From: Thiobacillus sp. 65-29
GTDB lineage: Bacteria > Pseudomonadota > Gammaproteobacteria > Burkholderiales > Thiobacillaceae
Direction: 5' to 3'
Length of the DNA stretch: 64,000 nt
Assembly: GCA_001899775.1 (NCBI GenBank)
Contig: MKWN01000016.1
Coordinates: forward strand, 124,001 to 188,000
Of the stretch, positions 1 to 64,000 are shown piece after piece. Each line of letters opens with the position of its first letter. Within the stretch, counting starts at the first letter, position 1. Below the pieces are notes generated by a model. That model was not told the DNA's origin. It saw only the letters and a program-made list of their open reading frames with translations, and did not search any database. The position numbers and the translations under genes are program-made.

Positions 1-673
1 CCCCGACGCGTGCGCTGCCGACGGCTTCGCACACCGCCTGCATCACTTCCAGCAGCAGGCGTGCGCGGTTCGCCTGGCTGCCGCCGTAGGCGTCGGTGCG
101 CTGGTTGCTGGACGAACGCAGGAACTGGTCGAGCAGATAGCCATTGCCGGCGTGTACCTCGACCGCGTCGAAACCCGCAGCCATGGCGTTGCGCGCCGCT
201 TCGGCATAGTTCGCGACGAGACCCGGCAATTCGTCCGTGTCCAGCGCACGGGGCGTGACATAGTCCTGCATGTCGCTGCCGGTGAACACCCGTCCCGCCG
301 GACGAATCGCCGAGGGGGCCACCGGCAGCGCTCCGCCGGGCTGCAAGGCGGGATGCGAAATGCGCCCGACGTGCCACAGTTGCAGCGCGATGCGCCCGCC
401 GGCACCGTGTACCGCCGCGGTCACGTGTTTCCAGCCGGCGATCTGCTCCGGCGTGTGAATGCCCGGCGTGCGCGGATAGCCGTGCCCTGCGGCACAGATC
501 GGCGAGGCTTCGCTGAGGATGAGGCCGACGCCGGCACGCTGGCGGTAATATTCGACCATCAACGGTGTCGGCACGTTGCCGGCGCCGGCGCGGCAGCGCG
601 TCAGCGACGACATGACGATGCGGTTGGGCAGTTCGAGATCGCCAAAGCGCGCGGGAGTGAAGAGGTCGGTCAC
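1..673 (-). CDS. Old yellow enzyme family alkene reductase (NemA-like), partial
   Basis: The frame opens with GTG at 673, preceded by an AAAGGG-like ribosome site, and runs off the left edge without a stop, so only about the first 224 residues are seen. The start reads MTDLFTPARFGDLELPNRI, the usual opening of FMN-dependent ene-reductases of the NemA/XenA type, followed by SLTR. Further on come LQLWHVGR, GFDAVEVHAGNGYL and LDQFLRS, with the conserved H and N that bind substrate in this family. These flavoproteins use NAD(P)H to reduce activated alkenes and nitro compounds in the cytoplasm. The substrate cannot be told from sequence. Family assignment is firm; the C-terminal half of the barrel lies outside the window. 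Confidence 0.88.
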   Translation of the reverse strand, partial: MTDLFTPARFGDLELPNRIVMSSLTRCRAGAGNVPTPLMVEYYRQRAGVGLILSEASPICAAGHGYPRTPGIHTPEQIAGWKHVTAAVHGAGGRIALQLWHVGRISHPALQPGGALPVAPSAIRPAGRVFTGSDMQDYVTPRALDTDELPGLVANYAEAARNAMAAGFDAVEVHAGNGYLLDQFLRSSSNQRTDAYGGSQANRARLLLEVMQAVCEAVGSARVG

Positions 674-876
674 GAATTTGCCCTTTCGGAAAATCTGCGG
701 AACAGTAGTTATGGCGCGCTGCGGAAAAAATGCAAGCCCCCGCCATGCGGGAACCTCGGTAGCCCATATTGTCCTATTCACGGTCCGCGGGCCGGCATGC
801 CGTCAAACGGCCACGCACACGGCACCTCCCGCCAGCACAGACGAATTTCACCGATTTTTTCAACAAGGAACCGACA

Positions 877-1554
877 ATGCAAAAGCTTTCCCTTACCGCC
901 CCGCTCCTCGCGAGCCTGCTCGCCGCTGGCTGTGCCACCAACGACCTAGGAGACCGGCGCGAGCTCAGCAAGACCGAAAAGGGTGCGATCATCGGCACCG
1001 CCAGCGGTGCCGCACTGGGCGCAATCATCAACCACAGGAATCGTGGCAAGGGGGCGCTGATCGGCGCGGTCGGCGGCGGCCTCACCGGTGCCGGAGTCGG
1101 CTATTACATGGATCAGCAGGCGAAAGACCTGCAAAAGCAGCTGCAGCCGCAAATCCAGCGCGGTGAAATCACCGTGGAAAAACGCGCCAGCGACAACGCG
1201 CTACTCGTCAGCATGACCGCCAGCACCGGTTTCGACTCGGGCCTCGCCGTGCTGAAACCCGGCTACCTGCCGACACTGGACAAGATCGCACAGGTGCTGA
1301 ATCAGTACGGCAAGACCACGGTGACCGTGATCGGCCACACCGACAACATCGGCAGCCACGAATACAATCAGGCCCTGTCTGAACGCCGCGCGCAGGCGGT
1401 GATGGATCATTTCGCCGCACGTAACGTCAACCCGCTGCGGCTGGAATCCTACGGCAAGGGCAAGACCGAACCGCGTGCCGACAACGCCACCGAAGCCGGT
1501 CGTGCGCTCAACCGCCGCGTCGAGTTGTGGATCGTGCCGGTGGTCGCCAGTTGA
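877..1554 (+). CDS. OmpA-family lipoprotein with glycine-zipper segment (YiaD-like)
   Basis: A 225-residue lipoprotein. The ATG at 877 is chosen because AAGGAA lies just upstream and the product then starts with a short hydrophobic signal ending in the lipobox LAAGC; the frame is open further upstream but lacks these features. After the lipidated Cys comes a glycine-zipper region (GTASGAALGAI, then GAVGGGLTGAGVGYYMD). From about residue 110 there is an OmpA-like peptidoglycan-binding domain with TVIGHTDNIGS and the closing NRRVELWI. The layout matches E. coli YiaD, a multicopy suppressor of bamB-linked defects. It should anchor in a membrane and hold peptidoglycan non-covalently. It is a single gene with cbpA downstream. 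Confidence 0.88.
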   Translation: MQKLSLTAPLLASLLAAGCATNDLGDRRELSKTEKGAIIGTASGAALGAIINHRNRGKGALIGAVGGGLTGAGVGYYMDQQAKDLQKQLQPQIQRGEITVEKRASDNALLVSMTASTGFDSGLAVLKPGYLPTLDKIAQVLNQYGKTTVTVIGHTDNIGSHEYNQALSERRAQAVMDHFAARNVNPLRLESYGKGKTEPRADNATEAGRALNRRVELWIVPVVAS

Positions 1555-1672
1555 CGAATTCAAGCTATCCATCGCTGACGTCGGCAGATACTCGATGGGT
1601 TGCAGGCCGGTGGCAGTGGCCAACCCGAGAGCCGGATTTGTGAGAGAGTGAACCAATCGACGAGGACGCCGC

Positions 1673-2620
1673 ATGCAATTCAAGGACTATTACCAGACGC
1701 TGGGCGTGGCGCGCGATGCCAGCGCGGACGAGGTGAAGAAAGCCTTCCGCAAGCTCGCGCGCAAGTATCACCCGGACGTTTCCAAGGAGGCGGATGCCGA
1801 GGCCCGCATGCAGGAGGTCAACGAGGCCTACGCGGTGCTGTCCGACCCGGAGAAGCGTGCCGCCTACGACCAGGTCGGGCGCGGCTATCAACCGGGGCAG
1901 GACTTTCGCCCGCCACCCGACTGGGACGCCGGATTCGAGTTCTCCGGGCACGGCTTTTCGCCTCACGAGGCGGCCGGCTTCAGCGATTTCTTCGCCGAGC
2001 TGTTCGGCCACATGGGGGCGACGCCACGTGGCACACGCAGTGCGGGCTTCCGTGCACAGGGCGAGGATCATCACGCCAAGGTGCTGCTCGATCTGGAAGA
2101 CGCCTTCACGGGCGCCACACGCCAGATCAACCTGCGCGTACCGCAACTCGATGCGCAGGGACGCGTGCATCTTGCCACCCGCACGCTCAACGTGAAGATT
2201 CCACGCGGTGTACGCGCGGGCCAGGTGATCCGCCTCGCCGGCCAGGGGGCACCTGGAGTGGGTGGCGGCCCCACCGGCGACCTGCTGCTGGAAGTACAGT
2301 TCCGCCCGCATCCGCGCCTGCGCGCCGAGGGTCGCGACGTGCACCTGACGCTCGCACTGGCACCGTGGGAAGCGGCACTCGGCGCCGTTGTCAGCGTCGA
2401 CCTGCCGGGCGGTGCCGTCAAGGTACGCGTTCCCGCAGGCGCACAGAGCGGGCGACAACTGCGCGTGCGGGGTCACGGCCTGCCGGGCGAACCGCCGGGC
2501 GACCTGCTGCTCGACCTGCAGGTGGTGCTGCCGCCGGCCGATTCGCCGAAAGCGCGGGAATTCTATGAAACCATGGCGCGCGAACTGGCGTTCGAACCGC
2601 GCCGGTCCGGGAGGACGTGA
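1673..2620 (+). CDS. cbpA: DnaJ-class co-chaperone / curved DNA-binding protein CbpA
   Basis: A 315-residue type II J-domain protein. Residues 5-68 form the J domain with the HPD tripeptide (KYHPDVSKE) that stimulates DnaK ATPase. A G/F-like linker follows (about 75-125), then two beta-sandwich substrate-binding domains (about 130-305) as in CbpA/DnaJ C-terminal regions. There is no zinc-finger cysteine cluster, which separates it from DnaJ itself. CbpA acts as a DnaK partner and, in E. coli, a nucleoid-associated protein in stationary phase. It is followed three bases later by cbpM, the usual operon order. The start is the ATG directly before [11 protein letters not shown]. Confidence 0.95.
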
Positions 2621-2623
2621 ACC

Positions 2624-2914
2624 ATGCACGACGACGACATCTTCACCGGCAGTCTCATGGAGGCCTCCTGGCTCACCCTGGAGCAGGTCGCCGCAGCCTG
2701 CAGCGTCGAATCCGACTGGCTCGTGCGCCATATCGGCGAAGGCCTGTTTCCGCATGTGGAAAGCATCGCCGGCACGTGGCGCTTTTCCGGCGCGAGCCTC
2801 GTGCGCGCGCGGCGCATGCGCGAACTCGAACGCGACTTCGACGCCGTGCCCGAGCTCGCGGCACTGGTCGCCGACCTGCTGGAGGAACTCGACGCACTGC
2901 GCCAGCGGCGTTGA
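2624..2914 (+). CDS. cbpM: Chaperone modulator CbpM
   Basis: A 96-residue MerR-like helix-turn-helix protein. WLTLEQVAAACSVESDWLVRH resembles a MerR winged-helix start and is followed by a helical C-terminus rich in R, E and L. CbpM binds the J domain of CbpA and blocks both its co-chaperone and its DNA-binding roles. The start follows the cbpA stop by three bases, with GGGAGG about ten bases before it inside the end of cbpA, so translation is probably coupled. Length and context match the family well. Confidence 0.9.
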   Translation: MHDDDIFTGSLMEASWLTLEQVAAACSVESDWLVRHIGEGLFPHVESIAGTWRFSGASLVRARRMRELERDFDAVPELAALVADLLEELDALRQRR

Positions 2915-2954
2915 CGTGACACTCGCACAGCGAGACCCCGCCCTGTGACGTGCC

Positions 2955-3656
2955 TCAGATCCGGAACAGTGCGGCGCTCATCCCGCGCAGTGCGGCGCGC
3001 CGTGCCAGCGCATCGGGACACAGGACCGCGACCTGCTCCCAGAAACGTGGCGAATGGTCGAGGTGGACGAGATGGGCAATCTCGTGCGCGGCGACGTAGT
3101 CCACCAAGGCCAGTGGCGCCTGCACCAGCCGCCAGTTGAGGCGGACATGGCCACGCCGCGTGCAACTGCCCCACTGCGTCTGGGCGTCGGACAGCGCGAA
3201 GCACGCCGGCGCACGGCCGAGTCGGCGCGCCATCCGGGCGATTCGCCACGCCAGCAGGCGCGCGGCGCGCGCGACCAGCCATTCGCGCACCAGCGCCGCG
3301 ACATCCGCCGATAACGGCGCATGGACATGCAGCCGGTCGCCGCGGCGACGCACGTCACAGAACAGCGACGGACGCACCTCGATGATGAGTGCGCGTCCGA
3401 GGTAGCGCACCTCGCTGGAGGCTTCGGCCGGCGGCACCCGTGCCTGCATGCGCGACCACGCACGGCGCAGCCAGTCGCGCTGGTGCAGGACATAGCCCTC
3501 GATTTCCTCGCGTGGCGTCCACACCGGCGCATGGATGCGCACCTCGTGCGCGGTGACGGTCAAGCCAAGGGTACGGCGGCGGCGCGAGCGGCTCAGCCGG
3601 TAGGGAACCGTGGCGTCGCCGAGTTGCAGGACGCCGTTATTGGCGCGCGGCAGCAG
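2955..3656 (-). CDS. YgjP/DUF45-type zinc metallopeptidase-like protein
   Basis: About 233 residues. The zinc site is the HExxH motif in VAAHEIAHLVHLDHSPRFW, with a second conserved block QWGSCTRRGHVRLNWRL. These are the two signatures of the M48-like metal-dependent hydrolases related to YgjP and SprT. The start is unclear: homology begins around VLQLGDATVPYRL, just past the plsC stop at 3637, and no ATG, GTG or TTG sits in frame close before it. The coordinate given uses an in-frame CTG; the frame itself opens much further up inside plsC. It is the last gene of a glyQ-glyS-gmhB-plsC-metallopeptidase run typical of Betaproteobacteria. Its substrate is unknown. Confidence 0.8.
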   Translation of the reverse strand: MLPRANNGVLQLGDATVPYRLSRSRRRRTLGLTVTAHEVRIHAPVWTPREEIEGYVLHQRDWLRRAWSRMQARVPPAEASSEVRYLGRALIIEVRPSLFCDVRRRGDRLHVHAPLSADVAALVREWLVARAARLLAWRIARMARRLGRAPACFALSDAQTQWGSCTRRGHVRLNWRLVQAPLALVDYVAAHEIAHLVHLDHSPRFWEQVAVLCPDALARRAALRGMSAALFRI

Positions 3657-4359
3657 GGGGCAACCTCGCCATTTCGGCTTCGATCCACGCCTCGGTGGCG
3701 CGGGTGAGTTCGGCCGCAGACCTGCCGGCCGGTTCGATCGCCGGGCCGATGCTGACGGTGACCGTGCCAGGACGCTTGACGAACGCGTTTTTCGGCCACA
3801 CTTCACCGGCGTTGTGCGCCACCGGCACGATGGGCGCGCCGGTTTCCGCGGCCAGCCATGCGCCGCCGATGCCATAGCGTCCCTTCTCGCCGGGCGCGAC
3901 GCGCGTGCCCTCGGGAAACACCAGTACCCAGAAATTCTGTGCCAGCTTGGCGCTGCCCTGGCTGACGATCTGCTTCAGCGCCTCGCGCCCGGCGCTGCGG
4001 TCGATGGCGATCGGCGAAAGCATGCGATAGGCCCAGCCGAAGAACGGCACCCTGAGCAGTTCCTGCTTGATCACCGCCGACACCGGTGGAAACAGGAACA
4101 GGAAGGCCACCGTCTCCCACGCCGACTGGTGCTTGGCGAGCACCACCGCCGGTCGGTCGGGCAGGTGTTCGTGGCCACGCACCACGTAGCGGATGCCGAG
4201 CACCCAGCGTGCGAGCCAAATCACGATATGGTTGTAGCCGGTGATCATGCGGTAGCGCGCATGCGGTGGAAACGGGAAGCTCAGCAACGCAACCACGCTG
4301 AACAGCACCGTGAGCAATGCCTGCATCACGGCGAAAAGCGCCGAGCGCAAAAAATTCAC
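3637..4359 (-). CDS. plsC: 1-acyl-sn-glycerol-3-phosphate acyltransferase
   Basis: A 240-residue inner-membrane acyltransferase. An N-terminal hydrophobic stretch (about residues 5-30) anchors it. Acyltransferase motif I is AKHQSAWET, an H-x4-E form common in betaproteobacterial PlsC. The FPEGTRVAPGEKGRYG block supplies the phosphate-binding motif and IVPVAHN follows. It makes phosphatidic acid by acylating the 2-position of lysophosphatidic acid. Its ATG overlaps the gmhB stop by four bases (4356-4359), which indicates translational coupling. Whether it is the main housekeeping PlsC or a paralogue cannot be decided from this window. Confidence 0.9.
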   Translation of the reverse strand: MNFLRSALFAVMQALLTVLFSVVALLSFPFPPHARYRMITGYNHIVIWLARWVLGIRYVVRGHEHLPDRPAVVLAKHQSAWETVAFLFLFPPVSAVIKQELLRVPFFGWAYRMLSPIAIDRSAGREALKQIVSQGSAKLAQNFWVLVFPEGTRVAPGEKGRYGIGGAWLAAETGAPIVPVAHNAGEVWPKNAFVKRPGTVTVSIGPAIEPAGRSAAELTRATEAWIEAEMARLPPAAARQ

Positions 4360-4898
4360 GCGGCGATCCTCAACAGATGCTCGACCACCTCGCCAAGATC
4401 GGCGAACACCGGCGTATCCCCCGGCAGGCCGCCGGCTGCCAGCGTCTTCTCGCCCTTGCCGGTACGCACCAGCACCGGCCGCGCGCCGACCGCTGCGGCG
4501 GCGAGCAGGTCGCGCAGCGAATCGCCCACCGCCGGCACGCCTGCCAGATCGCGCCCGTAACGCGTGGCGATCTCGTTGAACAGCCCGGGTTTCGGTTTAC
4601 GGCAGTCGCACTCGCTCTCGGCGGCATGCGGGCAGTAAAACACCGCCTCGATACGCCCGCCGGCCTGTGCCACCGCCTTGTGCATCTTGGCGTGGATGGC
4701 GTTCAAGGTCGCCATCTCGAACAGGCCGCGCGCGAGGCCGGACTGGTTGGTCGCCACCACCACGCGCCAGCCCTCGCGTGTCAGCCGCGCGATCGCCTCC
4801 AGGCTGCCTGGAATCGGCCGCCATTCATCCGGCGACTTGATGTACTGATCGGAGCCGAAATTGATCACGCCATCGCGATCGAGAATGATGAGCTTCAT
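4356..4898 (-). CDS. gmhB: D-glycero-beta-D-manno-heptose-1,7-bisphosphate 7-phosphatase
   Basis: A 180-residue HAD-superfamily phosphatase. The nucleophile motif is DRDGVIN at residues 8-14. TNQSG is motif II and the zinc-binding Cys/His run CPHAAESECDCRKPKPG marks GmhB specifically. AVGDSLRDL gives the final acidic motif. It removes the 7-phosphate during ADP-heptose synthesis for the lipopolysaccharide inner core. It lies between glyS and plsC and overlaps plsC by four bases. Length equals the usual ~180-190 residues. Confidence 0.94.
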   Translation of the reverse strand: MKLIILDRDGVINFGSDQYIKSPDEWRPIPGSLEAIARLTREGWRVVVATNQSGLARGLFEMATLNAIHAKMHKAVAQAGGRIEAVFYCPHAAESECDCRKPKPGLFNEIATRYGRDLAGVPAVGDSLRDLLAAAAVGARPVLVRTGKGEKTLAAGGLPGDTPVFADLGEVVEHLLRIAA

Positions 4899-4928
4899 GG
4901 CGACACTCCTGTACTGCGGGAGACCATC

Positions 4929-7031
4929 TTACGCTGCCAGGCGCGACAGGTCCGCCACGCGGTTCATGGTGCGGTGCAACTGGTTGAGCAAGGCAAGGCG
5001 GTTGGCCTTCAGTGCCGCATCCTCAGCGTTGACCATGACCTTGTCGAAGAAGGCGTCGACCGGTGCCTTGAGTGCGGCGAGCACCTGCAACGAAGCCGTA
5101 TAGTCGCCCGCCAGGAACGCCGCGTCGGCACGTGGTGCGATGTCCGTCAGTGCGGCGAACAGGGCCTTTTCCTCCGCCTCGACGAAGCGCGCCACATCGG
5201 CCGCCGCACCCACTTCGCCTTCGGCCTTTTTCAGGATATTGCCAACGCGCTTGTTGGCGGCGGCCAGGCTTTCCGCTTCCGGCAACGCCGCGAAGGCGCG
5301 CACCGCTTCGAGCCGCCGGGGAATATCGGCGAGCACCGGCGGGCGCAGGCTCAGCACGGCGTCGACTTCGTTGGCGCTGAAGCCCCGCTCGCGCTCCATG
5401 CCGCTGATGCGATCATAGACGAAGTTCTCCAGCTCCGCGCCCACGTCACCCAGCAACCCGGCCGGAAATGCGGCGAGCGCATCCTTCAGCAGCGCATCGA
5501 GATGCAACCCCGGCTTCTCGGTCAGCATGCGGATCACACCCAGTGCATGCCGGCGCAACGCGAACGGGTCCTTGTCGCCGGAAGGCTTCTCGCCGATACC
5601 GAACAGGCCCGCGAGCGTTTCCAGCTTGTCCGCCAGCGCCACGCACACCCCCACCTCGTTGCGTGGCAGGGTGTCGCCGGCGAAGCGCGGCTTGTAGTGA
5701 TCCTCGATGGCGAAGGCGATATCGTCAGCAATGCCATCGTGCTGCGCATAGTAGCGCCCCATGATGCCCTGCAGTTCGGGAAACTCGCCGACCATGTCGG
5801 TAAGCAGGTCCGCCTTGGCCAGCAGCGCCGCCTGGTCGGCCTTCAGCGCCAGCGTCGCGCCGCCGAGCTTCTCGCCGATCGCGCGGGCGATCGCCTGCAC
5901 CCGCGTCACCCGCTCGCCCTGAGTACCCAGCTTGTTGTGGTACACGACTTTCGCCAGCCCGAGTACACGCGAGTCCAGTGTCCTCCTGCGGTCCTGGTCG
6001 AAGAAGAAGCGGGCATCGGCCAGACGCGGGCGCACCACGCGCTCGTTGCCTCCCACCACCGCCGACGCATCGGCCGGTGAAATGTTGGAGACGATGAGAA
6101 AGCGGTTGGTGAGCCGGCCGGCCGCGTCCAGCAGCGGGAAATACTTCTGGTTTGCCTTCATGGTCAGGATCAGGCACTCCTGCGGCACTTCCAGGAAGGC
6201 CTCGTCGAACCTGCCGAGCAGCACGTTGGGGCGCTCGACCAGCGCGGTCACCTCGTCGAGCAAAGCATCGTCCTCGATCGGCGCAAGCCCCAGCGGTGCC
6301 GCTGACGCCGCGAGCTGGCGCGCGATCTCGGCGCGCCGCTCGGTGAAGCTCGCGATCACCGCACCTTCGTCGCGCATCTGTTCCGCATAGGCGTCGGCGG
6401 AACGCAGCGCCACCGGATTCGTCTTCGCCTCGAAACGATGCCCCTGCGTCGTGCGCCCGGCGGCAAGACCGAGCACCGACAGCGGCACCACTTCCGTCCC
6501 GTGCAGCGCCACCAGACCATGCACCGGCCGCACGAAGTTCACCGTGCTCCAGCCATCGGCGAGCTGGTAGCTCATGATCTTCGGGATCGGCAGCTTCGCC
6601 ATCGCGGCTTCCAGCGCGTGCTGCAGGCCGTCGGCCAGACTCACGCCCGGCGCGATGCTGTCGAAGAACAGCGCCGCCTGCTTGCCCTCGCCTTCGCGGC
6701 GCAGACTGCCTGCCGCGGACGCATCCGCGCCCAGCGCGGCCAGACGCTTCAGCAGCGCCGCGGTCGGCGCGCCGTTGGCGTCGAAGCCCACCGCGACCGG
6801 CATCAGTTTTGTCGCCACCGGACGGTCGGCGGCGCGCGCCAGCACGCCGGCCACATGCGCACCCAACCGGCGCGGCGAGGCGAAGCTCGCCACCGTGGCG
6901 CTCGCCTCCGCCAATCCCTGCGCCACCAGAGCCTCGGCCAGCACAGCGGCAAAGGCATCGCCCAGTTTTTTCAGTGCCTTCGGTGGCAATTCCTCGACGA
7001 ACAGTTCGACCAGCAGGTTCTGCGCGCTCAT
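4929..7031 (-). CDS. glyS: Glycine--tRNA ligase beta subunit
   Basis: A 700-residue protein matching full-length GlyS. It starts [19 protein letters not shown] and carries family blocks such as [21 protein letters not shown] and [13 protein letters not shown], then an HD-like region and a C-terminal anticodon-binding helical domain with [17 protein letters not shown]. With GlyQ it forms the alpha2beta2 glycyl-tRNA synthetase of most Gram-negative bacteria; the beta chain contributes tRNA recognition. The start overlaps the glyQ stop by four bases (7028-7031). Confidence 0.97.
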
Positions 7032-7951
7032 GCGGCTGCCTTCCGTTCCAGTTGCGCGATCACCTCATCCGCCCACGCGCGCGGCGCCAGCGGAAAACCC
7101 AGACGCGCGCGGCTGTCGACGTAGCTCTTCGCCACGCTGCGCGCAAGATTGCGGATGCGGCCGATGTAGGCGGCGCGCTCGGTCACCGAAATGGCCCCGC
7201 GCGCATCAAGCAGGTTGAAGGTGTGCGCGGCTTTCAGCACCTGTTCATACGCCGGCAGCGCGAGCTGCGCCGCCACCAGTTCCTGCGCCTTCTTCTCGTG
7301 CGCGGAAAATGCACCGAGCAGAAAGTCGACGTCGCTATGCTCGAAGTTGTAGGCGCTCTGTTCCACCTCGTTCTGGTGATACACGTCGCGGTAGCTGAGC
7401 CCCTCCGTCCAGGTGAGATCGAACACGCTCTCCACGCCCTGCAGATACATCGCCAGGCGTTCCAGCCCGTAGGTGATCTCGCCGGTGATCGGCTTGCAGT
7501 CGATGCCGCCGACCTGCTGGAAATAGGTGAACTGGGTCACCTCCATGCCGTTGAGCCACACCTCCCAGCCCAGGCCCCACGCGCCGAGCGTGGGATTCTC
7601 CCAGTCGTCCTCGACGAAGCGCACGTCGTTCTTCGTGAGATCGAAACCGAGTGCCTCCAGCGAACCGAGATACAGTTCGAGGATGTTCGCCGGCGCCGGC
7701 TTCAGCACCACCTGGAACTGGTAGTAGTGCTGCAGCCGGTTGGGGTTGTCACCGTAACGGCCATCCTTCGGGCGCCGCGAGGGCTGCACGTAGGCCGCTT
7801 TCCACGGCTCGGGGCCGAGTGCGCGCAGGAAGGTCGCGGTGTGCGAGGTACCGGCGCCGACTTCCATGTCGTAAGGCTGCAAGAGCGCACAGCCGCGCTC
7901 GCCCCAGTAGCGTTGCAGGGTGAGGATGATGTCCTGAAAGGTGGGGTTCAC
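7028..7951 (-). CDS. glyQ: Glycine--tRNA ligase alpha subunit
   Basis: A 307-residue class II aminoacyl-tRNA synthetase catalytic subunit. It opens [20 protein letters not shown], then has [20 protein letters not shown] and the class II motif residues in [20 protein letters not shown]. It binds glycine and ATP and forms glycyl-adenylate. It is the first gene of glyQ-glyS-gmhB-plsC. The bases up to the toxin remnant (7952-8090) should hold the operon promoter, but I could not pick out clear -35/-10 boxes. Confidence 0.97.
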
Positions 7952-8090
7952 GGCGGATCTGCGGCTTTTCGGGAAAGCGGCATTTTAACGTGGTTGGGGT
8001 GGGTTTCGTTGCTGGCCGTGGTCGGGGATGGTGCTGGGCTACCCCCGGCCAACGGGCCTTAAACCTGCACTGCCCTGAGCAACACAAAAA

Positions 8091-8409
8091 TCAGTTCCCA
8101 GCCAGCCGCCCAGCCGTAGCGTCATCCAGCAACCGCCTGCCATGCACCACCGCAGTCACCAATACCCGCTCCGGCTCAACCCGGTAAATCAAGCGATAGC
8201 TGTAAACAAAACGCTCACGAATATTCGATTGATTCAGTTCCGGGGCGACGCGGCCGGACTCGGGAAACCGATTCAACCCAATGGCCGTTGCGAGCACTTT
8301 CTCAACAACCGCCGCCGCATAAAAAGCCGAATCACGTGCGATATAAGCTTCTGATATAAGCTGCAATATCGTTTACATCTTCCAGCGCCTCGGGCGACCA
8401 GACTACGAT
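8091..8409 (-). pseudogene. RelE/ParE-type toxin, frameshifted by a 13-bp duplication
   Basis: In the frame that starts right after the antitoxin, the product reads VVWSPEALEDVNDIAAYI and then meets a stop. The rest, AYIARDSAFYAAAVVEK through RVLVTAVVHGRRLL, lies in another frame ending at 8091. The break is a 13-bp partial tandem duplication: GATATAAGCT occurs at 8340-8349 and again at 8353-8362. Removing one copy restores a continuous toxin of about 100 residues. The 5' end also lacks a normal start codon (ATC at 8409 or GTA at 8406). The visible parts fit the ParE/RelE superfamily of gyrase- or ribosome-directed toxins. It is very probably inactive. Confidence 0.8.
8340..8362 (-). repeat. 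13-bp tandem duplication breaking the toxin frame
   Basis: GATATAAGCT is present twice with a 13-base period (8340-8349 and 8353-8362). The extra 13 bases shift the reading frame of the ParE-type toxin by one. This looks like a replication-slippage product. Confidence 0.85.
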
Positions 8410-8594
8410 TTACTGAGCCATTTTCCGGGATCCGCCGCTACCTGCGCTTGTGTGAGCGCGCCTTCGGATTCCGCCCGCTCCAAGCCGCGGCGTATCTTTT
8501 CGATGACATAGAGGTGATATTGCACATCTTCGAGTGAGCTGCCTTCGGGCAGCCGCTCAAGCAGAGACGCAACTTCCTGTTTGGCGGTTTGCAT
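8403..8594 (-). CDS. Antitoxin partner of the decayed ParE/RelE-type toxin
   Basis: A 63-residue acidic protein starting MQTAKQEVASLLERLPEGSS and ending DPGKWLSKS. The ATG at 8594 has an AGGAAA ribosome site eight bases before it. The block LEDVQYHLYVIEKIRRGLERAE is typical of small helical antitoxins that precede RelE/ParE toxins. Its stop at 8403 falls inside the first codons of the toxin frame, the normal coupled antitoxin-toxin order. Because the toxin is frameshifted, this gene may survive as an orphan. No DNA-binding fold can be assigned with certainty. Confidence 0.75.
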   Translation of the reverse strand: MQTAKQEVASLLERLPEGSSLEDVQYHLYVIEKIRRGLERAESEGALTQAQVAADPGKWLSKS

Positions 8595-8667
8595 GACGAT
8601 TTCCTGTGAATGGATGTCTTGGCAGTTTAGCACCCGGTGCTTACGTTCCCCGGCAAAGCAACAAGCG

Positions 8668-10632
8668 TCAGGCGCCCGCGCCTTCCAGTTCCTCGATCTG
8701 CCCTGACAGTTCCAGCCACTCCCCCTCTTCAATGGTCAACTCGTCAATGACATGCTGAAGCTGCTTGCCGGTTTCAGTAATCTCCTCGACTGAAAGCGCT
8801 TCGCCCAGACGGGCTTCGAACGCCGCCTTTTCCGCCTGTAGCGCAGCCATGCTTTTGTCGAGCTTCTCCAGTTTCTGCTTCAACGACTTGATCCTGCCCG
8901 ACGACACCAGCTTCTTCGCCGCAACCGGCGCAGGTTCCGCCCTGACCACTGGGGTTTCTGCCACCTTGCCGGCCTCCTTCAGGCTTTCGCGCACGCGCTT
9001 GCCCTCCTCCAGCAGATAGCGCTGGTAATCGTCGAGATCGCCGTCGAATGGCTCGACGCCGCCACGCGACACCAGCCAGAACTCGTCGCACACCGAGCGC
9101 AGCAGCGCGCGGTCGTGGCTCACCAGCATCAACGTGCCCTCGAATTCGTTCAGCGCCACCGCCAGGGCTTCGCGGGTGGCGAGGTCAAGGTGGTTGGTCG
9201 GCTCGTCCAGCAGCAGCAGGTTCGGTCGCTGCCACACCAGCATGGCGAGCACCAGCCGCGCCTTCTCGCCGCCGCTCATGGTGCCCACCGCCTGCTTGAC
9301 CATGTCGCCGCTGAAGTTGAAGGTGCCAAGAAAATTGCGCAGATCCTGCTCGCGGCTGCTGAACTGGCCGGCACCGCCGTTCGCGATCGTGTCGCGTGCC
9401 AAGCGAATCATGTGCTGCAGCGGCGTGTCGCCGGGGCGCAGCACGTCGAGTTCCTGCTGCGCGAAGTAGCCGATGTTGAGGCCGCGACCTTCGATGACCT
9501 CACCGGCGACCACCTTGAGCTCGCGCGCGATGGTCTTCACCAGGGTGGACTTGCCCTGGCCGTTGGCGCCGAGGATACCGATACGCTGCCCGGCGAAGAC
9601 GGACTTGCTGACGTGCCGCACGATCACGGTCGGCGGGGTGCCGGGCGGCGCATCGGCGGGCGGCGGGTAGCCGAAGCTGGCGTCGTCGATGGTCAGCATG
9701 GGATTGGGCAGGTTCTGCGGTTCCTTGAACTCGAAGGCGAACTCCGCGCTTGCCAGCATCGGCGCCAGTTTTTCCATGCGGTCCAGCGCCTTGACCCGGC
9801 TTTGCGCCTGCTTGGCCTTGCTGGCCTTGGCCTTGAAGCGATTGATGAACGCCTGCAGGTGGGCGATCTTGTCCTGCTGTTTGGCAAACGCCGCCTGCTG
9901 CAGCGCCATCTGCTCGGCACGCATGTCCTCGAAGGTGCTGTAGTTGCCGCCGTAGCGCGTCAACTGGCCGTTCTCGATGTGCAGGGTGACGTTGGTCACG
10001 GCATCGAGAAATTCACGGTCGTGGCTGATCACCAGCATGGTGCCGGAGTATTTTTTCAGCCAGGCTTCCAGCCATACCAGCGCGTCCAGATCGAGGTGGT
10101 TGGTCGGTTCGTCGAGCAGCAACAGGTCGGACGGGCACATCAGCGCGCGTGCCAGTTGTAATCGCATACGCCAACCGCCGGAGAAGCTGTTCACAGATTG
10201 ATTCAGCTCGCGCACCTGGAAGCCCAGGCCGAGGATCAGCGCCTGCGCGCGCGACTGCGCGTCGTGGGCGCCGGCGTCGTGCAGCGCCATGTAGGCGTGC
10301 GCCATGCGCTCGCCGTCGTCGCTGGCCTCGGCGGCTTCCACCTCACGCTGCGCCTCGGCAAGCTGGGTGTCACCGGCGATGACGAAGTCGGTCGCGGATT
10401 CGCTGGTCTCCGGCATGTCCTGCGCCACCTGCGCGAGGCGCCAGTGCGCTGGAAACGAGAAATCGCCCGCGTCCTCGTGCAGCATGCCGTTCAGCAGCGC
10501 AAACAGGCTCGATTTGCCAGCGCCGTTGCGGCCCACCAGGCCAATTTTCTCGCCCGGATTGAGCGACACCGACGCGCTGTCGAGCAGCACCTTCGCGCCG
10601 CGGCGCAACGTGAGATTCTTCAGGATGATCAT
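8668..10632 (-). CDS. ABC-F family ATP-binding protein (YheS-like)
   Basis: A 654-residue soluble protein with two ABC ATPase cassettes and no membrane segments. Cassette 1 has Walker A GRNGAGKSS, signature SFSGGW and LLLDEPTNHLDLDAL. Cassette 2 has GANGQGKST, MSGGEKARL and LLLDEPTNHLDLATR. A linker of about 80 residues joins them and a coiled-coil tail (from about residue 565) ends the protein. ABC-F proteins bind the ribosomal E site and relieve stalled translation; the length and tail match YheS more than EttA or Uup. The start is the ATG at 10632 before IILKNLTLRRG; the open frame upstream has no family similarity. Confidence 0.92.
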   Translation of the reverse strand: MIILKNLTLRRGAKVLLDSASVSLNPGEKIGLVGRNGAGKSSLFALLNGMLHEDAGDFSFPAHWRLAQVAQDMPETSESATDFVIAGDTQLAEAQREVEAAEASDDGERMAHAYMALHDAGAHDAQSRAQALILGLGFQVRELNQSVNSFSGGWRMRLQLARALMCPSDLLLLDEPTNHLDLDALVWLEAWLKKYSGTMLVISHDREFLDAVTNVTLHIENGQLTRYGGNYSTFEDMRAEQMALQQAAFAKQQDKIAHLQAFINRFKAKASKAKQAQSRVKALDRMEKLAPMLASAEFAFEFKEPQNLPNPMLTIDDASFGYPPPADAPPGTPPTVIVRHVSKSVFAGQRIGILGANGQGKSTLVKTIARELKVVAGEVIEGRGLNIGYFAQQELDVLRPGDTPLQHMIRLARDTIANGGAGQFSSREQDLRNFLGTFNFSGDMVKQAVGTMSGGEKARLVLAMLVWQRPNLLLLDEPTNHLDLATREALAVALNEFEGTLMLVSHDRALLRSVCDEFWLVSRGGVEPFDGDLDDYQRYLLEEGKRVRESLKEAGKVAETPVVRAEPAPVAAKKLVSSGRIKSLKQKLEKLDKSMAALQAEKAAFEARLGEALSVEEITETGKQLQHVIDELTIEEGEWLELSGQIEELEGAGA

Positions 10633-10740
10633 GCAGGCAAGCGGGGGGCGCGAAAGTCGCGCAAAACGAAAGCCGGATTCTACCGCGCCGGCCGTGTTTC
10701 CCCGTCCGATTGGGCGGATGTTCACCGCTTCGACACGACG

Positions 10741-10756
10741 TGACGGTTTTCCGTCA
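10741..10756. repeat. Inverted repeat upstream of the sigma-54 promoter
   Basis: TGACGG and CCGTCA flank TTTT, a perfect 6-bp inverted repeat. It lies about 105 bases before the -24 element of the small-gene promoter, in the range where enhancer-binding proteins of sigma-54 promoters bind. Its role as an activator site is inference. Confidence 0.35.
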
Positions 10757-10851
10757 GGATGTGCCAAAACCCGTGGCACCGCAGCCACGCACGAATCACC
10801 AACCGATTGTTTCGTCGGCGATTTTTTGTACCAGACCGACAGCCGTCCGTG

Positions 10852-10866
10852 TGGCACAGGCATTGC
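10852..10866 (+). promoter_or_regulatory. Sigma-54 (-24/-12) promoter for the tandem small genes
   Basis: TGGCACAGGCATTGC fits the sigma-54 consensus TGGCACG-N4-TTGC at 14 of the 15 positions (A for G at position 7), with the GG and GC pairs at the correct spacing. It lies 36 bases before the first small ORF and points towards it. Transcription would need an AAA+ enhancer-binding activator. Confidence 0.7.
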
Positions 10867-10902
10867 AGGTATTCAGGCAAACCCCTCGCCAAGGAGACCA
10901 TC

Positions 10903-11055
10903 ATGAAACTGCAATTCGGCAAGAACCAACTGGTCCTCGAACTCAGCGCCACCCCGTTCGCCTGGTTCCACGGCCAGACCGAACGCATGAGCCTCACCAG
11001 TCTGTCACTGATGTTCGTGCAATTCTCGCTGTTCGCCCGCCAGCCCGCCGTCTGA
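10903..11055 (+). CDS. Small protein of unknown function, tandem copy 1
   Basis: A 50-residue basic protein with no recognised family. It has a strong AAGGAG ribosome site seven bases before the ATG. The middle carries the motif FxGxTxRMSxxSxxLxFV (WFHGQTERMSLTSLSLMFV), shared with the next gene. Hydrophobic residues alternate (LVLELSA, SLSLMFVQF), suggesting beta strands rather than a membrane helix; no signal peptide or cysteine is present. Its stop overlaps the start of the second copy. A sigma-54-type promoter lies upstream. The shared motif and the ribosome site make it a real gene; its function is unknown. Confidence 0.75.
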   Translation: MKLQFGKNQLVLELSATPFAWFHGQTERMSLTSLSLMFVQFSLFARQPAV

Positions 11056-11210
11056 TGCAACTGGGCAAGGGCACGCGCGTGAGCCTCAGCCTGTCTGCTT
11101 CGCCGCTCGGTTTCTTCAGCGGCAGCACCGGCCGCATGAGCATGTTCAGCATCACGCTGCTGTTTGTCGAACTGCGGGTGCTGCGACGCAACGCAGCACC
11201 CTGCCTGTGA
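11055..11210 (+). CDS. Small protein of unknown function, tandem copy 2
   Basis: A 51-residue basic protein whose ATG shares one base with the stop of copy 1 (TGATG), so translation is probably coupled. The product reads MQLGKGTRVSLSLSASP, then FFSGSTGRMSMFSITLLFV, aligning with copy 1 through GK, LSAxP and FxGxTxRMSxxSxxLxFV: about 11 identities over the last 28 aligned positions. It ends in a more basic tail with one Cys. It probably arose from duplication followed by divergence. No known domain is recognised. Confidence 0.72.
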   Translation: MQLGKGTRVSLSLSASPLGFFSGSTGRMSMFSITLLFVELRVLRRNAAPCL

Positions 11211-11289
11211 CGCGCGCAGCGGACGCCGCCACAGCCGTGTCCGAAACGCACCAATGGAAACGGCCCGCTGTCGCAGGCCGTCTGGATTC

Positions 11290-11365
11290 TGGTGGGTCGG
11301 GCGAGATTCGAACTCGCGACCAACGGATTAAAAGTCCGCTGCTCTACCGGCTGAGCTACCGACCC
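11290..11365 (-). tRNA. tRNA-Lys (anticodon UUU)
   Basis: On the minus strand the sequence folds as a 76-base tRNA with acceptor GGGTCGG/CCGACCC, D-arm AGCTCAGCCGGTAGAGC, anticodon loop CTTTTAA (anticodon TTT) and T-arm GAGTTCGAATCTC, with an encoded CCA at 11290-11292. The pairing is complete and the invariant bases are present. Confidence 0.97.
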
Positions 11366-11471
11366 GAGGATGCCGGAGGGCATCCGCGAAAGCCCGCAAT
11401 TATAGATGAATTGATGATTTCCGGTAAAGCCCCGAAGCACGGAATTTTGTGCGGCAAGGAAGCCCGTGCAA

Positions 11472-11493
11472 CAAAAAAGGCGGGTTGCCCGCC
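11472..11493 (-). terminator. Rho-independent terminator of the thioredoxin-like gene
   Basis: On the minus strand a GGCGGG/CCCGCC hairpin with a three-base loop is followed by six T residues. It lies about 45 bases after the stop of the TlpA-like gene and fits an intrinsic terminator. Confidence 0.75.
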
Positions 11494-11536
11494 TCTTTCG
11501 CCGAACCCCATCCGGGGGGCCGTTACTTCTTCTTCG

Positions 11537-12154
11537 TTACATCGTTACTTTTTTTTTCGCCGGACTGGTGGCCGGCGCCGGGTGGCTGGCCTTGCGCACC
11601 ACGGGTTCCGGCTCCACCGCCTTGGCGGCCGCGGGGGGCGGCGCGCTCTGCACGAACGCGGTGGGGTTGGTCTGCCGGTACTGGTCGGTGAAGGCGAGGA
11701 TTTTCTGTTTGCTGATGATGCCAGGCACGAACATGACGATTTCGCCATCCGGAGCGTACAGATACGAGGTGGGGTAGTAATCGACGGGGCCGACCTGCTG
11801 CGCGGGGCTGTCGGGGTCGCGGCGGTTGGTGCCAATCACCTGCGGGAAGCGCAGGTTGAAGCGCTCGATGGTGCTTTGGACGGAGGCGACGTCGATGCCG
11901 TAATCCATGGCAACGCCGATGACAACGAAGTCGCTGCGGGCGTCGAGGTCATTGAGTTCACCGAACTCCATCTTGCAGCGTGGGCACCACGGCGCCCAGA
12001 AATTCACCAGGACCCATTTGCCGCGGTAGTCGGACAACTGAATCGTCTTGCCCTTGCTGTCGGTGAAGCTGAAGTTGATGGCCTTGCTGGCATGGGCCTG
12101 CGAGGCGAGGCCGGCGAGGAGGGCGAAACACAGGGCGCGGAACCACGTTTTCAA
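11537..12154 (-). CDS. TlpA/ResA-like periplasmic thioredoxin-fold protein
   Basis: About 205 residues. The TTG at 12154 is chosen because AAGGA lies six bases before it and the product then begins with a clean signal peptide (LKTWFRALCFALLAGLASQ, cleavage near AHA). The thioredoxin domain follows, with active site WCPRC in VNFWAPWCPRCKMEF and the cis-Pro region YYPTSYLY. A Pro/Ala/Lys-rich tail from about residue 165 is unusual. TlpA-type proteins reduce or scan disulfides in the periplasm, often for cytochrome c maturation or sulfur enzymes. Transcription probably ends at the terminator at 11472-11493. The redox partner is unknown. Confidence 0.85.
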   Translation of the reverse strand: MKTWFRALCFALLAGLASQAHASKAINFSFTDSKGKTIQLSDYRGKWVLVNFWAPWCPRCKMEFGELNDLDARSDFVVIGVAMDYGIDVASVQSTIERFNLRFPQVIGTNRRDPDSPAQQVGPVDYYPTSYLYAPDGEIVMFVPGIISKQKILAFTDQYRQTNPTAFVQSAPPPAAAKAVEPEPVVRKASHPAPATSPAKKKVTM

Positions 12155-12264
12155 AATCGATCCTTCAGGCCACAAAAGCCATTTGGTTAACCGTAACAAC
12201 CCGTCACCACGGGGTCAAGGTCCATTTGGACCATGCCCTGCGGATCCTGCCGACGCGCCCGATG

Positions 12265-13419
12265 TCAGGCCTGGCGCATCATCATGACGTATTGCACCTT
12301 CATGGTGATGGCTGCTCCAGTGATGATGGAAGCCAGCACGATGAACGAGGACACCGCGAGCGTGGACACGCCGGTGACGCCCTGGCCGATGGTGCAGCCG
12401 ATGGCGGTGACGCCGCCAAAGCCCATCAGCACGGCGCCGACGATGTGGCGGAACATGTCCTGCGGCGAGTTGAAGGACTCCCAGCGGAAGCTTCTGTGCG
12501 CCACGGCGTAGACGAACGAGCCGATGACGACGCCGAACACGCTTGCCACACCGAAGGTGACGATGGTTGCGCTGTCGGTCCAGTAGGCCCATAGATTCAT
12601 GGTGTAGCCCAGCGGCGCAACGAACGTCATCGATTCGGCGAGATGCGAGTTGGTGCCAAGATAGACCATTTCGAGCGTATCGGGGTCTTCACCGAAACCG
12701 AATGTGCCTGTCACGTACCAGCCCGCCACCACGATCAATCCGATCACGATGCCTGCAAGGATGTTATCGGAGTTGGCACGGAATTCTTTATTGGCAAAAA
12801 TGTACACCAGCAGCGCGACGCCGATCGCCAGCCCCGCACCGAGGGCGGCACCGGGCGAACCGAGCCCGAGCACTTCGGGAATGGTCTGCATGCCCTGCAG
12901 ATAGACGGTGACCGGTTCGGCCTGCAACACGCTGACGCGGAAGGCACCGAAGATGCCGGACAATGTGACGAGCGCGGCATAGCCCATGAAGAGAAACACG
13001 ACGACGGACTTGAGGTTGCCGCCGCCGAGCCGCACCAGGGTGCGCTGGCCGCAGCCACCAGCGAGCGTCATGCCGATGCCGAAGGTGACGCCGCCGACGA
13101 TTGCGGCGAGCCAGTAGAAATTCGATCCGGTATAGATCGTCTTGGTGAGATCGAGATGGCCGTTGTACACGAGCAGGCTGGTACCGATGATGGCGACGGC
13201 GATGGCCAGGAGCCAGGCGCGCATGCGATCCCAATGGCTCATGTTGACGATGTCGGATACCGCGCCCATGGTGCAGAAGTGCGTCTTGTTGCCGACGTAG
13301 CCAAAGATGAAGGCGAGCACGAAGCCGAGCCAGGCGACCGTGCGGGCCTTGATATCGGCATTAGCCGGGTCCCAGCCGAGCGCGGCGAGCACCTGGCTGA
13401 TGAGATCGATTCCTTCCAT
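12265..13419 (-). CDS. YeeE/YedE family sulfur-compound transporter
   Basis: A 384-residue polytopic inner-membrane protein with roughly ten hydrophobic segments in two halves. Cysteine motifs sit in THFCTMGAVSD, GGCGQRTLVRLGGGN and GCTIGQGVTGVSTLA, the signatures of the YeeE/YedE family. Members such as TsuA take up thiosulfate by passing it along membrane cysteines; others act in selenium or unspecified sulfur transport. The start at 13419 leads into MEGIDLISQVLAALGW; the frame extends further upstream but without homology. Its exact substrate is inferred, but a reduced sulfur compound fits the sqr/fisR genes in the same window. Confidence 0.85.
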   Translation of the reverse strand: MEGIDLISQVLAALGWDPANADIKARTVAWLGFVLAFIFGYVGNKTHFCTMGAVSDIVNMSHWDRMRAWLLAIAVAIIGTSLLVYNGHLDLTKTIYTGSNFYWLAAIVGGVTFGIGMTLAGGCGQRTLVRLGGGNLKSVVVFLFMGYAALVTLSGIFGAFRVSVLQAEPVTVYLQGMQTIPEVLGLGSPGAALGAGLAIGVALLVYIFANKEFRANSDNILAGIVIGLIVVAGWYVTGTFGFGEDPDTLEMVYLGTNSHLAESMTFVAPLGYTMNLWAYWTDSATIVTFGVASVFGVVIGSFVYAVAHRSFRWESFNSPQDMFRHIVGAVLMGFGGVTAIGCTIGQGVTGVSTLAVSSFIVLASIITGAAITMKVQYVMMMRQA

Positions 13420-13516
13420 GCTGGCATGTCTCCCGAATAGTGTTATCAATGGTTGCGCGCAGACACGCGCGCGTCGATTATTCTCCAGCAGCAGAGCCGA
13501 ATCAAATAGGTCAAAA

Positions 13517-14200
13517 CTACGTGTGGCTTTTTCTGTACACGGTGGGGTCGGCGATGCCCGCCTGCGCGAACCCTTGTCGACGCAGGCGGCAGGCATCGCA
13601 CACGCCGCAGGCGTGGCCCGCTTCGTCGGCCTGATAGCAGCTCACCGTCTGCCCATAGTCGACGCCAAGCGCCGTGCCGCGACGGATGATCCCGGCTTTC
13701 GACAGATGCTGTAGCGGCGCATGAATGACGAGGCGCGTGCCCTCGACGCCCGCACGGGTGGCGAGGTTGGCCATGCGCTCGAACGCCTCGATGAATTCCG
13801 GGCGGCAGTCGGGATAACCGGAATAATCGACAGCGTTCACGCCGATGAAGATGTCGCGCGCACCGAGGACTTCGGCCCAGGCGAGCGCGAGTGCGAGCAT
13901 GACGGTGTTGCGCGCGGGCACGTAGGTAACGGGAATGCCTTCGGTGGGCGCCTCGGGCACGGCGATGGATGCATCGGTCAACGCGGAGCCGCCGAAGTCG
14001 CCGAGGCCGAGACGGATCACGCGGTGCTCGACGGCGCCGAGACTCGCTGCGAGCCGCGCGGCGGCTGCGAGTTCGGCGGCATGACGCTGACCGTAGTCGA
14101 TGCTCAGGGCGTGGCATGCATAGCCGGCGTCGCGCGCGATCGCCAGCACGGTAGCGGAGTCGAGCCCGCCGGAGAGGAGCACGACGGCAGGTGATTTCAT
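13517..14200 (-). CDS. queC: 7-cyano-7-deazaguanine synthase
   Basis: A 227-residue enzyme starting [19 protein letters not shown], whose SGGLDS is the PP-loop ATP-binding motif. The zinc site is [14 protein letters not shown] near the C-terminus, with an upstream Cys in SCYQ. QueC converts 7-carboxy-7-deazaguanine and ammonia to preQ0 using ATP, for queuosine. Its start overlaps the queE stop by four bases (14197-14200), so the two enzymes of consecutive steps are coupled. Confidence 0.96.
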
Positions 14201-14847
14201 CGTCCCGGCGCGTTGCCCCACAGGATTTTGTGCAGCTGCACCTGCATGCGTACTGGCAGGCGGTCCTGCAGGATCCATGCAGCCAGCTGCTCCGGCGCAA
14301 GCTCGCCTTGCACCGGCGCGAACAGCACAGGGCAGCGGCGATCGAGCGCTTCCTCGCGCAGCACGTCGCGCGCCCATTCGTAGTCGGCGCGTCCGGCAAG
14401 GACGAACTTGATCTCGTCGTGCGGCGTCAGCAATGCGAGATTCTCCCAGCGGTTGCGATCGACCTCACCCGACCCAGGCGGCTTGATGTCGACGATACGC
14501 GACACGCGCGGATCGACACCGGCGATGTCGAGCGCCCCGCTGGTTTCCAGCGACACCGAATAGCCGGCGTCCGCGAGCGCGGTGAGCAGCGCGAGGCTGT
14601 GCTTCTGCGCGAGCGGCTCGCCGCCGGTGACACACACGGTGGACACGCCGTAGTCCGCAATGCGCGCGAGCAGCGCAGGCAGTGTCGCGCTCTCGCCACC
14701 CTGAAAGCTGTATGGCGTGTCGCACCAGCGACAGCGCAGGGGGCAACCGGTGAGGCGCACGAACACCGTGGGCAGGCCGGCGCGGCTGGTCTCGCCCTGC
14801 AACGACAGGAACACCTCCGTCACGCGGAGCATCGCTGTGGCGCTCAC
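14197..14847 (-). CDS. queE: 7-carboxy-7-deazaguanine synthase
   Basis: A 216-residue radical SAM enzyme. The cluster motif is CPLRCRWC (C-x3-C-x2-C), preceded by [21 protein letters not shown] and followed by a SAM-binding VTGGEP. QueE contracts 6-carboxytetrahydropterin to 7-carboxy-7-deazaguanine. It lies directly after cpoB and before queC, the common tol-pal-cpoB-queE-queC order of Betaproteobacteria. Confidence 0.95.
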
Positions 14848-14850
14848 GGC

Positions 14851-15720
14851 TTACTTCAACGCACTCAGGCGGCGGCTGGCGAGCGTGGCCGCCTGGGTGC
14901 CGGGATGTTTGGCCACCAGTTCCTGCAGGGTCTTCTTTGCGGCATCGAGATTGTCGAGCGCGATCTGGTTGGTGGCGATGTTGAGCATCGCGTCAGGCAC
15001 CTTGGCACTGGCCGGATATGCGGCGAGCAGTTTCTGCTGGTGGGCGAGCGCGGACTTGTAGTCTTTCAACGCGTAATACGAGTAGCCGATCCAGTACTGT
15101 GCGTTCGGCGCGAGCGTGCTCTCGGGATAGGCCTTGAGAAAGCCGCGAAAGCCGGCGATGGCATTGACATAGTTGCCTTCGCGGAAATGGGCGAGTGCGG
15201 TTTCGTAGCTGCGCGATTCGACCAGCGGGTCGAGCTGGGGCGTGGCAGCTGCGGAAGACGCCGCGGCAGGCGTCGCGGCCGGTGCCGCGGCGGCGGGCCC
15301 CGCTGGCGCAGCGGCGGACGCCGGTTGTGCGGCGGGCGCGGGTTGCGCGGCGGCCGGGGCAGGAGACGCGGCCGGTGCGGGCGTGGCCACCGTCGCCGCT
15401 TCGGGTGGCCGCGCGGCCTTGGCAAGCTCGCCCAGGCGCTGGTCGAGATCGACGTAGAGATCGTTCTGCCGCTTGCCCAGCGTATCGAGCTGGTGGGCGT
15501 GCACCTCGGCCTGGCCGCGCAGACGCGCGAGCTCGGCCTTGAGCGTTTCGACTTCCTTGAGAAGGCCGAGCAGTTCCTGGTTCTGCAGCGCACTTTCGAG
15601 ACGCGTCAGACGCGCATCGAAGGCCTGCATCTGGCGCGCAGAATCACTCTCGGCCCATGCCGGCGTCGTGCCGGCGAGTGCCACGATCAGCAGCGCAACC
15701 AGGCGGCGCGGCATCGGCAT
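14851..15720 (-). CDS. cpoB: Cell division coordinator CpoB (YbgF), Tol-Pal associated
   Basis: A 289-residue periplasmic protein with an N-terminal signal peptide (MPMPRRLVALLIVALAG, cleavage near AWA). An N-terminal coiled coil (LTRLESALQNQELLGLLKEV onward) drives trimerisation. A linker of about 60 residues made almost only of Ala and Pro (about 120-180) follows, then three TPR repeats from about residue 185 (FREGNYVNAIAGFRGFL, then LKDYKSALAHQQKLL). CpoB couples outer-membrane constriction to septal peptidoglycan synthesis through TolA and PBP1B. It follows the pal stop by seven bases. The start at 15720 is the first ATG past pal; 15714 is equally possible. Confidence 0.92.
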   Translation of the reverse strand: MPMPRRLVALLIVALAGTTPAWAESDSARQMQAFDARLTRLESALQNQELLGLLKEVETLKAELARLRGQAEVHAHQLDTLGKRQNDLYVDLDQRLGELAKAARPPEAATVATPAPAASPAPAAAQPAPAAQPASAAAPAGPAAAAPAATPAAASSAAATPQLDPLVESRSYETALAHFREGNYVNAIAGFRGFLKAYPESTLAPNAQYWIGYSYYALKDYKSALAHQQKLLAAYPASAKVPDAMLNIATNQIALDNLDAAKKTLQELVAKHPGTQAATLASRRLSALK

Positions 15721-15727
15721 GGCCGGC

Positions 15728-16324
15728 TCATTCGTCCGTGTAGACGATATCGGTGCGGCGGTTCTCGGCATGCGCCGCTTCGGTGTCGCCCTCGTTGCGC
15801 AGTTTCTCCTCGCCCAGGCTCACCGCTTCCATCTGCGCATCGGGCACGCCGAGCACACCGAGCGCACGGCGCACGGCTTCGGCGCGTTTCTGCCCGAGCG
15901 CGAGGTTGTATTCGCGGCTGCCGCGCTCGTCGGTATTGCCCTGCAGAATCACGCGTGCATCGCGACGTGCGCGCAGGTAGCCGGCGTGAGCCTCGAGCAC
16001 GCTGCGGTATTCGTCCTTCACCACGAAGCTGTCGAAGTCGAAGAAGATGCTGCGCGAGGAAAGCGGGCTCGCGGGGTTCTTGCGTGGATCGCCGCTGGCG
16101 TCGATCTGGCGGCCGTCGAGCGCGCTGCCGGCAACGCCCTGTCCGCCCAGTGGCGTGGTCTCCGCGCCACCGGGCGTGGTAACGCTTGCAGTCCCCGCGG
16201 CCGTGGTCGTGGCCGCACCCGTGGTGCCGCCGGTGCGATCCTCGACAGTGGCCTGGGTGCCGCCGGTCGTACCGCAGGCGGAAAGTGCCAGCGCCAGCAG
16301 AAACGGCCATACGAGTCTGTTCAT
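15728..16324 (-). CDS. pal: Peptidoglycan-associated lipoprotein Pal
   Basis: A 198-residue outer-membrane lipoprotein. GGAGGA lies before the ATG at 16324; the signal ends in the lipobox ALSAC. A Gly/Thr/Ala-rich stretch of about 60 residues precedes the OmpA-like domain (from about 95), which has IFFDFDSF, VILQGNTDERGSREYN and NRRTDIVY, the diaminopimelate-binding motif. Pal links the outer membrane to peptidoglycan and is moved to the septum by TolB and TolA. Confidence 0.96.
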   Translation of the reverse strand: MNRLVWPFLLALALSACGTTGGTQATVEDRTGGTTGAATTTAAGTASVTTPGGAETTPLGGQGVAGSALDGRQIDASGDPRKNPASPLSSRSIFFDFDSFVVKDEYRSVLEAHAGYLRARRDARVILQGNTDERGSREYNLALGQKRAEAVRRALGVLGVPDAQMEAVSLGEEKLRNEGDTEAAHAENRRTDIVYTDE

Positions 16325-16374
16325 TGTGTTTCCTCCATTGGATGATTGGTAGGCGTGGCGCATGCGTTTCGCAT

Positions 16375-17661
16375 TCAGCGTCCCCACGCCGGTTCGCGCG
16401 CGTCGATGCCCTGCTCCGACAGGCGCGCGCGCGTCCTGCCGTCGAGGCTCGCAGTACCGAGGATACCGCGCCCACCCAGCACCGTCGCATAGAGCACGGC
16501 CTGACCGTTGGGGGCGAAACTGGGCGATTCGTCGCGTGCCGAATCGGTGAGCACGCGCGTCTGTCCCGACGCGAGTTCATGCAGCGTCACCTGGAAGCGC
16601 CCCCCTTCCCGGCTGATGTACGCAAGCTGACGGCCGTCCGGACTGACCGTGGGCGAGACGTTGTACGTGCCGCTGAAGGTGACGCGGCGCGGCTCACCGC
16701 CGGCAACGGGAACGCGGTAGATCTGCGCGCTGCCGCCGCGGTCGGAGGCGAAGTAGAGGGTCTGGCCATCGGGCGAGAACGCCGGTTCGGTATCGAGGTT
16801 GCCGCCGTGCGTGAGGCGGGTGAGGCCGCCGCCGTCGGCATCGATGAGATAGATCTGCGATGCGTCGTCGCGCGTCAGCACCACCGCCAGGCGTTTGCCG
16901 TCGGGCGCCCATGCCGGTGCCGAGTTGGAACCCTTGAACGCCGCGAGCTTGCGTCGCGTGCCATCGGCGAGCGACTGCACGTAGACCACCGGCTTCTTGT
17001 CCTCGAAGGACACGTAAGCGAGCCGCGCGCCGTCCGGCGAGAAGCGCGGCGAGATGATGGATTCGCCGGAACGCACCACGGTGCGCGGATTCTGTCCGTC
17101 GGCGTCGGCCACCTTGAGCTCGTAGCGCTTGCCCTGCTTCTGCACGTACGCGATGCGGCTGCTGAATGCACCCTTCACCCCGGTGAGCGCCTCGTAGACG
17201 ATATCCGCGATCTGGTGCGCGGTGGCGCGCCACTGTCCCGCCGAGACGTTGTAGCTGTAACCGGCCAGTTGGGTCTGGCGCACGACGTCGAGCAGACGGA
17301 AGCGCACCTCGAAGCGTCCGCCAGGTAGCGCGACGATCTGGCCGATCACCATCGCCTCGGCACCCTTGCCGCGCCACACGCCGTAATCGACCTGCGCAGG
17401 CTCGACCGGCTGCTGCGCACCGCTGGCGTCGACCAGACGGAACTGGCCGCTGCGGTTGAGATCGTCGCCGACAATCTGGGTCAATGCGGGGGCGGGCTGA
17501 CCGGGGGCGGTCTGGAAAGGTACCAGCGCCACGCCGATCTTGCTGGCAGCGCCGCCGATGACCTGGATTTCCATCGCGGCGCGCGCGGAAAACGGCGCCA
17601 GCAGGCCAGTCAGAAGAAGCAGGAACAGAAGCGGGACGGCACGCAGCATGGGCAGGAACAT
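16375..17661 (-). CDS. tolB: Tol-Pal system beta-propeller protein TolB
   Basis: A 428-residue periplasmic protein with a signal peptide (cleavage near ARA, just before MEIQVIGG). An N-terminal D1 domain (about 25-165) binds TolA and the C-terminal six-bladed beta-propeller shows repeats of the form SPDGxxLAYxS (FSPDGARLAYVSFEDKKPVV, WAPDGKRLAVVLTRD). TolB binds Pal and competes with peptidoglycan. Two ATGs (17661 and 17649) fit; neither has a clear ribosome site. Length matches E. coli TolB (430). Confidence 0.95.
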   Translation of the reverse strand: MFLPMLRAVPLLFLLLLTGLLAPFSARAAMEIQVIGGAASKIGVALVPFQTAPGQPAPALTQIVGDDLNRSGQFRLVDASGAQQPVEPAQVDYGVWRGKGAEAMVIGQIVALPGGRFEVRFRLLDVVRQTQLAGYSYNVSAGQWRATAHQIADIVYEALTGVKGAFSSRIAYVQKQGKRYELKVADADGQNPRTVVRSGESIISPRFSPDGARLAYVSFEDKKPVVYVQSLADGTRRKLAAFKGSNSAPAWAPDGKRLAVVLTRDDASQIYLIDADGGGLTRLTHGGNLDTEPAFSPDGQTLYFASDRGGSAQIYRVPVAGGEPRRVTFSGTYNVSPTVSPDGRQLAYISREGGRFQVTLHELASGQTRVLTDSARDESPSFAPNGQAVLYATVLGGRGILGTASLDGRTRARLSEQGIDAREPAWGR

Positions 17662-17722
17662 CACGGTGACGGAACGCGTGGGAAGCGTCCCGATATTAAC
17701 ATGGCCGCGGCCGCGGCCGGAT

Positions 17723-18607
17723 TCACTCTTTGGGGCGATGCACGAAGGAAAGTTCCGGCACGAAAGCGATGCGGGCGTCGCGGTCCGCCGGCAGCGGCAA
17801 CGGCGAGGACTTCTGGATCGCGCGCACCACGGCGTCGTCATACGCCGGGTTGCCGCTCGAGCGCGTCACCTTCACGCTCTGCACCTCGCCGGTCGGCAGC
17901 AGCCGGACCAGGCAGCGCACTTCGGGATTGCCCTGGAGATTTTCCGGCAGGCGCGTATTGCCGCGTACCTTGGCGCTGATCTGGTTGCGGTATTCGCCGA
18001 CCACGCCCGCGAGTTCAGCCTGCCGGCGGCTGGCGGCAGCGCGCGCCTCGGTGGCTTTCGCCACGCGCACCTCGCGCGCAGCGTCCTCGTCGACCATGCG
18101 CTGCATCAATTCCTCTTCCTCCATCTGGCGCAGCAGGTCGCGCTTCTTTTGCTCCGCAAGCTCCTTTTCGCGCACCTTCTTCATTGCCTCCGCCTCGGCA
18201 CGCGCGGCGTCGGCGAGTGCTTTTTCCTCGGCGGCCTGCATCGCCCTGAGCTGCTTCAGCTTCTCGGCTTCGGCCTTTTTCTTCTCCAGCGCGATGTCGG
18301 GGGGTTTGGGAGGCGCCGCCTCCTTCATCGCGGGCTTCGGTGGTGGTTCAATCCTGGCGGGTTGTGGCGGCTTCACCGCTTCCGGCTGCGGCGGGGGCGG
18401 CTCCGCCGCCGGCGCAGGCTGCGGCTTTTGCAGTTGCGGCAGGCTCTCCCACACGTCGACCATCACCGGAGCGGGATGTTGCGTCTGCCAGGACACGCCG
18501 ATCACCAGCAGTAACAGGAACAGGGCATGCACGGCCACCGCGAGCGCCCCCGCGGCGAAGCTGGTCGCGGGGCGGGAAACGAAGGGCGCGTCGGCCGGCA
18601 GGTTCAT
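17723..18607 (-). CDS. tolA: Cell envelope integrity protein TolA
   Basis: A 294-residue protein with one membrane segment near residues 18-40 (FAAGALAVAVHALFLLLLVIG), a Pro-rich part, then a long charged helix (about 95-205) rich in A, E, K and R. The C-terminal domain (from about 210) has EVRCLVRLLPTGEVQSVKV and SSGNPAYDDAVVRAI, a TolA/TonB-like fold. TolA transmits proton-motive force from TolQR to TolB-Pal. Its ATG overlaps the tolR stop by four bases. Confidence 0.94.
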   Translation of the reverse strand: MNLPADAPFVSRPATSFAAGALAVAVHALFLLLLVIGVSWQTQHPAPVMVDVWESLPQLQKPQPAPAAEPPPPQPEAVKPPQPARIEPPPKPAMKEAAPPKPPDIALEKKKAEAEKLKQLRAMQAAEEKALADAARAEAEAMKKVREKELAEQKKRDLLRQMEEEELMQRMVDEDAAREVRVAKATEARAAASRRQAELAGVVGEYRNQISAKVRGNTRLPENLQGNPEVRCLVRLLPTGEVQSVKVTRSSGNPAYDDAVVRAIQKSSPLPLPADRDARIAFVPELSFVHRPKE

Positions 18608-19014
18608 GGCGCCGGGCGCGCAAGCAGTCCAATGCGGCTGATCTGCGCATTCTGCAGCAGGGTCATGGCGTGCATGACCTCCTCGTAGCGAACCCCCTTG
18701 TCCGCCGCGATGACCACCGGCTGATCGGGGCGCGCTCGATGCAAGGTGGCAATCTCACCCGCCAGCGCCGCCTTGCTCACCACGCGCTCCTGGCTGTCGC
18801 CGGCACGATCGCGCAACAGGTATTCGCCCGATTCACGGATGATGATTTCGAGCGGCAGCGAAGGTGTCTGCGCGGTCTTGCCAACGCTCGGCAGATCGAC
18901 CTGGCCAGGATTGATGAAGGGCGCGGTGACCATGAAGATAACCAGCAGCACCAGCATGACGTCGATCATCGGCACGACGTTGATCTGGGCCATCTGCTTG
19001 CGGGAGCGTGCCAT
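18604..19014 (-). CDS. tolR: Tol-Pal system protein TolR (ExbD family)
   Basis: A 136-residue protein with one N-terminal membrane helix (NVVPMIDVMLVLLVIFMVTAP) containing the conserved Asp that carries protons, then a periplasmic domain ending near RIGLLA. It forms the ion-driven motor with TolQ and drives TolA. It lies eight bases after tolQ and overlaps tolA. Confidence 0.96.
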   Translation of the reverse strand: MARSRKQMAQINVVPMIDVMLVLLVIFMVTAPFINPGQVDLPSVGKTAQTPSLPLEIIIRESGEYLLRDRAGDSQERVVSKAALAGEIATLHRARPDQPVVIAADKGVRYEEVMHAMTLLQNAQISRIGLLARPAP

Positions 19015-19022
19015 GCCGGAGC

Positions 19023-19712
19023 CTATTTGGTCGTGCTCTGGCGCTGCAGGATGTTGGAGAACTCTTCCATGAAGCTCTCCATGCGGTTGGCGAGGCGGTC
19101 GATGTCATGGGTGTAGCGGTTGTAGCCGACCACCGCGGGAATGGCGGCGAACAGGCCCATGGCTGTGGCGATCAAGGCCTCGGCGATGCCCGGCGCGACC
19201 TGTGCGAGCGTGGCTTGCGCGACACTCGACAGGCCCATGAAGGCGATCATGATGCCCCACACCGTGCCGAACAGGCCGACATAGGGCGACACCGAGCCGA
19301 CGGTGGCGAGAAACGACAGATGCGCCTCGAGGCCGTCGAGTTCGCGCTGGAAGGTGGCGCGCATGGCGCGGCGGGTGCCGTCCATGATGACGTTGACGTT
19401 CTGTCCGGCCTGGCGCCGCAGCTTCATGAATTCACGGAAGCCGGCCTCGAAGATGCGCGCCATCTCCCCGGCGCCGTCGCGCTCCGCGGCGACGCGCTGG
19501 TACATCGCATTGATGTCGCCGCCGCCCCAGAATTCGCGCTCGAAGCTGTCGGTGAGGCGTTGCGCGCGTTTCAGCGCAAACAGCTTGATGAAGATGAACC
19601 ACCACGACATCAGCGAGGCCACCAGCAACAGCGCCATGACGAGTTGCACCGGCACCGATGCGTGCAGGATGAGATGGAGTAGGGAGAGATCCTGATCGAG
19701 TACGGGGTTCAC
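19023..19712 (-). CDS. tolQ: Tol-Pal system protein TolQ (ExbB family)
   Basis: A 229-residue inner-membrane protein with three hydrophobic segments: near residues 18-38 (VQLVMALLLVASLMSWW), 135-160 (SPYVGLFGTVWGIMIAF) and 170-195 (GIAEALIATAMGLFAAIPAVV). The second and third hold the conserved Thr and Gly-rich motifs of MotA/TolQ/ExbB motors. Its start overlaps the ybgC stop by four bases. Confidence 0.96.
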   Translation of the reverse strand: MNPVLDQDLSLLHLILHASVPVQLVMALLLVASLMSWWFIFIKLFALKRAQRLTDSFEREFWGGGDINAMYQRVAAERDGAGEMARIFEAGFREFMKLRRQAGQNVNVIMDGTRRAMRATFQRELDGLEAHLSFLATVGSVSPYVGLFGTVWGIMIAFMGLSSVAQATLAQVAPGIAEALIATAMGLFAAIPAVVGYNRYTHDIDRLANRMESFMEEFSNILQRQSTTK

Positions 19713-20109
19713 GTCGCGCGGGCCAGAGCCTGGAGAATGGGCTCGGGTATTCTAGCGGGTTTGAAGCGCGTGGCATCGACGCAGGCGAGCTTCACCAGCG
19801 CCGAAGCCAACCGGGCTGGTCCCCTCGAAACGGCTTGCGTGACAAGGAGACTGGCCCTTTCGACCCTGATCGGCTCAACCGCAATTTCGAGCTGGTCGTT
19901 GAAACGTGCCGGGGCAAGATAGTCAATTTCTACCCGCCGCACCACGAACACCACGCCCGCGCGATCGCGCAGCGCATCCTGCTCGAAGTCATGCGCGCGC
20001 AGCCATTCGCTGCGTGCGCGCTCCATGAACTTCAGATAGTTGGCGTAATACACCACGCCACCGGCATCGGTGTCCTCCCAGTACACGCGCACCGGCCAGA
20101 CGAAGGCCA

Positions 20110-20110
<1 letters not shown>
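19709..20110 (-). CDS. ybgC: Acyl-CoA thioesterase YbgC, Tol-Pal operon
   Basis: A 133-residue hotdog-fold thioesterase. The active-site block VYWEDTDAGGVVYYANYLKFMER carries the catalytic Asp of 4-hydroxybenzoyl-CoA-type thioesterases. It hydrolyses acyl-CoA or acyl-ACP at the membrane and is usually the first gene of the Tol-Pal operon, as here. Its ATG shares one base with the ruvB stop (20110) and its stop overlaps tolQ. Confidence 0.94.
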
Positions 20111-21141
<1,031 letters not shown>

Positions 21142-21161
21142 GGCATTCGTGGGTAAGGATT

Positions 21162-22652
21162 CTACTCCGCGACCGCCAGGGTTTCCTGCACCAGCCGCCC
21201 GCGTCCGCGCGCCTTCGCGTCATACAGGGCGCGATCGGCCCGTGCCAGCGCCTGGCTGAGGGAGTCCTCGGCGGCCCGGCCGAGCCAGGTCTGTCCCGCA
21301 CTGAGCCCGGTGCGTAGATCGAGCTCAAGCACGTTGAGCTCGGCCTGAAAGTATTCGGCAAGGCGGTGGTACCAGCCGGCCACCCCTGCGGCGTCGACAT
21401 CGGTCAGCAGCACGGCGAACTCGTCGCCAGCGATTCGCGCGGCAAGATCCGCCTGCCGCGTCAGGGCGCGCAGCGACTCCGCCAGCGCCACCAGCACCTG
21501 GTCGCCCGCAGCATGCCCGAAGCGGTCGTTGACGGCCTTGAAATGATCGACGTCGAGCATCACCAGGGCGATGGCGTGACCGCGATCGGCAAGACCGATC
21601 ACCTGCGGGAAATGGGCCTCGAACGCGCGGCGGTTGGGCAGGCCGGTCAGCGGATCGGTGAGGCTGAGATGCGCGAGCTGGGCGCGCCGTTCCTGCAGTT
21701 GCAGCGCGATGCGATGGATATCGGCGGCCGCGGGATCGAACTCGGCATAGTACGGCGTGATGGCCCGCACCGGCTCGCCGCGCACGAGCGCCGCCAGCGC
21801 ATCGCGGATTCCGTCGACGTCGCGCAAAGTGGCGTGACGCAGGCGCAGCAAGCTCACGCTCAGCAGGACCAGCACGGCGCCCAGTGTCAGAAGGCCGGTC
21901 AGCACCTGCATGCCGCCGCCGTGCTGGAAAGGGCGCGCGGGTGCCGCCTGGACGACGAGAATCCAGCCCGTGCTCGGGATCGCGGTGCGAATCTCCTGGG
22001 TCGCGCCGTCGATGTGCCCACGCCGCGCGATGATGCCACCCTCCGCGTCGAGCAGCGTGATGGCGTGTTCGGGGTGGATGGCGTCGTCGATCACCTGCTG
22101 CAGGCGCCCCAGCCGAAGGCTGACGAAGACGCCGCCAAGCACGGCGCCATCGGGCTCGCGCATTTCCGCAACCAGGTCGAAGTGCTCGGCGCCGGCGATT
22201 TCGCGATGCAGCAGCGGACGCAGTTCTGCAAGCGTGCCGACACGCTGCATGTCGCGCTCGCACGACGGCCCGACGCGCAGCGAGCGCGCATCGCCGAGCA
22301 CCTCACCGCGTGCCGTGACCAGGGCCAAGCCCAGCACGTCGGGCAGCAGGCCCTGCTGGTTGGCGGCCCAGGCCCCTTGCTCTTCCAGGGTGCCCACGCG
22401 CATCAGGTCGACGAGTTGCGGCGCGCGCGCCAGTTGCGCCACAAGCTGCTGGTAATAGTCGAGCACCCGCCGGACACCGATCTCAGTTTGCCGCGCTTCC
22501 AGTTCAAGCAGTTGCAGCCGCGCCTCGCGGTCGGCCCGTACGCTGAAGACGATGCTGAGCGTGATGCCCGCAGCAAACAGTCCCGCCACCGCGAGCAGCA
22601 GCCAGCCGACGCTGCGGCGCAGCGATACCGGCGAGCGCACGCGCGCGTTCAC
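21162..22652 (-). CDS. Membrane diguanylate cyclase with periplasmic sensor and AGDEF site
   Basis: 496 residues. The GTG at 22652 follows the ruvA stop by one base and gives [17 protein letters not shown]. One membrane helix lies near residues 15-35, a periplasmic sensor region (about 40-255) resembles the Cache type, and a second helix lies near 265-285 ([19 protein letters not shown]). The GGDEF domain (from about 335) has [12 protein letters not shown] and [10 protein letters not shown]. The active-site loop reads AGDEF instead of GGDEF, a variant active in some enzymes. RQAD five residues before it is an intact I-site for product inhibition. It should make c-di-GMP in response to a periplasmic signal. 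Its place between ruvA and ruvB is unusual. Confidence 0.88.
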
Positions 22653-22653
22653 C

Positions 22654-23229
22654 TCAGCCCTTCGACAGCCCGCGCAGCGCCTGGCGGATCGCCTCACCCA
22701 CCGGCAGGTCGGGCGGCAGCTGACGCAGCGCCTCGGCGGTTTCGCGCTCGTTGTAGCCCAGTGCCAGCAGCGCCTGGCGCACGTCATCGGACATGCCGAC
22801 CGGCGCTGCACCGGCGATCGCCCCGGCGAACACCGGCTTGCCTTTCAGTTCCAGCAGCAGGCGTTCGGCGGTCTTCTTGCCGATGCCGGGAATCTTGACG
22901 AGGCGGCCAGTTTCCTGCGCCGCGATTGCCGCGGAAAGATCGTTCACCGACAGGCCGGAGAGCACCGCCAGCGCCGTCTTGGCGCCGATGCCGGAGACCT
23001 TCAGGAGTTCGCGGAACGCCACCCGCTCGATCTCGCTGCCGAAGCCATACAGCAGGTGCGCATCCTCGCGTACCGCCAGATGCGTGAGCAGGCTGACCTT
23101 CTCACCGACGCCCGGCAGGTTGTAGAACGTGCTCATCGGCACGTCGATCTCGTAGCCGACGCCGTTCACGTCCACCAGGACCTGCGGCGGCTGCTTGGCC
23201 GCGAGTATGCCGGCCACTCTGCCTATCAT
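22654..23229 (-). CDS. ruvA: Holliday junction DNA helicase subunit RuvA
   Basis: A 191-residue protein with the N-terminal OB fold ([20 protein letters not shown]), two helix-hairpin-helix motifs ([16 protein letters not shown] and [19 protein letters not shown]) and a C-terminal RuvB-binding domain after about residue 140. Tetramers bind Holliday junctions. It lies 13 bases after ruvC. Confidence 0.97.
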
Positions 23230-23242
23230 CTCGAATCCTTTC

Positions 23243-23767
23243 TCATACCAGGCGCCCGCCCCTGATGCGGTAGCCCGCGGTGGAGTGCGCGCCGAGTCGG
23301 CTGCCGTGCGCGTGGGCGATCGCACAGGCGAGCGCGTCGGCGGCGTCGGCCTGCGGCGCGACCGGCAGCACGAGCAGGCGCTTGACCATCTCCTGCACCT
23401 GTTCCTTGGCCGCCTTGCCGTGACCCACCACCGCCTGCTTGATCTGCAGCGCGGTATATTCGGCGACCATGAGTTCGTTCGCCACGGCCGCGCAAATCGC
23501 CGCGCCGCGCGCCTGCCCGAGCAGCAGCGTCGACTGCGGGTTGACGTTGACGAACACGATTTCCACCGCGCACGTGTCGGGCCGGTAGCTGGCGATGACC
23601 TCGTTCAGGCCGGCAAACAGGACACCGAGCCGGGTGGGCAGTTCGCCCTCCCCGCTCCTGATCACACCGCTGGCCACGTAGGTGAGCTTCTGCCCGGTCT
23701 GTTCGATGACGCCGAAACCGGTCAAGCGCAGGCCGGGGTCGATGCCCAGGATACGGTGGCCACTCAC
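23243..23767 (-). CDS. ruvC: Crossover junction endodeoxyribonuclease RuvC
   Basis: A 174-residue resolvase, starting with GTG as [19 protein letters not shown]. The four acidic residues are in [16 protein letters not shown] and [14 protein letters not shown]; the DNA-contacting loop is [13 protein letters not shown]. RuvC cuts Holliday junctions at symmetric sites. The GTG start overlaps the stop of vapC by four bases (23764-23767), so it may now be coupled to a toxin gene. The open frame continues upstream inside vapC without homology. Confidence 0.95.
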
Positions 23768-24183
23768 GCCTTCAACGCCTTCAGGTGTCCTTGCGCCGCA
23801 CAGGCAAGAATCTTCCCGTCTGCAGTGACGAAAGTCAGGTTGTGTACCCGTGCGCTCGCGATCAGCATCCGGTCGATTGGATCGCCATGCGGCGCGTCGG
23901 GCAGGCGCGTGGATTCCAACGCGATTTCCGGGATCAGGCCCAGCATCTGCATCCCCGGCGTGACCGAGGCCTGGCGCACCCATTCGTCCACCGGCATTGC
24001 CAGACGAATACGGTCCTTTGCGACCAGCATACCGATTTCCCACACCGACAGCACCGATACCCACAGTCTGCCCGCACGCGCGGCCGTCTCCATGCGCGCA
24101 CGCGCGGGCTCGCCAAGACGTTCGGGGTCCGCCTCCAGCCAGAGCCAGACGTGGGTGTCGATGAGAAGCCCGGAATCAGGCAT
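23764..24183 (-). CDS. vapC: PIN-domain toxin VapC
   Basis: A 139-residue PIN ribonuclease. Acidic residues lie in [39 protein letters not shown] and FVTADGKIL, the four-acid metal site. VapC toxins cut specific RNAs, often initiator tRNA or rRNA loops. The ATG at 24183 overlaps the end of vapB by eight bases. The pair sits between yebC and ruvC, which are adjacent in most relatives, so it is probably an insertion. Confidence 0.9.
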
Positions 24184-24400
24184 CGGCCGCCCAGGTCTCA
24201 TCGATCGGTGCGACGATATCGCCACGGACCTGCACGGTACCGGCGAGTCGCCCGAACAGCACGGGTTCGCTTTCTTCCACCGGCACCAGCCGCGCCACCG
24301 GACGGCCGTGCTTGGTCAGGGTAATCGGCGCATGCGTCTGTGCCACCTGGTCGAGGTAGGCGAGGCACTTGGCCTTGAATTCGGTTGCCGGCAGTTCCAT
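24176..24400 (-). CDS. vapB: Phd/YefM-family antitoxin VapB
   Basis: A 74-residue antitoxin with the Phd/YefM signature EFKAKCLAYLDQVAQTHAPITL followed by TKHGRPVARLVP. The N-terminal half dimerises and binds DNA; the acidic tail (ESEPVLFGRLAGT to the end) should wrap VapC. An inverted repeat at 24413-24432 directly before the start is a likely autoregulatory operator. Confidence 0.88.
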   Translation of the reverse strand: MELPATEFKAKCLAYLDQVAQTHAPITLTKHGRPVARLVPVEESEPVLFGRLAGTVQVRGDIVAPIDETWAADA

Positions 24401-24412
24401 GTTCGCCTCGTA

Positions 24413-24432
24413 TGGTCATTTAATTGTGACCA
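24413..24432. promoter_or_regulatory. Inverted repeat, probable vapBC operator
   Basis: TGGTCA at 24413-24418 and TGACCA at 24427-24432 form a perfect inverted repeat around an AT-rich eight-base centre. It lies 13 bases before the vapB start, in the short gap after yebC. Antitoxins of this family bind such palindromes; the assignment is by position. Confidence 0.55.
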
Positions 24433-24448
24433 CTTTATCAGGCGTGAC

Positions 24449-25180
24449 TCACTCCGGCAACACCGCGTTCGTATAGACCTCCTGCACATCGTCCAGGCTG
24501 TCCAGTGCGTCGAGGATCTTCTGCATCTTCACCGCGTCGTCACCGGCGAGTTCGGTCTCGGCTTCGGGACGCATGGTGATCTCGGCCATCGCCGGCTTGA
24601 AGCCGGCCTTTTCCAGTGCCTCCTTCACCGTCTCGAAGGCCCTGGGGTCGGGCGAGGTCAGCACCTCGATCGAGCCGTCCTCGTTGGGAATGACGTCGTC
24701 GGCGCCAGCCTCGAGCGCGGCGTCCATCACCGCTTCCTCACCGGCGCCCGGCTCCAGCACGATCTGGCCGCAGTGCTTGAACTGGAACGCCACGCAGCCA
24801 TCGGTGCCCATGTTGCCGCCGTGCTTGGTGAAAGCGTGACGCACGTCGGCGACGGTACGCGTCTTGTTGTCGGTGAGGCAATCGACCATCACCGCGACGC
24901 CGCCGATGCCATAGCCCTCGTAGCGTACCTCCTCATAGTTCACGCCTTCGAGTTGGCCGGTGCCGCGCTTGATCGCGTTCTCGATGTTGTCCTTGGGCAG
25001 CGATTCAGCCTTGCCTTTCTCGATCGCCAGCCGCAGCCGCGGGTTCATCGCGGGGTCGCCGCCGCCCATCTTGGCGGCCACGGTGATTTCCTTGATAAGC
25101 TTGGTAAATATCTTGCCGCGCTTGGCATCCTGGCGACCCTTGCGGTGCTGGATGTTGGCCCATTTCGAATGTCCTGCCAT
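24449..25180 (-). CDS. yebC: YebC/PmpR family translation factor or transcriptional regulator
   Basis: A 243-residue protein starting [20 protein letters not shown], the invariant YebC opening. It continues [21 protein letters not shown] and [19 protein letters not shown], full length for the family. YebC-type proteins have been linked to transcriptional control of ruvC and, more recently, to relief of ribosome stalling at proline-rich motifs. It normally leads the ruvCAB operon; here vapBC intervenes. The ROK kinase gene is divergent, 25 bases away. Confidence 0.95.
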
Positions 25181-25204
25181 GTCGGTTCCAACGCAAAAAA
25201 CGTA

Positions 25205-26218
25205 ATGCGCGATTTTAGCACCGCAGCCCCACCCTTCCGCCTCGGCGTCGACCTCGGTGGCAGCAAGATCGAGCTCATTGCGCTCGACGCTTCCGGCCAG
25301 GAAATCCTGCGCCGCCGTGTACCGACGCCGCAGAACGATTACCCCGCCACGGTGACCGCGATCGCCGCACTGATCCACGCCGCCGAAGTCGAGCTCGGCC
25401 ACCAGGGTACGATCGGCATCGGCACCCCCGGGGCAATCTCGCCGGCCTCCGGCCTGATGAAGAACTGCAACTCGACCTGCCTCAACGGCAGACCCTTGCA
25501 GGAAGATCTCGAACGCGTGCTGAATCGCAGCATCCGGCTCGCCAACGACGCCGACTGCTTTGCCCTGTCGGAAGCCACCGACGGCGCCGCAGCGGGTGCC
25601 GGCACGGTGTTCGGTGTCATCCTCGGCACCGGCGTCGGCGGCGGCGTGGTGGTGCGCGGGCATCTCCTGCGCGGTGCCAACGCCATCGCCGGCGAATGGG
25701 GCCATTCGCCGCTGCCCTACTTCCAGTTCGCGCACACTCAGGCCGACCGCGCTGGCACCGGCCAGCATCCCGCCACCGGTGAGGCCATCCTGCATCCGTG
25801 GCCGAACCCGCGCGAAGTCGGGGCAGCGCCCGCGTGCTATTGCGGCAAGAAGGGCTGCATCGAAACCTGGCTGTCCGGCCCCGCCTTCGCCGCCGACCAT
25901 GTGCGCTACGGTGGCGAGGATCTGCCTGCCCACGAGATCGCGCAGCTTGCCGCGGCCGGTTACGGCCCATGCAGCGCGACGCTGGCACGCTACGAAGAGA
26001 GACTGGCGCGCGCGCTCGCCAGCGTGATCAACCTGATCGACCCGGATGTCATCGTATTGGGTGGCGGCCTGTCCAACATCGAACGCCTGTATGACACCGT
26101 GCCGCGACTGTGGATGCGCTACGTGTTTTCCGACCGCGTCGACACCAGGCTGGTGCCGCCGAAATACGGCGACTCCAGCGGCGTGCGTGGAGCGGCGTGG
26201 CTGGGGAATGGACTCTGA
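25205..26218 (+). CDS. ROK family sugar kinase (fructokinase/NagK-like)
   Basis: A 337-residue kinase. The N-terminal phosphate-binding motif is [16 protein letters not shown], the catalytic Asp is in [13 protein letters not shown], and the ROK zinc site is the GH of EWGHSPLP plus [18 protein letters not shown]. The ATP site includes [15 protein letters not shown]. Members phosphorylate fructose, glucose or N-acetylglucosamine; the closest pattern is Mak/NagK, but the sugar cannot be fixed from sequence. An insertion around [19 protein letters not shown] makes it about 35 residues longer than E. coli Mak. It shares a 24-base divergent gap with yebC. Confidence 0.88.
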
Positions 26219-26251
26219 CGAAGATCGGGTTGCTTATTCACATCCAATGGA

Positions 26252-26266
26252 TATACTTAAAGTATA
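26252..26266. promoter_or_regulatory. AT-rich palindrome, probable operator/promoter of the second vapBC
   Basis: TATACTTAAAGTATA is a perfect 15-base palindrome about the central A, strikingly AT-rich for this genome. It lies 20 bases before the antitoxin ATG. TATA-like halves could also serve as a -10 box, giving overlap of operator and promoter as in autoregulated toxin-antitoxin operons. Confidence 0.6.
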
Positions 26267-26286
26267 TACACTTCTCGGAGTACACC

Positions 26287-26517
26287 ATGGCGTTGGCAAA
26301 AGTTTTCAAGAGCGGAAATTCGCAGGCGGTGCGCATTCCGCGCGAATTCCAGTTCAGTACCGATGAAGTCGAAATCGAGCGGCGCGGTGACGAGATCGTG
26401 CTTCGGCAGCGAGCCCGCACCCTCAAACAAGCGTTCGACGCCCTGACCACGCTGCCCGAGGACTTTTTTGCCGAAGGCCGTCAGGACGCGCCGCCGCAAT
26501 CGCGCGAAGGCCTGTAA
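26287..26517 (+). CDS. vapB: AbrB/SpoVT-fold antitoxin (VapB type)
   Basis: A 76-residue antitoxin. The swapped-hairpin AbrB domain is MALAKVFKSGNSQAVRIP followed by RRGDEIVLRQRA. The tail (LKQAFDALTTLPEDFFAEGR) resembles VapB tails that insert into VapC. It overlaps the toxin start by one base (TAATG at 26515-26519). The family differs from the Phd-type antitoxin at 24.2 kb, so the two loci are not duplicates. Confidence 0.9.
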   Translation: MALAKVFKSGNSQAVRIPREFQFSTDEVEIERRGDEIVLRQRARTLKQAFDALTTLPEDFFAEGRQDAPPQSREGL

Positions 26518-26921
26518 TGGCGATTGCGCGGCTGCTCGACACCAACATCTGCATCTACATCGCGCGCAAGCATCCCGCGACGGTAGGCAGGCGGTTTGCG
26601 CGCGCCGCCGTCGGTTCGCTGGGCATCTCGGTCATCACCTGGGGCGAACTGTGCTTCGGCGCGGACAAGAGCAGCGACCCCGCCCGCGCGCACGAATTGT
26701 TGCTGCAATTCTCCCGTTCGATCGAGGTGTTACCCCTGCCTGCGGAAGCGGGGCGGCGCTACGGCGAGATTCGTGCCACCTTGCAGAAGGCGGGGACACC
26801 CATCGGCAACAACGACCTGTGGATTGCCGCGCATGCGCAGGCGCTGGGCGTCCCGCTGGTCAGCAACAACCTGCGCGAATTCGAACGGGTGCCCGGCCTG
26901 AAACTGGAAAACTGGGTTTAA
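26517..26921 (+). CDS. vapC: PIN-domain toxin VapC (second locus)
   Basis: A 134-residue PIN ribonuclease with intact acidic residues: ARLLDTNICIYIARKHP, ITWGELCFGA, IGNNDLWIAAHA, then VSNNLREFERVPGLKLENW, the typical ending of the VapC family that cuts initiator tRNA. It forms an operon with the AbrB-fold antitoxin. Both genes look functional. Confidence 0.92.
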   Translation: MAIARLLDTNICIYIARKHPATVGRRFARAAVGSLGISVITWGELCFGADKSSDPARAHELLLQFSRSIEVLPLPAEAGRRYGEIRATLQKAGTPIGNNDLWIAAHAQALGVPLVSNNLREFERVPGLKLENWV

Positions 26922-26939
26922 GCCGCCGCAGGCGGCCGG

Positions 26940-27185
26940 TCATGTACTCTGTACCGGGCCGATAGTTGTAGGACTGAAAATTGATGAAAGGACCGACGTT
27001 GTCCAAAGTGCTGCAGGGGTTCGCGCCCCCTGAATAAATACCACTCGACGCCCCCGTTGACGTGTAGGAGATCAGATTCCCGAACTCGACAAAGCACACA
27101 TGCGCCCATCTCGCTGCTGTTGGGGTTGACGTTGTAGCCGCAATCGGTGCCGCTGTAGGCATTGTTGCAGTCGGGCGTGCCGGTG
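26940..27185 (-). pseudogene. Fragment of a DUF1566/Lcl-domain surface protein
   Basis: The minus strand reads GTPDCNNAYSGTDCGYNVNP and NSSEM in one frame, then HVCFVEFGNLISYTSTGA, NPCSTLDNVGPFINFQSYNY and GTEYMTG in another. Together these match the C-terminal Lcl/DUF1566 domain common in PEP-CTERM or Vibrio-type surface proteins (GPFxNFQSYxYWSGTEY). A frameshift lies just after SSEM, the usual WS before GTEY is lost, and both ends are missing. No start or export signal is present. It is a gene remnant between a VapC gene and a degenerate PIN gene. Confidence 0.65.
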
Positions 27186-27315
27186 GCGGCGCTGGTGGGC
27201 GCACGGCTGTTCGCACATATCCGCCGGATGCAGGCGCGCTTCGACGCGCTGTGCCAGCGCATCGAGGCGGGCTACGCCGAAACAGCCGAGGCCGGTGGGC
27301 TAACGGCGATCGACG

Positions 27316-27660
27316 ATGCGCGCGGTGTTGGACACGGACGCCCTGCTGTCCGGCATCGCCTATCCGAGGACCGTGGTAGGAAAAATACTCAGTGCGCACC
27401 GGCACGGCCTGTCGGCAACCGAAATCAAGGACCTGGTGGATATCCTGTCGATTCAGGCCGAGGTGATCGAACCCGCGCCCGGCGGCGATCCCGCGCTGGC
27501 CGACCTGAATGATCAGCCGGTGTTGGGGACGCTGATTGCGGCGCTGCAACAGTCGCACGCCGACGCGCTCACCACGGGCGGCAAGGCTCTCTTAGCGCTG
27601 GCCGACCGCTATCCGATCCGTACCTCGGCCGAATTCTGGACGGCCTACAGCGGGCTTTGA
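27316..27660 (+). pseudogene. Degenerate PIN-family toxin with internal deletion
   Basis: 114 residues, open throughout, starting MRAVLDTDALLSGIAYPRTV. The product resembles the 'putative toxin component, PIN family' proteins of about 140 residues. After GKILSA it jumps to HRHGLSATEIKDLVDIL, lacking the roughly 25-30 residue block that carries the second acidic residue. Near the end the usual TGDKDLLAL reads [10 protein letters not shown], so two further conserved acids are gone. The first Asp pair and DLNDQPVLGTLIAALQQ remain. The nuclease should be dead. The bases just before (27190-27315) may be an antitoxin remnant but are not recognisable. Confidence 0.65.
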
Positions 27661-27766
27661 CTTCCTTCGCTACGCCGCCCATGGAAGCGAACGCGTCCAC
27701 GCGAAACTTGGCCAGTGCTCACCCCAAGTCGCTAGAATCCATGCATTGCCGTTTCAGGACACCGCC

Positions 27767-29275
27767 ATGACCGAACCGCTGCTGATCGCCAAAAACGCCA
27801 CCGCCGAACTCTTCCTGCTGCCGCAGATGGCCAACCGCCACGGCCTCGTCACCGGCGCCACCGGTACCGGCAAGACCGTCACGCTGCAGACGCTGGCCGA
27901 GCACTTCTCCAGCATCGGCGTGCCGTGCTTCATGTCGGACGTGAAGGGTGATCTCTCCGGCATCTCGCAACCCGGCGGCGGCAACGCCAAGGTGGCCGAG
28001 CGCGTCGAAGCACTGAAGCTCGAAGGCTTCGCGCACCGGGGCTATCCGGTGACACTGTGGGATCCATTCGGAGAGGCCGGACATCCGGTGCGCGCCACGG
28101 TGTCGGACATGGGTCCGCTGCTGCTGTCACGCATGCTCGATCTGAACGAAACACAGAGCGGCGTACTGAACCTGGTGTTCAAGGTCGCCGACGACAACGG
28201 CCTTTTGCTGCTCGACCTCAAGGATTTGCGTTCGATGCTGGCGTTTGTCGGTGACAACGCGAAGCAGTTCACCACCGAATACGGCAACGTCTCGGCGGCC
28301 TCGATCGGCGCGATCCAGCGCGGCCTGCTGGCGCTGGAGTCGCAGGGCGGCGAGCGGATCTTCGGCGAACCGATGCTCGACATCGCCGACCTGATCCAGA
28401 CCGACGGCGGGCGCGGCGTCATCAACATCCTGTCGGCCGACCGCCTGATGCAGTCGCCCAAGATGTACGCGACGCTGCTGCTGTGGCTACTGGCCGAGCT
28501 GTTCGAGAACCTGCCGGAAGCGGGCGATCTCGACAAGCCCAAGCTGGTGTTCTTCTTTGACGAGGCGCACCTGCTGTTCACCGACGCGCCCGCCGCGCTG
28601 GTGGAGAAGATCGAGCAGGTGGTGCGGCTGATCCGCTCCAAGGGCGTCGGCGTCTACTTCGTCACGCAAAATCCCGCCGATGTGCCCGACAAGGTATTGG
28701 CCCAACTCGGCAACCGCGTGCAACACGCACTGCGCGCCTTCTCACCGCGCGACCAGAAGGCGGTGAAGGCCGCCGCGGAAACGATGCGCGACAATCCCGA
28801 ACTCGACGAGGCGACGGCGATCACCGAACTTGGCGTCGGCGAGGCACTGGTGTCCTTTCTCGACGCCAAGGGCCGCCCCGGCGTGGTCGAGCGCGCCTTC
28901 ATCGTGCCGCCGCAAGGACAGATCGGCCCGATCAGCGACGCACAGCGCCGCCGCCTGATCCAGACTTCGCTGGTGGCCGGCGTGTACGATAAGGTCGTCG
29001 ACCGCGAATCGGCCTATGAAATTCTCAAGGCGCGGGCGGAGCAAGCGGCGCAGGCGGCGGCCGCAGCCGAGCAGGCGAAGCAGCAGGCCAAGGCGGCAGC
29101 CGCGCAACCGGCAGCAACGGGCGGCATTCTGGGTGACCTCCTCGGCGGGCGCGGAGGGCGCCGGGAGGGGGCGGTCGAGGCGATGGCGAAGTCGGCCGCG
29201 CGTTCGATCGGCAGTCAGATCGGCCGCGCCATTACGCGCGGCGTGCTGGGAAGCATTTTTGGTGGCAAGCGTTGA
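27767..29275 (+). CDS. HerA/YjgR-like P-loop ATPase (DUF853)
   Basis: A 502-residue protein matching YjgR (about 500). Walker A is [18 protein letters not shown], Walker B is [12 protein letters not shown], and [21 protein letters not shown] is the sensor/arginine region of the HerA-FtsK superfamily. The C-terminal part (about 425-500) is Ala/Gln-rich then glycine-rich ([13 protein letters not shown]). The DUF853 group is widespread but its role is not established; related HerA proteins translocate DNA with NurA. No NurA partner is adjacent here. Confidence 0.88.
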
Positions 29276-29283
29276 CGTAGCGG

Positions 29284-29405
29284 CCGCCGCTCCTGTGGCG
29301 GGCTTGCGGAGGCCCGCGTGTGGACCGATGGCGTAATGGTTGCGACCGCCCGACAATCGCGGCGAGGGCGCCGCTCCTACAGGTAGGAGGCCCGCCCTCG
29401 GGCCG
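29284..29405. repeat. REP/REPIN-like inverted palindromic repeat
   Basis: The arms ATCGCGGCGAGGGCGCCGCT-CCTAC (from 29354) and its imperfect inverse copy GTAGGAGGCCCGCCCTCGGG (29384-29403) flank a two-base centre. A related short palindrome precedes them near 29286. The same sequence family occurs at 62220-62296. Such doublets are extragenic palindromes spread by RAYT transposases; no RAYT gene is in the window. The rest of the gap up to 29521 shows no gene. Confidence 0.65.
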
Positions 29406-29521
29406 ATTGGGCCTTCGTGAACCAACATCGCGGCGAGCACCCAGAGGGCATAAAGGCGCCGGTGCGCGGTTGTTGCCGCTTCAGCGGCCATACAACCGCG
29501 GCCTGCCCCTTGCGTGTGCTC

Positions 29522-30313
29522 CTACAATGCGAACAGCCGGGCGAGCTCGGCGCCTGGATCGGCAGCGCGCATGAAGGCCTCGCCGACGAGGAAGGCGTTG
29601 ACCTGGTGCTCCCGCATCCTCGCGACGTCGACCGGGGCGAGGATGCCGGACTCGGTGACGACGATGCGCTCGCTGCCGATCTTCGGCAGCAGGTCGAGCG
29701 TGGTGTCGAGGGTGACTTCGAAGGTGCGCAGATTGCGGTTGTTGATGCCCATCAACGGCGTCTTCAGCGTGAGTGCTGCTTCAAGTTCCGCCGCATCGTG
29801 TGACTCCACCAGCACCGCCATGCCGAGTTCCATCGCCAGCGCTTCCAGATCCTGCATCGCCGGCAGTTCAAGTGCGGCGACGATGAGCAGGATAGCGTCC
29901 GCACCCATCGCCCGCGCCTCGTAGACCTGCCAGGGATCGATGATGAAGTCCTTGCGCAGCACCGGCAGACCGCAGGCAGCACGCGCCTCACGGAGGTACT
30001 CGGTGCTGCCCTGGAAATACTGCGCGTCGGTCAGCACCGACAGGCAGGCGGCGCCGCCCTGCGCGTAGCTCGCCGCGATCGCGCCGGGACGAAAATCGGC
30101 GCGAATCACACCTTTCGACGGACTGGCTTTCTTGATTTCGGCGATCACCGCGGGCCGGCCGGCATCGACCTGTGCACGCAAGGCGCCGACGAAGTCGCGT
30201 GGCGCGGGCGCCGCTGCGGCCTGCGCACGCATCTCGGCGAGCGGCATGCGGGCCTGCCCGGCGGCAATTTCCTCACGCTTGGTGGCAAGGATTTTTTCGA
30301 GGATGTCGCTCAT
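29522..30313 (-). CDS. trpC: Indole-3-glycerol phosphate synthase
   Basis: A 263-residue TIM-barrel enzyme. Family blocks are [16 protein letters not shown] (catalytic Lys), [38 protein letters not shown] and VTESGI. It closes the pyrrole ring in tryptophan synthesis. It is monofunctional, without a fused TrpF. It starts seven bases after the trpD stop, in the order trpG-trpD-trpC. Confidence 0.97.
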
Positions 30314-30320
30314 CGCCGTC

Positions 30321-31352
30321 TCACGAGAAGCTGCGGGTGCAGGCGACGAAAGCATCGAGCCGGGCGCGCGCCGCCCCCGATGCCAGCACCTCGCGCGCCC
30401 GTGCGATGCCCTCGCCAATGTCGGATGCGAGATTCGCGGTATAGAGCGCGACCCCGGCGTTCAGCGCCACGATTTCGCGCGCCGGGCCCGGGTGGTTGTC
30501 GAGCGCGTTGAGCAGCATGGCCTTCGATTCCTCGGCATTGTCCACGCGCAGGTGGCGGCTGGACATCATGGCCAGGCCGAAATCCTCGGGATGGATCGTG
30601 TATTCGCGTATTTCGCCGTCCCTGAGTTCGCCGACCAGGGTGGCGGCGCCGAGCGAGACCTCGTCCATGCCGTCCTGTCCGTGCACCACCAGCACGTGAC
30701 GCGCGCCCAGACGCTGCATCACGCGCACCTGGATGCCCACGAGATCGGGATGGAACACGCCCATCAGGGTGTTCGGCGCGCTGGCCGGATTGGTCAGCGG
30801 ACCAAGGATGTTAAAGATCGTGCGCACGCCCAGTTCCTTGCGCACCGGCGCCACGTTCTTCATCGCCGTGTGATGGTTGGGCGCGAACATGAAGCCGATG
30901 CCCGTGGTCTCGATGCATTCGGCCACTTGCTCCGGGTTGAGCGCGATGTTCGCGCCCAGTGCCTCCAGCACGTCGGCACTACCCGACGAGGACGACACGC
31001 TGCGTCCGCCATGCTTGGCGACACGCGCACCCGCCGCCGCGGCGACGAAAAGCGTGGCGGTGGAAATGTTGAAGGTCTGCGCGCCGTCGCCGCCGGTGCC
31101 GACGACGTCGAGGAAATTGTCGTTGGGCGGCGGCACCCTGACGGGAATCGCGAGCTCGCGCATCACCGTCGCGGCGGCCGCGATTTCGCCGACGGTTTCC
31201 TTCTTGGTGCGCAGGCCGGTGAGGATCGCGGCGGTCATCACGGGCGAGATTTCGCCCGCCATGATCTGGCGCATCAGCGCGACCATTTCGTCGAAGAAAA
31301 TCTCGCGATGCTCGATGGTGCGCTTCAGCGCTTCCTGCGGTGTGATGGACAT
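30321..31352 (-). CDS. trpD: Anthranilate phosphoribosyltransferase
   Basis: A 343-residue enzyme starting [18 protein letters not shown]. The PRPP site is [19 protein letters not shown], followed by [20 protein letters not shown] and [13 protein letters not shown], all diagnostic. It transfers phosphoribose to anthranilate. It lies between trpG and trpC. Confidence 0.97.
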
Positions 31353-31444
31353 GACAGAGCCTGATCGGACGACAACAACCCAGCCGCCGACCACTGAGAA
31401 ATCGAAGCCGCGATTATCGCATGAACCGCGGCACGACCGCCCGC

Positions 31445-32020
31445 TCAGGCCGCGACGGTCTGCGCGAGAAAATTGCGCAGCAAGGCATGGCCGTGCTCGC
31501 TGAGAATGGACTCGGGGTGGAACTGCACGCCCTCGACTGCCAGCGTCCGGTGACGTACACCCATGATTTCGCCGTCATCGGTCCAGGCGGTGATTTCCAG
31601 ACAGTCGGGCAGCGACGCGCGCTCGATCACCAGCGAATGGTAGCGGGTGGCGCGAAAGGGGTTCGGCAGCCCCTTGAACACCCCGACACCGAGGTGGTGG
31701 ATCATCGACGTCTTGCCGTGCATCAGCTCCTTCGCGCGGATGATTTTTCCACCGAAGGCCTGGCCGATGCTCTGGTGGCCCAGGCATACGCCAAGAATAG
31801 GAATCCGGCCGGCGAATTCCTTGATCAGCGGTACGGACACGCCGGCCTCGCTGGGCGTGCACGGCCCCGGTGAAACGACGATGTGATCGGGTTTCAAGGC
31901 GGCGATGCCGGCGAGGTCGATCTCGTCGTTGCGCACCACCTCGACCTCCTCCCCGAGCTCACCGAAATACTGCACCAGGTTGTAGGTGAAGCTGTCGTAA
32001 TTGTCGATCATTAGCAGCAT
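31445..32020 (-). CDS. trpG: Anthranilate synthase glutaminase component
   Basis: A 191-residue class I glutamine amidotransferase. The nucleophile Cys is in [18 protein letters not shown] and the His-Glu pair is in VQFHPESIL. It feeds ammonia to TrpE. The first codons (MLLMI) lie inside the 17-bp direct repeat that bounds the island, so its promoter and leader now come from the island end; the ribosome site is a modest AGGA ten bases before the ATG. No trpE is next to it. The enzyme itself looks intact. Confidence 0.95.
32004..32020. repeat. att direct repeat, left end (trpG start)
   Basis: TCGATCATTAGCAGCAT; read on the minus strand it is the first 17 bases of trpG. The copy at 40055-40071 differs only by C for the central T. 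Confidence 0.8.
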
Positions 32021-32072
32021 ATAGCTTGCATCCTATTGATTTACATGGATTGCTGCCAGTCTATTGCTTGCA

Positions 32073-32093
32073 GATACCCCCATGAGTACCCCC
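32073..32093. promoter_or_regulatory. Probable integrase arm-type sites, left end
   Basis: Two direct TACCCCC units (GATACCCCC then, six bases on, TACCCCC) match the spacing of the pair at 39914-39934 at the other end. Short direct repeats inside both ends are the usual arm sites of this integrase class. The rest of 32021-32266 shows no gene. Confidence 0.6.
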
Positions 32094-32266
32094 TTTTTCG
32101 GTTGATACCCTATCTAGGCGGCTCGAAACCGAATGCGGGAAAAGCGGTTATTGTCCCCTATATCGGCCACGCCTCAAACCGTCGCCCACCAAGCGCCACA
32201 GCTTGAAGAGGCAACCGAAAGCAGCCGCCAGGAAGTCACACAACAAACATAAGGAAGGGGAGAGAA

Positions 32267-32518
32267 ATGGAAAGCGACTGCAGCGCTGGATGGATTGCCG
32301 CAGGAATCATTTTTGCCGTTGCCTATTGGGGTTCATTCTTTGACGACAACAAGGCGACCGTGTACGGCGAAGAGTTTGGCCTGCCGGTGAATTGCAGGGC
32401 CTACATTCAGGAATCAGTAGACGGCTTTAGAGCAGGAAGATACAGCGCCACCGAAGCCATGAATGGACTAGAGCGAAATTGCGGGGCCAACGGTGCCTCA
32501 TGGAAAAACAACCGTTGA
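32267..32518 (+). CDS. Small membrane-anchored protein of unknown function (island cargo)
   Basis: 83 residues with a strong AAGGGGAGAG ribosome site before the ATG. One hydrophobic segment (about residues 8-25, GWIAAGIIFAVAYWGSFF) could be a membrane anchor or uncleaved signal. The rest is soluble with two cysteines (VNCRAYI and LERNCGANG) that could pair in the periplasm. It is the only island gene on the plus strand and lies at the cargo end. Its composition is lower in GC than the core genes. No family recognised. Confidence 0.6.
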   Translation: MESDCSAGWIAAGIIFAVAYWGSFFDDNKATVYGEEFGLPVNCRAYIQESVDGFRAGRYSATEAMNGLERNCGANGASWKNNR

Positions 32519-32566
32519 CCGTCTGCTCGCGGTGCCGGCGATCTTCACGTTCGCCAAAGCAGACTG

Positions 32567-32929
32567 TCAATAATCATCCACATCGTCATCTGCGTTCCCC
32601 AGCCAGCGGCCTGCCGGGTCACCCTTATCGTCGATTATGCACTCCACACAAACTTGCCCTAGCCCATGGGTAGTTCGCCCGCAGTAAGGACAAAGAGGGA
32701 GTCCACCATGGATCTCATAATCTGAAAGGTATTCAATATGTTCATATCCTTCATCAAATTCGGGTATCAATGGCTTTGCGGGTAAAAGGGTAGGCGGGGC
32801 AAGCACAGTCCAACCGGTAGAGGAGCGACCAACTCCTGTACATATAGAAAGTTTTCCCGCTAGTTTCTTGGCTCTGAATGAAGCGGTTTCGTAGTCTGGA
32901 TGCTCTTCGATAACGACAAGCTTTTCCAC
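32567..32929 (-). CDS. Zinc-ribbon protein of unknown function (island cargo)
   Basis: 120 residues. A four-cysteine ribbon CPYCGRTTHGLGQVCVEC lies near residues 80-97, between an N-terminal alpha/beta region (MEKLVVIEEHPDYETASFRA) and a very acidic tail (GNADDDVDDY). The start is a GTG preceded directly by a run of eight G and seven A bases, which would act as a G-rich ribosome site. No family recognised. Position at the variable end suggests cargo. Confidence 0.6.
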   Translation of the reverse strand: MEKLVVIEEHPDYETASFRAKKLAGKLSICTGVGRSSTGWTVLAPPTLLPAKPLIPEFDEGYEHIEYLSDYEIHGGLPLCPYCGRTTHGLGQVCVECIIDDKGDPAGRWLGNADDDVDDY

Positions 32930-33005
32930 TCCCCCCCCTTTTTTTATGATTTTTGCCTAGCGCATCTAGCCCCATGCTAAACGCTATTTGCGAAGCCGCA
33001 AACCT

Positions 33006-33215
33006 TTAACCGATTCGCTTCAATGCCTCGGCTTGCTCCCGCAACAGCCGCGCTACTTCGCGCAGCAGTTCGCGGGTTCCACCTTTAAAGCCGCGCATGG
33101 CGGATCGCCGCTTACCCTCTTCGGACTTCGGCCCGGTCGATTTCTCCCAGGGCTTCCATTGCCTGATTCGTTCGGCTTGCTTCGCCCGATGCTCTGGTGT
33201 CCGGTAGTAGCTCAT
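33006..33215 (-). CDS. Small conserved mobile-element protein
   Basis: 69 residues, very basic: MSYYRTPEHRAKQAERIRQW then STGPKSEEGKRRSAMRGFKGG. The TGPxxxEGKxxSxxNxxKGG-type motif occurs in small proteins of many phages and integrated elements; its function is not known to me. It overlaps the end of the 33112-33801 gene by 104 bases in another frame. The motif argues that this is the real frame at its end. Confidence 0.6.
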   Translation of the reverse strand: MSYYRTPEHRAKQAERIRQWKPWEKSTGPKSEEGKRRSAMRGFKGGTRELLREVARLLREQAEALKRIG

Positions 33216-33801
33216 CGCTTCCTCCTGTTAGTTGGGTTTGCTCGGTTTCGATTTCTCTCGCCCGCGATGGCGCGCCATTTTTTTCAGTTATAAAACTGGC
33301 CGTGCCGTTGTTGATTTGTTGCGGCCCGGTTGTCACGTTCGCCTGCCGCGCATAGACAATCGGCGGATTCTTGATCGCCGCCAGCGTTTCGAGCGTTGCC
33401 CGGCATTGTGATTGCGCCCGCAGCGCCATCCGCATGAAGCCCTCAAGGTTCGGCATATGGGCTTGCTCCATTGCCCGCTCGGAAAGGCGCACAAACACGG
33501 CTTGCAGCGCCGATGCCTGATTTATCAGCATCGCCTCGGCATGGGCCAGGTCGCCCCCTTGCACCGCTGCCGCTTGATCGCGCAGGGTCGCCAGCATTGT
33601 CGGGGTGTCGATTCCATCCGCTAGAACCTTCGGCTGCATCATCCCGACGATACGGTGAGCGGCAAGCTCGGGCGAGTTAATCAGGCTCGCATAGGCCCGC
33701 CCTTTTTCATCATCGGAAGGCCCGGATTCGCAGGCTATCGCCTTCCTCGGGAATTTCTCTGCTTGGGTTGCTGCCGGTTTCTTCGATTTGGTCGCCATCA
33801 C
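33112..33801 (-). CDS. Conserved mobile-element protein of unknown function
   Basis: 229 residues. The helical middle part GDLAHAEAMLINQASALQAVFVRLSERAMEQ and the block MALRAQSQCRATLETLAAIKNPP recur in proteins of proteobacterial prophages and islands next to DUF3987 primases. PPIVYARQANVTTGPQQINNG follows, and the tail (after about 185) is disordered. Its function is unknown. Its start overlaps the previous gene by four bases; its tail overlaps the next gene. Confidence 0.65.
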   Translation of the reverse strand: MMATKSKKPAATQAEKFPRKAIACESGPSDDEKGRAYASLINSPELAAHRIVGMMQPKVLADGIDTPTMLATLRDQAAAVQGGDLAHAEAMLINQASALQAVFVRLSERAMEQAHMPNLEGFMRMALRAQSQCRATLETLAAIKNPPIVYARQANVTTGPQQINNGTASFITEKNGAPSRAREIETEQTQLTGGSDELLPDTRASGEASRTNQAMEALGEIDRAEVRRG

Positions 33802-34352
33802 TCGCCCCTTTCCTGATTCAGTTCCGGCCAGCGCTCCCGGCCTGGTCTAGTGTCCGGATCATCCGCGCCGGGTGCATAGCCTTCGCAGCGCCGGGGAATG
33901 TCACGGACTGGCACATAGTCCCGGCTTGCAAGAATTTCGCCCCGCCATGCAGCAAGACAACGACGCCCGGACAGGTTCGCGCATTGGCTACAGGTGCGCC
34001 GGTCATCGTCGTGAGCGGGTTCTACGTCCGGCCACTCAACCTCATAGGCTGGCGCGGTTCGCTCCGGGATCGGCTCCGCTGCCAGTGCGTCGGGGTAGCG
34101 TTCCAGAATCGCCGCATGGGTCGCGTCCGGGTTGCAATAGACTTCCAGCGGTTCGCGGTCGGCGAAGTGCAACAGCCACCCCCACGAAGTCACAGCATCA
34201 GCCGTTTTTGCATCCGTGGGGTTTGCTAATGCTAAAGGTGCTAATTTTGCTAATGGTTCGCCTTCCCCCTGCCCATCATTAGCAGCTTTAGCAGGATTAG
34301 CATTAGCAGGCGTCAAGGTTTCACGTTTTCGGATCAGTGCGGCAAGGGTCAC
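33798..34352 (-). CDS. Conserved mobile-element protein with Cys cluster
   Basis: 184 residues. An Ala/Asn-rich N-terminus (about 10-50) precedes a domain with YCNPDATHAAILERYPDAL. The C-terminal part has RRTCSQCANLSGRRCLAAWRG and IPRRCEGYAP, four cysteines spaced like a metal site. The same arrangement is common downstream of DUF3987 primases in integrated elements. Function unknown. Both ends overlap neighbours by four bases, showing a tightly coupled operon. Confidence 0.65.
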   Translation of the reverse strand: MTLAALIRKRETLTPANANPAKAANDGQGEGEPLAKLAPLALANPTDAKTADAVTSWGWLLHFADREPLEVYCNPDATHAAILERYPDALAAEPIPERTAPAYEVEWPDVEPAHDDDRRTCSQCANLSGRRCLAAWRGEILASRDYVPVRDIPRRCEGYAPGADDPDTRPGRERWPELNQERGE

Positions 34353-36901
34353 GATGCACCTCCCAACAGCGCAGGATTAACGGCAATCATCTTCCGCTTG
34401 CCCTCCCGCTCTGGCCGTGCGCGGCCCGCCTCTTCCAGTTCGCGCAATGCGGTTTCAATCGTTGCCTTGCTTCGTAGTCCGCCCGGCCCGAATTGTTGCA
34501 GCTTGGCAATCGGGACAAGGTGTATTCGCTCCCGTCGGCAGTAATCGACAAGCCAGGAATCCAGCCGCGCCGCATCCGCCAGTTCCGCAGGTAGCGCAAG
34601 CTCGCCGAAGAATCGCCGCGATTCGCTCAGGTGCCACGCAGCAATCCGGCTCGCCGACTCGAAGCAATCCAGCCCGATAGCGCCGCCCATGCCATGCTCG
34701 AATATCTGGAACAGTGCCGCCAGCCGTGCCGCGTTGTCGGCGGACTTGCTCGCCACGTCCCGCACGTCGTAAAGCTCGCCACCGGTTTTCAGTTCGGCCT
34801 CGATTGCATCGTGAAATGCCACCCACGCCGCCTTCGCTTCCGGTGCCAGCATCATCAATGCCGGGGATAGCGCTCCCTCTTCGTCAATCGGTGCCGGGTT
34901 TGCCAGAATCGCCCCAATGCGTTGATGGAATGCGGCCAGGTGCGGCCAGTTCGGCGGGGCTTCGGTGAAGGGTCGAAAGCCTTGTGTCGATTCAGGCCAC
35001 GCCACCAGAAACCGGGCGAGGAATCCGGTGCCACGCGCCAGCCCGCCGGACTTGTCGAAAAAGCTCCGCAGCGTCATTTCCTGAATCTGCAAAGCCACGG
35101 TCAGCCGCGCACCTTTGACGGTGAAGGATTCCGAAGTCCGCCGCCCCACGGAATGCGTGCCGCCATCCCATAGGACATTCAGCAAGGCAAGATTCCGCAT
35201 TACTGAATCGCCGCTCATGCCATGCGCCCCAAAAACAGTCCCGGCCTCGGCAGAAACCACGCCCGCCGACGGCCAATGTTTTGCGAGTCCCCACGCCAGG
35301 TTTTCCGGCGTTTCATCGCCAAGCAATAGCCTCGGCACTCTCGGCGCTTCGGGTTTGTCGCGTTGCAGCTCGGCAAGATCGTCCCGCAGCTTGTCCGTCG
35401 GCTTGCCCTTTTTGCCCGCATCCTTGATCGCGGAAATGATGCCGTCGCGCTCAGCCTCCCATGCCGCAATATCGGCCTGGTGTTGCTTGATCGCCGGTTT
35501 CATCGCCTCGGCTTGCTCTTCCTGGTACTGGCGGATCGCCGACGTAAAGAAGCCGTCGCAGGTTGATTTGCGCTCGCCACTGTCCGCGATGGTCAGCAGG
35601 AACAGCCCGGTTGGCCCGTGCAGCCGTTCCGCCCGCTTCACGTCGATATGCGCTTGGGTCGCCAGCGATAGCGCCGCCAGTGCCGACGATGCCACCATCG
35701 GCAACGGTGCTTTGACAAAACCCGCCACCTCTTCCACCGCCGCCCGGATGGTTTCAGGCAGCGCGTCGATTGGATAAGGCTCTGGTGTCACCTTCGCGGT
35801 CAACAGTTGCGGCTCCGGCCAAACTTGCCCCTCCAGAATTGGCGCTGTTGCGTTTTCTTGCTCGGGTTGATGCGATGCCCCATCCGGCTCGCTTGCGTTT
35901 GCTATGGCGCGTTTTACGGCGTCCCTGCCGAGTAGCGCCGCCATGTCGTTGAAGTCGGTCGCGCCGTCCGGTCGGTCGGTGCCAAAGTCCGGGATTGCAA
36001 GCTTGCCGCCAACGGATTGCGCCGCCTCGACTGCATGGGGATCGGGTGCGCCGGTTGCCTTCACCAGATCGGAAAGAATGACCAGCGCCGCAGCCGGGTT
36101 GCGTTCGCGCATCGCCTTCGCCACCGTCGACAGATTGCCAGCCGACAGCGCCGCGATTGCCAGGTGTCCGCTTGATTCCTTCGCCGTTAGCACGGTCGCA
36201 ACACCTTCGCCGATTAGCAGGGTCAGCCCGTCGCCATCGGGTAGCTGTTGCGCTGCCCAATACCCGCCAGCCTTCGCGCCGCCATAAACAGCAGACTTGC
36301 GCCCCTCTTCGTCGATCAGTTCCAGCGTCGAAAGTCCGTCGCCGACTTTGACGGGGGCCACCAGCAAGCGCCCGGCCAGGTGTTCGCCGCCCGACTTCGG
36401 CGCATAGCCCAGAATCGCAGCCGCAGCGCCCGCGTCGATCTCGCGCAGGGTTGCCACTGGCGAAACCCGTTTGCGGACAAGGTAGGGATGATCGGGCTTC
36501 GCTTCGCTTGCCGCCTTCCAGACAGCCGCCGATTTCTTCGCGGCCTCGGCGCGTTCCGAAGCGATGCGGGCTTCCTCTTGCGCCGCACGTTCCGCCGCGA
36601 TGCGCTGGCGCTCCGCAATCTCTTCGGGCGTCGGCTTCTGGTGCGTTCCATCGTCGCGCCAGCCGTTCGCTTTGGCCTCATGGAATAGCGTCCCCGCAGT
36701 CACCTTGCCATTGACGCGGATGCTCTTCCAAACGTCCCGCGCATCTTTGGCATTGAAGGTGTCGGCTTGCTGGCTCCAGCCTTCCCACAGATCGAAGCCG
36801 GAATCCCCAAGCTCGGACTTAACCGCCATGCCCATCTTCACCCAGGTATCGCGGTCACTGGCCGGAATGAATTGCAGCGCTTCACGGATGCGGTCGCTCA
36901 T
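34349..36901 (-). CDS. DUF3987 primase-helicase with PriCT-2 and Toprim domains
   Basis: 850 residues. The N-terminal part (about 1-75; DRDTWVKMGMAVKSELGD, TLFHEAKANGW) is a PriCT-2 module. A Toprim domain follows (about 200-310; LLIGEGVATVLTAKES, LVILSDL). The DUF3987 domain (about 370-780) has a P-loop-like ADSGERKST. Such proteins replicate plasmids and satellite-like islands. The ATG at 36901 before SDRIREALQF fits; its first bases overlap the small upstream gene by four. Confidence 0.85.
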   Translation of the reverse strand: MSDRIREALQFIPASDRDTWVKMGMAVKSELGDSGFDLWEGWSQQADTFNAKDARDVWKSIRVNGKVTAGTLFHEAKANGWRDDGTHQKPTPEEIAERQRIAAERAAQEEARIASERAEAAKKSAAVWKAASEAKPDHPYLVRKRVSPVATLREIDAGAAAAILGYAPKSGGEHLAGRLLVAPVKVGDGLSTLELIDEEGRKSAVYGGAKAGGYWAAQQLPDGDGLTLLIGEGVATVLTAKESSGHLAIAALSAGNLSTVAKAMRERNPAAALVILSDLVKATGAPDPHAVEAAQSVGGKLAIPDFGTDRPDGATDFNDMAALLGRDAVKRAIANASEPDGASHQPEQENATAPILEGQVWPEPQLLTAKVTPEPYPIDALPETIRAAVEEVAGFVKAPLPMVASSALAALSLATQAHIDVKRAERLHGPTGLFLLTIADSGERKSTCDGFFTSAIRQYQEEQAEAMKPAIKQHQADIAAWEAERDGIISAIKDAGKKGKPTDKLRDDLAELQRDKPEAPRVPRLLLGDETPENLAWGLAKHWPSAGVVSAEAGTVFGAHGMSGDSVMRNLALLNVLWDGGTHSVGRRTSESFTVKGARLTVALQIQEMTLRSFFDKSGGLARGTGFLARFLVAWPESTQGFRPFTEAPPNWPHLAAFHQRIGAILANPAPIDEEGALSPALMMLAPEAKAAWVAFHDAIEAELKTGGELYDVRDVASKSADNAARLAALFQIFEHGMGGAIGLDCFESASRIAAWHLSESRRFFGELALPAELADAARLDSWLVDYCRRERIHLVPIAKLQQFGPGGLRSKATIETALRELEEAGRARPEREGKRKMIAVNPALLGGAS

Positions 36902-37107
36902 GCCAGCCTCCCAAGCCGCAGAAACGCCAACGCGATGCACGCCCCGGCCTCTTTCCAGAAATTGCCATTGGCAGCATGAAGCTGGCGGGCCTCTTCAAGC
37001 GAGTACGCCAGCCTCCAGGCGGTTGTGCTGATAGAATTCAGGGTGTTGTGTAGTCTTGAAGCCGCATGGGCATTGCCGCTCGTTGCGGCTTTTTTGTTTG
37101 TATTCAT
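36898..37107 (-). CDS. Small conserved island protein
   Basis: 69 residues: MNTNKKAATSGNAHAASRLH then LNSISTTAWRLAYSLEEARQ. Predicted helical with no known motif. It lies between the AlpA-like regulator and the primase and overlaps the primase start by four bases, so it is probably a genuine coupled gene. Function unknown. Confidence 0.6.
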   Translation of the reverse strand: MNTNKKAATSGNAHAASRLHNTLNSISTTAWRLAYSLEEARQLHAANGNFWKEAGACIALAFLRLGRLA

Positions 37108-37116
37108 CGCCGCCCC

Positions 37117-37332
37117 TTACTTCAAAGACTCGACCAGGGCGCGAATGGACTCGACAGGCCAGGCCGTCACACGCGGCCCGAGTTTTACCGGCTTGGGGAA
37201 GCGCCCGGATTTGACGCCATCCCACCAGCAGGACTTTTTAACGGGAATGATTGGGGGGATAGGCGGTTCCGCTCTGGGGTCGCCGATGATTTGCGACAGG
37301 CGAAGAAAGCCGGTTTCGGGAAGTTTGCTCAT
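37117..37332 (-). CDS. AlpA-family DNA-binding regulator / excisionase-like
   Basis: 71 residues starting MSKLPETGFLRLSQIIGD. The helix-turn-helix region includes IPVKKSCWWDGVKSGRFPKP and VKLGPRVTAWPVESI, the AlpA/MerR-like signature. AlpA proteins of P4-type elements activate integrase expression and favour excision. It is the first gene of the primase operon. The 150 bases upstream (37333-37486) should hold the operon promoter. Confidence 0.85.
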   Translation of the reverse strand: MSKLPETGFLRLSQIIGDPRAEPPIPPIIPVKKSCWWDGVKSGRFPKPVKLGPRVTAWPVESIRALVESLK

Positions 37333-37486
37333 TCGGGATGCTCCATAAATGGCCGTTGCTGGCCGGTAGGTGCATCCTCGTTTTTTCAGCAAAACAACTC
37401 GAAGAAACTCAAAAGGTTTTTGGGGGCCGAGTTTTCCGCCAGTCTGGAAAAGTCACCCGCCATTTTCCGCCCGATTTTTCCAGCCG

Positions 37487-38518
37487 CTACCCGCCTAGCT
37501 TTGCAAGGGCTTTCCGCACGTCGTCATAGGTCACATCTACGTCGGGCAGGTTGATAGCGACATTCGCCACGATTGCCATTGCCTTCATGATTGGCGTTGT
37601 TAGCGCGAAGCCATAAGCATCAATCAGCAGAGTCCCGAAGGCTCGCAGGTATTCCGTTTTCGGGCTTCGTTGCCGGGACTCAATCGCCGCACCGATCATG
37701 CCTGATTCGCTCGGCTCGAATCCACGCGCCGCTTTTGCAACGCTATGCAGCAATGCAGGCAAATCGGGTGCCGTCCCCCATGCGTAGCGCAGGGTATTTC
37801 GTGCCTCTTCTACCGGGTCAATCTCGGCTCCCTCTCCGGCTGGCACGATGACAATCTCAAGCGGGGGCATTGCTTCGCGGGGTTCGATCTTTGGCTCCAT
37901 TTCTGGAACATCATCCCTCGGCAGGTCGCCTAGAACGTAGCGCCGCATGGATCGCCACATATGCAGGTTATGCCCCTGCAGTTCGTGATTGTCGGTTTGC
38001 CGGAGTAGCTCGGGGATTGAATAAAACTCGCTCGGCCCGTTGACTCCGGTTTCCGCGAATTGCCGGATCAGTTCCGCCAACGTTTCCGCCGCCTCGGCTA
38101 TCTCGCCTTTCAGTTCCGTCGCTCGCTTCAACCGGTCGCGGAATTTCGCAAAATCTATCCGCGCCGCCCACGCGGCATAGATGAAGTTCCGCCATTGCCT
38201 ATCGTCGGTAAATTCGCGGGTCAGTAGTGCGAAGGCATCGCGCATCCGCGCATCGTGCGCCAGGCGTCGCAAGCAATCCACATCGCCCGCCAGCGTATCC
38301 CGATGCTCTGCCGCTTCAAGCCTTTCTCTTCTAAGGCCGGGCAGGTAATCATCCTTCCCCCATCGGATGCAGCTCTCGATTTGCCCGTCGATTTCAGCTA
38401 ACTGGCGCTCGGCGCTGTCTAGGGATTTTTGCCACCCCATCGGCTCCCAAGAATCGCCCTCGATCAGTGTCGTTATGTGCGCCCGGACTGCCGCCGGGAC
38501 GTATGCCGGAAAATCCAT
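37487..38518 (-). CDS. Conserved island protein of unknown function
   Basis: 343 residues starting MDFPAYVPAAVRAHITTLIE, with GAAAGGG before the ATG at 38518. The first half is a long charged helical region (SAERQLAEIDGQIESCIRWG, LRRLAHDARMRDAFALL). The second half has LLHSVAKAARGFEPSESGMIG and ends in a small domain VDVTYDDVRKALAKLG. It has no recognised catalytic motif. It lies between the integrase and the AlpA operon, a place often used by such genes in P4-like islands. Confidence 0.65.
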   Translation of the reverse strand: MDFPAYVPAAVRAHITTLIEGDSWEPMGWQKSLDSAERQLAEIDGQIESCIRWGKDDYLPGLRRERLEAAEHRDTLAGDVDCLRRLAHDARMRDAFALLTREFTDDRQWRNFIYAAWAARIDFAKFRDRLKRATELKGEIAEAAETLAELIRQFAETGVNGPSEFYSIPELLRQTDNHELQGHNLHMWRSMRRYVLGDLPRDDVPEMEPKIEPREAMPPLEIVIVPAGEGAEIDPVEEARNTLRYAWGTAPDLPALLHSVAKAARGFEPSESGMIGAAIESRQRSPKTEYLRAFGTLLIDAYGFALTTPIMKAMAIVANVAINLPDVDVTYDDVRKALAKLGG

Positions 38519-38612
38519 CGTCGCGCCCTTTCGCGCTCCCTTGATTGGGTGCCACGCCAGCCGGGTAAGGGTGTCCCGGTTTTCGCCCCGTCGGGCTAGG
38601 CGCAGCAAACCT

Positions 38613-39893
38613 TTATGCCGCTGCCTGCTTAATCGGTGTCACGTTGCTGCGGGCCTTCGCCATTTCGTCGGTCATGTCCGCCCATTGCTGCATCATGGCC
38701 CGCCGCTCTTCCATATATTCGCCCTGGTTGTAGCTGGCCCGCACCTTGTTGCGTTCGGCATGGGCTAGCTGGCGTTCGATCACTTCGGAGCGAAAGCCCA
38801 ATTCGTTCAGCATGGTTGAAGCCGTGGCCCGGAATCCGTGCGCCGAAAAGCCGATGCTGTCCTTACCGTTGAAGCCCATGCGTTCCAGCGCCCGATTCAG
38901 CGTCGTTGCCGTCATGCAGGTTTGCGGGTTGCGGTAGTTGGGGAACAGGAAACTACGCCCGCCGGTATGGGTTTGCAGTTCCGTCAGCAGCGCCACGGCT
39001 TGCCGGGACAAGGGGACGATATGAGGCTCCCGCATCTTCATCCGCTCGGCGGGGATGCGCCATTCCGCCCGGTCTAGGTCAATCTCCGTCCAGTGCGCCG
39101 CCCGCAGTTCCACGGTTCGAACGAATGTCAGCAGCATCAGGCGCAAGGCGATTACCGTAGTCCGATACCCGCCATAGGAATCAAGCGCCTTCACGAAGTC
39201 GCCCACTTGGTCGCGGGACAGGGGTTTGTGATGCTCGATCTTTGGCCGGTGAATCGCGCCCTTCAATGCCGACGCTGGATCGGTGTCCGCCCGCAGGGTC
39301 GCCACGGCATAGCGGAAGATCGCGGAAGCCCATTGCCGCACCAGCAGGGCCACGGTTTCAGCGCCGCGCCCCTCGACACGCCCCAAGATTTCCAGCAGGT
39401 GCGCCGCCGTCACGTTGCGAATCGGCAGACTGCCGATGTAGGGAAAAACGTCAGCCTCCAGGCCGCGCTCGACTTGGCGCAGGTAGTAGGCCGTCCATCC
39501 GGGCGTTTTCTTGGCTATCCATTCCCGCGCAACAGCCTCGAAGGTGTTTGCGTTTTCGGCGGATCGCTTCGCCGCGTCGGCCTTCCGGTTATGCGCCGGG
39601 TGTATGCCGTGCTTGATTAGCCCTTTACAGCGCTCGCGTTCCTGCCGGGCTTCGGCCAGGGTGTAGCGCCCGGATGCCTTTCGGTTAGCAGCGTCGGCGG
39701 CTGTCTCAGCCCTCGGGGCTTCGCAATACTCGCCGATGGCAAAAACGTTTTCCTTGCCGTCTATGCGGTACTTCAAGCGCCACAGCTTCGCGCCGCTCGG
39801 CTTTACCAGCAGATAAAGCCCGCCAGCATCGGAAACCTTGTATTGCTTCTCGGCGGGTTTCTTGTTGCGGATGCTCGCGTCGGTCAGTGCCAT
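38613..39893 (-). CDS. P4-type tyrosine recombinase/integrase
   Basis: 426 residues. The N-terminal DUF4102 arm-binding domain (LTDASIRNKKPAEKQYKVSD) is followed by a core-binding domain (about 100-190) and a catalytic domain. Active-site residues appear as Arg in LLTFVRTVELR, the H-x-x-R of FSAHGFRATASTML, a His in QLAHAERNKVR and Tyr in SYNQGEYMEERR. It should integrate the island at the trpG start. It is transcribed away from the adjacent right end. Confidence 0.94.
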   Translation of the reverse strand: MALTDASIRNKKPAEKQYKVSDAGGLYLLVKPSGAKLWRLKYRIDGKENVFAIGEYCEAPRAETAADAANRKASGRYTLAEARQERERCKGLIKHGIHPAHNRKADAAKRSAENANTFEAVAREWIAKKTPGWTAYYLRQVERGLEADVFPYIGSLPIRNVTAAHLLEILGRVEGRGAETVALLVRQWASAIFRYAVATLRADTDPASALKGAIHRPKIEHHKPLSRDQVGDFVKALDSYGGYRTTVIALRLMLLTFVRTVELRAAHWTEIDLDRAEWRIPAERMKMREPHIVPLSRQAVALLTELQTHTGGRSFLFPNYRNPQTCMTATTLNRALERMGFNGKDSIGFSAHGFRATASTMLNELGFRSEVIERQLAHAERNKVRASYNQGEYMEERRAMMQQWADMTDEMAKARSNVTPIKQAAA

Positions 39894-39913
39894 GATGGGG
39901 GTACCGGGCTATC

Positions 39914-39934
39914 GATACCCCCAACAATACCCCC
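39914..39934. promoter_or_regulatory. Probable integrase arm-type sites, right end
   Basis: Two direct TACCCCC units with the same spacing as at 32073-32093. A further inverted unit (GGGGGTA) lies at 39896-39902, overlapping the integrase start. They would let the integrase bind the end and could also repress its own gene. Confidence 0.6.
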
Positions 39935-40054
39935 AATTTTTCCGGATGGCAACGGATGATGCCGGTTGTTTACGGCCTTCTAACCCTCGTAAATACTAGG
40001 TTTTATATGGGGTACCGGATCAGAAAGGACGTTGCCGGATTTGCATCATGCTTT

Positions 40055-40071
40055 TCGATCATCAGCAGCAT
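40055..40071. repeat. att direct repeat, right end (old trpG start)
   Basis: TCGATCATCAGCAGCAT. On the minus strand this reads ATGCTGCTGATGATCGA, the first codons of a trpG gene (MLLMI), preceded by a good GAAGGGA ribosome site. It is probably the original chromosomal trpG start left behind by integration. Confidence 0.75.
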
Positions 40072-40132
40072 GGCAATCCCTTCGGCGCGCCGGCGCGCTG
40101 GAAGCTTCTGGCGCTGCGCCACAAAAAAAAGG

Positions 40133-40138
40133 ATTATA
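40133..40138 (-). promoter_or_regulatory. -10 box of the probable original trpG promoter
   Basis: On the minus strand TATAAT is a perfect -10 hexamer, just after the sqr terminator and about 60 bases before the old trpG start at 40071. A T-rich stretch at the -35 position is weak. It would now transcribe into the island end instead of trpG. Confidence 0.5.
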
Positions 40139-40154
40139 GCCGGGGGCGCAAGGC

Positions 40155-40179
40155 TAAAAAAAAGCGCCCGCAGGCGCTT
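40155..40179 (-). terminator. Rho-independent terminator of sqr
   Basis: On the minus strand AAGCGCC and GGCGCTT form a 7-bp stem with a four-base loop, followed by a run of T. It lies 25 bases after the sqr stop. Confidence 0.8.
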
Positions 40180-40203
40180 GAAGGCAGGAGCCTCAAGGAG
40201 GAA

Positions 40204-41472
40204 TCATTTGAGCTTGTGAACACCCATCAGCTTCAGCACGTATTTTTCGTAAAGCGGTTCGGTGGTGCCGGCCTTCATCTTGCGCATGAAGTATTTCTCG
40301 AAGGCGACCTTGGCCAGATGCACCCACTTGCCTTCCTTGAACCAGTTGACGTTGCGCGGCGGGATCTGTGGCAGGGCGACAAAGGCAGCGCCGGAGTCAC
40401 CGAAGTCGGCGAGGCAGATGGCGTTCCAGGTGGCCTTTTCGTCCGGCTCGCGGCCGTCGATGAGGGCGCGGATGTTGTGCGCGCTGGCGGTGACCATGGA
40501 TTCGATCATGTAGCCGGTCTTCGGCGTGCCGGTGGGCACCGGGGTCGCCTCGACGGGCGGGATGGCGACGCATACGCCGACGGCGAACACGTTCGGGTAC
40601 TTGGGATTGCGCTGGTGGGCATCGATGGCGATGAAGCCGCGCGGGTTGGTGAGGCCCTCGATGCCAAAGACGGCGTCGATGCCCTTGAAGGCGGGCAGCA
40701 TCATGGAATAGGCGAACGGCAGTTCATGTTCCTTGATGACCTCGCCTTTATCGTTGTGCTCGGCGACGAACATCTTGCCTTCCTCGACCTTGGTGACCTT
40801 GGCGTTGCAGATCCACTTGATGTGGCGCTGGCGCATGGCCGATTCGAGCATGCCCTTGGAGTCGCCCACGCCGCCGAGGCCGAGATGGCCGATGTAGGGC
40901 TCGGAGGTGACGAAGGTCATCGGCACCTGGTTGCGCAGCTTGCGGCGGCGCAGGTCGGTATCCATGATCATGGCGAACTCGTACGCGGGACCGAAGCAGG
41001 ATGCACCCTGCACCGCGCCGACGACGATGGGACCGGGTTTCTTGACGAAGTCATCCCACGCCTTGCCTGCCGCGATGGCATGGTCGACGTGGCAGATCGA
41101 CTGCGTATGCGCGGCCGGGCCAAGGCCCGGGATTTCGTCGAAGGCGAGCTTCGGTCCGGTGGCGATGACGAGATAGTCATAGTCGAGGGTGCGGCCGTCG
41201 GTCAGCTCGATCTGGTTCTTTTCCGGATGCACGCGCGCCGCGCCCACCGGAATGAAGTCGATGTTCTTCTTCTTGAGATAAGGCCCGGCTTCGATCGTGA
41301 TGTCGTCGCGTTTGCGCCAGTTCACCGCGACCCAGGGATTCGACGGCGTGAACTGGAAATACGAGAAGTTGGAAATGACGGTGACCTTGTCTTCCGCCCG
41401 CGCCGATTCGCGCATTTCGTAGGCCATGGTCATACCGCCCACGCCCGCTCCGAGAATCACGATGTGTGCCAT
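40204..41472 (-). CDS. sqr: Sulfide:quinone oxidoreductase, type I
   Basis: 422 residues. The N-terminal FAD-binding motif is VILGAGVGGMTMAYEM. Three catalytic cysteines, C127 (TQSICHVDHA), C159 (GASCFGPAYEF) and C353 (NAICLADFG), match the C128/C160/C356 set of Acidithiobacillus ferrooxidans SQR. The block IPPVEATPVPTGTPKTGYMIE is also shared. SQR is a membrane-surface flavoprotein that oxidises sulfide to polysulfide and passes electrons to quinone. The ATG at 41472 precedes AHIVILG; the upstream frame has no similarity. It is divergent from fisR and preceded by a -24/-12 promoter. Flavocytochrome c sulfide dehydrogenase is the main alternative, but no cytochrome subunit is present. Confidence 0.92.
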   Translation of the reverse strand: MAHIVILGAGVGGMTMAYEMRESARAEDKVTVISNFSYFQFTPSNPWVAVNWRKRDDITIEAGPYLKKKNIDFIPVGAARVHPEKNQIELTDGRTLDYDYLVIATGPKLAFDEIPGLGPAAHTQSICHVDHAIAAGKAWDDFVKKPGPIVVGAVQGASCFGPAYEFAMIMDTDLRRRKLRNQVPMTFVTSEPYIGHLGLGGVGDSKGMLESAMRQRHIKWICNAKVTKVEEGKMFVAEHNDKGEVIKEHELPFAYSMMLPAFKGIDAVFGIEGLTNPRGFIAIDAHQRNPKYPNVFAVGVCVAIPPVEATPVPTGTPKTGYMIESMVTASAHNIRALIDGREPDEKATWNAICLADFGDSGAAFVALPQIPPRNVNWFKEGKWVHLAKVAFEKYFMRKMKAGTTEPLYEKYVLKLMGVHKLK

Positions 41473-41510
41473 TGTTTGTCCTTGGTTGAGTGAATGACAA
41501 CTGGAGCCAT

Positions 41511-41525
41511 GCAACAGGCGTGCCA
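41511..41525 (-). promoter_or_regulatory. Sigma-54 (-24/-12) promoter of sqr
   Basis: On the minus strand TGGCACGCCTGTTGC matches the sigma-54 consensus TGGCACG-N4-TTGC at every position. It lies 39 bases before the sqr ATG. The activator is almost certainly the divergent FisR-like protein. Confidence 0.85.
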
Positions 41526-41587
41526 GCCCCGCCAACCCGCGTCGTCCCGGGCTCTTTCACTTGCGCTTCCGTTTGACATGACCGATA

Positions 41588-41618
41588 TGTCATGACAAGG
41601 TTCCACCCTGTCATGACA
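41588..41618. promoter_or_regulatory. Twin palindromes, probable FisR upstream activating sites
   Basis: TGTCATGACA occurs twice as a perfect 10-bp palindrome (41588-41597 and 41609-41618), centres 21 bases apart, i.e. two helical turns on the same face. They are 65-95 bases upstream of the sqr -24 box, normal for an enhancer-binding protein, and 17 bases before the fisR ATG, so they may also give autoregulation. Confidence 0.75.
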
Positions 41619-41634
41619 TGCTGCGCACGCTCTT

Positions 41635-42936
41635 ATGGATATAGCACTTCAAAGCCTGATCGACACCCACAGGCAGCCGTTCGTGGTGATCGACCGCAAC
41701 TACCGCATCGTCGCGGCGAACCGGCGCTACTGCAGCGCGCATGGCCTGACGCCGGCCGACATCGTCGGCAAGACCTGTCACGCCGTGTCCCACCATTCGG
41801 ACCGGCCCTGCCACGAAAACGGCGAGGACTGTCCGCACCAGGCACTGTTCAGCCACGGCGAGGCAGTCGAGGTCGTGCACACCCATTTCCACGACGACAA
41901 GCCGGAGCGCACCCGCATCTGCGGTCATCGCCTGGTGGGCGCATCCGGCGAAATTTACCTCGGTGAACAACTGTTTCCGCTGGAAGCGGAGGCGTGCAGC
42001 GACTGCGACACGTTGCAGATGGTGGGCCGTTCGCCCGCCTTTCTCGCCTGTGTCGACCATCTCGCGCGTGTGGCGGAAAGCGAGGCGCCAGTGCTGCTGT
42101 ACGGGGAGAGCGGCGTCGGCAAGGAACTCGCGGCGCGCTTCATCCACGCGCGTTCGAACCGTTCCGGCGCGTCGTTCATCGTCATCAACTGCGCAGCGGT
42201 GCCGGAAAGCCTGTTCGAAAGCGAGCTGTTCGGCCACGAACGCGGCGCGTTTTCCGGCAGCAGCGGGTTGAAGAAGGGCCTGTTCGAACTCGCCGACGGC
42301 GGTACCCTGTTCCTTGACGAAGTGGGCGAGATCCCGCTCGGCCTGCAGGCCAAACTGCTGCGCGTGCTCGAAACCGGGGAATTCCGCCGCGTCGGCGGCA
42401 CGCAGACGCTGAGCGCCGACGTGCGCGTAGTCTCCGCCACCAACCGCAAACTGCTCGACGAGATCGACGCGCGGCGTTTTCGCCTCGACCTGTATTACCG
42501 CCTGGCGGGTATCGTGGTCACCCTGCCGCCGCTGCGCGACCGGCGCGCCGACCTGCCCGAACTGACCGCTTTCCTGCTGCGCCGCCTGAGCGGCGGCGAC
42601 GCCGTCCACCAACTCGATCCCGGTGCGCTCGCTGCACTCGCGGGCTACGATTTTCCGGGCAACGTGCGCGAACTGCGCAACCTGCTGCAGCAGGCGATGC
42701 TCAATTGCCGCGACGGCATCATTCGTGCCGGGGATCTCAGACTGCCCACGCCTGCGGGCCAGCCGGTGTTTGTGTCCCCGGCGACGAATGTGGCCCGGCC
42801 GCTGTACGAAGTGGAACGCGCGCACATCCAGTCCCTCCTCACGCACCACCAGGGCCATCGCGCACGCGTCGCCACGGCGCTCGGCATTACCGAGCGCACG
42901 CTATATCGCAAGCTGAAGCGGCATGGCCTGGGCTGA
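41635..42936 (+). CDS. fisR: Sigma-54-dependent persulfide sensor/regulator, FisR-like
   Basis: 433 residues. The N-terminal PAS-like domain (about 1-120) holds C48, C59 and C66. The 11- and 7-residue spacing equals that of C53/C64/C71, which I recall as the sulfane-sulfur-sensing cysteines of Cupriavidus FisR; C33 is extra. The AAA+ domain (about 130-355) has Walker A GESGVGKE and Walker B LFLDEVGE; the sigma-54 contact loop reads GAFSGS instead of GAFTGA. A Fis-type helix-turn-helix ends the protein (RVATALGITERTLYRKLKRHG). It should activate sqr when polysulfide builds up. No ribosome site is clear at the ATG. MutY follows four bases after the stop. Confidence 0.88.
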   Translation: MDIALQSLIDTHRQPFVVIDRNYRIVAANRRYCSAHGLTPADIVGKTCHAVSHHSDRPCHENGEDCPHQALFSHGEAVEVVHTHFHDDKPERTRICGHRLVGASGEIYLGEQLFPLEAEACSDCDTLQMVGRSPAFLACVDHLARVAESEAPVLLYGESGVGKELAARFIHARSNRSGASFIVINCAAVPESLFESELFGHERGAFSGSSGLKKGLFELADGGTLFLDEVGEIPLGLQAKLLRVLETGEFRRVGGTQTLSADVRVVSATNRKLLDEIDARRFRLDLYYRLAGIVVTLPPLRDRRADLPELTAFLLRRLSGGDAVHQLDPGALAALAGYDFPGNVRELRNLLQQAMLNCRDGIIRAGDLRLPTPAGQPVFVSPATNVARPLYEVERAHIQSLLTHHQGHRARVATALGITERTLYRKLKRHGLG

Positions 42937-42939
42937 TTC

Positions 42940-43995
42940 GTGAAGGCCGCGTGCGAAACGGCCGCTTCGTTCGCCGCGCGCGTCGTGCGCTGGCAGCGGC
43001 GGCACGGGCGGCACGACCTGCCCTGGCAGGCCGGCGGCGACGCGTACCGGGTGTGGCTGTCGGAAATCATGCTGCAGCAGACGCAGGTGGCGACGGTGGT
43101 CCCGTATTTCGCCCGGTTCGTCACGCACTTCCCCGATGTGCGCGCCCTGGCGGCCGCCAGCGAGGACGCGGTGCTGGCGCTGTGGAGCGGGCTCGGGTAT
43201 TACAGCCGGGCGCACAATCTGCACGCCGCGGCGCGTGCGATCGTGACGGAGCACGGCGGCCGCTTTCCCGACACGCAGCAGGAACTGGCCGCCTTGCCGG
43301 GCATCGGGCGCTCGACCGCCGCGGCGATCGCGGCGCTGGCGTTCGGCCGTCGCTGTGCGATTCTGGACGGCAACGTCAAACGCGTGCTGGCGCGGCACGC
43401 CGGCATCGAGGGCTGGCCGGGTGCGCGCGCGGTCGAGACGGCGTTGTGGCAACTCGCCGAGGCACGCGTGCCGTCGCGCGACATCCGTGCTTATACCCAG
43501 GGATTGATGGATCTAGGCGCGCTGGTGTGTACGCGCCAGCGGCCCGCCTGCGACACCTGCCCGCTACGGGCCGATTGCGTGGCGCGCGAGACGGGCCGAA
43601 GCGCCGAAATCCCGGCGCCGCGCCCACGCCGGGTGCTGCCGGAAAAATCGGTGGCCATGCTGCTGTTGCGCGATCGCGGCGAACTGATGCTGGAAAAACG
43701 CCCCCCGCGCGGCGTGTGGGGCGGCCTGTGGAGCCTGCCCGAGCTCGACCCGGACGCCGACGCGCACGCGCACTGCCACACGCGCTACGGCTTCGAAGTC
43801 CGTGCGCTGCATGCACTGCCCGCGCTCAGTCACAGTTTCACCCACTTCAGGCTGAACATCCGGCCACTGGAAGTCCACCTCGCCCCCCGCGGTGCGACGC
43901 CACCGGGGCAGATCTGGCTGGCGCCGAAGGACGCACTCGATGCCGCGCTGCCGGCACCCGTACGCACCCTGCTCATGCGCCTCGGCGACACCTGA
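42940..43995 (+). CDS. mutY: Adenine DNA glycosylase MutY
   Basis: 351 residues with a GTG start. LPWQxxxDxYRVWLSEIMLQQTQV is the catalytic N-terminal signature including the active-site Glu; the helix-hairpin-helix is LAALPGIGRSTAAAIAALAF with Asp in CAILDGNVKR. The iron-sulfur cysteines are in CTRQRPACDTCPLRADC (C-x6-C-x2-C-x5-C). The C-terminal NUDIX-like domain (from about 230) has KSVAMLLLRDRGELMLEKRP and recognises 8-oxoG opposite adenine. It removes adenine mispaired with 8-oxoguanine. It starts four bases after fisR, but a functional link is unlikely. Confidence 0.96.
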   Translation: MKAACETAASFAARVVRWQRRHGRHDLPWQAGGDAYRVWLSEIMLQQTQVATVVPYFARFVTHFPDVRALAAASEDAVLALWSGLGYYSRAHNLHAAARAIVTEHGGRFPDTQQELAALPGIGRSTAAAIAALAFGRRCAILDGNVKRVLARHAGIEGWPGARAVETALWQLAEARVPSRDIRAYTQGLMDLGALVCTRQRPACDTCPLRADCVARETGRSAEIPAPRPRRVLPEKSVAMLLLRDRGELMLEKRPPRGVWGGLWSLPELDPDADAHAHCHTRYGFEVRALHALPALSHSFTHFRLNIRPLEVHLAPRGATPPGQIWLAPKDALDAALPAPVRTLLMRLGDT

Positions 43996-44063
43996 ACGCG
44001 ACACTGGCCGATTCGCGACGAAGTGCTATACAAAAGCAGTCATCCCATCGCAGGGGAATCGCC

Positions 44064-44390
44064 ATGAACGCATCCCTCACCATGCCCGGCCCGGCCGTCT
44101 TCGATCCGGATGGCTTTCTGCTCGATCCCGCGATGTGGAGCGAGAGCCTCGCGGACCGCATCGCACAGAACGACGGCATCGGCGAACTGAGCGAATTGCA
44201 GATGGGCCTGCTGCACGCGCTGCGCCGCGAATACCTGCGGCATGGCAGCGTCACCGCACTCAGCCACGTGTGCCACCTCACCGGCCAGAGCGCGGACTGC
44301 ATGCAACGCCTGTTTCCCGGCCCGCGCGAGGCCTGGCGCGTGGCCGGCCTGCCGAACCCGGGGGAGGAAGCGCGCGCCTATCTGTACTGA
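44064..44390 (+). CDS. DsrC/TusE-family protein lacking both redox cysteines
   Basis: 108 residues, with a CAGGGGAA ribosome site before the ATG. The fold signature is clear: FDPDGFLLDPAMWSESLADRI, then SELQMGLLHALRREYLRHG, SHVCHLTG, LFPGPREAWRVAGLPNPGEE. Active DsrC ends in two cysteines (GACKIAGLPKPTGCV type). Here the first is Trp (EAWRVAGLP) and the terminal Cys is missing because the end reads EEARAYLY. TusE keeps the last Cys, so this is neither. It fits cysteine-less 'regulatory' DsrC-like proteins described in sulfur bacteria. It has its own ribosome site and lies 68 bases after mutY, near sqr-fisR. Confidence 0.8.
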   Translation: MNASLTMPGPAVFDPDGFLLDPAMWSESLADRIAQNDGIGELSELQMGLLHALRREYLRHGSVTALSHVCHLTGQSADCMQRLFPGPREAWRVAGLPNPGEEARAYLY

Positions 44391-44469
44391 GCGCGCCCCC
44401 GCGCGCAGCAGTCAGCGACGCATGCGGGATTGTCTCGCCACTGTCATCCGCGGGTGCGACAATCGCGGC

Positions 44470-45132
44470 ATGGATACCTCCACGAATGAACCCGCCGTCT
44501 GCGTCCTGCACGAACCCATCGTCGGCGCCGTCGGGCTGCCGGCCGACCGTCCCTTCGTCAGCATCAAGGGCGACCCCAGCCTGCGCGAGACCGTACCGCT
44601 GCGCCCGCGTCACCCGTCGCGTCTCGACCAAATCGCCGGCACGGTGCTGGAAACCTGCGCCGCGCTGCTGCGCGACACCGGCGTATTCGCGATCTACGTC
44701 GGCTTCAACAGTTCGGAAGTGCGTACCGAATCGATCTTCAATCCCTTCGCCTACGAGGTGCACGACGCCGAGGACCTGGTGAAGCCGGGCTACACAGCGC
44801 GCCATTTCGTCAGCGTGCCCTACGAAGAGAAGATGCGCACCATCGCCTGGGTGCGCGCGATGATCCAGACCGGTCCGCTGCGCGCGTACCTGCCCGCCCA
44901 CTGGCAGAAGCTCATGGACGGCGAACGCAACGCGTGGCAGCCGCTCGCGCTGGAACGCATCGACGAGATCGTGCAGGGCTTCGACGTGCTGCGCGGCATC
45001 GAGGGCTATTACCTGCGCAATGCCGCGATCTCGCTGTCCGAGGGCATCGTGCGCGCCTCGTACAACTGCGACGGCACCTATATCGTGCGCGCGGACTACT
45101 TTGCGGAATTCGTGCGCATCAACACGCCCTGA
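44470..45132 (+). CDS. Conserved hypothetical protein
   Basis: 220 residues, no signal peptide or membrane segment. Blocks include TVLETCAALLRDTGVFAIY, SEVRTESIFNPFAYEVHDAE and RTIAWVRAMIQTGPLRAYL. It looks like an alpha/beta soluble protein with a balanced charge. I recognise no family. It follows the DsrC-like gene on the same strand after an 80-base gap, so a link to sulfur metabolism is possible but not shown. The stop is five bases from the convergent TPR gene. Confidence 0.6.
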   Translation: MDTSTNEPAVCVLHEPIVGAVGLPADRPFVSIKGDPSLRETVPLRPRHPSRLDQIAGTVLETCAALLRDTGVFAIYVGFNSSEVRTESIFNPFAYEVHDAEDLVKPGYTARHFVSVPYEEKMRTIAWVRAMIQTGPLRAYLPAHWQKLMDGERNAWQPLALERIDEIVQGFDVLRGIEGYYLRNAAISLSEGIVRASYNCDGTYIVRADYFAEFVRINTP

Positions 45133-45136
45133 AGCC

Positions 45137-46021
45137 TTACAAACCGGCCGCCTCCGCGCGTGCGGCGTCGGCATCGGCACGCGCACCCGCGGTTTCGTAG
45201 TTCTGCGCGGCCTGCGCGAACCAGCGTGCGGCGTCGGCGCGCTCGCCGCGATCGCGTGCCAGCCAGCCGCGATAGCGGGCCGCGACGGCGATCCAGTAGC
45301 GGTCCCCCGCGCGCTCGACCAGGCCGGCGCCTTCGTCGAGGAGCGCCTGCGCGCCGGCCCAGTCACCCGCCTCGCGCCGCAGATTGCCCAGATTCATCAG
45401 ATGCTTGCTGAGGTGGTGAAAATGATTCTGTGCGCGATTGAGCGCGATAGCGGCTTCGATCCATTGCGCCGCACCCGCGCGATCGCCCTGCGCCTGCAGG
45501 ATCAGGCCGACGTTGTTGAGGCTGGCGGAGCGTTCGGACAGGTCCGGGTTGAGCGGGATCGCTTCCCGGTACAGCGCGAGTGCGCCGGCCACGTCGCCGC
45601 GCGTGTACAACAGCCCCGCAAGATTGTGCAAGGCGGTCGCCAGATTCTGCCGGCTGCCTTCCATGCGCGCCGCCGCCAGCGCCGCCCGGCCGTAGGCGAA
45701 CGCTTCGTCCTCGCGCCCCAGCCGGCGCAGGGTGACGGTGAGCCAGTTCCATGCGTAGGTACGTAGTTCGGCCAGCGGCGCACCGGCCTCGACCGTGCGC
45801 AGACGGCGCAGCGCACTTTCGAAATCGCCGGTTTCGTAGGCGGCCCGTGCCGCGCACAGCCCCGCCATCGTATCGGCCGGCGTCCCCGCCAGCGCCGTCT
45901 GCGCAAACTCGGCCGCACGCGCGTAATCGAAGCGCATCAGTGCGTCGTGGCAGGCGTCGGCCTGTGCCCAGGGCACCCAGACGGCGAGCAGGGCATATTC
46001 AATCCAGCGGCGAATCGACAT
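45137..46021 (-). CDS. Periplasmic TPR-repeat protein
   Basis: 294 residues with a signal peptide (IEYALLAVWVPWAQA, cleavage before DACHDALM). At least five TPR-like repeats follow, e.g. ALHNLAGLLYTRGDVAGALAL and NVGLILQAQGDRAGAAQWI, ending in an Ala-rich helix. TPR arrays act as protein-binding scaffolds. It is the last gene of a four-gene coupled set and overlaps the previous gene by 23 bases. Ligand unknown. Confidence 0.8.
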   Translation of the reverse strand: MSIRRWIEYALLAVWVPWAQADACHDALMRFDYARAAEFAQTALAGTPADTMAGLCAARAAYETGDFESALRRLRTVEAGAPLAELRTYAWNWLTVTLRRLGREDEAFAYGRAALAAARMEGSRQNLATALHNLAGLLYTRGDVAGALALYREAIPLNPDLSERSASLNNVGLILQAQGDRAGAAQWIEAAIALNRAQNHFHHLSKHLMNLGNLRREAGDWAGAQALLDEGAGLVERAGDRYWIAVAARYRGWLARDRGERADAARWFAQAAQNYETAGARADADAARAEAAGL

Positions 46022-46226
46022 AGGCGCGTCCCCTGAACGTGGCATCCAACCGCGCGCGGCATTGGGCGTCATTGCGCTTCTGCTGTGGATCGTCCTCGCA
46101 GAACGCGGGCGCGATGGCAAGTGCGAGCACGTAATGGTCGAAGTGGGCCGGTTCCGCGGCACCCGCGAACGGTGTGGCCAGCAACGCGAGGACAAGCCAG
46201 ATTACGCTCATCGACATACCGGCCAT
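45999..46226 (-). CDS. Small secreted protein of unknown function
   Basis: 75 residues: a signal peptide (MSVIWLVLALLATPFAGAAE) then a mature part of about 50 residues, HFDHYVLALAIAPAFCEDD, with two cysteines (AFCEDD, DAQCRARL). The segment FDHYVLALAIAPAFC faintly resembles the opening strand of RNase T2, but no catalytic histidines follow. It starts one base after the protease stop and overlaps the TPR gene start. Probably exported to the periplasm as part of the four-gene unit. Confidence 0.6.
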   Translation of the reverse strand: MAGMSMSVIWLVLALLATPFAGAAEPAHFDHYVLALAIAPAFCEDDPQQKRNDAQCRARLDATFRGRAYVDSPLD

Positions 46227-47021
46227 TCAACCCCCGAAGCGATTGCGGAAAGCCGCGTCGAGATTGATCTCGTGCGCGGTCTGTGCGCCGATCACGCACC
46301 GTTCGAGGCTGTCCGGCATCACGGCCTCACCGTTGGCGGCGACGAAGCGGCCGGCCATGATCTCCGCCACACGACGCGGGCCCTGCGGCAGCTCGGGCTC
46401 GGCGTAGCCTTGCGGGTAGAGCGGAAGCCCATCGGGAGCATATTTGTCACTCGCACCAAGCGTGTGCAGCAGTTCGTGCGCGACGACGATGCGGTTCTGC
46501 CGCGCCTGCCGGGGGTCGGAAAACAGGTGCACCACACCGATCAGGCCCTTCTGCAGCCCGAGCGAATGCGGCAGCGCAACACCTTCTTCCCTGGGCGTGT
46601 GATACAGGAGAAAAAGCCTGATCGTGCCCAGTTGCGGCAACCCGCCGCCAGACTGGCGATAGACCCACCATCGCAGCTTCAGGCTCCACAGCATGACCTG
46701 CAACACATTGCCTCCTTGCGGGGGCGCCGGCGGCAGCGTGTGCAGCGCGGGCTTGACGGCGAAGCTCGCGGCAGGTGACACCCGCACGCCATAGCCGGCG
46801 ATTTCGCGCTCGAGAAATGCGTTGACCTCTTCGAAGTCGCGCGCGTCGAGCGCGGCGATGGCCGCCGCGGCCTCGGCCGAGCCATCGAAATTGATGGGGA
46901 CCACCTGCACATCCAGCGGCCCCTGCCAGGCACGCACCATCCATTGTTCGAGCCAGTTCAGACTCAGTGCTGCGGCGAACACACCGAGCAGCAGCAGGAT
47001 TCGAATTCGGCGAAAAGTCAT
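46227..47021 (-). CDS. Putative membrane-anchored zinc metalloprotease (HExxHxxGxxD)
   Basis: 264 residues. One N-terminal hydrophobic segment (about 7-25, ILLLLGVFAAALSLNWLEQW) is an anchor or signal. The zinc site is HELLHTLGASDKY near residue 185, i.e. HExxHxxGxxD: two His and an Asp ligand as in snapalysin-like metzincins. KYAPDGLPLYPQGYAEPE follows. No propeptide is obvious. It overlaps the end of the DUF748 gene by four bases and so is coupled to it. Family-level function (peptidase) is inferred from the motif only. Confidence 0.7.
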   Translation of the reverse strand: MTFRRIRILLLLGVFAAALSLNWLEQWMVRAWQGPLDVQVVPINFDGSAEAAAAIAALDARDFEEVNAFLEREIAGYGVRVSPAASFAVKPALHTLPPAPPQGGNVLQVMLWSLKLRWWVYRQSGGGLPQLGTIRLFLLYHTPREEGVALPHSLGLQKGLIGVVHLFSDPRQARQNRIVVAHELLHTLGASDKYAPDGLPLYPQGYAEPELPQGPRRVAEIMAGRFVAANGEAVMPDSLERCVIGAQTAHEINLDAAFRNRFGG

Positions 47022-50000
47022 GGCACTCCCTGGGGAAGCGGTTTTTGCGGGACGGCAGGCGCGGGCGCGCCGCGCCCTGCCACGCCCAGCTCGAGCTTGC
47101 TCGGCACCAGCCGATCCTTGGGTTCTTGCTCGACCGGCGCGGCGACCGTGACACGCGCGGGATCGAGGCCGAGCGTGACGAGCGCATCGCGCATCGCGGC
47201 ACCGCGCACCCTGGCGAGTTCGATGAGCGCGCCGTCGGGAATTTTCGTCTCGCGGGTCAGGCGCTCGAGAAGCTCCACATGGAAGGCGGACGCCGGTCCC
47301 TCGTCACGGGTCTTGAACTGGCGCCCGATCCGCTCGACGAGCTGGCTTTCCAGCACGCGACTGGCAGCGCCGGCATCCTTGGGCCGGAAACCCGCACGCA
47401 GCTTCTGGTACTCCTCCTTGCCAGCCAGCGCGCTATAGCGATCCTCGAGCCAGGTCTGTACCTTGTAGTGATTGACATCGACCGGGCCGGGCGCCTCGCC
47501 GGGAGCAAGCTTGACGCCCGCCACCACGGCCGCCTCGCGACGTATCGCCTGCTCCTGCAGGGCGCGACGGTCGGTGGCGGGGTCATAACCTGGTGCGAGC
47601 GTGAGCACCAGCGCCGGGCGCTTGGCCAGCGCGTCGGCAAGGGTTTTCAGCTTCTCCTGCTCCGGTGGCAGCAGCGCGCTGCGGCCCGGATCGAAGGCGA
47701 CCGCCTCGAATTTCTCCCCGCTGCCGCCAAGCAATTTACCCAGCGCGCGGAAGGGCGCGGTGACGAGCTTGGTGAGCACGTTGACAATGGCCTTCCAGAT
47801 AATGCGCCCGTAACTGAACTGCGGGTCGTCGAGATTGCCCGACACCGGCAGGTCGAGATCGATGACGCCGTTGCTGTCCTCCAATAGCGCGATGGCGAGA
47901 TCGAGCGGCAGCTTCATCGCATCGGGGCTCTCGACGCGCTCGCCGAGCTTGAGCTTGTTGACGATGAACTTGTTCTCGCCGGCGAGCTGGCGGTCCTTGA
48001 TCTTGTATTCCAGGTCGACCGAGAGCTTGCCCGAATCGATGCGACGTCCGGCGAACTTGCCCGAATAAGGCGTCAGGTTGGTCATCTCCAGGTTGCGGAA
48101 GCCGAGCCTGAGATCGGTGAAATCGGTAGCGCGAAACGGATGGATGGCGCCGCGCACGCGTGCCGAACCGTAATCGTCGACCTTGCCGTCGAGTTCCACC
48201 TGGGCGGTGGTGGCCGGATCGGTCGATAGCCCAGTGATCACGCCACCCAACTCGTGCATGTGCGTGCCGAACTGCGGCGTGAGCGACAGGTCGGCAAATT
48301 CGGCATTGGCACCGCTGATGCGCAGGCGTTCGATAACGAGCGGGAACGTCTCGTCCTCCGCGGTCTTCGCCGCAGGCGCAGCTGCCGGTACGGGGGACGC
48401 CGGTGCCGCGGGCGCGCGGCGGATGCGTTGCAGGTTGAGCGTCTTGTCTTCGAAGATGATGACCTTGCCGAACGGGTTGGTCACGACGAGTTCGCCCATG
48501 TGCAGCCGGTTCGGCGACAGTGTAAGCGACAGGCTGGGCGAAGCGAGTTTTTCCCAGCCGAGAAAAGCTTCCGCAGTGTCCTCCTCGGTAATGGCCAGAT
48601 TTTCGACGGCAAAACCCCCGTCGTAACCAAGTTTCATGCCGGTCTTCGCCGGAGAGAATTTCACCCGGCCCCGTGTCGATGCCGCACCCGAGTGCAGCGT
48701 CAGGCGCGCGAACTGGTTGACGTAGGGTGCAAACGGTTTCAGCGACAGCCCGGTGAGTGTGACGCGCAGGTCGCCGCGCGCGGGTGCCGGCGTGACGCGC
48801 CCCTGCACGTCGAGGCGTCCACCCTGCTTCACCCGTAACGCCGCCTTCACCTCCAGCGGACGCGCGAGATCGAGCGACACGTCGCGTGTTTCCACGCTGC
48901 CGTGCTCGATGTCCAGCCGGACTGCGGGCTTCGTCGCACGGTCTTCCACCTGTACCGCGGCGTCCTCCAGCGCCAGCCGCGCCAGCGCAAGTTTCCAGGC
49001 CGGTGCGGCGGCAGCGGGCTTCGTGGGTGCCGGTGGCAGACGCGACGCCAGCATCGCCTGCCAGTTGAGCGGCTGGCCCGGCGTCTGCACCACGCGCGCG
49101 CGCAGGCCGGAAAGCGTGAGGCCGCGCACGCTCACCGCCTGGCCGTCAAGATCGGCTTCGCCGCCGTCGATCTTCACCCGCGCAAGCGTCGCCGCGGGTT
49201 CCGCCGCCACCCCGGACGTCACCGTGAAGGGGCCGATTCCGCTTTCGATATTGGCCAGCCTGAGCGGGCCATCGCGATTGGACAGCGCCAACGCGAGATC
49301 AAGATCGTCAATAGTGACGCTCAGCGGATGATGGAAACTGCGGTCGACGAACTGCGCTTTCCAGTCATTCAGGCGCAGTTCGGCGACGTCGAAGCGGAAA
49401 GGTGCCCCGGCATCGGCAGGCGCCGGGTCGGCCGCGGATGCCGGTGCCGGTGCCGGTGCCGGTGCCGGCAAGGCTTGCTGCCAGTCGATGCGCCCCTGCC
49501 CGTCGCGTGCGGCGCGCAGTTCGGCGCCGTCGAAGCTCACCTTGGCCACGTGCGCACTGCGCTGTGCGAGGTCGAAGTCGACACCGGCCACTTCCGCCTG
49601 GTCCAGGCGCATCAGCGCTGTTTCGCCGCGCGTCAGCGCCGCCTCGCGCAGCGTCAATCCGAGCCCCTTGAACACCACTTGCGGACCGGCAGGCATGGAA
49701 AAATCGAGCCGCGGCACGTTCACTTCCAGCCGCTTCGTCGCCACGCGCCCGTCACCGCCCGCGAGTGTCCCGGCAAGTCCATCGAGCACGAAGTGGAGCC
49801 CGCTCACCACCGCCTGCGGCTTGTCCTTGACGATGGCGGCGGCGTAGGTCCACGCGGCATTGATCTCGCCCGCACCCGGCATGAACGGCAGCTCGGCCTT
49901 CTTGATCACGCGCACGAGATTGGCGAGACGCACACCTTCGAGCTGCACGTTGCCGGACGACACCACGGGATTCAGCCCGACATCGCCCTTCCACCTGAGC

Positions 50001-50617
50001 GTACCGCCCTGCTCCGGCAACCTGGCGGCGATGAGGTAGTCGCCACGATCTTCCGGCAGCGTCGACAGCCCGTCGAGTTCGATGCCGAGCGGCGCAAGCG
50101 CCGCCTTGAACGGCTCGCCCGGACGGTTGGCGTCGGTGTATTCGATATTGCCCTGGTCGATGCGGATGTGGTCGATCAGCAGCCGCGCGATGGTGTCCGA
50201 AGGCGGCTTCTTGTCCTCGTTGAGTTTATCGATCAGCGCCTTCCAGTTGAGGGTGCCGCCAGGGCGTACTTCCAGCACCGCACGCGGGGCATCGAGCTGG
50301 ATGTCGCGAATGCGCCAGGCCCAGCGGAACAGTCCGCCGGTGTCGAGGTTGACATAGAGCCGCTCGAAGCTGGCGAGTGGCTTGCCATCCGGCTCGGCGA
50401 GCTTGAGGCCGTCGACCGTCGCTTCCAGGGTGAAGGGGTTGAACGTGACCTGCTGCGCACTCAGCTGGCTGGCGAGCTTGTTCTCGCCGATCCAGGGCAG
50501 CAGCTTCTGTGCCAGCGGATTGACCAGCAGGAAGCCAAACGCCACATAGGCGGCGAACACGCCCGCGGCAATGAGGGCAGGCAGGCTCAGTACGATTTTG
50601 ACGATACGTGCCCACAT
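47018..50617 (-). CDS. Giant AsmA-like DUF748 envelope protein
   Basis: 1199 residues. GGAG precedes the ATG at 50617. One N-terminal membrane helix (about 10-35) anchors a long periplasmic part of repeated beta-rich AsmA/DUF748 modules, e.g. FNPFTLEATVDGLKLAEPDG, LPVSGNLDDPQFSYGRII near 930. An Ala/Pro linker lies near 390-410. The C-terminal 250 residues have an OmpA-like trait (FDPGRSALLPPEQEKLKTLA). AsmA-like proteins form bridge-like grooves that move phospholipids between the two membranes. It is the first gene of a coupled operon with the protease, small secreted protein and TPR protein. Confidence 0.85.
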   Translation of the reverse strand: MWARIVKIVLSLPALIAAGVFAAYVAFGFLLVNPLAQKLLPWIGENKLASQLSAQQVTFNPFTLEATVDGLKLAEPDGKPLASFERLYVNLDTGGLFRWAWRIRDIQLDAPRAVLEVRPGGTLNWKALIDKLNEDKKPPSDTIARLLIDHIRIDQGNIEYTDANRPGEPFKAALAPLGIELDGLSTLPEDRGDYLIAARLPEQGGTLRWKGDVGLNPVVSSGNVQLEGVRLANLVRVIKKAELPFMPGAGEINAAWTYAAAIVKDKPQAVVSGLHFVLDGLAGTLAGGDGRVATKRLEVNVPRLDFSMPAGPQVVFKGLGLTLREAALTRGETALMRLDQAEVAGVDFDLAQRSAHVAKVSFDGAELRAARDGQGRIDWQQALPAPAPAPAPASAADPAPADAGAPFRFDVAELRLNDWKAQFVDRSFHHPLSVTIDDLDLALALSNRDGPLRLANIESGIGPFTVTSGVAAEPAATLARVKIDGGEADLDGQAVSVRGLTLSGLRARVVQTPGQPLNWQAMLASRLPPAPTKPAAAAPAWKLALARLALEDAAVQVEDRATKPAVRLDIEHGSVETRDVSLDLARPLEVKAALRVKQGGRLDVQGRVTPAPARGDLRVTLTGLSLKPFAPYVNQFARLTLHSGAASTRGRVKFSPAKTGMKLGYDGGFAVENLAITEEDTAEAFLGWEKLASPSLSLTLSPNRLHMGELVVTNPFGKVIIFEDKTLNLQRIRRAPAAPASPVPAAAPAAKTAEDETFPLVIERLRISGANAEFADLSLTPQFGTHMHELGGVITGLSTDPATTAQVELDGKVDDYGSARVRGAIHPFRATDFTDLRLGFRNLEMTNLTPYSGKFAGRRIDSGKLSVDLEYKIKDRQLAGENKFIVNKLKLGERVESPDAMKLPLDLAIALLEDSNGVIDLDLPVSGNLDDPQFSYGRIIWKAIVNVLTKLVTAPFRALGKLLGGSGEKFEAVAFDPGRSALLPPEQEKLKTLADALAKRPALVLTLAPGYDPATDRRALQEQAIRREAAVVAGVKLAPGEAPGPVDVNHYKVQTWLEDRYSALAGKEEYQKLRAGFRPKDAGAASRVLESQLVERIGRQFKTRDEGPASAFHVELLERLTRETKIPDGALIELARVRGAAMRDALVTLGLDPARVTVAAPVEQEPKDRLVPSKLELGVAGRGAPAPAVPQKPLPQGVP

Positions 50618-50657
50618 ACGGCGTCTCCTGTTCAACAACCCCTATCCGCGAAGGTGC

Positions 50658-50675
50658 GCGAAGGAATTCCTTCGC
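50658..50675. repeat. Perfect 18-bp palindrome
   Basis: GCGAAGGAATTCCTTCGC reads the same on both strands. It belongs to the CGCGAAGG-rich repeat family also seen at 53411-53484. It lies in the leader between darP and the DUF748 gene and may be a processing or structural site; function unknown. Confidence 0.55.
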
Positions 50676-50747
50676 CCTGACGTTCATGGCGATTCACCAC
50701 CCCAGAGTATGAAACGACGAATCGCCTTGAACGTTCCCCTCTCCCCG

Positions 50748-50771
50748 CCCTCTCCCGCAAGCGGGAGAGGG
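50748..50771. repeat. Inverted repeat of the CTCTCCCGC family, possible terminator
   Basis: CCCTCTCCCGC, AA, GCGGGAGAGGG form a perfect 11-bp hairpin. It lies after the darP stop (50814, minus strand) without a T-run. A degenerate copy occurs inside ygiQ at 60762-60795. This is a widespread extragenic palindrome type. Confidence 0.65.
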
Positions 50772-50813
50772 GGACAAAGTCTCGCTGCGCGAGTTTCACG
50801 CTAACCTTGCAAA

Positions 50814-51374
50814 TCACTCCGTGTTTTCCATGGCCGCGCGAATCGTCCGGTACAGCTCACGGAAGGCCTTCGGCGGCTTGTTGCGCGTCGCCTCGTCGCG
50901 CGTATTACGGATCAACTGGCGCAGATGCGTCACATCGACGTGCGGATAGGTGTCGAGAAAGCGCGTCAGCGCCTCGTTGTCGGCGATGAGTTTCTCGCGC
51001 CACTTCTCGGCCTGGTGCAGTTTCGCGTTCTCCGCCGCGGACACGCCCCGGAACGCATCGAGCTGGGCCTGGATCGGGGCGGGATCGATGCTGCGCATGA
51101 GCTTGCCGATGTATTGCCGCTGCCGCCTGAGCGCACTGTTCTGGGTGATGCGGCGGCACTCGGCCACCGCCGCGCGCAGTTCCTCCGGCAATTCGATGCG
51201 CTTGAACTGCGCGTCCGGCAGTTTCACCAGTTCGGTGCCGAGATCCTGCAGCGCCTCGACCTCGCGTTTCTTCTGGCTCTTGCTGGGGCCGTCGTAGACG
51301 TCGTCGGGGTCGAATTCGGATTCGGCATCGGGGTCGATCAGGCGCACGGGAAGGCTTTCGGTTGCTGTTATCAT
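50814..51374 (-). CDS. darP: Ribosome biogenesis factor DarP/YjgA
   Basis: 186 residues. PSKSQKKREVEALQDLG is the DUF615 start; RRQRQYIGKLMRSID and LIADNEALTRFLDTYPHVD follow, ending in RNKPPKAFRELYRTI. DarP promotes late 50S subunit assembly near the peptidyl transferase centre. ATG 51374 is preferred; a TTG at 51395 would add seven residues. It is divergent from pmbA, 65 bases away, a gene pair conserved in many Proteobacteria. Confidence 0.94.
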   Translation of the reverse strand: MITATESLPVRLIDPDAESEFDPDDVYDGPSKSQKKREVEALQDLGTELVKLPDAQFKRIELPEELRAAVAECRRITQNSALRRQRQYIGKLMRSIDPAPIQAQLDAFRGVSAAENAKLHQAEKWREKLIADNEALTRFLDTYPHVDVTHLRQLIRNTRDEATRNKPPKAFRELYRTIRAAMENTE

Positions 51375-51439
51375 CCCTATTGTAGTGACAGCCAAAACAA
51401 AACGTACTTGCGCCCACCTCTCCCTTTGTAAATTTCACC

Positions 51440-52780
51440 ATGTCACGTTCCCAGTTCAGTTACACCCGCGACCAACTCGCCGCGCTGGCGCGCATGGTGG
51501 TCGAGCAAGCCATGAAGCACGGCGCCAGCGCCGCGGACACCGAGATTTCCGAAGGCATCGGGCAGAACGTGAGCGTGCGCCAGGGCGAAATCGAAACCAT
51601 CGAATACAACAAGGACAAGGGCGCCGGCGTCACCGTCTACCTCGGCCAGCGCCGGGGCCATGCCTCGACTTCGGACCTGTCGGACGCGGCACTGAAAAGC
51701 GCGGTCGAAAAAGCCCTGACCATCGCCCGCTACACCGCCGAAGACGAAGCCGCCGGCCTGCCCGACGCGGACCGTCTGGCGACGCATCCGCCCGACCTCG
51801 ACCTGCACCACCCCTGGCCGCTTTCCGTCGAGGAGGCCGCCGAGCGCGCGCAGGCCTGCGAAGCGGCGGCACTCGCCGTCGATCGGCGACTCACCAACTC
51901 CGAAGGCGCGAGCGTCAACACCCATGCGTCACACTTCATCTATGCCAACAGCCTCGGGTTCTGCGACGGCTACGCCGGTTCACGCCACGGCATCTCGGTG
52001 GCGGTCATCGGCGAGGAGAAGGGCGCGATGCAGCGCGACTACTGGTACACCAGCGCGCGCAACGCACACGACCTCGAATCACCCGAGCACGTCGGCCGCG
52101 TCGCCGGGCAGCGCACGGTGCGGCGCCTGAACGGCAGGAAGCTCGACACACGCACCTGCCCGGTGATATTCGAGGCGCCGATCGCCACCGGCCTTATCGG
52201 CAACTTCGTCGCCGCGGTGTCCGGCGGCAATCTGTACCGCAAGTCGTCCTTCCTGCTCGACAGCCTCGGCCGGCAGGTGTTCGCCCCGCTGGTGACCATC
52301 CGCGAACTGCCCTTCGTCCGGGGCGGGATCGGCAGCGCGCCCTTCGACAACGAAGGCGTCGCCTGCCTCGAACGCGATGTCGTCAAGGACGGCGTGGTGC
52401 AAGGTTACTTTCTCTCGACCTACTCCGCGCGCAAGCTCGGCATGGCGACGACCGGCAACGCCGGCGGCAGCCACAACCTCGTCGTCACGCCCGGCGAACT
52501 GGACCTCGACGGCCTGCTGAAGAAAATGGGCACCGGCCTCTTGGTCACCGAACTGCTCGGCCAGGGCGCCAACATGGTCACCGGCGATTACTCGCGCGGC
52601 GCCGCCGGTTTCTGGGTGGAGAACGGCGCGATCCGGTATCCGGTCGAGGAAATCACCATCGCCGGCAACCTGGCGGACATGTTCCAGGGCATCGCCGCGA
52701 TCGGCCGCGACGTCGAACGCCGCGGCTCCAAGCAGGTCGGCTCGATTCTCATCGACCACATGACGGTGGCCGGCAACTGA
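51440..52780 (+). CDS. pmbA: Metalloprotease PmbA (TldE)
   Basis: 446 residues, full length. Characteristic blocks are GQNVSVRQGEIETIEYNKDKG, LTNSEGASVNTHASHF, GNLYRKSSFLLDSLG and TTGNAGGSHNLV, then GAAGFWVENGAIRYPVEEIT. TldD and PmbA act together to process peptides such as microcin B17 and CcdA. TldE lacks the zinc HExxxH motif that TldD has, and none is seen here; TldD is not in the window. Confidence 0.95.
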   Translation: MSRSQFSYTRDQLAALARMVVEQAMKHGASAADTEISEGIGQNVSVRQGEIETIEYNKDKGAGVTVYLGQRRGHASTSDLSDAALKSAVEKALTIARYTAEDEAAGLPDADRLATHPPDLDLHHPWPLSVEEAAERAQACEAAALAVDRRLTNSEGASVNTHASHFIYANSLGFCDGYAGSRHGISVAVIGEEKGAMQRDYWYTSARNAHDLESPEHVGRVAGQRTVRRLNGRKLDTRTCPVIFEAPIATGLIGNFVAAVSGGNLYRKSSFLLDSLGRQVFAPLVTIRELPFVRGGIGSAPFDNEGVACLERDVVKDGVVQGYFLSTYSARKLGMATTGNAGGSHNLVVTPGELDLDGLLKKMGTGLLVTELLGQGANMVTGDYSRGAAGFWVENGAIRYPVEEITIAGNLADMFQGIAAIGRDVERRGSKQVGSILIDHMTVAGN

Positions 52781-52781
52781 G

Positions 52782-53393
52782 ATGGTGGCACTGCAACGTT
52801 TTATCGTTGCACTGGCTGCCTTCGCTCTCCTTGTCGCGTGCGACCACGCACCGACGCTGCCAAAGCTCGGGCCGCAGGATATCATCGTCGCGTTTGGCGA
52901 CAGTCTCACCCACGGCACCGGCGCGAGCCCGGACACCGCGTATCCGGCGGTGCTCGCCGCACTGACCGCGCGCACGGTGATCAACGCCGGTGTGCCCGGC
53001 GACACCACGGCCTCGGCACTCGAACGCCTGCCCGGGGTGCTGGAGGAACACCGCCCGCGCCTGGTGCTGCTATGTCTGGGTGGCAACGACATGTTGCGCC
53101 AGCAGCCCGCCACCGCCACCGAGAACAACCTGCGCCTGCTCGTCCGCACCATCCGCGCGAGCGGCGCCGAGGCGGTGCTGATCGCGGTACCTGCGCCCAG
53201 GCTCTTCGGTGGCGCACCCGATTTCTACGCGCGTATCGCCGACGAGCTGCACCTGCCGCTGGAAGCCGACGCGTTCAACGACGTACTGAAGAACAACCGC
53301 CTCAAGGCCGACCCCATCCACGCCAACGCCGCCGGCTACCGTGTCGTCGCCGAGCGGCTGGCGGAACTGCTGCGCGAGAGCGGCGCGCTGTGA
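52782..53393 (+). CDS. TesA-like SGNH esterase/lysophospholipase, probable lipoprotein
   Basis: 203 residues. SGNH blocks: AFGDSLTHGTG (Ser), NAGVPGDTT (Gly), CLGGNDMLR (Asn) and ADPIHANAAGY (Asp-His). It hydrolyses esters of acyl groups, as TesA/arylesterase. The N-terminus ends in LLVACDH, a plausible lipobox, so unlike soluble periplasmic TesA it may be lipid-anchored. It starts one base after the pmbA stop. Confidence 0.9.
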   Translation: MVALQRFIVALAAFALLVACDHAPTLPKLGPQDIIVAFGDSLTHGTGASPDTAYPAVLAALTARTVINAGVPGDTTASALERLPGVLEEHRPRLVLLCLGGNDMLRQQPATATENNLRLLVRTIRASGAEAVLIAVPAPRLFGGAPDFYARIADELHLPLEADAFNDVLKNNRLKADPIHANAAGYRVVAERLAELLRESGAL

Positions 53394-53410
53394 AACCCAA
53401 AAGATTTTTG

Positions 53411-53484
53411 TCCACGAAGGACGCGAAGGAACGCGAAGAAATTCTTGCCGGTTTTCCTTCGCGTCTCTTCGCGTCCTTCGCGGA
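53411..53484. repeat. Imperfect inverted repeat with CGCGAAGGA arms
   Basis: CCACGAAGGACGCGAAGGAA and the inverse copy TTCCTTCGCGTCTCTTCGCG...CTTCGCGG pair over about 28 bases around a short loop. It fills the gap between the esterase and TRAP genes. A related palindrome is at 50658-50675. This repeat type is extragenic in many beta- and gammaproteobacteria; it may act as a processing site or transcription attenuator. Confidence 0.6.
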
Positions 53485-53499
53485 TCAAAGGGGTTTGTC

Positions 53500-54039
53500 G
53501 TGAACGCCCTGCTCGCTTTTTCCCGCGCCATCGACGCCCTCACCGAGCGCATCGGCCGCGCCGTCATCTGGCTGGTGCTGGTCGCCACGCTGATTTCCGC
53601 CGGCAATGCGCTGGCGCGTTACACGCTGGGCGAAAGCTCGAACGCCTGGCTGGAAATCCAGTGGTATCTGTTCGGCGCGATGTTCCTGCTGGCGGCCGGC
53701 TACACGCTGAAGCACAACGGCCACGTGCGCATCGACATCTTCTACAACCGGTTCGGCCCACGCGGTCAGGCGTGGATCGACCTGGCCGGCGGCCTGCTGT
53801 TCCTGCTGCCGATGGCGATCCTGCTGACGTGGTTGTCGTGGCCGATGTTCCATGAAGCCTGGGCCACGCACGAACTGTCTCCGGACGCCGGCGGGTTGGT
53901 GCGCTGGCCGGTGAAGCTGCTGCTGCCGGCCGGCTTCGCGCTGCTCGCCTTGCAGGGTGTGGCGGAAATCATCAAGCGCATCGGTGTGCTGACGGGACAC
54001 CTGACGCTGCCCTGCGAAGCACCGGAAGAAACGGTGTGA
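53500..54039 (+). CDS. dctQ: TRAP transporter small permease, DctQ-type
   Basis: 179 residues with a GTG start at 53500. Four hydrophobic segments are visible: AVIWLVLVATLISAGNALAR (about 22-42), QWYLFGAMFLLAAGYTL, DLAGGLLFLLPMAILLTWLS and KLLLPAGFALLALQGVAEII. HNGHVRIDIFY is typical of DctQ. It is an inner-membrane partner of DctM. Its stop shares a base with the dctM start. Substrate unknown. Confidence 0.9.
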   Translation: MNALLAFSRAIDALTERIGRAVIWLVLVATLISAGNALARYTLGESSNAWLEIQWYLFGAMFLLAAGYTLKHNGHVRIDIFYNRFGPRGQAWIDLAGGLLFLLPMAILLTWLSWPMFHEAWATHELSPDAGGLVRWPVKLLLPAGFALLALQGVAEIIKRIGVLTGHLTLPCEAPEETV

Positions 54040-55430
54040 TGGAAAACCTTGCGCCGCTGATGTTCCTCGGCCTGGTGGTGTTCCTGCTGCTGGGTTATCC
54101 GGTGGCGTTCGCGCTCGCCGCCAACGGGTTGCTGTTCGCCGGCATCGGTATCGCCGCGGGCCTGTTCGACGTGTCGCTGCTGCACGCCCTCCCGGAGCGC
54201 GTCTACGGCATCGTCGCCAATCCCACACTGCTGGCGATTCCGTTCTTCGCCTTCATGGGCCTCATTCTCGAGCGCTCGGGCATGGCCGAGGATCTGCTCG
54301 ACACCATCGGTCAGCTGTTCGGTTCGCTGCGCGGCGGTCTGGCGTATGCGGTGGTGCTGGTCGGTGGCCTGCTTGCCGCCACCACCGGCGTCGTCGCTGC
54401 CACAGTGATCGCGATGGGGCTGATTTCGTTACCGGTGATGCTGCGCCACGGTTATGACCGGCGCCTTGCCGCCGGCGTCATCGCCGCCTCCGGCACGCTG
54501 GCGCAGATCGTGCCGCCCTCGCTGGTGCTGATCGTGCTGGCCGACCAGTTGGGCGCCTCGGTCGGCGACATGTATCAGGGCGCGCTCGTCCCCGGCCTCG
54601 GCCTGGTCGTCCTGTATCTCGCCTTCGTGTTTCTCGTCACCCTGATACGGCCGGAAGCCGCGCCGGCGCTGCCGGTTTCCGCGCGCACCCTGCACGGGCC
54701 GGCGCTGCTGCGCCGCGTGTTCACTACCCTGCTGCCGCCCCTGGTGCTGATCTTCCTCGTGCTCGGCACGATCTTCCTCGGCGTCGCCACCCCCACCGAG
54801 GGCGGCGCGATGGGCGCGGCCGGCGCGCTGCTGCTGGCCTGGGCACGCGGGCGGTTCACCCGCCTGCAACTCACGCAGGCGACGGACAGCACGACAAGGC
54901 TCACCACCTTCGTCATCTTCATCCTCATCGGCTCGACCATCTTCACCCTGGTGTTCCGCGGTCTGGATGGCGACACTTGGGTGGAACACCTGTTCGCGCA
55001 ATTGCCCGGCGGCGTGCTCGGCTTCCTTGTCGCGGTCAACCTGATGGTGTTCGTGCTCGCCTTCTTTCTCGATTTTTTCGAGATCGCCTTCATCGTCGTA
55101 CCGCTGGTCGCACCCATTGCTGCGAAACTGGGCATCGATCCCATCTGGTTCGGCGTAATGCTCGCGGTCAACATGCAGACGGCGTTCATGCATCCGCCCT
55201 TCGGCTTCGCACTGTTCTATCTCAAGAGCGTGGCGCCGAAGACCATCCGCACCGGGGACATCTACTGGGGCGCGATTCCCTTTCTCGTCATCCAGTTGCT
55301 GATGGTGGCGGTGGTGCTCGCCGTCCCGCAGGTGGTGCTGCACGATGCTCCGGCGAGCGCCAGCAGCGTCAGCGAAGTCCCGCTCGACGTCGATCCCGAC
55401 GCCAATTTCCTGCCGCGCGAGTGGCGCTGA
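54039..55430 (+). CDS. dctM: TRAP transporter large permease, DctM-type
   Basis: 463 residues with about 12 hydrophobic segments. Family blocks are YGIVANPTLLAIPFFAFMG and VATPTEGGAMGAAGALLLA. The C-terminal 28 residues (APASASSVSEVPLDVDP on) form a hydrophilic tail not usual in the family. ATG 54039 overlaps the dctQ stop (TGATG). TRAP transporters need an extracytoplasmic DctP receptor, but none is adjacent; it may be elsewhere. Typical substrates are carboxylates or sulfonates; not deducible here. Confidence 0.9.
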   Translation: MENLAPLMFLGLVVFLLLGYPVAFALAANGLLFAGIGIAAGLFDVSLLHALPERVYGIVANPTLLAIPFFAFMGLILERSGMAEDLLDTIGQLFGSLRGGLAYAVVLVGGLLAATTGVVAATVIAMGLISLPVMLRHGYDRRLAAGVIAASGTLAQIVPPSLVLIVLADQLGASVGDMYQGALVPGLGLVVLYLAFVFLVTLIRPEAAPALPVSARTLHGPALLRRVFTTLLPPLVLIFLVLGTIFLGVATPTEGGAMGAAGALLLAWARGRFTRLQLTQATDSTTRLTTFVIFILIGSTIFTLVFRGLDGDTWVEHLFAQLPGGVLGFLVAVNLMVFVLAFFLDFFEIAFIVVPLVAPIAAKLGIDPIWFGVMLAVNMQTAFMHPPFGFALFYLKSVAPKTIRTGDIYWGAIPFLVIQLLMVAVVLAVPQVVLHDAPASASSVSEVPLDVDPDANFLPREWR

Positions 55431-55490
55431 CGCCCGCCTCGCGAAACGTGCGAAAATCGCGCTTCTTTCAGCGAATCAGGACATGAACCC

Positions 55491-55817
55491 ATGAGCGGAC
55501 TCATCATCGAAGACCTCGTCGTCGGCAACGGCGACACCGCCACCGCCGGCCAGTACGTGAGCGTGCACTACACCGGCTGGCTCACCAGCGGCGCCCAGTT
55601 CGACTCCAGCGTGGACCGCGGCGAACCCTTCGAATTCCGCCTCGGCGCGGGCCAGGTCATTCCCGGCTGGGACCAGGGCGTGGCCGGCATGCAGACCGGC
55701 GGCAAGCGCAAGCTCACCATCCCGCCGGAACTGGCCTACGGCGCGCGCGGCGCCGGCGGCGTGATCCCGCCGAACGCGACGCTGGTGTTCGAAGTGGAAC
55801 TGCTGCGCGTCGGTTGA
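55491..55817 (+). CDS. FKBP-type peptidyl-prolyl cis-trans isomerase
   Basis: 108 residues, a single FKBP domain with no signal peptide, so cytoplasmic. Key residues: [48 protein letters not shown] and [14 protein letters not shown]. It speeds proline isomerisation during folding. AGGACA precedes the ATG. The gene stops five bases before the convergent DUF1631 gene. Confidence 0.94.
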
Positions 55818-55821
55818 CTAC

Positions 55822-58800
55822 TCAGCGCAGCAGATCATCGATGTGCAAGGGTTTGCCAGTCAGCCAGCCCTGCACGTAGTTGACGCCAATGGTCTTCAGC
55901 AGGGCGAAGGTTTCCTCGTTCTCCACCGATTCGGCGACGGTCTGGATGCCGAGGAAGCGGCTGGTCTCGTGCATCGATGACACCAGCGCGACGTCGACTT
56001 CGTTACGCTGCATGTCGCGCACGAACGAGCCGTCGATCTTCAGGTAGTCGACCTTGAGGTTTTTCAGGTAGGTGAAGGACGAGAAACCGACGCCGAAATC
56101 GTCGAGCGAGAAACGGCAGCCATAACGGCGGAATTTCTTGATGAAGTGTTCGGCATTGGCGAAACTGTCGATCGCCGCGCTCTCGGTGACCTCGAAGATC
56201 AGCTTGTCGCAGGGGATGTCGCCGCGCCCCAGTTCCTCCTCCATGAAGCCGAGGAAGGTCTTGCTGTTGACCGACTGGCCGGAGAGGTTGATCGAGAACG
56301 CGCCGATTTTTTCGAACGCCTGCGGGTTGGCGCGAATCCAGCCGAATGCTTCGCGCACCACCCACTGGTCGAGTTCGCTGATCCGCTTCAGCCGTTCGAC
56401 CGCGGCGACGAAGTCGCCGATCGGCAGCGGTTCCGCCGGATCGTCCCGGGCGCCGAGGAGGATTTCGTAGTGCACCGGCTGGCGTGATTCATCCGCCAGC
56501 GCGACGATGGGCTGGGCGCGCAGATGCAGGCGCCCGCCGGCGAGGATGCCGTTGAAGCGGCCCGCCCAGTACGCCAGCCCCGCATGCCCATGGCGGTCGC
56601 TGTCCTCGTCACGATAGAACACGATCTGGTTGCGCCCCTCGTGCTTGGCGGTGAGACAGGCCGTGTCCGCCCTGTTGTAGAGGCTCTCCGGCTCGACATA
56701 GGCGCTCGCCCAGGCCAGTCCGGCGTTGGCGGTAAGGCTGTAGCTTTGGCCTTCCCAGTCGAAGCTGAACTGGTTGATGCGGGTGATGAAGGCCTCGGCG
56801 TGTTCCGCGGCGCAGTCCTCGTTCTCACAGGCACGCAGAAAGGCGAAGGTGCGATCGCCCGTGCGCGCGATGAGCCCACCGTCGCGGCACTTCTGGCTGA
56901 GGTGCTGCGCGAGCGCCTGCAGCAGCTGCGAATAGCCGACCGTCCCCAGGCGCACCTGCACCATGCGCAGATCCTCGACGTCGATCACGCCCATGACGCA
57001 GCCCGCGGTGTCGCCCCCCACGTTGAGCCAGGCACGCTTCACCCGCCGCATGAATTCCGGCGTGCGCATAAGCCCGGTCTCGGGATCACTGGTCGCCTGT
57101 TTCACCAGGTTGCGGTGCATGTGCTCGATCATCGAACTGAACGAGCGGTCCATCAGCGGCAGATCGAGATTGTCCGTGCGTACCGCCTCGCCCGACTTCA
57201 GGAGATCGAGGAATTCCTGCTGCTTGAGTTCGAGCTTGCGCACGCCACGGTAATTGGAGAACACGTACAGGGGGGGATCGTCGCCGATCCAGATCAGGTT
57301 CATCGGCAGCGGCGCGCGTGCGAAGCTGAGCCAGTCGCCGACCCGGAACTGATCGACGAGGGCGGCATCGCGTTCGTCCAAAGCCGCCTCGGCCGCGTGC
57401 GTGCGGGACGCAACCTTCACCCCCGAAAGCAGCCTGAAGCTGCCCTTGCCGGGCTCGAACAGGGCATCCGCCAGACGCTCCATGATGCGTTCCTGCTGGT
57501 CCTTGCCGGCACTCACCAGCGACAGACACGCATCGACGTAGGTCAGCAGGCGCTGCATCTCGCTGAATTGCGGCCGCGCCGTCTGCTGCGGATCGAGCCA
57601 GGCAAGCAGGCGATCGACCGCGTCCCAGGCCTCGGTTTCCTGCGGACTGCCCGTGCCATGACGCAGGATCACCCGGATCAGGTAGTTGCGCCAGCCCGGA
57701 TTGAAGAATTCCAGCACCACGTCCGGCACCTCGCGGCCCTCGATACGTCGCTGGATCCCCTCGCTGATCGCGCGGTTCGCCTGGCCCATCTTCTGCCAGC
57801 CTTCGAGGCCCGCCTGCAGGCGCGCGATGCGGATGTTGCGCGCGCGCAGAAGCGGCTGCAGCACCTTCTCGAGCTGGGTGCGCGCCTCATCGTAGATGCC
57901 CGGGTTGCGGTCCGCCTCGTTGCGGATGCGTTCGGTCCAGCGCTGCACCGCCTGCAACAGCTTCTTGTCGTTGATGCGGCCGTCGTCGGTGGACGCCAGC
58001 GCGATGCGGTCGACCACGTTGACCACGCGGTGCGCGGGATGCTTCACGGAATCGAGATAGCCGGCATCGAGCATCGCCAGCTTGACCAGCGGCTCTTCCA
58101 GTTCGCGCAGCGTCTGCTTGACACTGCCGGGCAGGGCGCGGTCACCCTCGATGGTTTCCGCCAGCGCGCCGAACACGTCCGCCGCATTTTGTGCCGTCGG
58201 CGCCTGTGCCGGCGCAATGCGGCCGCTGCCGACGAGCTCGCCCAGCACGCGCTGCGACGTGCCGGCAATCCGTTGCACCGAGCCGCCCACCGGCATGGCT
58301 GCGGCCACGGCAGAAGCGGCGGCAGGAATCGCTGGCGCCCCGGCAACGGACGCGGCCGGCCCGGCCGGGGCGCCAGCGGGCGGAGCGGCAGGCGCCGCCA
58401 CCACGGTCCCGCGCGACTGGGTGCGGCGGAACAGATTCATCAGCGCCCCTGCGATACCGCCAGGCGTCGGCGCTGCCACTCCGGGTGCTGCGGTGGCGGC
58501 GCCAGATGGGGGCGCGTCGGGCGCCGGCTGCGGCCGGTCCTCGACGGGCTCGCCGCCGACGAACATCACCGAATCCGGGTTCAGGTCGTCGGCCATCGCC
58601 TGCGTATCCGGCCACGGGTTCGCCGCAGCGCCGGTCTGCTGCGTCGAGGGGGCTTCAGGCAGGATGTCGCCCAGTTGCCGGTACAGCTCTTCCAGTGGCG
58701 CCTGCAGCGCCTCGCGCAGGGCGCCGTACAGCGCCTTGCGCACGCCCGGCGTCAGGTCCAGCGTGCTGAACTCCGCGTGGGCCGCGCGCAGGAGCATCGC

Positions 58801-59622
58801 CGGGCCGAAGGGGTTACTCTCGCGGTCGAGCGCGCGGCCATGGAGTTTTTCGATGCGGGGTGCGAGATCCGCCAGTTCGTTGGCGAAATGATCCTCGAGC
58901 TTGTTGATCTCCGCCGTCAGGTTGAGCCAGTCCTCGAACTCGTCGGTCTGCACGATGGACAGGCTCTTGCTGTCCCTGGACGTCTCCGACGGCCGGGACT
59001 TGCCCAGGCCGTCGAAACCCTCCAGCGCGCGCCTCGGCCAGTTCGTGCGCGCGGCCGCCTCGTGCACGCGAATCTGGTCGGCGGCGGCCAGGATCGCGTT
59101 GCGTTCGGCGAAGTTGTCGGCCTTGCCCGCGGCACGTTCCAGGCGCATCTCGATACTGGCGTAAAGCCCTTGCAGCGCTGCCTCCACCGCCTGCGTCAGC
59201 AGTACCCGGCACGTTTCCAGCATCTGGCGGCTGTCGGCGCCCTGGTAGCGCCGTCCCAGCATGCGCTGGGTGCGCATCGCCGTCGCAATACGGTTGAGTG
59301 CGCGGGTCGCATCCAGCGGCGTACCGATGAAGGCGACCCCGATACCGTCCGCGCCCTGACGCGCCAGGCGCGCCTTCACACTGAACGCCTGCGCGCCATG
59401 CGAAGCGGGCGGCGTGAAGTTCACCTCGACGTCATCACCGCTGCGCATTTCGCTCACGGCCGCGACATCGTCCAGCCGCAGGAACATGCCACCCAGGCAA
59501 AAATTGCGAATCTCGCAGGCGAGTTCCTGACCGCCCGCGGTCTTCAGGCTGGCGGCCTGCACCACCTCGAAACGCTTCTGCGTGCGGCGCTCGCGAGACT
59601 GCGTCAGGCTTTCAGCCGCCAT
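55822..59622 (-). CDS. PilZ-DUF1631-GGDEF(degenerate)-EAL signalling protein
   Basis: 1266 residues. An N-terminal PilZ domain (about 10-110; RRTQKRFEV, IRNFCLGGMF, with Cys where the motif usually has Ser) is a c-di-GMP sensor candidate. DUF1631 (about 140-800) follows, with a Pro/Ala-rich linker near 370-430. The GGDEF-like domain (about 850-1010) is degenerate: the site reads TGDRTF and should not make c-di-GMP. The EAL domain (about 1020-1260) has YEILLGARD, FSINLSGQ, FEVTESAAI, SLDDFGVGFSS, YLKIDGSFV and TVAESVENEE, nearly all catalytic residues, so it may still cut c-di-GMP. It probably acts as a large cytoplasmic c-di-GMP effector. Confidence 0.88.
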   Translation of the reverse strand: MAAESLTQSRERRTQKRFEVVQAASLKTAGGQELACEIRNFCLGGMFLRLDDVAAVSEMRSGDDVEVNFTPPASHGAQAFSVKARLARQGADGIGVAFIGTPLDATRALNRIATAMRTQRMLGRRYQGADSRQMLETCRVLLTQAVEAALQGLYASIEMRLERAAGKADNFAERNAILAAADQIRVHEAAARTNWPRRALEGFDGLGKSRPSETSRDSKSLSIVQTDEFEDWLNLTAEINKLEDHFANELADLAPRIEKLHGRALDRESNPFGPAMLLRAAHAEFSTLDLTPGVRKALYGALREALQAPLEELYRQLGDILPEAPSTQQTGAAANPWPDTQAMADDLNPDSVMFVGGEPVEDRPQPAPDAPPSGAATAAPGVAAPTPGGIAGALMNLFRRTQSRGTVVAAPAAPPAGAPAGPAASVAGAPAIPAAASAVAAAMPVGGSVQRIAGTSQRVLGELVGSGRIAPAQAPTAQNAADVFGALAETIEGDRALPGSVKQTLRELEEPLVKLAMLDAGYLDSVKHPAHRVVNVVDRIALASTDDGRINDKKLLQAVQRWTERIRNEADRNPGIYDEARTQLEKVLQPLLRARNIRIARLQAGLEGWQKMGQANRAISEGIQRRIEGREVPDVVLEFFNPGWRNYLIRVILRHGTGSPQETEAWDAVDRLLAWLDPQQTARPQFSEMQRLLTYVDACLSLVSAGKDQQERIMERLADALFEPGKGSFRLLSGVKVASRTHAAEAALDERDAALVDQFRVGDWLSFARAPLPMNLIWIGDDPPLYVFSNYRGVRKLELKQQEFLDLLKSGEAVRTDNLDLPLMDRSFSSMIEHMHRNLVKQATSDPETGLMRTPEFMRRVKRAWLNVGGDTAGCVMGVIDVEDLRMVQVRLGTVGYSQLLQALAQHLSQKCRDGGLIARTGDRTFAFLRACENEDCAAEHAEAFITRINQFSFDWEGQSYSLTANAGLAWASAYVEPESLYNRADTACLTAKHEGRNQIVFYRDEDSDRHGHAGLAYWAGRFNGILAGGRLHLRAQPIVALADESRQPVHYEILLGARDDPAEPLPIGDFVAAVERLKRISELDQWVVREAFGWIRANPQAFEKIGAFSINLSGQSVNSKTFLGFMEEELGRGDIPCDKLIFEVTESAAIDSFANAEHFIKKFRRYGCRFSLDDFGVGFSSFTYLKNLKVDYLKIDGSFVRDMQRNEVDVALVSSMHETSRFLGIQTVAESVENEETFALLKTIGVNYVQGWLTGKPLHIDDLLR

Positions 59623-59982
59623 CGATATCCACCCATCCCTGTTCTCACGATCACAAAGCGTCGTCCCGGCATGTCACAGAAACGCCCGCCGTGCCCGGCA
59701 AGCGTTCTGACACAAGGGGATTGCGTGTCCGCACGGAACCGTCCCGCCCAGCACGGGTGGTGCTGGCGAAGCGCCGGTCCCATCCGGTCTCCATTTGCAG
59801 TAACGGCTACAAGGCAGCGTTAATTTAGCCCGTCGAGCAGGGGACGGCACTGGCTCGCCGAGCGCCGGCGTGGCGCCGCGCGATGCAACGGCTGTTGGCT
59901 CGTCGCGCCGCGTCACGCCTCGCAACGGCAGAATAAATCAGTGACTCGATGGCGGATTCCCCGGCAAGGGTAAAATTGTGTA
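59623..59982. other. Non-coding gap between the DUF1631 gene and ygiQ
   Basis: These 360 bases hold divergent promoter regions for both genes. A CCAGCAC/GTGCTGG hairpin lies near 59750-59770. The lower-GC stretch 59800-59830 (CGTTAATTTAGC) could hold a promoter. I found no ORF, tRNA or convincing riboswitch. Confidence 0.6.
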
Positions 59983-62219
<2,237 letters not shown>

Positions 62220-62223
<4 letters not shown>

Positions 62224-62296
62224 GAGGGCGCGCTCGCCCCCCTCATGCCGTTGCAGGCATCAACCCATCGGGGCGAGGGCGCCCCTCCTACAACGA
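62220..62296. repeat. REP/REPIN-like palindromic doublet
   Basis: GTAGGAGGGCGCGCTCGCCC and the inverted copy GGGGCGAGGGCGCCCCTCCT-AC face each other across about 30 bases. It belongs to the same family as 29284-29405. It starts at the ygiQ stop and could end its transcription. Confidence 0.65.
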
Positions 62297-62306
62297 CGCA
62301 TCCGCA

Positions 62307-62621
62307 ATGACCACCCCCAGCGACCTCCTCCGCACCAGGCTCAACCTCGAAACCGCGCGCATCGCCTGGGCCGAGTTGCAGCGTCCCTTCGCGCGCGGCG
62401 TGGTCGTCAAGGTTGCACCCGGCATGGACCTGGTCGACGCGGCCGTCCATGTTGCCGCGAACAGCGCCGAAGTCATACAGGAATGGCTCGCCGACGGCCG
62501 CATCGCCCGCGCGGAACTCGCTGACGCCGAGGACTGGCACGCGCGCCAGCCGACCTTCTGGGCGGTGGTGGTCGCGCCGTGGGTATTGATCCAGGAGACG
62601 ACGCCCGAACCGGGCGCCTGA
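62307..62621 (+). CDS. DUF2288 family protein
   Basis: 104 residues: [50 protein letters not shown] and [13 protein letters not shown], full length for DUF2288. Family function is not established. No signal peptide. It lies after a REP-like doublet, so it is probably transcribed alone. Confidence 0.88.
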
Positions 62622-62628
62622 ACGCCGC

Positions 62629-63024
62629 TCAGGCGGTGAGACTGTCCTTCACCCGCAGCAGCCGCGCGCGCGCCTCGGCGGCGACGCCATGCACCCCGGC
62701 GTTGGATTCCAGCTTGACCATGACGTTCGGGTCGAGGAAAGCCACCGTTACCTTGCCGTCGGCTTCCTCGCGCACCACCACGTTGCACGGCAGCAGCATG
62801 CCGACGTCCGGCGCCGCACTGATCGCCTGGTTCGCCAGCGGCGGATTGCACGCGCCAAGGATGCGGTAGGGGCGCATGTCGACGTCGATCTTGGCCTTCA
62901 GGGTCGCTTTCACGTCAATGTCGGTGAGTACGCCGAAACCTTCGGTCTTCAGCGCGGCGACGACCTTCTCGACCGCAACGTCGAAGGGGCCGTTGATCCG
63001 GGTGTCGAATCCGTATTCACTCAT
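62629..63024 (-). CDS. DUF302 family protein
   Basis: 131 residues. Blocks: [57 protein letters not shown] and [11 protein letters not shown]302 proteins are small, often found near sulfur or metal redox genes in sulfur bacteria; activity unknown. No signal peptide. It is convergent with the DUF2288 gene. Confidence 0.88.
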
Positions 63025-63173
63025 GGCTTTGCTCCAGTTCGGGAAATAGAAATGAATCCCATTCTACCCGTTCCACCCGGGAAGGCCGCCCTGGGCCGGA
63101 TAGGGTGATGGTTCCACCGGCCGACCCTCAGGGCTTGGCGCCGTTCCTGCATGAGGCGTGTTGTTGCGAAGGG

Positions 63174-63668
63174 TCAGGGCTCCTGCGACGCCCGCTCGAT
63201 ATCCAGCCATTCACGATACGCCGCGTCCGACCACAGCGACTTGATGTAGGTCACCACGTCGCGCATGTCCCGTTCGGAAAGCTTCTTCTCCCACTGCGGC
63301 ATGATGCCGTAGCCCTGCGGACTGCCGACGTGCACCGACTCCAGCAAGGCCTCGGTCGGATGATTCCAGGCGTAGCCGCTGTCGTTCAGCGGTGGCGCCG
63401 GATAATTTCCGTCGGCATCGGGCTTGCGCCAGTCGCGGACCTTGCCCTTGCCCTCGGCGCCGTGGCATCGGGCGCAATGTGTATCGAAGACGACGCGCCC
63501 GCGCGCCACCTCGACCGGATCGAGGCCACGTGCCTTGAGGCGGGCTTCCATACCGGCGGTCGTCACGGACGCCGCCTGCGGTTCGGCCGCCACGGCGGGC
63601 GGCACGGCGATGGAAGCGAGCGCCACCCCAGCCAGCAGCGGCCAAAGGGAAATTTTTGCGGCATTCAT
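63174..63668 (-). CDS. Monohaem c-type cytochrome
   Basis: 164 residues with a Sec signal peptide (LLAGVALASIAVPPAVAAE, cleavage near AVA). The haem site is THCARCHGAEGKG (CxxCH) and the axial Met is in GYGIMPQWEKKLSE. RDVVTYIKSLW is the usual C-terminal helix of class I cytochromes. It is periplasmic and should carry electrons for respiratory enzymes. No partner enzyme is adjacent. It starts 28 bases after the Mut7-C gene stop, so they may be co-transcribed. Confidence 0.92.
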   Translation of the reverse strand: MNAAKISLWPLLAGVALASIAVPPAVAAEPQAASVTTAGMEARLKARGLDPVEVARGRVVFDTHCARCHGAEGKGKVRDWRKPDADGNYPAPPLNDSGYAWNHPTEALLESVHVGSPQGYGIMPQWEKKLSERDMRDVVTYIKSLWSDAAYREWLDIERASQEP

Positions 63669-63695
63669 GATCGTCCTTTCCTGGTGCCGGCCGGC

Positions 63696-64000
63696 TCATG
63701 CCGGCCCGCTTTCCTCCGAAGATAGCACCTTATTCAGCATAGATCGCATGTCGCGCCAGTGCGAGCCCTCCCAGTACACGCGCCCGCAGGCGTCGCAGGT
63801 GGAGAAGCGCTCGTAGTATTCGCGCACTTTCGGCGGCAGGCGATCGAGCACACTCGTCTTGTCGACACGGCGCAGCGGCAGGTTGCAGTGCAGGCACAGG
63901 GTGAACGGCCGCGCGCGGCGCGCAAGATCGAGGCGCTCGACGATCTCGCGCAGTTGCGCCTCCGATTTCAGCGCATGCACGTAGCAGCCGTGCGTCACCG
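63696..64000 (-). CDS. Mut7-C RNase domain protein, partial
   Basis: About 100 residues are seen and the gene runs off the right edge; the apparent start (VTHGCYVHA) is an internal stretch, as Mut7-C proteins are about 160-250 residues with a PIN-like N-terminal part. The zinc ribbon is LCLHCNLPL and CDACGRVYWEGSHW, and KVREYYERF lies between. This is the C-terminal end of the domain. It is predicted to be a ribonuclease-like protein; its target is unknown. Confidence 0.85.
   Translation of the reverse strand, partial: VTHGCYVHALKSEAQLREIVERLDLARRARPFTLCLHCNLPLRRVDKTSVLDRLPPKVREYYERFSTCDACGRVYWEGSHWRDMRSMLNKVLSSEESGPA

Follow-up and report, generated by a model that had tools for sequence, protein, structure and literature searches.

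What do two overlapping reading frames of about 50 codons each make when they sit behind a sigma-54-type promoter in Thiobacillus sp. 65-29, and is the product a protein at all? Both frames lie in the 64,000-nucleotide stretch of contig MKWN01000016.1 that we analyzed (hereafter the window), part of a host genome of 2.9 Mb over 61 contigs. An earlier note had read them as coupled paralogous genes of no known family, under a regulated promoter and with a two-part, beta-structured product.

Positions 10741–11210 of the window hold a complete sigma-54 unit, comprising a palindrome, an IHF-like site, a −24/−12 promoter, a ribosome-binding site and the two overlapping ORFs. The palindrome TGACGGTTTTCCGTCA (10741–10756, no strand assigned), which starts at the first base of the region described earlier and was not named there, is a putative upstream activator site for a sigma-54 enhancer-binding protein. 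Between it and the promoter, an IHF-like site (10800–10812, minus strand) matches WATCAANNNNTTR with one mismatch and may be bound by IHF. The promoter, TGGCAC-AGGCA-TTGC within TGGCACAGGCATTGC (10852–10866, plus strand), is conserved across loci, and the ribosome-binding site AAGGAG (10891–10896, plus strand), mostly kept in the upstream alignment, stands 6 nt ahead of the ORF1 ATG. An inverted repeat, GTGCCA-N7-TGGCAC (10761–10779), occurs in the window only and was set aside because it is not kept in the alignment.

ORF1 (10903–11055, plus strand, 50 amino acids) is predicted to be helix-free and all-strand, and ORF2 (11055–11210, plus strand, 51 amino acids) is its paralogue; both assignments draw on conservation, selection and structure models. 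The ORF1 stop and the ORF2 start form TGATG, in which the A is common to both (a 1-nt overlap), and translational coupling of ORF2 appears probable because it lacks a clear ribosome site of its own. Paralogy and the shared GK, LSAxP and FxGxTxRMSxxSxxLxFV motifs, seen in both ORFs, are as first described. In the window an ABC-F-like ATPase gene (identified by eye) lies upstream, divergent from the pair; downstream are a tRNA (11293–11365, minus strand) and a gene for a thioredoxin-fold (AhpC-TSA) protein.

A protein-coding pair across Thiobacillus

A first search with each protein as query, run against 40 relatives and the host genome itself, showed that 20 of the 25 Thiobacillus genomes (own genome included) carry the pair, and in the 16 genomes of other families it gave matches only at E of 0.07 or worse. 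With an ORF1 profile the pair was found in 48 of the 56 genus genomes searched and in all 27 of high quality (completeness of 90% or more, contamination of 5% or less). Each of the eight genus genomes without it is either below 90% complete or above 5% contaminated, two of them being 94 and 99% complete. All 48 carriers have exactly two matches, adjacent to each other, and an ABC-F gene lies upstream in all 39 named loci. The pair is thus one locus, core to Thiobacillus.

For sequence comparison, 39 named contigs were fetched, giving 81 sequences in all with the window included; the 44 loci compared are those that differ in the pair and, coming from overlapping collections, represent 44 sequences and not 44 species. 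ORF1 is 78–98% identical to the other genus sequences found, and identity for ORF2 is 63–84% in a 27-row alignment (A2). Synonymous variation far exceeds nonsynonymous variation in both frames, with pS 0.339 and pN 0.065 for ORF1 (43 distinct sequences; pN/pS about 0.19) and pS 0.392 and pN 0.120 for ORF2 (41 distinct sequences, restricted to those with ATG at the usual place and to the first 45 codons; pN/pS about 0.31). Variation at codon positions 1, 2 and 3 is 0.089, 0.038 and 0.252 in ORF1 and 0.187, 0.083 and 0.285 in ORF2. Both ORFs are under purifying selection and evolve as proteins, and this conservation and substitution pattern rules out chance or artefact. The doubt raised by the earlier note, that homologues or protein-level constraint might be missing, is settled: both were found, and the two small overlapping genes are real.

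The 1-nt overlap is present in 40 of the 44 loci as counted from the alignment, as TGATG in 38 and TAATG in two. Among the other loci, L025 (genome G010) has a longer ORF1 tail that alters the overlap geometry, L056 and L059 have a 2-nt gap between the ORFs, and in L067 the gap is wider. A protein tree sets ORF1 strongly apart (100/100), and its columns are too few for dating the duplication.

Promoter elements and single-copy relatives outside the genus

Within the 2.9-Mb genome the exact 15-mer TGGCACAGGCATTGC occurs once, and the perfect palindrome TGACGGTTTTCCGTCA has no other exact copy. In the window alone the −24/−12 pattern with up to one mismatch was found eight times against 6.7 expected, and the palindrome with up to two mismatches three times against 4.4 expected; neither motif being above chance there, their significance comes from comparison across loci. 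Over its 11 positions TGGCAC-N5-TTGCA is exact in 40 of the 44 genus loci and has one mismatch in four, so that the sigma-54-type promoter proposed earlier is conserved, at one mismatch or fewer, in all 44. The palindrome, TGWCGG-N4-CCGTCA, is exact in 38 of these loci, with one mismatch in four and four mismatches in two. Spacing varies little, at 109–113 bp from palindrome to −24 and 50–54 bp from −24 to ATG. The IHF-like minus-strand match with one mismatch is present in 27 of the 44 loci and perfect in none; about 4% of shuffles reach one or fewer mismatches on either strand.

Genome-wide, 38 of the 56 genus genomes hold TGACGG-N4-CCGTCA and the promoter together at this spacing, and a reversed control gave no such site. 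There is one such site per genome, except for two in G056, and by coordinates every site except the second in G056 sits directly before the pair. With one mismatch allowed, the palindrome has 11 sites in the genome against eight for the reversed control, so a wider regulon is not visible. We regard sigma-54 control of the pair as very probable. The two sites of G056 lie in one region (L152; G056:C32:78500-84500), one before c-type cytochrome-like genes (by eye) and the other before an intact pair about 2.7 kb further on, which would fit a duplication of the promoter.

Relatives outside the genus were sought with a joint ORF1–ORF2 profile and then a wider profile in 399 genomes of the order (twice, in overlapping draws), and with a class-wide profile search run once over 370 genomes, which gave no other match outside the order. 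In total, 12 genomes carry single-copy relatives, in three other families (G189, G224, G256, G286, G316 and G345 of f50; G336 and G837 of f35; G083 of f29) and in one other genus, g19, of the same family as the window. The g19 relative in G341 is weak at E 2.8e-4 but syntenic, and those in G143 and G251 were found upstream of glyQ, in an inspection of 60 genomes chosen from 196 with a match; only these two of the 60 had a small gene there. Both genomes had been searched and missed by the order-wide wider profile, with the best 16 candidates scored per genome, so other genomes may also carry the small gene. Two further weak profile matches were dropped, one in G303 that runs antisense to an aspartase/fumarase-like gene (by eye) and one in G544 with an internal stop and no promoter.

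Each of the 12 genomes has one match, of about 50–60 residues, reading on longer in G224, G256 and G286; in these three (L159, L163 and L164, respectively) a conserved R-x-W follows the family core before the reading continues. Identity to ORF1 is 18–32% where aligned, and T-x-R is nearly invariant in the relatives' alignment, from which G143 and G251 are omitted. The expectation that such genes always come as adjacent pairs thus held for all 48 carriers in the genus and failed outside it; with pairing confined to Thiobacillus, the two-part product that had been suggested does not define the family.

The promoter accompanies the relatives as well. TGGCAY-N5-TTGC was found with at most one mismatch in 12 of 12 (seven exact), 39–58 bp before the start used, and the opposite strand had three to four mismatches in all 12. 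(The G286 alignment row lacks its first residue, and its true promoter distance is 3 less than computed.) When the 90 upstream bases were shuffled, the observed match was reached in no more than 0.23% of trials for 11 of the 12; the G837 site, at 39 bp, falls just outside the range of the shuffle scan, where that genome scored three mismatches (P 0.12).

The palindrome is less regular. Palindrome-like sites with two mismatches lie at 110–111 bp in G336, G837 and G143 (shuffle P 0.02, 0.04 and 0.07), and sites with a wider centre and two to three mismatches lie at 98–99 bp in G224, G256 and G286 (P 0.27, 0.36 and 0.04), about one helical turn less; here P is the chance of so good a match at any position of the stretch scanned, and the genomes are not independent. 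The other six (G189, G316, G345, G083, G341 and G251) have no clear palindrome. As read from the DNA, the spacing is suggestive and the single matches are weak. A perfect WATCAANNNNTTR is found ahead of the promoter in three of the 12, G224, G256 and G286, beginning 28–29 bp before −24. A gene family with this promoter can be taken as close to certain.

Predicted product and alternative readings

The family is apparently undescribed in Pfam, NCBIfam, PHROGs, PADLOC and PDB, in keeping with the initial impression. The two proteins of the window had no Pfam or NCBIfam match up to E 10. PHROGs gave nothing significant: none of 28 ORF1 rows had a match, and two families were each hit by a single ORF2 row (E 0.14 and 0.4). 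PADLOC matched none of 29 rows, and a PDB sequence search with ORF1 gave a best E of 0.67. In the literature searched we recognized no description of the pair, which may stand among chromosome annotations as a "hypothetical protein" entry.

AlphaFold models of both proteins are built entirely of strands, which agrees with the proposed beta structure at the level of prediction. ORF1 is modeled as helix-free with five strands (mean pLDDT 85.5, pTM 0.55; five models, 74.8–85.5), and ORF2 as helix-free with four strands (best pLDDT 85.1, the other four 54.9–76.4; pTM 0.58), a predicted structure that is uncertain. On these models we consider a beta fold likely. Foldseek searches with the ORF1 model gave nothing under E 0.001 in PDB (best 0.28) or among viral models, where the best match, at E 0.033, was an unnamed viral protein of 52 residues (TM 0.77, 8% identity). 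The strand path resembles those of the RseB sheet (2v43_B; E 0.28, not significant) and of XCL1 in its alternative, all-beta form (2jp1; E 0.97, not significant; TM 0.54 by target length), both at 7–8% identity to ORF1. Hydrophobic residues seem by eye to occupy both sheet faces, and for that reason a dimer would be expected.

A HAMP-HisKA-HATPase kinase gene, accompanied by an OmpR-type regulator (by eye), lies tail-to-tail with the pair, within about 80 bp downstream, in 33 of the 36 genus loci whose sequence extends far enough on that side. In G341, G143, G251 (the other genus of the family) and G837 (another family) the kinase gene, again tail-to-tail, and glyQ flank the single gene, which places it at a corresponding position in two families. 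PmrD acts as a connector on PmrA, and by analogy the induced small protein could bind the adjacent kinase or regulator and alter its output. The pair proteins would share with PmrD-type connectors a small soluble beta structure, regulation by one system and, going by gene adjacency, a proposed action on a two-component system, but they are smaller, and no sequence or fold match was found. The kinase gene is however not beside the pair in L042, L064, L065 or the window, nor nearby in six of the eight outside contexts fetched (L167, L168, L170, L171, L172 and L174). It also stands beside glyQ without the small gene in G098, G183 and G246; the neighborhood is thus independent of the small gene, and adjacency alone is no proof of a functional link. 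We consider a connector dedicated to this kinase improbable.

Hardly different in likelihood, and also improbable, is the reading in which the transcript is the main product, as a sigma-54-driven regulatory RNA or antisense, with the peptides secondary. Stand-alone short genes under sigma-54 often make sRNAs, as with GlmY, Qrr and CrcZ, and transcription convergent with the same tail-to-tail kinase gene would silence the two-component operon by antisense read-through; in G341, G143 and G251 the 3′ ends of the small gene and the kinase gene overlap, as read from coordinates. Set against this reading are the protein-level constraint on the two ORFs, the loci listed above in which the kinase does not adjoin, and an Rfam scan of 10500–11450 in which only the neighboring tRNA rose above its gathering score.

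The genes are short, duplicated, patchy outside the genus and under a regulated-type promoter, as would suit a small toxin, a peptide like a bacteriocin or an accessory gene of a mobile element, yet the pair is a single core locus in the genus, has by eye neither a signal sequence nor a processing motif, and returned nothing from PADLOC, nothing significant from PHROGs and no ORF1 match among 72,556 plasmids or 50,697 phages, leaving this reading very unlikely. Least probable of all is membership of a PrsR-controlled PEP-CTERM regulon: PrsR is encoded in the genome, but by eye the pair proteins lack a signal peptide, a PEP motif and a transmembrane segment at the C terminus, and the activator motif described for that regulon differs from the palindrome, as set out below.

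Candidate activators and the favored explanation

The genome has 15 matches to enhancer-binding ATPases, nine of them full-length, among which curated cut-offs identify one NtrC and one PrsR (L094; TIGR02915 above its cut-off) and one is GlrR-like, below cut-off. None of the nine could be linked to the pair, and the wider contexts of seven gave no clearer lead. An activator-like site upstream of the enhancer-binding gene L097 (two mismatches) is at chance level, such matches occurring in four of the nine loci scanned.

PrsR is not supported as the activator. Passages of PMC1569441 (Haft 2006) describe a sigma-54 motif upstream of many PEP-CTERM genes in Proteobacteria, mostly in single-gene units with long upstream regions, and a probable activator motif beside the −24/−12 motif, features that the pair resembles. 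The motif given there (motif 1) has TTTACA at its end and precedes the promoter motif by a mean of 62.8 nt, unlike TGWCGG-N4-CCGTCA at about 110 bp as compared by eye, and the PEP-CTERM products are predicted to be exported and sorted, whereas the pair proteins have about 50 residues and no visible export signal.

GlrR is likewise not supported, as several carriers gave no match to it. Tested with NF011695 at E <= 1e-120 on the best 21 candidates per genome, GlrR was present in eight of eight genus carriers and in G336, G837, G083, G224 and G256, but was found in none of the three g19 carriers (G341, G143 and G251) and was missing from the matches in four of the six f50 carriers (G189, G286, G316 and G345). 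GlrR (QseF) with sigma-54 drives short genes such as glmY, and the pair resembles glmY-type genes in its TGTC-like arms, IHF-assisted type of sigma-54 promoter and small stand-alone product; it differs in that the arms there are 10 bases apart and here eight, and in that the product here is a protein. The string TGTCN10GACA occurs in a passage of PMC8745638.

Two divergent genes of the window (41635–42936, plus strand, and 40204–41535, minus strand) are an enhancer-binding gene, L100, whose product has cysteines in its N-terminal part, and a gene for what by eye looks like a sulfide:quinone-oxidoreductase-type flavoprotein. Two TGTCATGACA repeats lie between these genes, and an exact sigma-54 element (41511–41525, minus strand) is directed towards the flavoprotein gene. 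We take this arrangement to resemble a FisR-type sulfide switch.

Overall, the explanation we favor, with moderate confidence, is a sigma-54-controlled family of small beta proteins that was duplicated to a coupled pair in Thiobacillus. Its members would be helix-free beta proteins of about 50–60 residues, and each gene would have a sigma-54 promoter of its own. Judging from the DNA architecture, an enhancer-binding protein would bind at the palindrome, some 110 bp upstream; IHF would bend the spacer between palindrome and promoter, and ATP-dependent activation would switch on an otherwise silent promoter. Elsewhere the relatives are single genes, and in Thiobacillus the gene exists as two paralogues that are probably coupled in translation. 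The product would be a soluble cytoplasmic beta-sheet dimerizing via a sheet face, as a homodimer from single genes and as an ORF1–ORF2 heterodimer in Thiobacillus; the heteromer is a close call on which we lean slightly to the negative. We infer that a dimerizing soluble adaptor or connector, inducible and modulating another protein, is the most likely kind of product, rather than an enzyme or secreted peptide; the adaptor role itself is a guess and rather doubtful. That the unit has one or two genes, with neighbors that vary between families, would agree with a product that acts in trans.

None of the families searched matches the product, and the kind of regulation is already known. Somewhat unlikely is a private circuit in which one enhancer-binding protein serves essentially one sigma-54 target per genome and the only output is a helix-free, 50-residue beta protein of an undescribed family, in Thiobacillus a coupled heteromeric pair; this protein would then be an inducible adaptor of a new kind, and the circuit would have escaped notice because standard family models do not suit genes this short. 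Since the promoter is of the enhancer-dependent type and there is one defined palindrome, signal and activator should be findable by simple genetics. More broadly, family libraries can miss a group of small proteins under long-range, sigma-54-type control even though it is conserved across bacterial families. The one reported here, apparently undescribed, is strongly supported by comparison between genomes and belongs to the core of a genus of sulfur oxidizers with environmental importance.
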